Shown piece by piece: positions 1-35,106 of a stretch of DNA of 35,106 bases. A program made the translations under genes and the position numbers. Positions within the stretch are counted from its first letter, which is position 1. Each line of letters begins with the position of its first letter. The stretch is from the NCBI GenBank assembly GCA_003171315.1, contig PMYE01000047.1:1-35106 (forward strand). The letters run 5' to 3'. The DNA comes from Acidobacteriaceae bacterium. Its GTDB lineage: Bacteria > Acidobacteriota > Terriglobia > Terriglobales > Acidobacteriaceae. The notes under the pieces were generated by a model, which was not told the origin of the DNA, did no database searches, and was given only the letters and a program-made list of their open reading frames with translations.

Positions 1-189
1 TCTTGATGAAAAAGCCACTTAGCGATTGTGCCTTGATCTACACCTGCAGGAGACCCGCTATAGGAGTATCTTAGCTGTTGATGCACTTCAGGCTGTAGCA
101 ACGTAAAGAATTCTTCCCCATACGCGGTGCGACCACAGCGACGCCAATCAACCGCAGTTGTCCTACAATCGAAGTTCGACAGGATGGCT
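1..189. other. Non-coding stretch before the M16 protease gene
   Basis: No convincing gene, RNA or hairpin is seen here. It must hold the promoter of the M16 protease gene or belong to an upstream transcription unit, but no clear -35/-10 pair could be picked out. Confidence 0.4.
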
Positions 190-1464
190 ATGAACGCTGA
201 GCGCAACCTTCGCCGCACCGTATTGCCCAATGGGCTGATCGTCCTGACCGAGCGCATGGACTATTTGCGTTCGGTGGCCATGGGGGTGTGGATCAAGTCG
301 GGCTCGCGCTGCGAGGCGGCGGAGATGAACGGCATCTCGCACTTTGTGGAGCACATGCTTTTTAAGGGTACGCGTTCGCGCTCCGCGCAAAGAATCGCCC
401 GCGAGATGGACTCGATAGGCGGCAACCTGGACGCTTTTACCAGCAAGGAAACCATCTGCTTCAACGTGAAGTCGCTGTCGGACCATGTGCCCATCGCACT
501 GGACATACTGACCGACATGGTGCTGAACCCCATATTTGCGCTTCCCGACATCGAGCGCGAGCGCGGCGTGATTCTGGAGGAGATCAAGATCGACGAGGAC
601 AATCCGGACGTGCTGGTGCACGAACTGTTCACGCAGAGCTTCTGGAAGGGGCATCCACTGGGCAAGCCGATCCTGGGCACAACGGAGACGGTGGGCCGGT
701 TGAGCCAGCAACAGCTCTTTGCGTACCATAACGACCGGTTTCACGGCGGAAACATCGTGTTCTCCGCGGTCGGCAATCTGGATCACGACCAATTTACAGA
801 GGCGGTGGCAGCGAAGTTTTCCGCGCTCGAAGGCGGCGAGGCGCTGCACGAGACTTCGGCCCCGGAGCCCAGCGCGCGCATCATTCTGCGCAACAAGAAG
901 GCTCTGGAGCAGGTGCAGATTTGCCTGGGCGTGCCTGCGCCGCCGATCACGGATGAGAATCGTTACGCGACGGCGATCCTGAACACCATCCTGGGCGGCG
1001 GCATGAGTTCCCGGCTGTTTCAGACCATTCGCGAGGAACGCGGCCTGGCCTACTCGGTCTACTCCGACCTCAGCCCCTACCGCGACACAGGCAATCTCTG
1101 CGTCTTTGCGGGCACCTCGGCGGGAAAATCGCTGGAGGTGGTGGACCTGATTCTGGCCGAGTTCCGCAACCTGAAGGAGACACCCATCGGCGCCGAAGAA
1201 TTGACCCGCGCCAAAGACCAACTCAAGGGCAACATCCTGTTGGGCCTGGAGAGCTCGAACTCGCGCATGGCCAACCTGGCCCGCCAGGAAATGTACTTCC
1301 ACCAGTTCTTCACAGCCGATGAGATCGTCGCGCGCATTGACGCAGTGGATGCCGCGCAGGTGCAGAGGATGGCGCAACGGCTCTTTGAGCCGGAGAGCAT
1401 CGCCGTGACCCTGCTGGGGCGGCTGGACGGCGTCAAGCTGAGCCGGGCAAGGCTGGCGTGCTAA
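190..1464 (+). CDS. M16 family zinc metallopeptidase (processing-peptidase-like)
   Basis: About 424 residues, the usual size for a single-chain bacterial M16B peptidase. The inverted zinc motif HFVEH lies at residues 51-55 (His51 and His55 bind zinc, Glu54 is the catalytic base). The downstream third-ligand region is the ERGVILEEI segment about 75 residues later, and the second half carries the usual inactive M16 C-domain with a GGGMSSRLFQ-type stretch. Family members degrade or process peptides and unfolded proteins. No signal peptide is visible from this start, so it is probably cytoplasmic. The ATG at 190 was chosen because AGGA lies 5 bases upstream. ATG 184 and GTG 127 are in-frame alternatives, but the extra residues from 127 are not M16-like. 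The next gene is separated by repeat arrays. Confidence 0.93.
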   Translation: MNAERNLRRTVLPNGLIVLTERMDYLRSVAMGVWIKSGSRCEAAEMNGISHFVEHMLFKGTRSRSAQRIAREMDSIGGNLDAFTSKETICFNVKSLSDHVPIALDILTDMVLNPIFALPDIERERGVILEEIKIDEDNPDVLVHELFTQSFWKGHPLGKPILGTTETVGRLSQQQLFAYHNDRFHGGNIVFSAVGNLDHDQFTEAVAAKFSALEGGEALHETSAPEPSARIILRNKKALEQVQICLGVPAPPITDENRYATAILNTILGGGMSSRLFQTIREERGLAYSVYSDLSPYRDTGNLCVFAGTSAGKSLEVVDLILAEFRNLKETPIGAEELTRAKDQLKGNILLGLESSNSRMANLARQEMYFHQFFTADEIVARIDAVDAAQVQRMAQRLFEPESIAVTLLGRLDGVKLSRARLAC

Positions 1465-1470
1465 AGGCAG

Positions 1471-1498
1471 GGAGTAGGAAGTAGCCAGTAGGGAGTAG
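1471..1498 (+). repeat. Tandem heptamer array, 4 units
   Basis: Four 7-base units (GGAGTAG, GAAGTAG, CCAGTAG, GGAGTAG) start six bases after the stop of the protease gene. The units are related to, and inverted relative to, the array at 1621-1697, so the two could pair in a transcript. Confidence 0.8.
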
Positions 1499-1620
1499 AA
1501 AAACACTGCCGCTGGGGTAGCCGCAAACATTTTCCGGGCGCAAGCCGGCGCTGGATCGGCTGGGACGCAGACTGAGGCTGCGAACGCTTGTGCGATGCGA
1601 ACATAGCAGCCATCGATTTC

Positions 1621-1697
1621 CTACCCCCTATTAGCCACTCCCTACTGGCTGCTCCCTATTGGCTACTTCCTATTGGCTACTCCCTATTGGCTATTCC
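1621..1697 (-). repeat. Tandem heptamer array, 11 units
   Basis: Eleven perfectly phased 7-base units. Read on the minus strand, units of type CCAATAG alternate with units of type GGAGTAG, all ending in AG. The alternating two-unit pattern is clearest from 1649 to 1697. It is the longest array of the family in the window. Confidence 0.88.
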
Positions 1698-1801
1698 CTG
1701 TCTTTCCGAGCGCTCCATTTCCCTTTCGCGTCTTTCCGTTGTAGGATTTTGACGGATGGGCCGGACAACACCGGCCTGCTTCGCGAGGCTCTGGGAACCC
1801 C

Positions 1802-2341
1802 ATGAATCGAAAGTATTCGCTCTCCTGCCGCAATCGCGCGCGCTGTTCTATCCTGCCCAACGGCTTTACCCTCATGGAATTGCTGATCGTCATCGCCATC
1901 ATCCTCATCCTGATGCTGATGGCCATCCCGACCATCGGGGTGATGAAGATCCACGCCAACGAGGTATCGGCGATCAACTCCGTACAGGCCATCATCAAGG
2001 CGGAGATTCAGTACGAGACCTCCTATCCGGCCAACGGCTACGCTTGCACGCTATCCGCCCTTGGCGGCGACCCCAGCTCCGGTAGTCCTCCGACGCCGAC
2101 CTCCGCGGAGCTGATTCAGGCCGATCTGGCCTCCGGCTACAAGTCGGGCTACATCTTCAGCCTCACCAACTGCTCCAAAGTCACGGTCAACGGAACGGAT
2201 CGCATTACCGGATTTGAGGTCACCGCTGTTCCGGAGGCTATTGGAAAGACGGGGAATCGCGGCTTCTGCAGCGACCAGAACGGCGGCTCTCCCAAGTACG
2301 ATGCCGCCGGCGGCACCAACTGCACGCAGTTGTTGCAATGA
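1802..2341 (+). CDS. Type IV pilin-like prepilin
   Basis: A 179-residue protein with a class III prepilin signal: a 21-residue basic leader ending in Gly21, then FTLMELLIVIAI with the conserved Glu at mature position +5, followed by a 20-residue hydrophobic helix. A PilD-type peptidase would cleave after Gly21 and N-methylate Phe22. The globular part has cysteines that could form a disulfide loop, as in major pilins. It could be a type IVa pilin or a type II secretion pseudopilin; no other assembly genes are nearby to decide. Its stop overlaps the next gene's ATG by four bases (ATGA), which suggests translational coupling to the LolA-like protein. Confidence 0.88.
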   Translation: MNRKYSLSCRNRARCSILPNGFTLMELLIVIAIILILMLMAIPTIGVMKIHANEVSAINSVQAIIKAEIQYETSYPANGYACTLSALGGDPSSGSPPTPTSAELIQADLASGYKSGYIFSLTNCSKVTVNGTDRITGFEVTAVPEAIGKTGNRGFCSDQNGGSPKYDAAGGTNCTQLLQ

Positions 2342-3033
2342 CGCCGGGAACTCGCAGGCGCGTCTGGGGCAGTGTTCCGGTTTGCGCCGCCCTGGCTCTG
2401 CTTTCGTTTGGCGCTTGCGCGCCGCTAGCCTTTGAGCAGGCGATCTCGCCGCCTACCGCGCGCGAGCTCGCCGCGCGTGTCGACCGGCATTACGATCAAC
2501 TGCATTCGCTGAAGGCCAGGTTCGCTGAGAGCTATTCTGGGCTCGGCATGACGCGGACAGAAAGCGGCACGCTCTTTTTGCGCAAGCCTGGCCACATGCT
2601 GTGGCAGTACAGTTCGCCGCCCGGAAAAATCTTCCTGCTCGACGGCAAATACGCGTGGTTTTACACCAAGGGCGACGCACAGGTGCAGCGCATTCCAGCA
2701 AAAGAGCTGGACGACCTGCGCTCGCCGCTGCGCTTTCTGCTGGGCCACACGCAGCTGGAAAAGGAGCTGACCGGGCTGAAGCTTGCTGAAGTCTCCAACG
2801 GGCTTTTCACACTCACCGGCCAGCCCAAGGGCCAGGAAAAGCGCGTGACGCGGCTGACGCTGACCGTAACGGCCGCAGGCGCAATTACAGCGATTGAAGT
2901 GGAAGAGGCCGACGGGGCCATCACCCGGTTCACGTTTACGGGCGAGCAGCCCGACGCGGAAATTCCAGCGGACACCTTCCATTTCACCCCGCCGGCGGGC
3001 GTGCCCGTGGTGGATGCCATGCCGCCGGTTTAG
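2338..3033 (+). CDS. LolA-like outer-membrane lipoprotein carrier protein
   Basis: A 231-residue protein with a basic N-terminus and a hydrophobic export signal (about residues 9-30). The LolA fold is indicated by LKARFAESYSG, the GTLFLRKPGHMLWQYSSP stretch (family pattern G-x-L-x-x-x-R-P-x-x-x-x-W-x-Y) and the following LLDGKYAWFY and PLRFLLG segments. LolA proteins shuttle lipoproteins across the periplasm from LolCDE to the outer membrane. Coupling to a prepilin gene by a four-base overlap is unusual and may mean a dedicated role with that pilin. This is inferred from gene order only. A DUF4292- or LolA-related paralogue with another cargo is possible. Confidence 0.85.
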   Translation: MTPGTRRRVWGSVPVCAALALLSFGACAPLAFEQAISPPTARELAARVDRHYDQLHSLKARFAESYSGLGMTRTESGTLFLRKPGHMLWQYSSPPGKIFLLDGKYAWFYTKGDAQVQRIPAKELDDLRSPLRFLLGHTQLEKELTGLKLAEVSNGLFTLTGQPKGQEKRVTRLTLTVTAAGAITAIEVEEADGAITRFTFTGEQPDAEIPADTFHFTPPAGVPVVDAMPPV

Positions 3034-3163
3034 CCGACAATCTGCCACCAGGGGTACACTCTCGCTCGTTCGCCTCAAGCTGTAACCCCTCACCACTTGT
3101 CATGGCTCCTTGTGATTCGGCTCACTGACACGATCTCCCACAGGACTATCCTTCGGCTATCGC

Positions 3164-3182
3164 AAAACAGGGCATCTGTTTT
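3164..3182. terminator. AT-rich hairpin between lolA-like and DUF2846 genes
   Basis: AAAACAG at 3164-3170 pairs exactly with CTGTTTT at 3176-3182 around a 5-base loop. Its place 130 bases after the upstream stop and 35 bases before the next start fits either a late terminator or a regulatory hairpin. Confidence 0.3.
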
Positions 3183-3216
3183 GTTCATTCAGGTTGATCG
3201 GTATAGGAGCGCTCAA

Positions 3217-3801
3217 ATGCGTAACGCTACGCTTGGTACAGTCGTTCGGGTATGCCGCGCCAAAAGCGCATTCCACATCCTCGCAACAATCCTTCTTGCC
3301 TTCTTCGCGCTGCTGCTCTTTGGCGGCTTGACGCCGGCTTCGGCTCAGGATGCCAAACCAGCGCCCCCGCCGACCGCTCCTTCGGCGGGCAAGGCTCTCG
3401 TCTACATCTACCGCGTGGGAAGGTTTACCGGTTCCGCCTCCCATGACCACCTCTACGTCAATGGCGTTTATCTGGCCTATCTGAAAAACGGCGAATATGC
3501 GGGCCTGGAGGTGGGTCCAGGCACAGTGGTCGTGACCGGATTGCCGGAGATGTACACTGTCGACATTTTCACGGCAGCCGGCGCTGCGGTCAACGACGCC
3601 ACAAAGAAGGAGAACGAGAGGATTCGGTTCGAGGCGGAAGCGGGTAAGACTTACTATCTGAAATGGACGTCGGGGACGATGGCCACGGGCATCAAAGTCA
3701 CGCAAATGGACCCCGCGGTCGGAGCCAGGGAGATGAGCAAGCTGCATCTTTCCAAACCTGTGGAGCAACCCGACGCCAAAAAGAAGGACGAGGCGAAATA
3801 A
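3217..3801 (+). CDS. Exported DUF2846-type protein
   Basis: A 194-residue protein from the ATG at 3217, chosen because AGGAG at 3205-3209 lies 7 bases upstream and because this start gives a proper export signal: a basic N-terminus, a hydrophobic core ILATILLAFFALLLF, and an A-x-A cleavage site (PASAQ). An Ala/Pro-rich linker follows, then a beta-rich domain with ALVYIYRVGRF, a GEYAGLEVGPG turn and a KTYYLKW strand. This matches the pattern of DUF2846 proteins, which have no known enzymatic role. The tail is rich in Lys, Asp and Glu. It is probably periplasmic or surface-associated. Confidence 0.78.
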   Translation: MRNATLGTVVRVCRAKSAFHILATILLAFFALLLFGGLTPASAQDAKPAPPPTAPSAGKALVYIYRVGRFTGSASHDHLYVNGVYLAYLKNGEYAGLEVGPGTVVVTGLPEMYTVDIFTAAGAAVNDATKKENERIRFEAEAGKTYYLKWTSGTMATGIKVTQMDPAVGAREMSKLHLSKPVEQPDAKKKDEAK

Positions 3802-3854
3802 GTTCCTGCGCGTTCTCTCGAGAGGTGGGCTGAACTACGGCAACACCTGCGCCG

Positions 3855-4166
3855 TTACTTGCCCGGCTTGGCGGGGGCGCTGACCGGCGCCGTGTGGGAG
3901 CCTTCCAGAACCGAGTGCGAGCCCGTGGAGCGCACAAAGAGAACCACAAGACAGATCGACGTGCACATGAAGATAATTGCCGACCATGTGGTGAGCCGGG
4001 TGAGCACATTGGCCGCGGCGCGGGGGCCGAATGCGGTCTGCGAACCCTGGCCGCCGAAGGCGCCGGCTAGATCGGCCGAGCGGCCCTGCTGCAGCAGGAC
4101 GACGCCGATCAAAAAGAAACACACAAGCACGTGCAGGACAATCACGAAATAGAAGAGAATCTGCAT
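3855..4166 (-). CDS. secG: Protein translocase subunit SecG
   Basis: A 103-residue protein with two membrane helices (about residues 3-25 and 58-77) joined by the SecG loop LLQQGRSADLAGAFGGQGSQ and the following FGPRAAANVLTR. SecG assists SecYE and SecA in moving preproteins across the inner membrane. The start at 4166 gives the standard MQILFYF N-terminus; a longer reading frame runs into the tRNA gene and is not credible. The tail is Pro/Ala-rich. The gene lies on the same strand as, and just downstream of, tRNA-Leu, and may be co-transcribed with it. Confidence 0.94.
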   Translation of the reverse strand: MQILFYFVIVLHVLVCFFLIGVVLLQQGRSADLAGAFGGQGSQTAFGPRAAANVLTRLTTWSAIIFMCTSICLVVLFVRSTGSHSVLEGSHTAPVSAPAKPGK

Positions 4167-4200
4167 TTCTTCAACTGCTTTCCAAGCGGGTTCGGAAGGA

Positions 4201-4214
4201 GGCGCGTAAGCGCC
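4201..4214 (-). terminator. Small hairpin between tRNA-Leu and secG
   Basis: GGCGC and GCGCC form a 5-base-pair stem around a 4-base loop, 24 bases downstream of the tRNA. There is no T-tract, so it is at best a weak terminator or a processing signal. Confidence 0.25.
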
Positions 4215-4237
4215 GTCAGCCCGGACGCGAATCTGTT

Positions 4238-4323
4238 TGGTGCGGAAGGCGGGACTTGAACCCGCATGCCTTGTGGGCGCCACCCCCTCAAGATGGTGTG
4301 TCTGCCAATTTCACCACTTCCGC
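4238..4323 (-). tRNA. tRNA-Leu (anticodon GAG)
   Basis: The minus strand folds as a class II tRNA. The acceptor stem GCGGAAG pairs with CTTCCGC. The D-arm contains AAATTGGCAGAC. The anticodon stem CCATC/GGTGG closes the loop TTGAGGG, with GAG as anticodon. A long variable arm and the T-arm GCGGGTTCAAGTCCCGC follow. The 3' CCA is encoded at 4238-4240. It reads CUC and CUU leucine codons. Confidence 0.97.
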
Positions 4324-4341
4324 ACGGTTCCTACACCCGCA

Positions 4342-4347
4342 AGTATA
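4342..4347 (-). promoter_or_regulatory. Likely -10 box of tRNA-Leu
   Basis: TATACT on the minus strand lies 18 bases before the mature tRNA 5' end. No good -35 box is visible at 16-18 bases, so only the -10 is supported. Confidence 0.4.
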
Positions 4348-4385
4348 CCAAATGCTGAAGTTCCGGGAACCATGCGGCACGAAGG

Positions 4386-5024
4386 TCAGGATTGGAGCTT
4401 CGCGCCCAACAAACGTTCCATCCACCGCGCCAGAGCCTGCTGATCGGGCGAGCCTGCGGACTGGGCGGCATGGACATTGCGGCGCTCCTCGGGCGCGCGG
4501 TTTTGGCTGAGTTTGAATTTGCCTTCGATGCGCGCGATGGGAATGCGAAAGCCCATGATGCCGGCGAGCATGGTACGGCGAAAACCCTCGGGCAGTCCGC
4601 GCCAATGCTCCAGATAGGCAGGCTCATGCGTGGCGATGAGATCGGCGAGGAGGGCCTCTTTGCCGGGCTCGTCGTCAATGAGCGAGAGCGTGCCGGTTGC
4701 GTGAACAGCGATGTAGTTCCACGTAGGGACGGAGAGATGCTCCGTGTAGAGGGCCGGGGAAACGTAACTGTGCGGCCCCGCGAAGACGACGAGGGTTTCA
4801 CGGCCGGCGAGCGCCTGCCAATGAGGATTGGCCTTGGCGAAATGGCCTACAAGAAGGCCGTGCTCGCCCTCATCTTTGACGACCAGCGGAAGGTGGGTTG
4901 CCGCGGCGCTCGCGCCCGAAGGCTCGCCAGGCACCGGACCGAAGAGCGTTGCGAACGAATAAGCCCGCATAGCTTCAAGAAGGATGCCGCGGTCGTGAAC
5001 TTGATTGAATTTGGGTGAATACAT
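4386..5024 (-). CDS. PaiB-family FMN-binding negative transcriptional regulator
   Basis: A 212-residue protein, the standard PaiB length. Family landmarks are the N-terminal MYSPKFNQ, the ATHLPLVV and GLLVGHFAKANPHW segments, VFAGPHSYVSP, VPTWNYIAVHATG and the C-terminal GKFKLSQNR. These describe a split-barrel FMN-binding fold. In Bacillus, PaiB acts with PaiA to repress sporulation and protease genes; here no paiA neighbour exists, so the target is unknown and a flavin-dependent oxidoreductase role is possible. It is convergent with nothing and is transcribed towards the tRNA. The start at 5024 gives the canonical N-terminus. Confidence 0.9.
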   Translation of the reverse strand: MYSPKFNQVHDRGILLEAMRAYSFATLFGPVPGEPSGASAAATHLPLVVKDEGEHGLLVGHFAKANPHWQALAGRETLVVFAGPHSYVSPALYTEHLSVPTWNYIAVHATGTLSLIDDEPGKEALLADLIATHEPAYLEHWRGLPEGFRRTMLAGIMGFRIPIARIEGKFKLSQNRAPEERRNVHAAQSAGSPDQQALARWMERLLGAKLQS

Positions 5025-5200
5025 ACCTGGTGAATCGGCGTCCGTTTCGAACGCGCTCTCGAATTCAGGATAGCAATTGCCGGCCGTGAATCACGGAAAA
5101 GCAGTGAACTGCGGTCAGCGAACAGTGGCCAGAATGTGAGCTGGGGATTATGGCGAATGGTGACGATGGTTCTCTTTCGCCCAGTGCCCCACCCGCGCTT

Positions 5201-5206
5201 TATACT
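5201..5206 (+). promoter_or_regulatory. Possible -10 box of the S10 peptidase gene
   Basis: TATACT lies 36 bases before the start codon. The -35 region 17 bases upstream is poor, so the call rests on the near-consensus -10 alone. Confidence 0.35.
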
Positions 5207-5241
5207 GAGCTTTCGCGAAATTCCCTACCGGAGACCATCCA

Positions 5242-6885
5242 ATGAATACATCTTGCCGGCGGTTTGCCATGCTATTTGCTGCGGCGATTCTGGTCATCAC
5301 TCTTTCGATCCGCGCCCAGGACGATAAGGCGGCCGCAAAACCGGCGACCCCGGAGAATGCAGCCAAACCCGCCGAGCCGGCTCCGCCTGCCGATTCCACG
5401 ACGCAAGGCGCCGTTGACGTTGGCGGGCAGCATATCGCGTACACGGCCATCGCCGGGACCATCACGGTGGGCTCAACCGATGAGCAGGATGCGCAGCTTG
5501 GAGCGGACGGAAAACCCCAGCCGGGAAGCCAGCTTGCGCTCAACGCGCCCAAAGATGCGAAGGATTCAACTCCGGTGGCGCGAATGTTTTATGTGGCGTA
5601 CTTCAAGAAGGACGCGAAGGCCGAGGAGCGGCCGATTACGTTCTTTTATAACGGCGGACCGGGCAGCTCGACGGTGTGGCTGCACATGGGATCGCTGGGG
5701 CCGAAGCATGTGATAACGGCAGGCGACACGCACCTGCCCGCCGCGCCGTACACCATGGTCGACAATCCCAATTGCCTGCTCGACGTGAGCGACCTGGTGT
5801 TCGTGGACGCACCGGGCACGGGCTTCGGGCAACTGATGGGAAAGGACGCCGAGAAAGCCTTCTGGGGCGTGGATGGCGACGCGAACGCTTATGCGCGCTT
5901 CATCGCGCGGTTCATTTCGAAGTATGGCCGCTGGAACTCGCCGAAGTTTATCTTTGGCGAAAGCTACGGCACCACGCGGTCGGCCGTTCTGGCCGATTTG
6001 CTGGAGAACAAACTGAATATCGATTTGAACGGCGTGATGTTGTTGTCGCAGATCTTCAACTTCACCACCGACATCGACGATCCGCTGCACAATCCGGGCG
6101 TGGACCTGCCCTACGAACTGGCGCTGCCTACGTTTGCCGCCACAGCGTGGTACCACAAGAAGCTGCCCAACCAGTCGGCCGCGTTGGAGCCGCTGTTGAA
6201 AGACATGGAGGACTTTGCGATGGGTCCATACGCTCATGCTCTGGCGCAGGGAACCGATGTGAGCGCCCAAGAGAAGCAACAGACGGCGGAGAAACTGCAC
6301 GAGTACACCGGCTTGCCCGTCGAATACCTTCTCAAGGCCAACCTGCGCGTGAGCGGGCCGGAGTTCGCAAAGTCGCTGCAGGATGCGGAGGACTTGACGA
6401 CAGGGCGCCTGGACACGCGATTCTCCGGGCCAAATCTCGATCCGCTGAGCGAGAACGCCGAGTACGATCCGCAGGAGACGGCAATTTCGTCGGCGTACGT
6501 CGCGCTCTTCAACCAGTATGTGCGGCAGGACCTGAAGTACGGCGAAGGGCAGACCTACGAGCCGGAGCTGGGGGCAGTGGAACATCAATGGAACTGGGTC
6601 CACCACGGCGACCCCATGGGCGTGAACGTGAGCACAGACCTGGCGGAGGCGATGAAGACCAATCCGCGGCTGAAGATCCTGGTGAATGGCGGCTACTACG
6701 ACCTGGCCACGCCGTTTTTCGCCGCTCAGTACGAAGACAAGCACCTGCCGATTCCGCAGTCGCTGGCCAAGAATATTCAATACGCGTGGTACGAGTCGGG
6801 GCACATGGTTTATGTGCGCGATGAGTGCGTGAAGCAGCTTCACGACCGCGTGGCGGCGTTCATCAAGAGCGCGGACGCGCAATGA
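5242..6885 (+). CDS. Secreted serine carboxypeptidase, peptidase family S10
   Basis: A 547-residue protein with an N-terminal export signal (hydrophobic residues 10-24, cleavage near RAQD) and a Pro/Ala-rich linker. The alpha/beta-hydrolase core has the oxyanion motif NGGPGSS (137-143) and the nucleophile in GESYG (Ser241). An aspartate in NGGYYDLATPF and a histidine in YESGHMVY complete the triad near the C-terminus. S10 enzymes remove C-terminal residues from peptides at acidic pH, fitting an acid-tolerant soil organism. GGAG at 5230-5233 sits 8 bases before the ATG. The gene stands alone and ends directly in a heptamer-type repeat array. Confidence 0.93.
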   Translation: MNTSCRRFAMLFAAAILVITLSIRAQDDKAAAKPATPENAAKPAEPAPPADSTTQGAVDVGGQHIAYTAIAGTITVGSTDEQDAQLGADGKPQPGSQLALNAPKDAKDSTPVARMFYVAYFKKDAKAEERPITFFYNGGPGSSTVWLHMGSLGPKHVITAGDTHLPAAPYTMVDNPNCLLDVSDLVFVDAPGTGFGQLMGKDAEKAFWGVDGDANAYARFIARFISKYGRWNSPKFIFGESYGTTRSAVLADLLENKLNIDLNGVMLLSQIFNFTTDIDDPLHNPGVDLPYELALPTFAATAWYHKKLPNQSAALEPLLKDMEDFAMGPYAHALAQGTDVSAQEKQQTAEKLHEYTGLPVEYLLKANLRVSGPEFAKSLQDAEDLTTGRLDTRFSGPNLDPLSENAEYDPQETAISSAYVALFNQYVRQDLKYGEGQTYEPELGAVEHQWNWVHHGDPMGVNVSTDLAEAMKTNPRLKILVNGGYYDLATPFFAAQYEDKHLPIPQSLAKNIQYAWYESGHMVYVRDECVKQLHDRVAAFIKSADAQ

Positions 6886-6953
6886 GGGACGTAGGGACTA
6901 GGGGCTAAGGGACATAGGGACTAAGGGACGTAGGGACTAGGGACTAGGGAACG
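6886..6953 (+). repeat. Tandem 7/8-base repeat array, 9 units
   Basis: Starting at the base after the S10 peptidase stop, nine units of the type GGGACTA or GGGACGTA follow without a gap. Some units carry one extra base. The array fills most of the gap between two convergent genes. Confidence 0.85.
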
Positions 6954-6971
6954 GGGGCCGAGGATTAAAGG

Positions 6972-7448
6972 TCAGGGATGAGTTGCGGCCTTCGATTCCT
7001 TAAGCGACCTAGCATAGACAAACGCGGGGCGGTGGCGCGCGTAGTAGTGCTCTTCCCTGCCCTTCCGTTTATAGCCGCGGCTTTCGTAGAGGCGGATGGC
7101 GGCGGAGTTTTCTTGATCCACATGCAGCCAGATGGCGACCGCTCCCGCGGCACATGCCGAGTTTTCTGCGCGGCCGAGCAGCTCGCCGGCTATGCCGCGG
7201 CGGCGCAACGCGGGGTGCACCTCAATGGTCTGGATGTAGGCAACGGCGCCTTTGGCAACAGCGGTCCACTCGACGATGGCGAATCCGGCCATCGTTTTGT
7301 TGTCTTCGGCGATCCAGGTGGCGGAGCTAGGATTGGCGATCAGCTGGCGCATCCACGCGCGGCTGTAGCGGATGGGCGGCTGAAAGCAGATCTCCTCAAG
7401 CGCATAGAGCGCGGCAAAGTCGGCGGGCTGGTAGAGGCGGTAGAGCAT
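6972..7448 (-). CDS. GNAT-family N-acetyltransferase (RimI-like)
   Basis: A 158-residue protein with the complete GNAT core: an N-terminal substrate part (MLYRLYQPADFAALYALE), the beta4 strand AYIQTIEVHP, the acetyl-CoA pyrophosphate loop RRRGIAGELL, and the C-terminal NSAAIRLYESRGYKRKGR, which is typical of RimI-type N-terminal protein acetyltransferases. It would transfer an acetyl group from acetyl-CoA to an amine, perhaps a ribosomal protein N-terminus; the substrate cannot be fixed from sequence. No Shine-Dalgarno sequence precedes the ATG: the leader is a heptamer array. A likely promoter is at 7535-7563. Confidence 0.88.
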   Translation of the reverse strand: MLYRLYQPADFAALYALEEICFQPPIRYSRAWMRQLIANPSSATWIAEDNKTMAGFAIVEWTAVAKGAVAYIQTIEVHPALRRRGIAGELLGRAENSACAAGAVAIWLHVDQENSAAIRLYESRGYKRKGREEHYYARHRPAFVYARSLKESKAATHP

Positions 7449-7454
7449 AAACAG

Positions 7455-7482
7455 AGATCAGCGGTCAGAGATCAGAGATCAG
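7455..7482 (+). repeat. Tandem heptamer array, 4 units, in the leader of the GNAT gene
   Basis: Four phased units (AGATCAG, CGGTCAG, AGATCAG, AGATCAG) end six bases from the minus-strand start codon at 7448. They therefore form the place where a ribosome binding site would normally be. Confidence 0.85.
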
Positions 7483-7534
7483 CTTTGCCGTGCCGAGTGA
7501 ATGTTTGTAGATGGCCGTCCAAGGTTTGCGGCAC

Positions 7535-7563
7535 ATTTGAATCGTCCACAGGCCGCATGTCAA
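7535..7563 (-). promoter_or_regulatory. Sigma-70-type promoter for the GNAT gene
   Basis: On the minus strand a perfect TTGACA (7558-7563) is followed after 17 bases by TCAAAT (7535-7540), 4 of 6 matches to the -10 consensus. Transcription would start near 7528, giving a leader of about 80 bases that includes the heptamer array. Confidence 0.45.
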
Positions 7564-7572
7564 GACGCCGCA

Positions 7573-7590
7573 GGCCGCCCGTGGGCGGCC
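7573..7590 (-). terminator. GC-rich hairpin downstream of phosphofructokinase gene
   Basis: GGCCGCCC (7573-7580) and GGGCGGCC (7583-7590) form a perfect 8-base-pair stem around a 2-base turn, 30 bases past the phosphofructokinase stop. There is no T-tract, so termination is plausible but not certain. Confidence 0.4.
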
Positions 7591-7619
7591 CGCTTGGTTC
7601 AGTATACTCACTCGACGAA

Positions 7620-8654
7620 CTAGACCTTGGCTTCGAGGTCCGCGATCACATCGAAGAAGCGCTGATCGAGGCGGCGGTTGGTGGAGATGGCTTCCTTGAT
7701 GGGGATGTCGGTGATGTCGGTGCCTCGCAGGACGGCGATGCGGCCCCACTTCTTCTGGTGCACCATGTCGATGGCGTGCAGGCCGTAGCGCTGGCCGAGC
7801 ACGCGGTCGAAGGCCGTGGGAACGCCGCCGCGCTGGGTGTGGCCCAGGTTGACGGAGCGCGTTTCGAAGCCGGTTTTCTTCTCGATGAGATCGGCGAGCG
7901 CTTCGCCGATGCCGGAGAGGCGCACATGACCGAAGGAGTCAACCTGCTCAGAGCCGACGACCTGGCCGACCTCGGGCAAATGACAGCCCTCGGCGACCAC
8001 CACGACGCCATAGTGTTTGCCGTGGTCGTAGTTGTACTTGAGCAGCGCGCAGACGTGGTCGATGTCGATCTCTTTTTCGGGAACCAGGATCACGTGCGCT
8101 CCGCCGGCCACGCCGGAGGCATAAGCGATCCAGCCCGCATCGCGGCCCATTACCTCGACCACGATCACGCGGTTGTGGGAGTCGGCGGTGGTGTGGATGC
8201 GGTCGACGGCCTCGGTGGCGATCATGACCGCGGTGTCGAAGCCGAAGGTCTGGTCGGTTCCGCTGATGTCGTTGTCGATGGTCTTGGGAACGCCGACGGC
8301 ATGGATGCCGTTCTCGCTGAGAAAGAGCGTGACGGATTGCGTGTCGTCTCCGCCAAGGGCGATGAGGGCATCGATCTTGTTGGCCTTGAGAACCTCCTGC
8401 ACCTTATCGATGCCGCCGGGAATCTTCTTCACGTTGGTGCGCGAGGAATGCAGAATGGTGCCGCCCTTCAACTGGATGCCGTCGGTGTTTTCGAGCGTGA
8501 GCGGAATAAAGTTGTTATCCAGCACGCCGCGCCAGCCGTTCAAAAAGCCGATGAACTCGTCCCCATAGTGGTTGATGCCTTTTCTGACCGCTGCATAAAT
8601 AACCGCATTCAATCCGGGGCAATCGCCGCCACCGGTCAACAAAGCAACTCGCAT
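7620..8654 (-). CDS. pfp: 6-phosphofructokinase, residues suggest pyrophosphate-dependent type
   Basis: A 344-residue PfkA-superfamily enzyme with GGGDCPGLN at 8-16, the catalytic TIDND at 125-129 (Asp127 base), MGRDAGW at 169-175 and the sugar-binding LGHTQRGG at 270-277. Position 104 is Asp (GGDD) and position 124 is Lys (PKTIDND). ATP-dependent enzymes have Gly at both positions, and the Asp/Lys pair is the signature of PPi-dependent enzymes, where Asp104 blocks ATP and Lys124 binds phosphate. It phosphorylates fructose 6-phosphate, reversibly if PPi-dependent. The start at 8654 is preceded by GAGGAG at 8 bases; an upstream in-frame extension lacks family similarity. Length and HSSRTNVKK resemble the mixed-substrate group III, so donor choice is an inference. 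Confidence 0.93.
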   Translation of the reverse strand: MRVALLTGGGDCPGLNAVIYAAVRKGINHYGDEFIGFLNGWRGVLDNNFIPLTLENTDGIQLKGGTILHSSRTNVKKIPGGIDKVQEVLKANKIDALIALGGDDTQSVTLFLSENGIHAVGVPKTIDNDISGTDQTFGFDTAVMIATEAVDRIHTTADSHNRVIVVEVMGRDAGWIAYASGVAGGAHVILVPEKEIDIDHVCALLKYNYDHGKHYGVVVVAEGCHLPEVGQVVGSEQVDSFGHVRLSGIGEALADLIEKKTGFETRSVNLGHTQRGGVPTAFDRVLGQRYGLHAIDMVHQKKWGRIAVLRGTDITDIPIKEAISTNRRLDQRFFDVIADLEAKV

Positions 8655-8753
8655 CGTGGAATCTCCTCGAAGTGTCTCCGCGGCCCTTCGAGCCGCAATG
8701 AATTTTGTGCGTAAAGTGGCGCCGGAGATGGGGAGAATCACCAGCCTTAACGC

Positions 8754-8781
8754 CGTATATAGTGTATCGCGCCGCTGTCAA
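8754..8781 (-). promoter_or_regulatory. Sigma-70-type promoter for phosphofructokinase gene
   Basis: On the minus strand a perfect TTGACA (8776-8781) is followed after 16 bases by TATACG (8754-8759). Transcription would begin about 90 bases before the start codon at 8654. Confidence 0.55.
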
Positions 8782-8812
8782 CGGGAATCGTGACCGGGCT
8801 CACGAAGAACAG

Positions 8813-8833
8813 AGATCAGGGGTCAGGGATCAG
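8813..8833 (+). repeat. Tandem heptamer array, 3 units
   Basis: Three phased units (AGATCAG, GGGTCAG, GGATCAG) lie in the gap between the divergent phosphofructokinase and membrane-protein genes. They are followed by a short run of 9-base repeats of the type GTTAGCGGA. Confidence 0.7.
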
Positions 8834-8935
8834 GAGCGGGGTTGGCGGAGTTAGCGGAGTTTGGGCGGTGCTTGAACTTCAATGCCGGGAATGGAATTCC
8901 AGTGTTCGCAGCGCGCGGGGGTGGTTCAATAAGGT

Positions 8936-9592
8936 ATGCGCGATACTGGCGCCTTATACCTGTTTGCATTCGTCGGCCTGGTCGTCATTGTACTGCTGGT
9001 GCTGCTGCAGTTGACCCGGCTGGGCTACCTGATTCGCGCCACGATTCCCGACCGGCCGCGGCAGAGGATGTTCATCGCATCGGTCGCCTTCCTGATTACC
9101 TTTGCCGGCGTGCGGCTTCTGGTTCACCGGATCGCGAATCACGAGGGGCACATGCAGTGGGTGGTGGTGCGCGGGATGCACATTCACCACCTGGTGTGGG
9201 GCATTCTGATTCTGCTTTTGGTGGGTTATGGCTGGCTGCTGGATCTGGGCTGGTCGCACTCGCCGATGTCGATTTTCTTCGGTCGGCTGATGGCAGTCGG
9301 CTACGGCGTGGGCGCGGCGCTCACTCTGGACGAGTTTGCGTTGTGGCTGAGCCTCTCGCCCGATGCCTACTGGACGCGGGAGGGCCGGCTCAGCATCGAT
9401 GCGGTGATCATCTTTGGCGCCATCCTGGGCGTGGGCGCGTGGGGCGCGCCGTTTTTCCGAGCCCTGCAGCGAGTGTGGCGCAAGCAGACCATCGTACGCA
9501 AACGCATCGGCCCGCTCACCTCCCCTATTCGCCGCGCGCGGTTGCTTCGTCGTCGTAAAGTTCGGCGATTACCGACGCATATCGCGCAATGA
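8936..9592 (+). CDS. Uncharacterised polytopic membrane protein with HIHH motif
   Basis: A 218-residue protein with about five hydrophobic helices (roughly residues 7-27, 45-63, 84-104, 112-130 and 154-172). Polar motifs at helix ends are striking: GMHIHH (80-85), LTLDEFALWL (129-138) and YWTREGRLSIDA (145-156). From memory, a similar combination occurs in an uncharacterised family of actinobacterial integral membrane proteins. Clustered His, Asp and Glu could bind a metal or carry protons, but no function is known. The C-terminal 30 residues are very basic and are encoded in the segment that overlaps the convergent acyl-CoA synthetase gene by 68 bases. AAGG sits only three bases before the ATG. 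Confidence 0.75.
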   Translation: MRDTGALYLFAFVGLVVIVLLVLLQLTRLGYLIRATIPDRPRQRMFIASVAFLITFAGVRLLVHRIANHEGHMQWVVVRGMHIHHLVWGILILLLVGYGWLLDLGWSHSPMSIFFGRLMAVGYGVGAALTLDEFALWLSLSPDAYWTREGRLSIDAVIIFGAILGVGAWGAPFFRALQRVWRKQTIVRKRIGPLTSPIRRARLLRRRKVRRLPTHIAQ

Positions 9593-11327
9593 GAACGCGG
9601 CGCTTGAGCTTCATGGAGGGCGTGAGCTCTCCGGACTCCTGGCCCCACTCGTCGGCAACAATGCGGAAACGCTTGAGAGTTTCAAAGTTGGCCAGCGTGC
9701 CGTTCACCTCGCGGATGAGTTCGGCATAGAGCGCAACCACGCGGGCATCGGCCACCAGTTCGGCGCGCGGCTGGGCCGGAATGCCGCGATGGCGGGCCCA
9801 GTCCTCAAGCGCCGCGAAGTTGGGCGAGATCAGCGCGGAGATGAACTTGTGGCGATCCCCCACCAGCGCCGCGTGCGCCACCAGCACGCTGTCTTTGAGC
9901 TTGTTCTCGATGGGCTGTGGCGCGACGAGCTTGCCGCCGGAAGTCTTCAGCAGCTCCTTCTTGCGATCGGTGATGAAAAGAAAGCCATCCGCGTCGAGAT
10001 GGCCGATGTCTCCGGTGCGGAACCATCCCTGGCTGTCAAAACACTCGGCGGTTGCGGCGGGCTTTTGCCAGTAACCCGCGAAGACCGAAGGACCGCGAAC
10101 CAGCAGTTCGCCATCTTCGGCGAGTTTGAGCTCGAGATTGCTCAAGGGCATGCCGGCCGCGCCCATGCGATGGCGCAGAGGCGTGTTGAGCGCGATGACC
10201 GGCGAGGTTTCAGTGAGGCCGTAACCCTCCCAGAGCGAAATGCCGACTGCGGCAAACCATTTCGCGGTGTCGATTCCGAGGGGCGCGCCTCCTGAAACAA
10301 AGACCCTTACGCGCCCGCCGAAGGCCTCGCGAACCTTGGAGTAGACCAGCTTGTCGGCGAGCTTCCACAAAAGCGAGCCCGGCTGACGGCCATCGTAGAC
10401 GATATCGGCGGAGCGCAAGCCCAGATGAATGGCCCAGGCCAGCAGGCGCTTCTTGACCGGCGATTGCCCGGCGCGGCGTTCGACCTCCTGACGAATCTTC
10501 TCGTAGACCCGCGGCACGCCGACCAGCACGGTGGGCCGGACCTCGCGCATGGCCTGCGGCAGCTTGTCGAATTGCGAGCAGTAGGCCAACTGCGCGCCGT
10601 AGTTGTACATAACGTAGTCGAGAGCGCGGGCGGTGACGTGGGAGAGCGGCAGGAACGAAATGCAGGCGTCAGTGGAATCGAACGAGAAGTCCACCGGGGT
10701 ATAACACTGGTTGGCGGCGATGTTGCCGTGGGTGAGGATCACGCCTTTGGGCACGCCGGTGGTGCCTGAGGTGTAGATGAGCGTGGCCACATCGCGGGGT
10801 TCGACAGAATGTGCAAGAGCGTCAAAGACCGGGTCGCGCTCAGCGCCCAATGCGTCGGCATCGCCGATGAGCTGGTTCATGGCGATGGCGCCTTCGGGCG
10901 CCGGGCAATCCATCATGAGGATGTGTTCCAACTGAGTTAGCTCACGGACGGAGTACAGCTTGTCGAACTGCCGGCGAGTGGAGACCACAGCGATGCGGCA
11001 GCCGGCATCGCCGATCTGCTCCGCGATCTGCTCGCCGGTAAGCGTGGGATAGATGGGCACGTCGGCCGCGCCGATGGCCAGCGCGGCAAAGTCGGTAACC
11101 GCCCACTCCCAGCGGTTCTCGCTGATGAGGGCAATGCGGTCGCCCTTTTTCGCGCCCATGCGCAGAAAGGCCGTGGCCAGCGCGCGGACGCGCTGATAGA
11201 TCTGGTCGGAAGAGATAGGGCGCCAATGGCTGAACTCGTCCTGCCACAGGACGGCGCGCGGATTGGCAGCCGCGGCAACGCGAAAGAAAAGGTCATTGAC
11301 GGTCGCAATCTGAGGGACAGGAATCAT
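9525..11327 (-). CDS. Long-chain acyl-CoA synthetase (FadD-like, AMP-forming)
   Basis: A 600-residue member of the ANL superfamily, the normal length for the FAA1/FadD15-type group. Key motifs are the phosphate loop LIYTSGTTGVPKG (183-195), the adenine-binding YGLTETSPV, the GWFRTGDIG hinge region and ITDRKKELLKTSGGK, which precedes the C-terminal domain. It activates fatty acids with ATP and CoA to acyl-CoA at the inner face of the membrane, feeding beta-oxidation or lipid synthesis. The EtfB and membrane Fe-S oxidoreductase genes later in the window fit a beta-oxidation role. No clear Shine-Dalgarno sequence precedes the ATG at 11327. The 3' end overlaps the convergent membrane-protein gene. 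Confidence 0.93.
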   Translation of the reverse strand: MIPVPQIATVNDLFFRVAAAANPRAVLWQDEFSHWRPISSDQIYQRVRALATAFLRMGAKKGDRIALISENRWEWAVTDFAALAIGAADVPIYPTLTGEQIAEQIGDAGCRIAVVSTRRQFDKLYSVRELTQLEHILMMDCPAPEGAIAMNQLIGDADALGAERDPVFDALAHSVEPRDVATLIYTSGTTGVPKGVILTHGNIAANQCYTPVDFSFDSTDACISFLPLSHVTARALDYVMYNYGAQLAYCSQFDKLPQAMREVRPTVLVGVPRVYEKIRQEVERRAGQSPVKKRLLAWAIHLGLRSADIVYDGRQPGSLLWKLADKLVYSKVREAFGGRVRVFVSGGAPLGIDTAKWFAAVGISLWEGYGLTETSPVIALNTPLRHRMGAAGMPLSNLELKLAEDGELLVRGPSVFAGYWQKPAATAECFDSQGWFRTGDIGHLDADGFLFITDRKKELLKTSGGKLVAPQPIENKLKDSVLVAHAALVGDRHKFISALISPNFAALEDWARHRGIPAQPRAELVADARVVALYAELIREVNGTLANFETLKRFRIVADEWGQESGELTPSMKLKRRVLIARYASVIAELYDDEATARGE

Positions 11328-11585
11328 TGCTGGTTTTCAAGAGACGGGGACTATCCTAACATCCGGGCCGTGGAGTTGCACCAAACCCGCCAGCCGCTCG
11401 CTTCCAGCTTCCAGGGATATTGCGAGCGCAGCAATGCGTGAAATCATGGAATACGATATTCATTTGGCATCTTTCTCTTGGAATAAAACCAAACAAAGAA
11501 GCGTCACAAATCGAACACTGTAGCCAATGCTGTGCGCAACGGCAAGCGCGGGCGCACTCTGGCATCGCGAAGGAGGTACGCTTTC

Positions 11586-13796
11586 ATGAACATATCTATG
11601 AGATGGTCAGGCAGGGCGGTTGCGCTCATCCTCAGCGCCGCGTGCGCAGTTTTTTTTGTACCGGCGCTAACAAATGCGCAGCCCGATCGCAGTTCGGCGC
11701 CGGTTAAGTCGGCTGCGAATCCGGCGAACGCCGGGACAAGCGCTCCGATTCGGCGGCCCTGGATGGATCGTTCCCTATCGCCGGAGCAGCGCGCCGGTCT
11801 GCTCGTCAAAGCCATGACCCTCGACGAGAAGATCCACATGATGCATGGCGTCGGCGCCTGTGCTGAAGTCTGGACCGAAAAATGCCCCATGCCCATCAAG
11901 GGCTACGTGGGCGAGGCGCCCGCCATTGACCGCCTCGGCATTCCGCATCTCAACCTTGCTGACGGCCGCGCCGGCGTCGGTAACAAGGCAGTGAATGTAA
12001 CCCTGCTCCCCGCGCCTATCGCCGCCGCTTCAAGCTGGGACCCCGCATTGCTCAACGAGTTCGGCCACGTACTCGGCAAAGAAGAGTGGGACAAAGGCGC
12101 CAATGTCGCTCTCTCGCCCACCATCGACGTCGTCCGCGTGCCCGAGTGGGGACGCACCTTTGAGAGCTACGGCGAAGATCCCTACTTCAATGGCCGCATG
12201 GCGGCGGCCGAGATCAAAGGCATCCAGGCTGAAGGCCCCATCGCCGACGCCAATATGTACCTGACCATGAACCAGGAGAACTCGCGCTTCAGTTCCGACT
12301 CCGTTGTCGACGAGCGCACCCTCCAGGAAATTTATCTGCCACCCTACGCGGCAGCGGTCGCCGAAGGCCACGTAGGCACCTTCATGTGCGCCTACGTGAA
12401 GACCAATGGGGTCTACTCCTGCGAGAACGCTCACCTTCTGCGCGATCTGCTGCGCAAGGAGCTGAAGTTCGACGGCTGGGTCATGAGCGACTGGGGCGCC
12501 ACCCACTCCACCGTCGACGCCGCAAATCATGGCCTCGACCAGGAAATGCCCATTGACGAGTACTTCGGCGCACCGCTCGAGAAGGCCGTCGAGGACGGCA
12601 AGGTCACCGTCGCCACCATCGACGAGCACGTGCGTAATATCCTCATTCCCATGTTCCGCCAGGGCCTCCTCGACCGCCAGCAGCCCGGCAATTGGGATTC
12701 CAACGTCCGCACGGACGCGCACACCGCCTTCTCGCGTAAGGCAGCCGAAGAGAGCACCATCCTGCTCAAGAATCAGGGCGCGCTGCTGCCTCTGCGCGCC
12801 GATGCTTCCATCGCCGTCATCGGCGAGGCCGGCAGCACCAAGCCCAAGGGCGAAGGCGGCGGCAGCTCGGAGGTCGTCGCGCCCTATATCGTTAGCCCCT
12901 TCGACGGCATCGGCAAGCGTGGTAAGGGAAAAATCACCTCGGACGACGGCGCCGATCTCTATAAAGCCGCCGCGACCGCTCGCGCCGCGGACGTGGCCAT
13001 CGTCTTCGCCCGCACCGAAGAAACCGAGGGCTACGACCGTCCCGGCCTCAATCTGCCCGGGAACCAGGACGCACTGATCTCTGCCGTCGCCGCGGCCAAC
13101 AAGAAGACCATCGTCGTCCTCGATACCGGCGGTCCCGTTCTTATGCCCTGGATCGATCGAGTGGCGGGCGTGCTTGAAGCCTGGTACTCAGGCCAGGAAG
13201 ACGGCAACGCTATCGCAGCTATTCTCTATGGCGACTTCAACCCCTCCGCCAAGCTGCCCCTCACCTTCCCCCGGACTGCTACCGAGATCCCCACGGCGAG
13301 CAAGGAACAGTGGCCCGGCGTGAATGGCCGTTCTCTCTACAGCGAAGGACTCAATGTCGGCTATCGATGGTACGACGCAACCCATACCCAACCCTTGTTT
13401 CCGTTTGGGTTTGGACTGTCGTATACCACGTTCCGGCTGAATCGCCTGGCGGTCGAGCCGCGCGAGCTGAAATCGAAATCCGGGGCCGCTCCGGAAGCTG
13501 TTTTGGTGAAGGTCGATGTGACCAACACGGGCACACGAGACGGCGCTGAGGTGGTTGAAGCTTATGTGGCTGACCCGTCTAAGAATGGCGAGCCGCCACA
13601 TCAACTACGCGGCTTTGCGAAAGTCCGCCTGAAGGTTGGGGAGACGAAGTCAGTGACTTTCACGCTAGATCGGCGGTCGTTCTCGATCTACGATGTATCG
13701 CTGCATCGCTGGACCTGTCTGCCGGGAACCTATGATGTCCTGGTCGGTACATCCTCGCGCGATTTGCCTTTGCATGACCGCATTACAATCCGGTGA
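11586..13796 (+). CDS. Secreted glycoside hydrolase family 3 (beta-glucosidase-like)
   Basis: A 736-residue protein starting at ATG 11586, ten bases after GGAGG. It has an export signal (residues 1-32, cleaved near TNAQ), a GH3 barrel domain, the second GH3 domain and a C-terminal fibronectin-III-like domain. The barrel includes WGRTFESYGEDP (188-199) and the nucleophile Asp302 in GWVMSDWGATHS. Such enzymes release sugars from beta-linked oligosaccharides or xylan. The highly conserved Lys-His pair of the -1 subsite is replaced by Asn223-Met224 (IADANMYLTMNQE), so substrate or activity may differ. Codon use changes near 13350: before it third positions are almost all C or G-C, after it they are mixed. 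Confidence 0.9.
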   Translation: MNISMRWSGRAVALILSAACAVFFVPALTNAQPDRSSAPVKSAANPANAGTSAPIRRPWMDRSLSPEQRAGLLVKAMTLDEKIHMMHGVGACAEVWTEKCPMPIKGYVGEAPAIDRLGIPHLNLADGRAGVGNKAVNVTLLPAPIAAASSWDPALLNEFGHVLGKEEWDKGANVALSPTIDVVRVPEWGRTFESYGEDPYFNGRMAAAEIKGIQAEGPIADANMYLTMNQENSRFSSDSVVDERTLQEIYLPPYAAAVAEGHVGTFMCAYVKTNGVYSCENAHLLRDLLRKELKFDGWVMSDWGATHSTVDAANHGLDQEMPIDEYFGAPLEKAVEDGKVTVATIDEHVRNILIPMFRQGLLDRQQPGNWDSNVRTDAHTAFSRKAAEESTILLKNQGALLPLRADASIAVIGEAGSTKPKGEGGGSSEVVAPYIVSPFDGIGKRGKGKITSDDGADLYKAAATARAADVAIVFARTEETEGYDRPGLNLPGNQDALISAVAAANKKTIVVLDTGGPVLMPWIDRVAGVLEAWYSGQEDGNAIAAILYGDFNPSAKLPLTFPRTATEIPTASKEQWPGVNGRSLYSEGLNVGYRWYDATHTQPLFPFGFGLSYTTFRLNRLAVEPRELKSKSGAAPEAVLVKVDVTNTGTRDGAEVVEAYVADPSKNGEPPHQLRGFAKVRLKVGETKSVTFTLDRRSFSIYDVSLHRWTCLPGTYDVLVGTSSRDLPLHDRITIR

Positions 13797-13980
13797 GGCA
13801 GGCTGCCGGAGTAGGAACATAGCCCTAAGGTATTTTTTCCAGTTTCTATAAGGTTTTTGACGTGCCGCGCGAAGCGGCGTTCGCCGCGGCGTGCAACGGC
13901 AGGTGGCTTCGGCGAACGGCAACGCGAAAAAATGCGCTCGGCATTCGCATAAAATCCGATGCCTCAGCAGGCTGGAGGGA

Positions 13981-14010
13981 CGAGGAGTCCGGCGGGCGCC
14001 GGACTCCTCG
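13981..14010. terminator. Strong bidirectional hairpin between GH3 and pstS genes
   Basis: CGAGGAGTCCGGC (13981-13993) and its exact complement (13998-14010) form a 13-base-pair stem with loop GGGC. It lies 7 bases past the pstS stop and 185 bases past the convergent GH3 stop. No T-tract follows on either strand, but position and stability fit a shared terminator or mRNA 3' stabiliser. Confidence 0.6.
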
Positions 14011-14017
14011 CGGTGCG

Positions 14018-15019
14018 TTACGGCAGGGAGTAGACGGTCTGCAGAACCTTTTCCTGCACGTTGCTTGGGAGCGGCGCATAGGAGAGAGTAGAGACTTCGC
14101 TCTCGCCGGACTTGATGCACCAGCTGAGCAGGTCCTTGATGACCTTTTCTTTCGCCATATCCTTGGGCTGCGTAGGAATGAGCAGATAGGTGAAGCTGGA
14201 GACGGGGTAGGAATTGGGCCCCGGAGCGTTGGTGATGGAGACGCGATAATCGGCTGGTATCTTGGCCGTGGCCGCGGCAGCCGACACGCCGTCAATCGAA
14301 GCCTTGAGGAATTTTCCGTCCGCGTTTTCCACTAAGCCGAAGTCGATGTGGTTTTGCAGAGCATAAATCAGCTCGACGTAGCCGATGGCGCCGGGCAACT
14401 GGCGCACGTAGCCGGCCACGCCCTCGTTCCCTTTGCCGCCCACGCCTGTCGGCCAGTTAATGGAAGTGCCCTTGCCCGGACCGCCGGCCCACTCTTTGCT
14501 GATCTTGCTCAGGAAGTCGGTCCAGATGAAGGTGGTGCCGCTGCCATCCGAGCGATGAACGACGATGATCTTCTGATCGGGCAAATGAACGCCGGGATTG
14601 TCCTTGGCGATGCGCGGATCGTTCCAGTTCGTGATCTTGCCCAGGAAGATGTCCGAGAGTACAGATTGGCTGAATTTGAGATCGGTAGCGACGCCGGGAA
14701 CATTGTAGGCCGGCACGTCCGCGCCCAGCACGGTGGGAATGTGAATCAGCTTGACGCCGCACGAAGCGAGCAACTCGTCGGTCATGGGCATATCGGATGC
14801 GCCGAAGTCGACGGTCCCCGAGCACACCTGCTTGATGCCGCCGCCGGAGCCGATGGATTGATAGTTGATCTGAACGCCGGGATGCGCGGCGCTGTATTCG
14901 CTGAACCACTTGGAATAGATGGGATACGGGAACGTTGCGCCCGCAGCCGTGATCGTTTGAGCATGAGCCGCGCTCAGCGCCCACACCAACAACGCAATGA
15001 CGACTAATGATTTCTTCAC
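14018..15019 (-). CDS. pstS: Phosphate ABC transporter substrate-binding protein PstS
   Basis: A 333-residue periplasmic binding protein. The GTG start at 15019 is preferred because GGGAG lies 7-8 bases upstream and it gives a clean signal peptide (MKKSLVVIALLVWALSAAHAQ) before the mature start TITAAGATFPYP, typical of PstS. Phosphate-binding landmarks are SGGGIKQV, DFGASDMPM and HRSDGSGTTFIW. It delivers inorganic phosphate to PstCAB. It sits directly after phoB and phoR on the same strand, so PhoB control is likely, but pstC, pstA and pstB do not follow: the next gene is a convergent GH3 glycosidase. The gap to phoR holds a heptamer array. Confidence 0.94.
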   Translation of the reverse strand: MKKSLVVIALLVWALSAAHAQTITAAGATFPYPIYSKWFSEYSAAHPGVQINYQSIGSGGGIKQVCSGTVDFGASDMPMTDELLASCGVKLIHIPTVLGADVPAYNVPGVATDLKFSQSVLSDIFLGKITNWNDPRIAKDNPGVHLPDQKIIVVHRSDGSGTTFIWTDFLSKISKEWAGGPGKGTSINWPTGVGGKGNEGVAGYVRQLPGAIGYVELIYALQNHIDFGLVENADGKFLKASIDGVSAAAATAKIPADYRVSITNAPGPNSYPVSSFTYLLIPTQPKDMAKEKVIKDLLSWCIKSGESEVSTLSYAPLPSNVQEKVLQTVYSLP

Positions 15020-15115
15020 AATTGTCTCCCTGGCAGTTTGCCTGCCGCAGATCATTGTCTACGCGCAATGTTACGGAGAGTTGAAAAGAAACAGAGAAAA
15101 GAGATCGGGGACTAA

Positions 15116-15150
15116 GAAACAGGGAACAGGGATCAGGGATCAGGGAACAG
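15116..15150 (+). repeat. Tandem heptamer array, 5 units, in the phoR-pstS gap
   Basis: Five phased units (GAAACAG, GGAACAG, GGATCAG, GGATCAG, GGAACAG) lie about 100 bases upstream of the pstS start on the opposite sense. Unit type matches the arrays at 7455 and 8813. Confidence 0.8.
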
Positions 15151-15247
15151 TGTCCGCGGGTAGTGGAAAAGCGCCATCTGGAGACCGAGGAGGCGCCGTG
15201 GAAGGTAGTTGCGAACGGGTGGATCCCAAGACCAAGCCGGCTTCGCC

Positions 15248-16675
15248 TCAGGCCGTGGCAGCGGAGGCAGGCTGCGGCGCGGGCTGGGGGACAGTTTGCG
15301 GAGCGGGCGCCAGAGGCAGCGTGAAGTGGAACGACGCGCCTTTGCCGAGCTCGCTTTCGCACCAGATGCGCCCGCCGTGGGCCTGGACGATGTGTTTGAC
15401 GATGGCGAGACCCAGGCCCGTTCCGCCCGACTCGCGCGAGCGCGCTTTATCGATGCGGTAGAAGCGCTCGAAGATGCGCTCCAGATGCTCGGAGGCGATG
15501 CCGGGGCCAAAGTCCTGAATGGTGAATTGCACCTCGGAAACCAGTAGGCGCGCGCCGGCGCGGATGCGCTTGCCGGATTGGGCGTATTTGAGCGAGTTCT
15601 CCATCAGATTGCCGAAGACCTGGTGCATGGCATCGGGATCGGCCATGACGAGAGCGTCGGGCGCGCCTGCGGACTGCAACTTGATGCCCGAGTCGGCAAC
15701 CATGCCGCCGAGCGAATCGATGGCATCCTGGAGGAGCACACTGGCGCGGGCCGGCTGCAGCGAGAGCTTGTAGTCGGGGCTTTCGACGCTGGCCAGAGCA
15801 AGCAGATCCTCCGTGAGGCGGCTCATGCGGCTGGCATTTTTGAGGATGACGCCGAGGAATTCCAGAGTGGTCTCCGGGCTGGGATTGGGATCCTCGATCA
15901 GCGTCTCCACATAGCCTTGGATCGATGTCAACGGCGTGCGCAGCTCGTGGCTGACGTTGGCGACAAACTCGCGGCGGGATTTTTGCGCAGCTTCGATGCC
16001 GGTGACGTCGTGAAGCACGGCGAGCGCGCCGCCAGCGGACAAGGGGGCGGCGTTGACCTCGAAGACGCGTCCGGGAGCAAGCAGCGTGGCGCGGCCTACG
16101 CAAAGTTCACGGCGTTCCAGCGCGCCACGCACGCAGGCCAACAGCTCGGGATCGCGTACGGAGTGAACGAGCGGGCGGCCGGGGAGGAGTTGCGCTCCCG
16201 CGATGCGCTGCATGACGGCATTGGACCAGCGCACTAAACCAGAGGGCGTAATGGCGACCACCGCCTCCTGCATGGAATCGAGCATCACGGTCAGCTCGTG
16301 ACGGCTGCTTTCCAGCTCGGCAAAGTCCTTGCCCAGGCGTTCGGCGGTTTGGTTCAGGGCGGCTTCCACGGTGGATATCTCGTCGTCGCCTGTAGCGTCG
16401 ATACGGGCAGCCAGATCGCCTTCGGCGATACGGCGGGCGAAAGCAACGACGCGCCGGAGACGGGCGGAGGCAGAGGCGGCGATCCAGGCGGCCAGCGGTA
16501 TAGCGATTACGAGGGCGATGAGGCCGGACCAGAAGACGAGAGGGCCGATGTCACGCAACGTGTCTGGCTCCTGATGCTCCACGAGGCCGTAAAGAACGGT
16601 TTCCATCACCAGGGTGACGAAGACCAAAAGAGCGGTGAAAAGGCCGAGCAGTTTGGCGAAGACTCTGGAGGTCAT
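15248..16675 (-). CDS. phoR: Phosphate-regulon sensor histidine kinase PhoR
   Basis: A 475-residue membrane kinase. Two membrane helices (about 7-30 and 45-66) frame a very short periplasmic loop, as in PhoR, which senses phosphate through the Pst/PhoU complex rather than by direct ligand binding. A HAMP region (70-120), a PAS-like domain (128-225), the HisKA box [15 protein letters not shown] with phospho-acceptor His243, and a HATPase domain ending in [19 protein letters not shown] follow. The C-terminal 30 residues are a Pro/Ala/Gln-rich tail. The gene lies 113 bases after phoB on the same strand and its leader consists of a heptamer array rather than a strong ribosome binding site. Confidence 0.92.
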
Positions 16676-16683
16676 GGAAATTT

Positions 16684-16710
16684 AGCTCTCAGCTATCAGC
16701 CATCAGCTAG
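16684..16710 (-). repeat. Tandem heptamer array directly upstream of phoR start
   Basis: On the minus strand, units of the type GCTGATG, GCTGATA and GCTGAGA run into the phoR leader, ending 8 bases before its ATG (16675). It is inverted relative to the array at 16752-16779. Confidence 0.7.
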
Positions 16711-16751
16711 TCCGTGGAGCGTTCGGCGACGTTGGCTCCTCAAAAGGAGGA

Positions 16752-16779
16752 GCTGAAGGCTGAGGGCAGAAAGCTGAAA
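16752..16779 (+). repeat. Tandem heptamer array just downstream of phoB
   Basis: Four units (GCTGAAG, GCTGAGG, GCAGAAA, GCTGAAA) lie within 10 bases of the phoB stop. With the inverted array at 16684-16710 it could form a long imperfect hairpin in the phoB-phoR transcript. Confidence 0.7.
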
Positions 16780-16788
16780 AGCGCGCTC

Positions 16789-17487
16789 TCAGTCGCCTTT
16801 GGGCAGTTCAAAACGATAGCCGGCTCCGCGCACGGTTTTCAGATAGCGCGGATTCTCCGGGTCGATCTCGATTTTCTCACGGATGCGGCGCACATAGACA
16901 TCGACGGAGCGCGGAGTGACGAAACGGGCGTCGCCCCATACGGCATCGAGGAGGTGATCGCGGCTGAAAACGCGGCCCGGATGACGGGCGAGGTAATCGA
17001 GGAGGCGGAATTCGGTCGCGGTGGTGGTGGTAAGTTCGCCGCGAACCTTCAACTGCATGGCGGAGGCGTCGATGATCACTTCCTCAAAGCTGATGATGGA
17101 CGGCGAGGTGGGCCGCTCGAAACGGCGCAGCACAGCTTTGACCCTGGCCACCAGTTCGCGCGTGGAAAAGGGCTTGGTGATGTAGTCGTCGGCGCCTAGC
17201 TCAAGACCGAGGACGCGATCGTTTTCGCCGGCGCGGGCGGTGAGAAAGATGATGGGGATGGTGGAAAGTCCGGCGTGATTGCGCAGGCGCCGGCAAACGT
17301 CAAGGCCGTCGCCGCCGGGAACCATGATGTCCAGAAGAAACAGCGCGGGCGGCCTGCGCTCGGCGTCGGGAATGAGATTGGAAGGAGTGTGAAAGAGGCG
17401 CGCTTCAAAGCCCGCCGCTTCAAGGTGATGTTGCACCAGCCTGGCTATATCGGTGTCGTCTTCCAGAACAAATACGGATTGGCTCAA
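16789..17487 (-). CDS. phoB: Phosphate-regulon response regulator PhoB
   Basis: A 232-residue OmpR/PhoB-class regulator. The receiver domain has the acidic pocket Glu9-Asp10-Asp11, phospho-acceptor Asp53 (LLDIMVPGGDG), FLTAR and Lys105 (ADDYITKPF). The C-terminal winged helix has FRLLDYLARHPGRVFSRDHLL and the recognition segment RSVDVYVRRIREKIE. It binds Pho boxes and activates phosphate-uptake genes on phosphorylation by PhoR. A TTG start at 17487 is proposed because AGGA lies 8 bases upstream and the N-terminus then matches the family; a longer frame back to 17700 adds unrelated residues. Confidence 0.92.
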   Translation of the reverse strand: MSQSVFVLEDDTDIARLVQHHLEAAGFEARLFHTPSNLIPDAERRPPALFLLDIMVPGGDGLDVCRRLRNHAGLSTIPIIFLTARAGENDRVLGLELGADDYITKPFSTRELVARVKAVLRRFERPTSPSIISFEEVIIDASAMQLKVRGELTTTTATEFRLLDYLARHPGRVFSRDHLLDAVWGDARFVTPRSVDVYVRRIREKIEIDPENPRYLKTVRGAGYRFELPKGD

Positions 17488-17742
17488 ACCGTCAGTCCTC
17501 GCCCCGCGGCCGGTTTCGATGTTCGGGATGTGTTGACCGCTGGAATCAAGAATAGAGTAAAACAACCAGGCAAAGGGATTGCAAAGGTTTGATGAATTCA
17601 GGGCCGAATGTGAATGCCGTGTGACTGGGCCGCGGTTTTGCACGCCACTCCGTTGTGCGCCAGCTCCGCCACCCGGCCGGCGGCAACTCCCTGCACGCAC
17701 TTATATGCCCACGCTCCAGTCCGGTTCGAGGCTGTGCTTGCG

Positions 17743-19689
17743 TCAGCGCTTCCTGGGCGCTTTGGAAACAGGCTTTTTTGCCGCCGGTTTTGAAGATTTC
17801 GCCGGAGCTTTCTTCGCCGGCCTGGCGGCTGGTTTTGGCTTGGCTTTAGGCCGCGCCTTCTTGGCCGGCGCCGGCTTGGCAACCTTCCTGGCAGGAGCTT
17901 TGGCGGTCTTCGCCGCCGGTTTAGCCTTGGCTGGCGCCGGCGCTTTGATGGCAGGCTTCGCAGCCTTAGGCGCTTTGACTGCAACCGCAGTGGGAGCGGG
18001 CTTCTGTGGGGCTTTGGCGGGCGCGATCTTCGCGGGCGCTTTCGTTGCCGAAGCGGCAGTTTCGGGCGTCTTGGCCGGAGCAGGCGCAGCGGCTGGGGCG
18101 GCCTTCTTCCCCTTCTTTTCTTTCCCTGGCGCGAGAGGACGTCTCTTGCCCGCCGGAATCGCTTCGGCCTCCTCGCCTTCCAGCTCTTCTTCTTCCTCTT
18201 CGCCCGCGGTTTCCACCTCCAACTCAGGCGCCAGGACGCCCTTGGGCAGAACGTGGCTCAGATCGAGTTCTTCGTCATCGGCCCCGATCGGCTCCAGGTC
18301 TTCTTCAACAGCCAAGCCTTCCTCGGCCTCTTCATCCTCCTCGAGGGCCGGCTCTTTGAACTTGCTCTCGGAGCGGCGGGCGCGGGAGCGCTTGACGGTC
18401 GCCTGCGGGGGCGGCGCGGGAGGCGAGTGCGGCTCAAGATAGGCACGCATCTCCTCCGCGGTGGCCAGGCGGCCATCGATCAGTTCAAGGAAAATGTTCT
18501 GGACAACCTCGCCGTATGTGGGCAACTCGGGAGTAATGCGCATCTCCTGCATAAGCCCATAGGGAATACGCTGGCGAGCCTCAGGCCAGACCTTGAGGAA
18601 GAGGCTGAAGCGTTCCTGGACGCCCTTATCCTTACTTGTAAATCCAAGCCAAAGAACGGCTTCCGGATCGTAATTCATAAAAAGCTTGTAGCCTGACGAG
18701 GCCTTGGCGTTCTTCTTGGCGAGCAGCACTTTCGCAAACCCAGCGGCCAACGAATCCAGGTTGTTCCACTCCGCCACAAAGCCTGGGCGCAGCAGCGACT
18801 TTTTGAGCGACGAATGATCTCTGTGCGACAGCTTTGCGGTGAGCAATTGCATTTGCGCCGCGGACATGTCAGGATGCACGCCCTGCAGAAGCAGTTGCAC
18901 CGCCAGATCGTGCAGGGCCGCCAGCTTGGCCTCATCGGCCTTGGCCGAGGTCCAGGCGGGAAAGAGAATGTTCATCCAGCCTTCCGCTTCGAGGGCGCGC
19001 AGAACCTTGAGTCCGTCCTCTTCGTGCCCGATCTGCTCCAACTCCTGGCTGCGCGCGTGCGCGGATAGATACTCGATGGATCCCTCGCTTTTCGCGTTGT
19101 CATAGCGAGCCTGAGTTCTTGGATCCATCTCCCAGCCCAGGCGGGCGCGGTACCGGATGGCCCGGATGAGCAGCGACGGGTCTTCGAGGAACCCGTAATT
19201 GGAAACCAGGCGGATGATCCTCGCTTCAATATCGGCTACGCCGTTCAGCGGGTCCATCAAGAGCCCGAACGACCCCTCGTTGAGCGAGATCGCCATGGAG
19301 TTCACCGTAAAATCGCGGCGGCGCAGATGGTCCTGGATGGAGGCGGGGTGAAAAACGGGCTTGCCCGGTTTGGGATACTCAACCCGGTGCGTGCTGACCA
19401 CGTTGACGCGAACGGTCCCTGGAAAGCACAGGTAAAGGCTCCGTGAAGGTTCGTCCTCGCCCCAAACCTTTCCGCCCAGTTTTTCTAACGGTTTCTTGAG
19501 CTTAAGCGCGTTCCCGTGGACCGCAATCTCCAACTCGCGGACGGCATGGCCGCTGGTCAGGTCGCGGACGGCGTCTCCGATGAGGAAAAGAATGGTCCCG
19601 GCATCGCGCGCGGCGGTTCGCAACTGCGTAAGGGCATGGCGCTGATCTGGCGAAAGCCGGTTCTCCAGGAGGTAGATATAGTCGGGCAT
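17743..19689 (-). CDS. tRNA nucleotidyltransferase/poly(A) polymerase-like protein with long acidic-basic tail
   Basis: A 648-residue protein; typical bacterial class II CCA enzymes have 400-500. Residues 1-420 carry the family motifs in order: FLIGDAVRDLTSG (family GGxVRD, here Gly-Asp), RELEIAV at 51-57 (family DxD, here Glu52-x-Glu54), RRRDFTVNSMA (123-133), DPLNGVADI (146-154) and EDPSLLIRAIRYRARLGW (169-186). The usual I-E-V-A-T-x-R segment is VNVVSTH. Such enzymes add CCA or poly(A) to RNA 3' ends. From about 430 a linker leads to an acidic block (446-509, mostly Glu/Asp) and then a histone-H1-like Lys/Ala/Pro tail (513-648). Glutamate for aspartate may keep or reduce metal-dependent catalysis. 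Confidence 0.85.
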   Translation of the reverse strand: MPDYIYLLENRLSPDQRHALTQLRTAARDAGTILFLIGDAVRDLTSGHAVRELEIAVHGNALKLKKPLEKLGGKVWGEDEPSRSLYLCFPGTVRVNVVSTHRVEYPKPGKPVFHPASIQDHLRRRDFTVNSMAISLNEGSFGLLMDPLNGVADIEARIIRLVSNYGFLEDPSLLIRAIRYRARLGWEMDPRTQARYDNAKSEGSIEYLSAHARSQELEQIGHEEDGLKVLRALEAEGWMNILFPAWTSAKADEAKLAALHDLAVQLLLQGVHPDMSAAQMQLLTAKLSHRDHSSLKKSLLRPGFVAEWNNLDSLAAGFAKVLLAKKNAKASSGYKLFMNYDPEAVLWLGFTSKDKGVQERFSLFLKVWPEARQRIPYGLMQEMRITPELPTYGEVVQNIFLELIDGRLATAEEMRAYLEPHSPPAPPPQATVKRSRARRSESKFKEPALEEDEEAEEGLAVEEDLEPIGADDEELDLSHVLPKGVLAPELEVETAGEEEEEELEGEEAEAIPAGKRRPLAPGKEKKGKKAAPAAAPAPAKTPETAASATKAPAKIAPAKAPQKPAPTAVAVKAPKAAKPAIKAPAPAKAKPAAKTAKAPARKVAKPAPAKKARPKAKPKPAARPAKKAPAKSSKPAAKKPVSKAPRKR

Positions 19690-19941
19690 GCGCTAACCTG
19701 ATTCTTCCGCTTGGACCGCATCCCAAGTGCCTGATGATGTTGCTGTTATGGCGCGATTCTCGCGGACTGGCAAAGCAGTACATTAACACAAGTTGCTCTG
19801 GAAGACTAGCTTTGATGCACCGGACCTGCAACTTTTTTCAAGTGCGAATCGGGGCGGTTTCCCAGGAGTGTGCTTCGGAGGTACCCGGAAAGTGCAAGAA
19901 TAGCAACCCCTCCGCGGCTGCGCGTGCGACAATCCAGAGCG

Positions 19942-20457
19942 ATGGCCTCAGCACGCAAACCTGTCATTGTGCGCAAGTTCTCCCGTGATTGGTTGGCCGG
20001 CTACGCGGCAGCCGAATTCGGGCAGACGAAACCGGAACTGGAGATCCTGGATCTGACCGGCAAGGTGGTGCGCATGGGCTGGGAGCACGTGAAGTGGATT
20101 TGCTACGTGCGAGACTTCCCTTCCGGATCAGCGGACCAGGCGAACCCGGAGCGGCTGCTCCGCAAGCGGTTTTCACTGCGGCCGCGCACTGCTGGACTGT
20201 GGCTGCGGCTGACGCTGGCCGACGGCGACGAACTGGAGGGGTTGGCGGCCAATGACCGGAGTTTGGTGGATGGCGTGGGATTGTTGCTGACCCCGCCCGA
20301 TACGCGCTCGAACACGCAACGGATTTATGTGCCGCGCCCGGCCATTCAGGCTTTGGAAGTGGTCAGCCTGATTGGGGCCGCGGGGCGCAAGCGGGCTGAG
20401 GCCGAAAGGCGCGGCGAGCAGCGCGATCTATTTGCCGGCGAGGGGGAATCGAGCTGA
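19942..20457 (+). CDS. Uncharacterised conserved protein, possibly DUF6982
   Basis: A 171-residue soluble protein from the ATG at 19942; an upstream GTG or ATG extension adds Arg-rich residues with no support. Visible elements are a basic N-terminus, EILDLTGKVVRMGWEHVKWICYV, a RKRFSLRPRT stretch, LWLRLTLADGDELEG and TPPDTRSNTQRIYVPR, suggesting two small beta-barrel modules. I recall this arrangement from unnamed acidobacterial and deltaproteobacterial proteins and believe it may be DUF6982, but cannot confirm it. Some relatives are fused to PilZ-like or signalling domains. The C-terminal 25 residues are charged. It stands alone, ending in a pair of hairpins shared with a convergent glycosyltransferase gene. 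Confidence 0.65.
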   Translation: MASARKPVIVRKFSRDWLAGYAAAEFGQTKPELEILDLTGKVVRMGWEHVKWICYVRDFPSGSADQANPERLLRKRFSLRPRTAGLWLRLTLADGDELEGLAANDRSLVDGVGLLLTPPDTRSNTQRIYVPRPAIQALEVVSLIGAAGRKRAEAERRGEQRDLFAGEGESS

Positions 20458-20467
20458 AGTTTCCCGG

Positions 20468-20528
20468 GGCCGCTGACGGCCAGGAGCGAAGCGTGCGGGT
20501 GGCCAGCCATGCAAAGGCCGCGCATGGC
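20468..20528. terminator. Two hairpins between convergent genes
   Basis: GGCCG/CGGCC (20468-20481, loop CTGA) and GCCATGC/GCATGGC (20506-20528, 9-base loop) lie in the 107-base gap between two convergent genes. They are candidates for a bidirectional terminator, again without a T-tract. Confidence 0.45.
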
Positions 20529-20564
20529 TCGATCCCAAAAGCCCCAAAGCGATGGCCAAGATTC

Positions 20565-21776
20565 TCAGGCGCTTTGCAGCCGCACGACCGGCTCGGTCTC
20601 CAGAAGGCTTCGGTAAAAGCCGGCGGTGAGGCCCAGGACGCGTTCTTCGGAATAATGTTCCACGACCCAGGCGCGCGCGGCCCGTCCCATGCGGTGGCGG
20701 CGCTCCGGATCGCGGAGGAGTTTGAGCACGGCCTCATAGATGGCGCCGGGGTAACCGGGCGGGATGAGCAGGCCGGTCACTTCGGGCACAATGGAGTCGC
20801 GGGCGCCCGTGCTCTCGGTTGTAACCACAGGAATCCCCGTAGCCGCGGCCTCCAGAACAGCGTTGGGAAAGCCCTCCCGCCATGTGGGCAAAACCAGCAC
20901 GTCCATGGCGCGGTAATAGGGCGCCGTGCTGCCAACGAATCCGGTGCAATAGATCCGCGGATGGTTCAGGATGCGCTTTCTCAAGGCCGGATCCAGGGCG
21001 TCTTCCGCGGCATCGAACCAGCCGGTGAGGAGCAGCCGCGCGGAGGGCTCGGCCCGCAGGATCAGATCGAAGGCCTCGACCAGCTCAGGCAGGCCCTTGT
21101 CGCGGGTCAAGCGGCCAACATAGCCCACCAGCGGAGCGTCCCGCGGAATACCGAACGTCTCGCGCACGGTGCTGGGCCCGGGCGAAAAGCGCTCCACGTC
21201 CACGCCATTGCTGCTTCCCTCACCCAGCACCAGCAGCTTGTCCTCGGGGGCAAGCCTCAGCGCCAACGCCTCTGAGCGCAGGCTCTCGCTGTTGCACAGC
21301 ACAACGTCCGCACAGGCGCAGGCCAGCCGCTCGGCAGCCAGCAATACCTTGCGCTTGAACCCTCTGGATCGTTCCAGTTTGAGACCGCGCAGCATGTATA
21401 CGCGCCGGGGCACGCCGCGCAGCAATGCGGCGAGGCTGCCCAGGAGCCCGGCTTTGGGGGTGCTGAACTCCACCAGATCCGGCCTGCGGTCGCCGAGCAG
21501 CCACACCAGCCGCAGCAGCGCAATGAGATCGGAAAGAGGGGCGATGCAGCGGCGCATGGGAAGAGCGATACGTTCCACGCCTGCGCCTGCCGCAGTGCTG
21601 TCCAGCAATTCACCGGGGCTCGAAACCAGCAGAACGCGAAAGCCAACCTTGCGCAGCGCCCGCAACCGGGCTCCCAAGACGACACACGTCTCAGCATTCG
21701 TTACGCCAACAAGAATTGTGGGAGGTTCACTGAAATGCGGCGAAAAACGGAAGGATAGAATTCCGGGATCTGCCAT
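20565..21776 (-). CDS. Glycosyltransferase family 4 (GT-B), exopolysaccharide locus
   Basis: A 403-residue GT-B enzyme. The N-terminal acceptor domain starts PTILVGVTNAET and continues through DLVEFSTPKAGLLGS and RRVYMLRGLKLERSRG. The C-terminal donor domain has VGYVGRLTRDKGL, the RLLLTGWFD segment and the GT4 signature VLVLPTWREGFPNAVLEAAA with the E-x7-E motif. The N-terminal half resembles epimerase-like or WcaL/EpsD-type transferases that act on undecaprenyl-linked sugars. The sugar donor cannot be told. ATG 21776 with AGG about 7 bases upstream is preferred over a start 165 bases earlier, whose extra residues are not family-like. It is divergent from the broken glycosyltransferase at 21992. 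Confidence 0.88.
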   Translation of the reverse strand: MADPGILSFRFSPHFSEPPTILVGVTNAETCVVLGARLRALRKVGFRVLLVSSPGELLDSTAAGAGVERIALPMRRCIAPLSDLIALLRLVWLLGDRRPDLVEFSTPKAGLLGSLAALLRGVPRRVYMLRGLKLERSRGFKRKVLLAAERLACACADVVLCNSESLRSEALALRLAPEDKLLVLGEGSSNGVDVERFSPGPSTVRETFGIPRDAPLVGYVGRLTRDKGLPELVEAFDLILRAEPSARLLLTGWFDAAEDALDPALRKRILNHPRIYCTGFVGSTAPYYRAMDVLVLPTWREGFPNAVLEAAATGIPVVTTESTGARDSIVPEVTGLLIPPGYPGAIYEAVLKLLRDPERRHRMGRAARAWVVEHYSEERVLGLTAGFYRSLLETEPVVRLQSA

Positions 21777-21991
21777 AAAACACCTACCGGCTCTGAAGTT
21801 CCCCGAGCGTTTGCGTCGATGAGCAGATTCCGGAAAGAAAAACGACAGGTCAAATAGCAGATTCTGGTAGAAAAAATAGTTCTTCCAGCGTTGTGCCATT
21901 GAATCAGAGGAATCTGCAGTAAAGTCTGTGACTGCGAACACACGTCCTGGGCGGCAAGATGGGCGACTATGATTCTCGTTTCAGGAAAGCT

Positions 21992-23116
21992 ATGGCACAA
22001 CGCACGCGGGTCCTGCTGCTCCTTGCGCACCTGGGCGGAGGCGGGGCAGAACACGTGATGGCCCTGCTCGCCGGCGGGCTGTCGCAGGGAAAATACGAGG
22101 TTCACCTGGGGCTGATCCGGGACACTGACGCCGCTGGAGGCACGGTCCCGCCCTGAGTCGCCGTTCATGCGCTCGGGGCAGTGCGGGCGCGCGCCGGGGC
22201 GTTGCCGCTGCTTCGTCTGGTGTGGCGGCTGCGCCCCGGCGTGGTCTTCTCGGGAGCAACGGAGGTCAGCTTTCTGGTATTGCTGCTTCGGCCGCTGTTC
22301 CCCTGGAAGACGTGCGTGCTCGTCCGCCAGAACGCGACCGTTTCGTCGGTTCTGGCCTTTGGCAGCGTGCCCCGCTACACACGCCTGCTCTACCGCCTGC
22401 TCTATCGCCGTTCCGACCGCGTGATCTGCCAGTCCCGCGCAATGGCCGAAGACCTGGCGCGAGAGGCCGGAATCGACGAAGGCCAGATCGTGGTCCTGCC
22501 TAATCCAGTGGATCTGGAAGGCATTCGCGCCGCCAGGAGTGCTCCATCCCTGTGGTGCGGCGTTGGCCCTCACTTGCTGGCCGTGGGCAGGCTGTCGAGC
22601 GTGAAGGGGTTCGATCTGCTGGTCAATGCGCTCGTTGCAGTGCGCCAGCGATTTCCGGAGGCCGATTTGATCCTCGCCGGCGCTGGACGCGAGGAGAGAG
22701 CGCTTCGGGAACTCTGCCGCTCGCTTGGATTGGAGGCCGTCGTTCATTTTGCCGGCCACGTCGGCCGCCCCTATGACCTCTACCCGGGAGCCACGCTCTT
22801 TGTGCTCTCCTCGCGCCACGAAGGCATGCCCAACGCTTTGCTGGAAGCCGCTGCGGCCAGCCTGCCTCTTGTGGCCACCCCTGCCTCAGGAGGGGTTGTG
22901 GACCTGCTCCGCAACCGGCCTGGCGCATGGCTGGCTTCGGAGATTTCCGTTGAGGCTCTGGCTACGGCCATCCTTGCAGCCCTTGATGCGATCCGGCCAG
23001 ACCAGCGGTTCTGCCAGCCGTTTTTCCCGTCGCCGCCACAGAGGCCGCGAACCGCGGCCTGTGACTGTGAAACCCAGGTTCCCGAACGGCAGGCGGCTGC
23101 TTCGGGGCAAAAGTAA
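21992..23116 (+). pseudogene. Glycosyltransferase family 4 gene interrupted by an in-frame TGA
   Basis: Reading from ATG 21992 (AGGAA 5 bases upstream), a normal GT4 N-terminus is seen (RVLLLLAHLGGGGAEHV). A TGA at 22154-22156 then follows VPP, and the same frame continues without a shift as VAVHALGAVRARAGALPLL and a full GT4 body: VLVRQNATVSSVLAFGS, a LLAVGRLSSVKGFDLLVNAL donor-site stretch and LFVLSSRHEGMPNALLEAAA. The undisturbed protein would have about 374 residues. One base change (GGA to TGA) would explain it. A GTG at 22181 could restart translation of the C-terminal 311 residues. A sequencing error cannot be excluded. Confidence 0.8.
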
Positions 23117-23494
23117 TCTAAAGGCAAAAAACGACCTACTTTCCCTTGTAGAAATTTAATTCTTGACATTTTTCCCATTCGGTTGTCTCCTTTTGGTACA
23201 GTTTCGTACCGTTTTTCCACAGTTTTAAAAGAACCTGCTACCAGGGTCACCCTTGCGTTGTCGAGGGAGACTTGCTCAGGCGAAGAAGGATCGGGCGTGC
23301 CGGGTCACCGTAGTGTAGGGCCTTATTCTCATAGAGCGTCGCCCCGCTGAGTCGAGGAAGTTTCCTGCCGTAATAGTTCCGAATTGTCTGTCCCATTTTC
23401 TGCGCACAACGAGACCGCATGAGCGGCATACGCGGCGGATTGCGACGTTCCCGTTGCGCGGATTCGGGGCATAGCCATCAGGAAGCCGCTTGAC
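23117..23494. other. Intergenic region with palindromic site, no gene seen
   Basis: This AT-richer 378-base gap holds TTGACA at 23163-23168 without a matching -10 box at 16-18 bases, and an inverted repeat at 23195-23210. No RNA gene or credible ORF is seen before 23495. Confidence 0.5.
23195..23210. promoter_or_regulatory. Inverted repeat, possible operator
   Basis: GGTAC and GTACC flank a 6-base spacer (AGTTTC), about 27 bases after a TTGACA hexamer. The AT-rich setting and short dyad resemble a regulator binding site, but no cognate regulator is known. Confidence 0.3.
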
Positions 23495-23803
23495 TTGTCT
23501 CCGACGCCGGTTTCGGCTCGGGACGCCCCAACTGAGTTGCCGGAGGAGATCGTGCTCCGTACTTGGTTTGCTTTCGCGTTCACGGGAGCCCTGTGTGTTC
23601 TTTCGCTCCCGTTCTTTGCCATCTCCCTGCTCATCGCCGCAATATGGTCCGCGGCAGCCGCGTTCATTTCACCCGATCGCGGATGCCGGCAGTCTATCGA
23701 TTCCGGCATTCGCGAAACCTGGGCGGCCAATGAATTCCAGTTCGATCGCGCCATTGAGGCTTACGAAGAGCTGATCGACTCGCATTCGTGGAGGCGGCCA
23801 TGA
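23495..23803 (+). CDS. Small hypothetical membrane protein coupled to a glycosyltransferase
   Basis: A 102-residue ORF with one or two hydrophobic helices (about residues 22-60, RTWFAFAFTGALCVLSLPFF onward) and a polar C-terminal helix (RETWAANEFQFDRAIEAYEE). It was not recognised. A TTG start with AGGAAG nine bases upstream is assumed. Its stop overlaps the ATG of the next glycosyltransferase by four bases (ATGA at 23800-23803), the best argument that it is translated. It could anchor or regulate the glycosyltransferase, or be a remnant of a longer membrane protein. Confidence 0.5.
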   Translation: MSPTPVSARDAPTELPEEIVLRTWFAFAFTGALCVLSLPFFAISLLIAAIWSAAAAFISPDRGCRQSIDSGIRETWAANEFQFDRAIEAYEELIDSHSWRRP

Positions 23804-24975
23804 GTCACGCGGCAATTGCAATTCCCGGTATCGACCGCATAGGCGGCGCGGAGCGGCAGGCCCTCCTGCTGGCCAAGGGGTTGCGCCGGCGCGGCTGGCG
23901 GGTGAGCATGGTGGCGCTTTCCGGCACGGGCGGCGATGCGGCTGCGGAACTGCGCAATGCGGGCGTCGGTTTTATCAGCCTGGAGATGCGCAAGGGCCTC
24001 GCTGACCCGCGAGGATGGCTCCGTTTCCATCGGTGGCTGTGGCGCGAGCGGCCAGATGTGGTGCATGCGCACCTGCCTCATGCCGCGTGGCTGGCGCGAT
24101 GGTCGCGCTTGGCCGCGCCCGTCCCAGTAGTGATCGATACCCTGCACAGTTCCTGCACAGGAAGGATGGGCCGGCAGCATGGCTACCGCTGCAGCCGCTG
24201 GTTGCCGGACCACGTAACGGCGGTGAGCCATGCCACGGCCGAGGCCCATTTGGTTGCCGGCATGGTGGAAGCGGACCATCTGTCCGTACTTGGGAACGGA
24301 ATCGAGGTGGACGCCTGGCGGCCGGATGCGCAAGTGCGGGCCATCATGCGGCGGGAGCTTGGATTGGCTGGTGAGTTCTTGTGGATCGCCGTGGGCAGGC
24401 TGGAGCCGGTGAAAGACTACCCGGCGATGCTTCAGGCGCTGGCCGGCCAGCCGGAGACGGCAAGGCTGCTGGTTTTGGGCGCCGGCCCGCTGAAAACGGA
24501 CCTGGTGCAACTAGCGGCGCGGCTCGGCCTCGAGCGGAGGGTACGGTTCCAAGGCTTCGAGCCGAATGTGAAGCGATGGATACAAGCCGCGGACGGATTC
24601 GTCTTGTCGTCGCGCTACGAAGGGCTACCCATGGTGATGTTGGAGGCAGGCGCGTGCGGATTGCCGGCTGTGGCGACGGATGTTCCTGGAACGCGCGAGG
24701 TGATCGCCGACGGCAAGAATGGCTGGCTTGCCCCCGCAGGCGACCCGCAGGCGCTGGCTGCCGCCATGGCGAGGCTGATGCGAGCGCCGATTGAGGAACG
24801 CCGCGCCATGGGCGAGCGGGCGCGCCAACGCGTGGCCGTTCGATTCAGCCTGGACAACGTGCTCGACCGCTGGGAACGGCTTTATGAGGAATTGCTCCTT
24901 GGCAAGCGCGCCGCGCGGCGAACTCGCCCGGCAGTGCGCGAGAGTTTGAGCCGCCAGAGCGCCGCCTCAGCCTGA
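23800..24975 (+). CDS. Glycosyltransferase family 4 (GT-B)
   Basis: A 391-residue GT4 enzyme. The N-terminal glycine loop is GIDRIGGAERQALLLAKGL, followed by RPDVVHAHLPHAAW and a PVVIDTLHSS strand. The donor domain has WIAVGRLEPVKDYPAML, RLLVLGAGPL, VRFQGFEPNV and the signature GFVLSSRYEGLPMVMLEAGA with the E-x7-E pair, then PGTREVI. It resembles WbnK/PelF-like and EpsF-like transferases that extend lipid-linked oligosaccharides. Start ATG 23800 overlaps the preceding stop; a start 12 bases upstream is also open. The last 94 bases overlap the convergent deacetylase gene, encoding an Arg-rich tail. Confidence 0.9.
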   Translation: MSHAAIAIPGIDRIGGAERQALLLAKGLRRRGWRVSMVALSGTGGDAAAELRNAGVGFISLEMRKGLADPRGWLRFHRWLWRERPDVVHAHLPHAAWLARWSRLAAPVPVVIDTLHSSCTGRMGRQHGYRCSRWLPDHVTAVSHATAEAHLVAGMVEADHLSVLGNGIEVDAWRPDAQVRAIMRRELGLAGEFLWIAVGRLEPVKDYPAMLQALAGQPETARLLVLGAGPLKTDLVQLAARLGLERRVRFQGFEPNVKRWIQAADGFVLSSRYEGLPMVMLEAGACGLPAVATDVPGTREVIADGKNGWLAPAGDPQALAAAMARLMRAPIEERRAMGERARQRVAVRFSLDNVLDRWERLYEELLLGKRAARRTRPAVRESLSRQSAASA

Positions 24976-25670
24976 AGGCGCTCGGCGAGAGTCAAGGTGG
25001 CAGGCTGAAAGCGAAAGAGCACGCGATCGACAGAGGTGAACTGAGCCGCATGAGCGGCCAGGAACTGGCGCAATTGGGCGGCCTCTGCGTTATGCGCAGT
25101 GTTTGCGTGTACGCAAATGGTCCACAGGCCGCTGTCTTTTTCGACGGGCCCCCAAAGCTGCTGCGGAATCCAGGCAACGCCGGCGCGCAGAAAGGGCGCG
25201 CGGGCGAAGCCGTCGGACAACAAAGAGATTCCCTCGGCGCGAAGCGCCGCGAGCGTAGATGCATCGAAGCCGTGACGGGGCGCGACGAAAATTCCGGGAT
25301 TGAGGCCGTGGCCGCGCAGAATGCGCAGGCCGTCGCCGATCCATGAGCGCTGCGTTTCCGCGGCGACGCCGGCAAACTCCGAGGTTAGCGCAAGCCCGAG
25401 CAGGCTCCGGCCCCGGCTTACGCAGAGATGGCGGTAGCCGTGCAGGCCGATCGTGGCCCCTGCAGCCTCAAGAGCGCGCATCCGTTCCCAGAAAGACGGA
25501 TCGGGCGGCGAAACCTGCAATTCCGGGTCGCGGTTGTCGGGAACAACAGCAAGAATCGGCTGCAGGCGGAACTCTTCGATCAGGGACTGGAAACGCAACC
25601 AGCATTCGACTGAGAAGGTGGGACAAAGATCGTCGAACCGGAGAAGATACCGGGCTGGAGCGGAAATCAT
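24882..25670 (-). CDS. DUF2334-type polysaccharide deacetylase
   Basis: A 262-residue protein with an NodB-like deacetylase fold in its DUF2334 version: the metal and base aspartates in RFDDLCPTF (Asp13-Asp14), the histidine pair in GLHGYRH (His77, His81), FVAPRHGFD (128-136) and WTICVHANTAH near the C-terminus. No signal peptide is visible, so it probably acts on a cytoplasmic or lipid-linked sugar, removing N- or O-acetyl groups. Its ATG overlaps the flippase stop by four bases, making it the last gene of the exopolysaccharide operon. A longer open frame upstream (to 27173) is the shadow of the flippase gene. Confidence 0.85.
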   Translation of the reverse strand: MISAPARYLLRFDDLCPTFSVECWLRFQSLIEEFRLQPILAVVPDNRDPELQVSPPDPSFWERMRALEAAGATIGLHGYRHLCVSRGRSLLGLALTSEFAGVAAETQRSWIGDGLRILRGHGLNPGIFVAPRHGFDASTLAALRAEGISLLSDGFARAPFLRAGVAWIPQQLWGPVEKDSGLWTICVHANTAHNAEAAQLRQFLAAHAAQFTSVDRVLFRFQPATLTLAERLQAEAALWRLKLSRTAGRVRRAARLPRSNSS

Positions 25671-27034
25671 GCCGCTGCCTCCGTTGCCAGTGCGCGCGCG
25701 AGCAGCTTCCGGCTCCAGTACCAGAGATAGAAGAACGTGCTCACGGTCCAGAGCGAGGTGGCGAGCGCGATTCCGGCCACGCCGAACCAGCGCATGAGGA
25801 CGAGGTTCAATACCACGTCGAGGCCGAGGTTGAGGATGCCGCAATAAAGGATCAGGTCCGTGCGGCGCATGGCAACGATGAAGCGATAATAGACGCGGCT
25901 GGTGACAAAGAACGGAATTTGGATGGCGTACATGGCCAGCACCGAGGCCACGACGGTGGTGTCGCGCGGCCCGAATTGCCCATGCTGCAGCGCCACGCGG
26001 ACGAGCGGGCGCGCGCCGGCAATGAGCAGGGCCGCGATAGGCACGGAAATGAATGCGGTGAGCCGGACCCAGATGCGGACGGTGTGGCGGCAGCCGGCCC
26101 AGTCGCGGTAGGCGATCATGCGCGAGAAGTACGGCACGATGGCGGTGGAGACCGCGCCGGCCAGCAGCGTAAGCACCACGCTGACGAAACGATTGGCATA
26201 GACCAGCGCAGAGACGCTGCCCGCAACCAGCATGGCGGCCATCGCCTGATCGACCAGCAGGCCGCCCGAAGACACAACGCTCGAGAGCAGCACAGGACCG
26301 TATTGGCCTGCCACTTCTCGCGTGGCTTCGGTCATGCCGTGCCATCGCAGGCGGAAGCGATAGCCGCGCGCCTCCATCATCCCTGCGACAACCGCCGCGT
26401 GCAGCAGCGAGCCGGCCAGCGTGGCGTAGACCATGGCCCAGATGCCGAAGCGGCCGCCAAGCAGAAGAGCGCCGCAAATGATCGAGACAGAAATAACCAT
26501 CGGTGCGAGAGCGGGGAGCGCGAAGCGGTCGAGCGTGTTGAGAACCGCGGTGCAGTTGGTGGCGATTCCGGTGATGAGGACGACCGGCAGCAGCGCGTAA
26601 AAGAGATGCACGGCGAGTTGCAGCTTGGCGGGCGGAAAGTGCGAGGCGATGAGGGGGAAGAAGGCGCGCGCCGAAAGCGCCATCCCAACGCTCGCCGCGG
26701 CGAGGAGCAGGCACATCCAGAGCATGGAACTGGAAAGAAGCTGCTGGGCGCGCTCGCGGCCCTCCTGCTCCCTCACCCGGACCAGCGTGGGCACGAGGGC
26801 CTGGTTCATCGATTCGGAGATGAGGTTGACGAGCAGGCTGGGGATGAGCGCGGCGGCGAGGAAGGCGTCCATGGCGTCGCTGCGGCCGTAGACGGAGGCA
26901 ACCGCGATCTCCTTGAGCGTGGCCACAAGCTTGACGATGACGCCGGCCGCGCCCACAGACACCGCGGCGCGGAAGATGGCGCGATTGATGCTGAAGACCT
27001 GAGGCGGCTCGGCGATGGGCGAGGTGATGGACAT
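25667..27034 (-). CDS. MurJ/Wzx-like lipid-linked oligosaccharide flippase
   Basis: A 455-residue integral membrane protein with about 12-14 helices of the MOP/MviN fold. Landmarks are VKLVATLKEIAVASVYGRSDAMDAF-type start residues, SESMNQALVPTL near residue 75, the VYANRFVSVVLTLLAGAVST segment and AIVPYFSR. It resembles MurJ more than classical Wzx. Within this operon it most likely flips the exopolysaccharide repeat unit on undecaprenyl pyrophosphate rather than lipid II, but a second MurJ role cannot be excluded. It starts 17 bases after the polymerase stop and overlaps the deacetylase gene by four bases. Confidence 0.88.
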   Translation of the reverse strand: MSITSPIAEPPQVFSINRAIFRAAVSVGAAGVIVKLVATLKEIAVASVYGRSDAMDAFLAAALIPSLLVNLISESMNQALVPTLVRVREQEGRERAQQLLSSSMLWMCLLLAAASVGMALSARAFFPLIASHFPPAKLQLAVHLFYALLPVVLITGIATNCTAVLNTLDRFALPALAPMVISVSIICGALLLGGRFGIWAMVYATLAGSLLHAAVVAGMMEARGYRFRLRWHGMTEATREVAGQYGPVLLSSVVSSGGLLVDQAMAAMLVAGSVSALVYANRFVSVVLTLLAGAVSTAIVPYFSRMIAYRDWAGCRHTVRIWVRLTAFISVPIAALLIAGARPLVRVALQHGQFGPRDTTVVASVLAMYAIQIPFFVTSRVYYRFIVAMRRTDLILYCGILNLGLDVVLNLVLMRWFGVAGIALATSLWTVSTFFYLWYWSRKLLARALATEAAA

Positions 27035-27051
27035 GGCGGAGAACCGAGCCT

Positions 27052-28284
27052 CTAAGAATCCGGTTGCGCGACGAGCGGCCGGGCTGGAACCGAAGCGGGA
27101 CGCAGCGGCGCCGTGGAGAAACAGGCGGCAAGACCGTCAGGGTCTTCTGTGGCCAGACGCCCGGCCACGGCAATGATGGCCAGCAGCAGCCATGTCGTGC
27201 GGTTCTCTTCTACGGTGGCGGCGAGTGAAGTTACGGCCCAGACCAGCAGCGACGTGACCAGGGCCAGGCGCAGCGGCCCCTGTGTCTGGAGCGCGGAGCG
27301 CGCCGCCAGCGCGACGAGCAGCGTGGCTAGAAATAGCGCGCAAAGGCCGCCGCCGACGATGATCGAAAGCGCGGTGTTGTGCGCCGTATCGATGGGCGCC
27401 AGGTGCGCGGCAGCCACAAAAGACCCCGCGCCTGTGCCGAGCAGCGGCGCATGGGTAAAGGCGCGCCAGCCGGCGGACCAGATGTTGAGCCGCTGGTTCA
27501 GATCGCCGCTCCGCAGTTGCTCGGGAATGGTGGCGAGGCGGGCAAGAATCGCGCCGGGAATGATGTACCAGAGGGCCGCCAGAAAGGGCGGCAGGACGAA
27601 TAGGGCGGCCACAATGCGTCTGGGGCGGCCAAGCGTGAGAAGGAGAATGGAGCCGGCAAACGCGAGAACGGCAGCCAGGAACCCTTCGCGCGAGGCCGTG
27701 AGCAGCACGGCAACAAGACCCAGGGGCAGAAAGCCAAGCGCCATCAGGCGAGCCGGCCGGCGGCGTTCGCAGTTCAGGAGCAGAGCGGCGAGCGGAAAAC
27801 CCAGATCGAGAAAACGGGCCACTTCGTTGGGATCCTGGCCGTAAGCGGCAAAGCGGATCTGACCGGCGGCAATGGCCTCCGGCGATCGGAACGCGGCCAG
27901 AGTGAGCAGGGCGAGCACCCAGGAGCCGGCCACTGTGGCGCGCAGCAGAGCTCGCAGATCGGCGGGCGTGCCGGCAAACTCCCACACCAGCCAGACAATC
28001 ATCATCTCCTGAAAGTAGGCGCGCATCTTTTCCAGGGTCGCGGAGGGATCGATCGTCCAGAAATACGTGCAGCAGAACCAGAGATAGAATGCGAGCGTAA
28101 GCCACCAGAACGCGCCCGGCGTGCGCATGCATCCAGCTTGAAGAACGGCTGGAACGGCCGCCAGGAGCACCAGCAAGCCGACGATGCGGGCCACGTTCCC
28201 CAGCGGTTCGCCGAGGTCGAGGGAGTACTCCCAGGGGATGGCGAAGGCGAAGAGCAGGAGCAGGAACCACGCGACCCGTCTCAT
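27052..28284 (-). CDS. O-antigen ligase/polymerase-like membrane protein (Wzy/WaaL type)
   Basis: A 410-residue protein with about 11-12 hydrophobic helices and a larger periplasmic loop after the middle. The Wzy_C (O-antigen ligase) region is seen as LLTASREGFLAAVLAF, RLNIWSAGWRAFTHAPLLGTG-type residues and a DTAHNTALSIIVGGG stretch, with the conserved Arg (SREG) and His (AHN). Such proteins polymerise repeat units or ligate them to an acceptor at the periplasmic face. The operon context favours a Wzy polymerase. The ATG is three bases after the stop of the Wzz/OPX fusion gene, and an unusually hydrophobic N-terminus starts at once. Confidence 0.86.
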   Translation of the reverse strand: MRRVAWFLLLLFAFAIPWEYSLDLGEPLGNVARIVGLLVLLAAVPAVLQAGCMRTPGAFWWLTLAFYLWFCCTYFWTIDPSATLEKMRAYFQEMMIVWLVWEFAGTPADLRALLRATVAGSWVLALLTLAAFRSPEAIAAGQIRFAAYGQDPNEVARFLDLGFPLAALLLNCERRRPARLMALGFLPLGLVAVLLTASREGFLAAVLAFAGSILLLTLGRPRRIVAALFVLPPFLAALWYIIPGAILARLATIPEQLRSGDLNQRLNIWSAGWRAFTHAPLLGTGAGSFVAAAHLAPIDTAHNTALSIIVGGGLCALFLATLLVALAARSALQTQGPLRLALVTSLLVWAVTSLAATVEENRTTWLLLAIIAVAGRLATEDPDGLAACFSTAPLRPASVPARPLVAQPDS

Positions 28285-28287
28285 CGC

Positions 28288-30819
28288 CTAATACCTTTGC
28301 GAGTAAACAAGCGCAGAGTAGATGGTGACGCCGATAGTGGATTGAATGGCGGACTCCAGGGTGCGGTTCACCAGATTCTTGGCTACGGAATCGGGCACGT
28401 AGAGAATGTCCCGGTCCTCGACGGGCTGGTCGGGATCCTGGCCGTGCAACATGCGCTTCAGGTTGAGCGTGATCATTGCGCGGCCGCCTTTTTGTTCGCG
28501 GATGAGCACGGCTTTGCTGCTGGCAGCGTTCTGCGACGGCCCCCACGCCAGGGAAAGCGCCTGCACCACGGTGAGCCCCTGCACCGGATCCACGGGGAAC
28601 CCGCCGGGGCGGATCACATCGCCGACCACGTAGACCAGACCGGCGCGGCTCACCTGCACGGTGTCGCCGGGGCTTAGCTCGGGATTGTGGTCGGACGTCG
28701 TGTCGGTGCCGCTGGGGTCGAGCACGACCGGATGCGGCGTCTTGGGGTCGCCCTGATGGAAGACGTTGACCAGGCGGCCGGCATTGGGCGAAAGACCGGA
28801 GGCGGCCGAGATCAGGTCAAGCAAACGATGATGGTAAGTGTACGGATAAACGCCGGGGTGAGTGACTTCCCCGAGCACGCTCACGTCCTGGCCAGCGTAG
28901 GCCGTCACCAGCACCGAGACCAGCGGATGCAAAAGCATGCCTTTGGCCAGGAGAGCGGCTTCAATGGCGCGCGCCGCGTCGTGCTCGTCCATGCCGGAGA
29001 TTTTCACGTCGCCAATCAATGGCAGAGTCACTGTTCCTTCGGCGGAAACGCGCACCGTGGAGTGGAACTCGGGCGTGTGGTACTCGCCGATGTCGAGAAA
29101 ATCGCCGGGACCGATAGGCGCCGGCATGGGCGCGGCGGATTGCGTCGCGCCTGGGGGCATCGCGCCGGCCACGCCCGCCGCCCCCGCGTTGTCCCAGATC
29201 GTTGGAGCTTCTTTGGGATTGGGCTGGCTTTTGGTCTCCTGTGTCTGCGGAAAGCTGGCGACACCCGTGGGCAGGCCCGAGGTGCTGGGCGTAGGCGCTT
29301 GCCCGTGGATGCCCGCGCCCGCCGCGAGCAATACGAGGACTGTAACGGCCGCCCGCGCCGCTTTGGCGCCCAATGCATCTCGCAACAGCGCGGCTCCGCC
29401 GGCCAGCCAGAGCCCTACGAAGAATGTAATGGCGAGATACAGCGGCGGATCGGGCGCGACGGGCTTGACCGGCTGGCGGGCAGGATCGACTACCGAAATG
29501 TTGGAGGCGCGCACGCCCGCGGCCAGGCCCGCTTCCTCGGCCTTTTCCTGGACACGCAAGTACAGATCGTGACTGGCGTTCGCCTCCTGGCGCATGACGG
29601 CATACTGGGTTGCGGCCTGGTTCAGTTTCATGCCTTCTCCGGTCGCCAGCTCGAGGCTTTTGCGCACCAACTGCTCGCGGTCGAGGGCGGTCTGCCAGTT
29701 GATTCGGAAGCGTGCGATCAGTTTGGCGTCCTCGGCCTGTTTCTGCCGGTCGAGATCCTGCAACTGGCGGCCAATCTCGACGACACGGGGAAAGCCGGAG
29801 CCGTGTTCGGCGCTGAGCTGAGCCTGCTCCTGTTCTAGATCGCTGCGGCGGGCGCGAATCTGCTCGAGGAGCGTGGTGGCAAAGTTGGCGCTGTCGGCCT
29901 GCAGGCGCGGATCGGAGGCGATGACCAACTCCGGGTCGCCCTGCGAAGCGGCGCGGTACTCCGCCTCGGCCAGAATGCGATCCGTGGTGGCGGCCACGAG
30001 CTGCCGGCTGAGCTCGTCCATCTCGAGCAGCGCCGAACTGTGTTCGGTTTCGCCCGGCTGGCCGTTGGCCAGAACCTCCGGCGTGCTCACAATCCCGTGC
30101 CGATTTTCGAACTCCGCCAGACGCTGCTGGTCGCTATCCACGCGAGCCTTCAAACCGGCAAGCTGTGCGTTGAGCCATGCGGACGCCTGAGCCGTGGCCT
30201 GAATCTGCGATTCCGTCTCCTGCTCGCTATAGACGCGGATCAGGCCGTTCACCACGGCGGCCGACAACGCCGCGTCATGAGAGCGAAACCGGATCTCGAG
30301 CAGCAACGAGCGCGCCATCGCCTGCACATGCAAGCGCCGCGAGAATCTCTCCAGGAGCCACGCCTGGGCGTCGGGCGAGGGATTTTCGGGATGAAAGCCG
30401 GGAAAGCGGCGGGGAAAGCTGCCGCAGAAGCCCGGCGCCTGGTAGAGCTTGAGCCCGGTGATTACGCGCCAGGCAAGCTGATCGCTGCGCAGAACGCTGG
30501 CCAATGTCTCCAGGGCAATGGGCGCCGAAAGGATGGAGGACGGGACTGCCGGCTCCTCGCCATCGAGGCTGAGCGCTGAAACCGGAGCGGTGCGCAGCTC
30601 AACCCGCGCGGCCGCTTCGTACTGGTTGGGAGCGATGAGGCAATAGAGGAGGCACAGCAGCAAAAGCGCGCCTTCGATGGCCACAACCATGCGGCGTCGC
30701 CGCCAAACCTGCCGGCAAAGATCGCGCAGAGAGGTGGACGCGGGCGGGACCGTCTCAGCGGCAGTCCGCGATCCCGAGTCGCCCGGCAATGCGTTCTGAA
30801 GAGGCAGAGTATCCGGCAA
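28288..30819 (-). CDS. Fused Wzz-type copolymerase and Wza/OPX-type polysaccharide export protein
   Basis: An 843-residue fusion. Residues 32-480 are a polysaccharide copolymerase: helix 1 (44-62), a long periplasmic coiled-coil region (about 200-435), the Pro-rich ARQPVKPVAPDPP motif and helix 2 (459-479). A third hydrophobic stretch (489-504) ending in GIHGQ resembles a signal peptide and would return the chain to the periplasm. Residues 568-640 match the poly-export domain (IGPGDFLDI) and two SLBB-like domains follow (VLGEVTHPGVYPY near 648, VVGDVIRPGGFPVD near 731). Separate inner- and outer-membrane partners normally do these jobs. There is no tyrosine-kinase domain. The TTG start (30819) has GAGG 10 bases upstream. 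It is the first gene of a four-gene operon. Confidence 0.85.
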   Translation of the reverse strand: MPDTLPLQNALPGDSGSRTAAETVPPASTSLRDLCRQVWRRRRMVVAIEGALLLLCLLYCLIAPNQYEAAARVELRTAPVSALSLDGEEPAVPSSILSAPIALETLASVLRSDQLAWRVITGLKLYQAPGFCGSFPRRFPGFHPENPSPDAQAWLLERFSRRLHVQAMARSLLLEIRFRSHDAALSAAVVNGLIRVYSEQETESQIQATAQASAWLNAQLAGLKARVDSDQQRLAEFENRHGIVSTPEVLANGQPGETEHSSALLEMDELSRQLVAATTDRILAEAEYRAASQGDPELVIASDPRLQADSANFATTLLEQIRARRSDLEQEQAQLSAEHGSGFPRVVEIGRQLQDLDRQKQAEDAKLIARFRINWQTALDREQLVRKSLELATGEGMKLNQAATQYAVMRQEANASHDLYLRVQEKAEEAGLAAGVRASNISVVDPARQPVKPVAPDPPLYLAITFFVGLWLAGGAALLRDALGAKAARAAVTVLVLLAAGAGIHGQAPTPSTSGLPTGVASFPQTQETKSQPNPKEAPTIWDNAGAAGVAGAMPPGATQSAAPMPAPIGPGDFLDIGEYHTPEFHSTVRVSAEGTVTLPLIGDVKISGMDEHDAARAIEAALLAKGMLLHPLVSVLVTAYAGQDVSVLGEVTHPGVYPYTYHHRLLDLISAASGLSPNAGRLVNVFHQGDPKTPHPVVLDPSGTDTTSDHNPELSPGDTVQVSRAGLVYVVGDVIRPGGFPVDPVQGLTVVQALSLAWGPSQNAASSKAVLIREQKGGRAMITLNLKRMLHGQDPDQPVEDRDILYVPDSVAKNLVNRTLESAIQSTIGVTIYSALVYSQRY

Positions 30820-31214
30820 TGAACGGAAACCTCGATCGCAAAGGTCCCCGCGCGCAGTTACAGCCTCTCTTGCACCCAGCCGGATTTCCGGGGTGGAATG
30901 CGGAGCTCTGTCGTGGCAGACCGCAGCGAATCCTCGTCATGAGCCCCTCTTTTGCCCTACACCTCGGAAGCAAAAGCGATAGCCCTGGCGTTCAGAACCA
31001 AAAGCACTGCTGGGGAAAATCCTAGTCAGTTTCGTTCATCGTTCATCATTCGTCAATGGTTTGCATCACAAATTCGGCAGATTACCCCAAAAGGCGTACC
31101 CGGCAGATTCGGCCCGCGGCAAAATAGCGGACGGCATGGAACAGCCGAAGTGGGGCAAGAAAGACCTCCTGGCGCCGAAAAATCGCGATTGCTCACGGCC
31201 CGTTAAGCCTTTTG
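30820..31214. other. Intergenic leader of the exopolysaccharide operon
   Basis: This 395-base gap between the epimerase gene and the Wzz/OPX gene, both on the minus strand, must carry the operon promoter or an untranslated leader. It holds a short heptamer run at 31034-31054 and a small CCGGA/TCCGG hairpin near 30882. No gene and no clear -35/-10 pair were found. Confidence 0.5.
31034..31054 (+). repeat. Short tandem heptamer run, 3 units
   Basis: Units GTTCATC, GTTCATC and ATTCGTC follow each other in phase. The sequence type differs from the other arrays, but the 7-base period is the same. Confidence 0.5.
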
Positions 31215-32150
31215 TCACGAAGCCTTATACCACTCGACCGTGCGGCGAAGTCCCTCGCGGAAATCGACTTGAGGCATGTAGCCGAGCAGCGCCTGCGCCC
31301 GGCGGATGTCGGCCAGCGAGTGGCGAATATCGCCCGGGCGTGGCTCCGCGTAGGCCGGCTTGCCGCGGTAGCCGGTGAGTTCGCTGAGAACGTCAAAGGC
31401 CCGATTCAGCGTAACGGCCGCGCCGGTGGCCACATTCATCATTTGGCCGGAGACCTTCTCCGCCGGCGCAGCAGCAGCCAGCAGGTTGGCCTCAACGACG
31501 TTCTGGATGAAGGTAAAGTCCCGGCTCTGCTCGCCGTCGCCGTAGATTGTGGGCTGCTCGCCGGCGAGCATTTTGCGGCAGAAGATGGCCAGGACGCCGG
31601 AGTAGTGCGAAGCGGGGTCCTGATAGGGGCCGAAGACGTTGAAGTAGCGCAGAGTGACCGTCTCCAGGCCATAGACGCGGGTAAAGGCGCGCAGATAATG
31701 CTCGCCGGCCAGCTTGGCCACGGCGTAGGGGCTCATGGGGCTGGGCAGCATCTCCTCGTGCTTGGGCAACGTGGGCGTTTCGCCGTAGACCGACGAAGAG
31801 CCGGCGTAAATAACGCGGCGCACTCCGGCTGCGCGAGCTGCCACGAGCAGGTTGACCGTTGCGTCTACGCAGTTGCGGTTTGTTGTCGCGGGGTCGGCCA
31901 CGGAGCGCGGAACCGAGGCCAGCGCCGCCTGGTGGAAAACGATCTCCACGCCCGCGCAGGCTTGGGCGCAGACCGGCGGGTCCGCCAGGTCGCCTTCCAG
32001 GAACTCCATAGCTTCAAGGCCGGCCAGATTCGCGCGTTTGCCGGTAATAAAGCTGTCAACGCCACGTACTGCTTCGCCGCGCGCGAGCAGCACCGAGGCG
32101 ATGGAGCGGCCGATGAATCCGGCGGCTCCGGTGACGAGATACTTGGCCAA
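31215..32150 (-). CDS. NDP-sugar 4-epimerase (extended SDR family)
   Basis: A 311-residue extended short-chain dehydrogenase. The NAD-binding loop is TGAAGFIG (residues 7-14), with VFHQAALASVP, the SSSVYG serine region and the YAVAK catalytic Tyr/Lys pair, then LRYFNVFGPYQDP and a RPGDIRHSLAD stretch near the C-terminus. The last two resemble WbpP/GalE-type UDP-N-acetylglucosamine or UDP-glucose 4-epimerases. It would supply a galactose-type nucleotide sugar for the neighbouring exopolysaccharide locus. A TTG start at 32150 with TGAGGT seven bases upstream is used. The gene is divergent from the Fe-S oxidoreductase gene at 32239, with an 88-base shared control region. Confidence 0.9.
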   Translation of the reverse strand: MAKYLVTGAAGFIGRSIASVLLARGEAVRGVDSFITGKRANLAGLEAMEFLEGDLADPPVCAQACAGVEIVFHQAALASVPRSVADPATTNRNCVDATVNLLVAARAAGVRRVIYAGSSSVYGETPTLPKHEEMLPSPMSPYAVAKLAGEHYLRAFTRVYGLETVTLRYFNVFGPYQDPASHYSGVLAIFCRKMLAGEQPTIYGDGEQSRDFTFIQNVVEANLLAAAAPAEKVSGQMMNVATGAAVTLNRAFDVLSELTGYRGKPAYAEPRPGDIRHSLADIRRAQALLGYMPQVDFREGLRRTVEWYKAS

Positions 32151-32238
32151 GTCCTCACCTCAAAATACAAAGATTGCGCAGCCGGATCGACGGCCGGCAC
32201 AGGCTAGGATACTATCGGGAATCGTAGTTTGATCCGAT

Positions 32239-34176
32239 ATGAATGCTCTTTTGCCAACTCTGGCCGAGCCCCAGCAATTCTCGATCGCGGAGAAATTCGC
32301 ATTCGCTGTGCTTGCGGCCGCGTCTCTATGCGGTTTCTGGCGGCGGTTCGGACCCATCCTCGCAAAAATCCTGCAATCGAAAAAAGACCCTGACTTCCAC
32401 CTCTTTCCGATCGGCTGGCGCGTGCGCGATTTCGTCTGGGAGGTACTGTGCCAGGCCAAGGTCATCCGCGAACGGCCGCTCCCGGGCATGGCTCACGCCC
32501 TGGTCTTCTGGGCCTTCTGCGCCTTCGCGCTGGTAACGCTTAACCACTGCGCTGCGATCTTCGGGCTCGCGTTTCTCGATCCGGCGGGCCGCGTGGGACG
32601 GCTGTATTTCTACTTTGCGGCCGCCTTCGCCGTGGCCTGCGCGGCAGGCATTGCGGGTCTATTTGTGCGTCGGTTCCTGGTGCGGCCCAGGTGGCTGGGC
32701 GGGCTTTCGTGGGGATCGGGCTTGGTCGCGTTGCTGATCTTCGTGCTGATGGCGACGTATCTGGCGGCGTTCTACGTGGACGGCGCAGGCGGGGCGGCGC
32801 GGACCTTATGGTGGGCGCACACGCTTACTCTCCTGGCGTTTCTTCCGGTGATTCCGCATACCAAGCATCTGCATTTGGTGCTAAGCCCGTTTACGGTCTT
32901 TCTGTCGCGGAGCGGCTTCGCCCGGATTCCTCCGCTTGTTGGCGATGAGGATTTCGGACTTGTCAGCGGCAAAGATCTGACACGGCTCGTCAGCCTGCAA
33001 GCGTACTCCTGCGTGGAGTGCGGGCGTTGCATGGAGCATTGCCCGGCCAACAGCACCGGAAAGCTGCTCAACCCGAAGGAAATCGTGCTGGGGCTGCGCA
33101 GCTACCTGGATGAGTGCGGACCTGCCTCGGAGGAGCCGCTGCTGGGCAAGTACAACGCGCAGGAGGCGGCGTTCCAGTGCACCACGTGCGGAGCGTGCGA
33201 GTTCCAGTGCCCGGTCGGCATTGAGCATGTGCCGATACTCGTGGGGCTGCGGCGCGGCACCGTGAATACGGGCGCGTGGGAAGACGACCACGGAGCCAAG
33301 CTCTTCCTCGCCCTGGAACGCGGAAGCAACGCGCTGGGTATGAGCACGGTGGAGCGCGACAAGTTCGTCGAAAAGAACGCCCTGCCCTTCTTCGATGGCA
33401 CGCAGGAATACTGTTTGTGGCTGGGCTGCATGGGCGCGTACGATCCACGCGGGCGCGAGATCGTTCTGTCGCTCGTCAAGGTGATGCGATACATGGGCAC
33501 GAGCTTTGGCGTGCTGCGCAAGGAGCGCTGTACCGGCGACCCTGTGCGCCGATTGGGCAACGACCTGCTTTTCGAGCAACTGGCCGGCGCCAACCTGGAA
33601 GCTCTGGCGCAGAACAAGGTGAAGAAGATCGTCTCGATCTGTCCGCATTGCGTCCGCACCATCCAGGAAGATTGGAAGGCGTACGGAACGCCGCCCGAGG
33701 TGGAGCATCACAGCGAGTTTCTGGCTCGGCATCTGGGTGAATTGAGCTTTGCGTCAGGGCACGATTTTCATCGTGCCGAAAGCGCCGACAAAACAACCGG
33801 GGCTTTAGCCCCTGAGGGGCATGGGAAAGGGGAAATCGTCTTCCACGATCCCTGCTATCTGGGCCGCTATCGCGGGGTTTACGAGGAGCCGCGGAGTGTT
33901 GCTGCACTTGCAGGCGACCTGGTGGAGGCGCCACGTTCGCGCGAGCGCAGCTTCTGCTGCGGCGCGGGCGGAGGACTGGCGTTCTTGGGCGAGGAGAAGG
34001 GCGAGCGCGTGAGCGAGGTGCGCGCGGCGGAACTGGCGGCGACTGGCGCAAAAATCGTCGTCGCGGCCTGCCCCTTCTGCAATACGATGTTCCGGGACGC
34101 GTTGGCTGCGAAGGGAGAGGGAGCGCCGGAGTTGATGGACATTGCCGAGATCGCCGCGCGCAGGCTGCCGGAATGA
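32239..34176 (+). CDS. Membrane-bound Fe-S oxidoreductase, ETF:(methyl)menaquinone oxidoreductase-like
   Basis: A 645-residue protein with a membrane domain of about five helices (18-35, 85-110, 122-143, 160-180, 190-222) carrying histidines able to bind heme b (HALVFWAFC, WWAHTLTLL, HTKHLHL). Two [4Fe-4S] motifs follow (Cys258/261/264/268 and Cys314/317/320/324), then two CCG domains (GCMGAYD near 396, SICPHC near 467, DPCYLG near 537, FCCGAGGG near 572). This is the NarI/HdrD-like DUF224 layout described for EMO, which passes electrons from reduced ETF to menaquinone. The etfB gene next to it supports this. Residues 505-531 are an odd insertion encoded by two perfect hairpins. Confidence 0.9.
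   Translation: MNALLPTLAEPQQFSIAEKFAFAVLAAASLCGFWRRFGPILAKILQSKKDPDFHLFPIGWRVRDFVWEVLCQAKVIRERPLPGMAHALVFWAFCAFALVTLNHCAAIFGLAFLDPAGRVGRLYFYFAAAFAVACAAGIAGLFVRRFLVRPRWLGGLSWGSGLVALLIFVLMATYLAAFYVDGAGGAARTLWWAHTLTLLAFLPVIPHTKHLHLVLSPFTVFLSRSGFARIPPLVGDEDFGLVSGKDLTRLVSLQAYSCVECGRCMEHCPANSTGKLLNPKEIVLGLRSYLDECGPASEEPLLGKYNAQEAAFQCTTCGACEFQCPVGIEHVPILVGLRRGTVNTGAWEDDHGAKLFLALERGSNALGMSTVERDKFVEKNALPFFDGTQEYCLWLGCMGAYDPRGREIVLSLVKVMRYMGTSFGVLRKERCTGDPVRRLGNDLLFEQLAGANLEALAQNKVKKIVSICPHCVRTIQEDWKAYGTPPEVEHHSEFLARHLGELSFASGHDFHRAESADKTTGALAPEGHGKGEIVFHDPCYLGRYRGVYEEPRSVAALAGDLVEAPRSRERSFCCGAGGGLAFLGEEKGERVSEVRAAELAATGAKIVVAACPFCNTMFRDALAAKGEGAPELMDIAEIAARRLPE
33758..33812. repeat. Double-hairpin palindromic segment inside the Fe-S oxidoreductase gene
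   Basis: GGCACGAT/ATCGTGCC (33758-33777, loop TTTC) is a perfect 8-base-pair hairpin, and GGGGCT/AGCCCC (33799-33812, 2-base turn) a second one. Together they span the DNA for residues 507-525, a poorly conserved, polar stretch between two conserved Fe-S blocks. This looks like a REP-type element inserted in frame. Confidence 0.6.
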
Positions 34177-34210
34177 AATTGATTGCAGAATGCAGATACA
34201 AAGCGGAAAT

Positions 34211-34261
34211 GTCATCCTGAGCGGAGTCCCGCGGCGGCGGGACGGAGTCGAAGTATCTGCG
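34211..34261. repeat. REP-like element between Fe-S oxidoreductase and etfB
   Basis: The pattern TCATCCTGAGCG ... GTCGAAGTATCTGC surrounds a perfect hairpin, GTCCCGC (34226-34232) with GCGGGAC (34237-34243). Similar intergenic words are, from memory, widespread in acidobacterial and other genomes. It lies in the middle of an apparent operon. Confidence 0.5.
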
Positions 34262-34331
34262 GTTGTCTTTCCGCCCCAAAGGATGTCCTTTACTTTGCCG
34301 TTCTCGATAAAGGTTCAGGAGCGTTTTAGGC

Positions 34332-35102
34332 ATGAAGATTGTTGTCGCCATTAAACAAGTGCCTGACCGCGATGCCCCCGTTTGCATTGCACCAAGCGGA
34401 AGATGGATCGATGAGTCCGATCTTCAGTGGGCGATGAACGAGCCCGATGCCTACGCGCTCGAAGAAGCTCTGCTGCTCAAAGAGAAGAACGGCGGCGAGG
34501 TCATTGTGCTGAGCGTGGGCCCGGAGCGCGTGGCTTCGGTGCTTCGCGAGGCGCTGGCCAAAGGCGCGGACCGCGCGATCCATGTGGTTTGCGACGACCT
34601 GGTTGACCGCGACGCGCTGGGCGTGGCGCATCTGCTGGCCGCCGCGATCCAACCCGAGAATCCCGACCTTGTGCTCACCGGTCTGCAGTCGGAAGACCTG
34701 GGACTGGGTCAAACCGGCGTCATCGTTGCCGAATTACTTGGGCTGCCGCACGCGACGCTGATCGTGCACGTGGAGAAAACCGGCGACGGCATTCACGTGA
34801 AGCGTGAGCTCGAGGAGGGTTGGTTTCAGTTCATCGAGATGCCGCTGCCTGCCGTGCTGACCATGCAGTCGGGCGGCAACAAGCTACGCTACGCCACGCT
34901 GATGGGCATCAAGCGCGCCAAGACCAAAGACGTGCATCCACTCACTGCCGCGGAACTCGCCGTGGACTCGACGCCAGTGCTGCTGCTGGAGCAGGTCACG
35001 TTGCCGAAAAAACAAAAATCTACACACATTCTGCCCGGCACGGCGAAGGAAGCCGCGGCGGCACTGGTGGAAAAGCTGAAATTCGAGGTGCGCGTCCTAT
35101 GA
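34332..35102 (+). CDS. etfB: Electron transfer flavoprotein subunit beta
   Basis: A 256-residue EtfB of normal length. It starts MKIVVAIKQVPD, has VLSVGPERV, the DLVLTGLQSEDLG region and the family signature near ELEEGWFQFIEMPLPAVLTM followed by LRYATLMGIKRAKTK, where the AMP/FAD-binding site lies. EtfB pairs with EtfA to carry electrons from acyl-CoA dehydrogenases. Here the receiver is probably the upstream membrane Fe-S oxidoreductase. AGGAG lies 10 bases before the ATG. The stop codon overlaps an ATG (ATGA at 35099-35102), presumably the etfA start. Confidence 0.95.
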   Translation: MKIVVAIKQVPDRDAPVCIAPSGRWIDESDLQWAMNEPDAYALEEALLLKEKNGGEVIVLSVGPERVASVLREALAKGADRAIHVVCDDLVDRDALGVAHLLAAAIQPENPDLVLTGLQSEDLGLGQTGVIVAELLGLPHATLIVHVEKTGDGIHVKRELEEGWFQFIEMPLPAVLTMQSGGNKLRYATLMGIKRAKTKDVHPLTAAELAVDSTPVLLLEQVTLPKKQKSTHILPGTAKEAAAALVEKLKFEVRVL

Positions 35103-35106
35103 GCGG
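35099..35106 (+). CDS. etfA: Probable start of etfA (truncated by window end)
   Basis: Only the first eight bases are visible: ATG overlapping the etfB TGA, then AGC GG. The identity is inferred purely from the usual etfB-etfA order and the four-base overlap. Confidence 0.4.

Follow-up and report, generated by a model that had tools for sequence, protein, structure and literature searches.

A gene on the minus strand at positions 17743-19689 of a 35,106-nucleotide stretch of Acidobacteriaceae DNA (hereafter the window) probably encodes a pseudo-nucleotidyltransferase that is shared by a large lineage of soil Acidobacteria. Our favoured reading, to which we assign a probability of roughly 0.62, is that the active site was lost a single time, at the base of the clade to which this protein belongs, and that the product has been kept as a non-catalytic and probably RNA-binding protein. 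The open reading frame is intact and comprises 648 codons; its ATG start is supported by the N terminus of the 648-residue product (M-P/A-D-Y), which is common to its orthologues. The head domain (approximately residues 35-136; 19282-19587, minus strand, as for all parts of this gene) contains G38-D39, E52-x-E54, N96, H101 and R124-R125-D126-F-T-V-N130 and accounts for most of a match to PF01743, the poly(A) polymerase/CCA head domain (residues 34-160, 51 bits against a cut-off of 23), which places it among the head domains of class-II tRNA nucleotidyltransferases. It is followed by the motif D region (approximately residues 169-188; 19126-19185) and by a helical part predicted with high confidence (residues 211-420; 18430-19059), the counterpart of the body and tail domains that hold the tRNA in class-II enzymes (PMC3925840). 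By sequence composition, the remainder consists of a linker with a Glu-rich acidic block (residues 421-520; 18130-18429) and a Lys/Ala/Pro-rich basic tail (residues 521-648; 17746-18129); the original prediction, made from the DNA letters, had described a tail of about 220 residues with these two blocks in this order, and 228 residues are indeed found beyond residue 420. Residues 7-413 match the CCA-adding enzyme of Thermotoga maritima and then 4wby/1vfg, identified as the Aquifex aeolicus A-adding enzyme by how their Asp-x-Asp is numbered. The best NCBIfam match is to the A-adding family NF041569 and spans positions 453-863 of its 880-position model; its score of 99.7 bits falls short of the curated cut-off of 1440, as do those of three relatives retaining the catalytic DxD (104.8, 142.4 and 150 bits), and the poly(A) polymerase I (PcnB) model TIGR01942 scores 36.4 bits against a cut-off of 305.65. 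An AlphaFold2 model of the protein (mean pLDDT 92.8) is predicted to have the overall class-II fold, with best matches to 4wby (358 residues) and to 3h38 (401 residues), the T. maritima CCA-adding enzyme, both at Z 24.2; the high rmsd values of 12.7 and 16.6, respectively, presumably reflect hinge differences between domains.

D170 is the sole canonical residue left in the window protein among the seven positions that we compared. In alignments to CCA- and A-adding enzymes of solved structure, E52-L53-E54 occupies the place of the catalytic D-x-D. G38-D39 stands in for the Gly-Gly of the G-loop, N96 for the third carboxylate and H101 for the Arg of EVATxR. For the A. aeolicus enzyme, Asp31, Asp33 and Glu74 are described as the three carboxylates and Asp149 and Arg152 as the residues that read the base (PMC3925840). 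The latter two align with D170 and L173; the EDxxR motif is represented by E169-D170-P-S-L173, with Leu at the position of the base-reading Arg. The corresponding carboxylates of the T. maritima CCA-adding enzyme, Asp55, Asp57 and Asp99 (PMC3925840), fall in the alignment on E52, E54 and N96. Glu at the first of these positions is by itself tolerable, since a class-I enzyme utilises Glu-x-Asp (Glu59/Asp61/Asp110; PMC3925840). The original prediction had called Glu52-x-Glu54 in place of Asp-x-Asp, Gly-Asp in place of GG, an altered I-E-V-A-T-x-R strand and a retained RRDFTVN, all of which are borne out by the alignment, but its statement that EDP..R is kept was out of register, as the next Arg after L173 is R176, three residues beyond.

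A sample of 100 genomes of the family Acidobacteriaceae contains orthologues in 96 (three of the 99 that gave matches, G002, G074 and G079, did so only through weak matches of the canonical enzyme), and the 80 genomes of the genus contain them in 76 (for two of the 78 with matches, G120 and G173, it was the canonical enzyme alone that matched). A search of 297 genomes sampled across the phylum with the family profile (1e-30) yields matches in 93; the 33 strong matches (E <= 2.8e-114) all belong to the same class, and 60 are weaker (8e-61 to 3.5e-31). Among the weaker matches, 25 from Acidobacteriota outside the class lie in frames of 861-912 residues, close to the length of the 880-position A-adding family, and are probably long A-adding enzymes. 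The 177 orthologous loci were reduced to 143 by removal of 34 with identical residues 11-380; residue counts refer to 142 of these (the fragment L206 excluded) and the tree to 140 (L100, L182 and L206 excluded). From the family, 70 of the 96 orthologues were aligned, and alignment A3 comprises the window protein with 38 of 43 unique named loci.

The 142 aligned orthologues fall into 77 with Asp and 65 with Glu at site 54. In the Asp54 group G39 is found in 77, D52 in 76, E96 in 73, R173 in 74 and D170 in 53 sequences; all seven canonical residues are present in 47 of the 77 and six in a further 20, the range being four to seven when Asp is also counted as canonical at site 96, against none to three in the Glu54 group. 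There, D39 is found in 62 of 65 sequences, R173 in five, and D170 and R173 together in none. Site 52 is occupied by Asp (28), Glu (33), Ala (2) or Gly (2), the fragment L206 outside this count likewise having Ala or Gly, and site 96 by Asp (53), Asn (8, including the window protein) or Glu (4). The RRDFTxN motif is retained, with R125, D126, F127 and N130 in all 65 sequences and R124 in 55. An alignment of orthologues around Glu-x-Glu and the tail had been proposed with the original prediction, and the exchanges in the active site are not due to chance, because the same ones recur across the whole clade. In a tree of 140 rows, from which columns 39, 52, 53, 54 and 95 were left out and in which column 96 stayed, all 63 Glu54 rows group in a single clade (support 100), whose members, judged by the record titles of named loci, are Acidobacteriaceae that include Occallatibacter savannae, Terracidiphilus sp. 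and Acidicapsa dinghuensis. The change from Asp54 to Glu occurs once on this tree, and that from GG to GD requires three changes; we interpret these as a single gain and two reversions (L087 and L191). At site 52 we count 14 changes within the clade against one among the Asp54 rows. Considering the 51 sites with no more than one change in the Asp54 rows, it is the one that changes most often in the clade (site 334 is next, with 11). The only loss of DxD outside the clade is in L061 (Glu-x-Asp), an orthologue of the DxD group whose first catalytic residue has changed independently. Known motifs hold five of 11 clade-diagnostic sites against eight of 120 other conserved sites (Fisher p=0.0014), a comparison that is weak because the motif list was drawn up post hoc. 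At the same time E54 and Q279 have become newly fixed in the clade. Constraint has been lifted on a catalytic residue and not on the protein. The base-reading site 170 is loosely held even in the Asp54 group, where 24 of 77 sequences have Glu (20) or Gln (4) instead of Asp; for this reason, a loosened choice of nucleotide may have preceded the loss of the active site.

The original prediction had advised looking for a second, canonical CCA enzyme, and would have been contradicted by a genome with no other such enzyme and with tRNA genes lacking CCA. Neither is found in the genome assembly of origin (3.29 Mb in 204 contigs, 91% complete). A second PF01743 gene, on another contig, encodes DYDVAT, EVATFR, the flexible-loop stretch and RRDFTIN together with RNA-binding and HD domains, so the window protein is not the only CCA enzyme of the genome. 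Among the loci of 30 of 33 tRNA places and the window's own tRNA, the 3' CCA is encoded in 30 of 32 distinct tRNAs, the two calls without it being a tRNA-Leu that ends in CAC and a second call within a tRNA-Ile locus. Because the canonical enzyme is present and the tRNA genes encode CCA, there is no evident need for a second enzyme, and the second paralogue is apparently not required for making CCA. With the canonical protein as query (1e-30), matches are obtained in 63 of the 80 genus genomes (39 of 42 of high quality), and the canonical motifs lie in one frame at 27 of 32 loci inspected (two repeats included), the other five being off pattern. In the 17 genomes without a canonical match, a PF01743 search finds only the window-type protein in 15 and no such protein in G131 and G162; three of the 17 are of high quality (G140, G152 and G157). 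The canonical enzyme of the window genome adjoins a gene that we take from its sequence to be tsaD, as is also the case in three of four other genus genomes looked at. This neighbour is likewise missing from all 11 canonical-lacking genomes in which it was sought (G140, G152, G157 and eight others), a search run with no positive-control genome alongside. As the presumed TsaD gene is missing as well, a shared assembly or binning gap is likely, and we draw nothing from these genomes about whether some members of the genus have lost the canonical enzyme.

Beyond the core, a Lys/Ala/Pro tail is present in the Asp54 and Glu54 groups alike, with a median K/A/P/R fraction in the last 100 residues of 0.74-0.80 in four groups (single members reach down to 0.22); a strong acidic block is confined to the clade and its near DxD relatives. 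The tail cannot be regarded as a consequence of lost catalysis, as relatives with DxD carry the basic tail too. The net charge of the core has a median of -8 in the clade compared with 0 in the Asp54 group, and this more acidic core calls for caution over any simple or stronger binding of RNA by the core itself. The gene has a conserved, divergently transcribed neighbour that encodes a DUF6982 protein of 171 residues (19942-20457, plus strand). Among 64 loci flanked by 2.5 kb or more on each side, DUF6982 lies divergently upstream in 61 (21 of 23 Glu54 and 40 of 41 Asp54 loci), with a median gap of 228 bases; it is single-copy in the window genome and absent from 14 control genomes. Its predicted model (pLDDT 81) has two small beta-barrels and finds no match with Foldseek at E 0.001. 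Structural matches are weak (best Z 4.4), and many are to Hfq/Sm-like barrels or tandem Tudor domains, a likeness that may represent only a common arrangement. Our literature search, judged by titles and the opening lines of abstracts, found no paper naming DUF6982. Downstream of the window gene (14021-17700, minus strand), Pfam identifies a histidine kinase, a response regulator and a periplasmic binding protein; these three genes stand beside other family members at none of the 64 flanked loci.

That the gene is a decaying pseudogene without function is scarcely credible. The loss of catalytic residues would fit such decay, as would the gene of G119 (71% complete), whose match is divided between two reading frames of a single contig, although this has the appearance of a frameshift or an assembly artefact; in G117 the match is split over two contigs. 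Against this, no internal stop occurs in any listed genus match of the window-type gene, the gene is carried by 76 of 80 genus genomes and has newly fixed residues, and the clade protein is under strong purifying selection, with a median dN/dS of 0.13 (155 of 2080 pairs with dS between 0.1 and 1.2); the median of 0.27 in the Asp54 group (191 pairs) is not comparable, as divergence there is mostly saturated. We reject the pseudogene on conservation and dN/dS. Very little probability attaches to an ordinary, slightly variant second CCA-adding, A-adding or repair enzyme with full activity. Homology to the T. maritima and A. aeolicus enzymes over residues 7-413, the retained RRDFTVN and a best NCBIfam match to the A-adding family speak for it, but the family score is far under its cut-off (as are those of the three DxD-group relatives), one canonical position of seven survives in the window protein, and the genome has a canonical enzyme and encodes CCA in its tRNA genes. 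It is similarly improbable that the core serves mainly as a scaffold for the charged tail, in the manner of an AlgP- or histone-H1-like protein binding the nucleoid, RNA or polyphosphate. The composition of the 63 clade tails (K/A/P/R making up a median of 0.75 of the last 100 residues), with an acidic block ahead of the basic part, would suit such a role, and the histone-H1-like AlgP provides a precedent, as it is described as acting on polyphosphate granules in Pseudomonas (PMC9239181). However, the basic tail also occurs on DxD orthologues, and the core of 57 clade rows near the window protein is at least as conserved as that of 23 near DxD relatives (mean pairwise identity in head, neck and body of 0.80, 0.81 and 0.76 against 0.79, 0.71 and 0.64), which together indicate that the core matters too.

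A more substantial, if still unlikely, alternative is that the protein remains a nucleotidyltransferase in which the metals are held by shifted acids (D39, E54 and Asp or Glu at 52 and 96) and the choice of base is altered with the disappearance of EDxxR. Besides the near-fixed D39 and the invariant E54, carboxylates occupy site 52 in 61 and site 96 in 57 of the 65 clade sequences, and the class-I pair E59-x-D61 offers a parallel (PMC3925840). Yet site 52 is Ala or Gly in four sequences and site 96 is Asn in eight, the window protein among them, the changes at site 52 are concentrated in the clade, and the base-reading pair is kept in no clade row. The near invariance of E54, D39 and D126 would argue against a wholly idle site. 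Weak or altered activity may be possible in most clade members, which keep acids at the three metal positions, since Asp occupies the third of these in the T. maritima enzyme too (PMC3925840). It is also conceivable, with distinctly lower probability, that Glu54 and the nearly invariant Asp39, newly gained in the former triphosphate loop, form a shifted acidic site at which the base is no longer read and which, with DUF6982, serves a new binding of nucleotides or RNA 3' ends or a different chemistry.

The altered or lost nucleotidyl transfer anticipated by the original prediction appears well supported by comparison of sequences, given the clade-wide loss of DxD, GG and the base-reading pair and the retention of fold and gene. 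In the pseudo-nucleotidyltransferase reading that we prefer, the protein would be an old second tRNA-nucleotidyltransferase paralogue of the Acidobacteriaceae, with the A-adding enzyme as its nearest curated family, and its active site would have been dismantled a single time, at the base of the clade whose 63 distinct sequences appear in the tree. The clade protein would no longer transfer nucleotides, and its helical body may still hold tRNA-like or other RNA 3' ends. The basic tail would add non-specific affinity for nucleic acids, tempered by the acidic block. We infer that the job that remains is most likely the binding of RNA, by way of the helical body and the charged tail. The protein could act as an RNA chaperone or regulator, perhaps together with DUF6982; the original prediction had likewise suggested such roles, with RNA or DNA as the possible ligand.

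Both fold and family are already known. Like the A. aeolicus A-adding enzyme (AaL; NF041569), which is its best curated family and among its best predicted-fold matches, the window protein has head, neck and body, a similar loop before RRDFTxN and the motif itself; unlike AaL, it lacks DxD, the third carboxylate and the Arg of EDxxR and carries an acidic and K/A/P tail, and it does not cover the first ~450 positions of the 880-position NF041569 model. The T. maritima class-II CCA-adding enzyme (3h37, 5hc9) resembles it in sequence over residues 7-413 and in fold over the core, and differs in the three carboxylates (PMC3925840) set out above. The DxD orthologues of other Acidobacteriaceae genera share the full-length core, the basic tail and the divergent DUF6982 gene but have, as far as sequence alone can tell, mostly intact active-site residues. 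MiD49 and MiD51 are eukaryotic pseudo-nucleotidyltransferases of a different family in which, likewise, the fold is kept and catalysis lost. Among bacterial tRNA nucleotidyltransferases, a literature search judged by titles and the opening lines of abstracts found no paper on an inactive or clade-wide retained pseudoenzyme. If our reading is right, the annotation "CCA-adding enzyme" would be wrong for the genes of this clade, and DUF6982 would be tied to the biology of RNA 3' ends. A single bacterial family would then provide a natural series from intact to dismantled, from a tRNA 3'-end polymerase to a non-catalytic protein, in which the order of losses could be read in living species.
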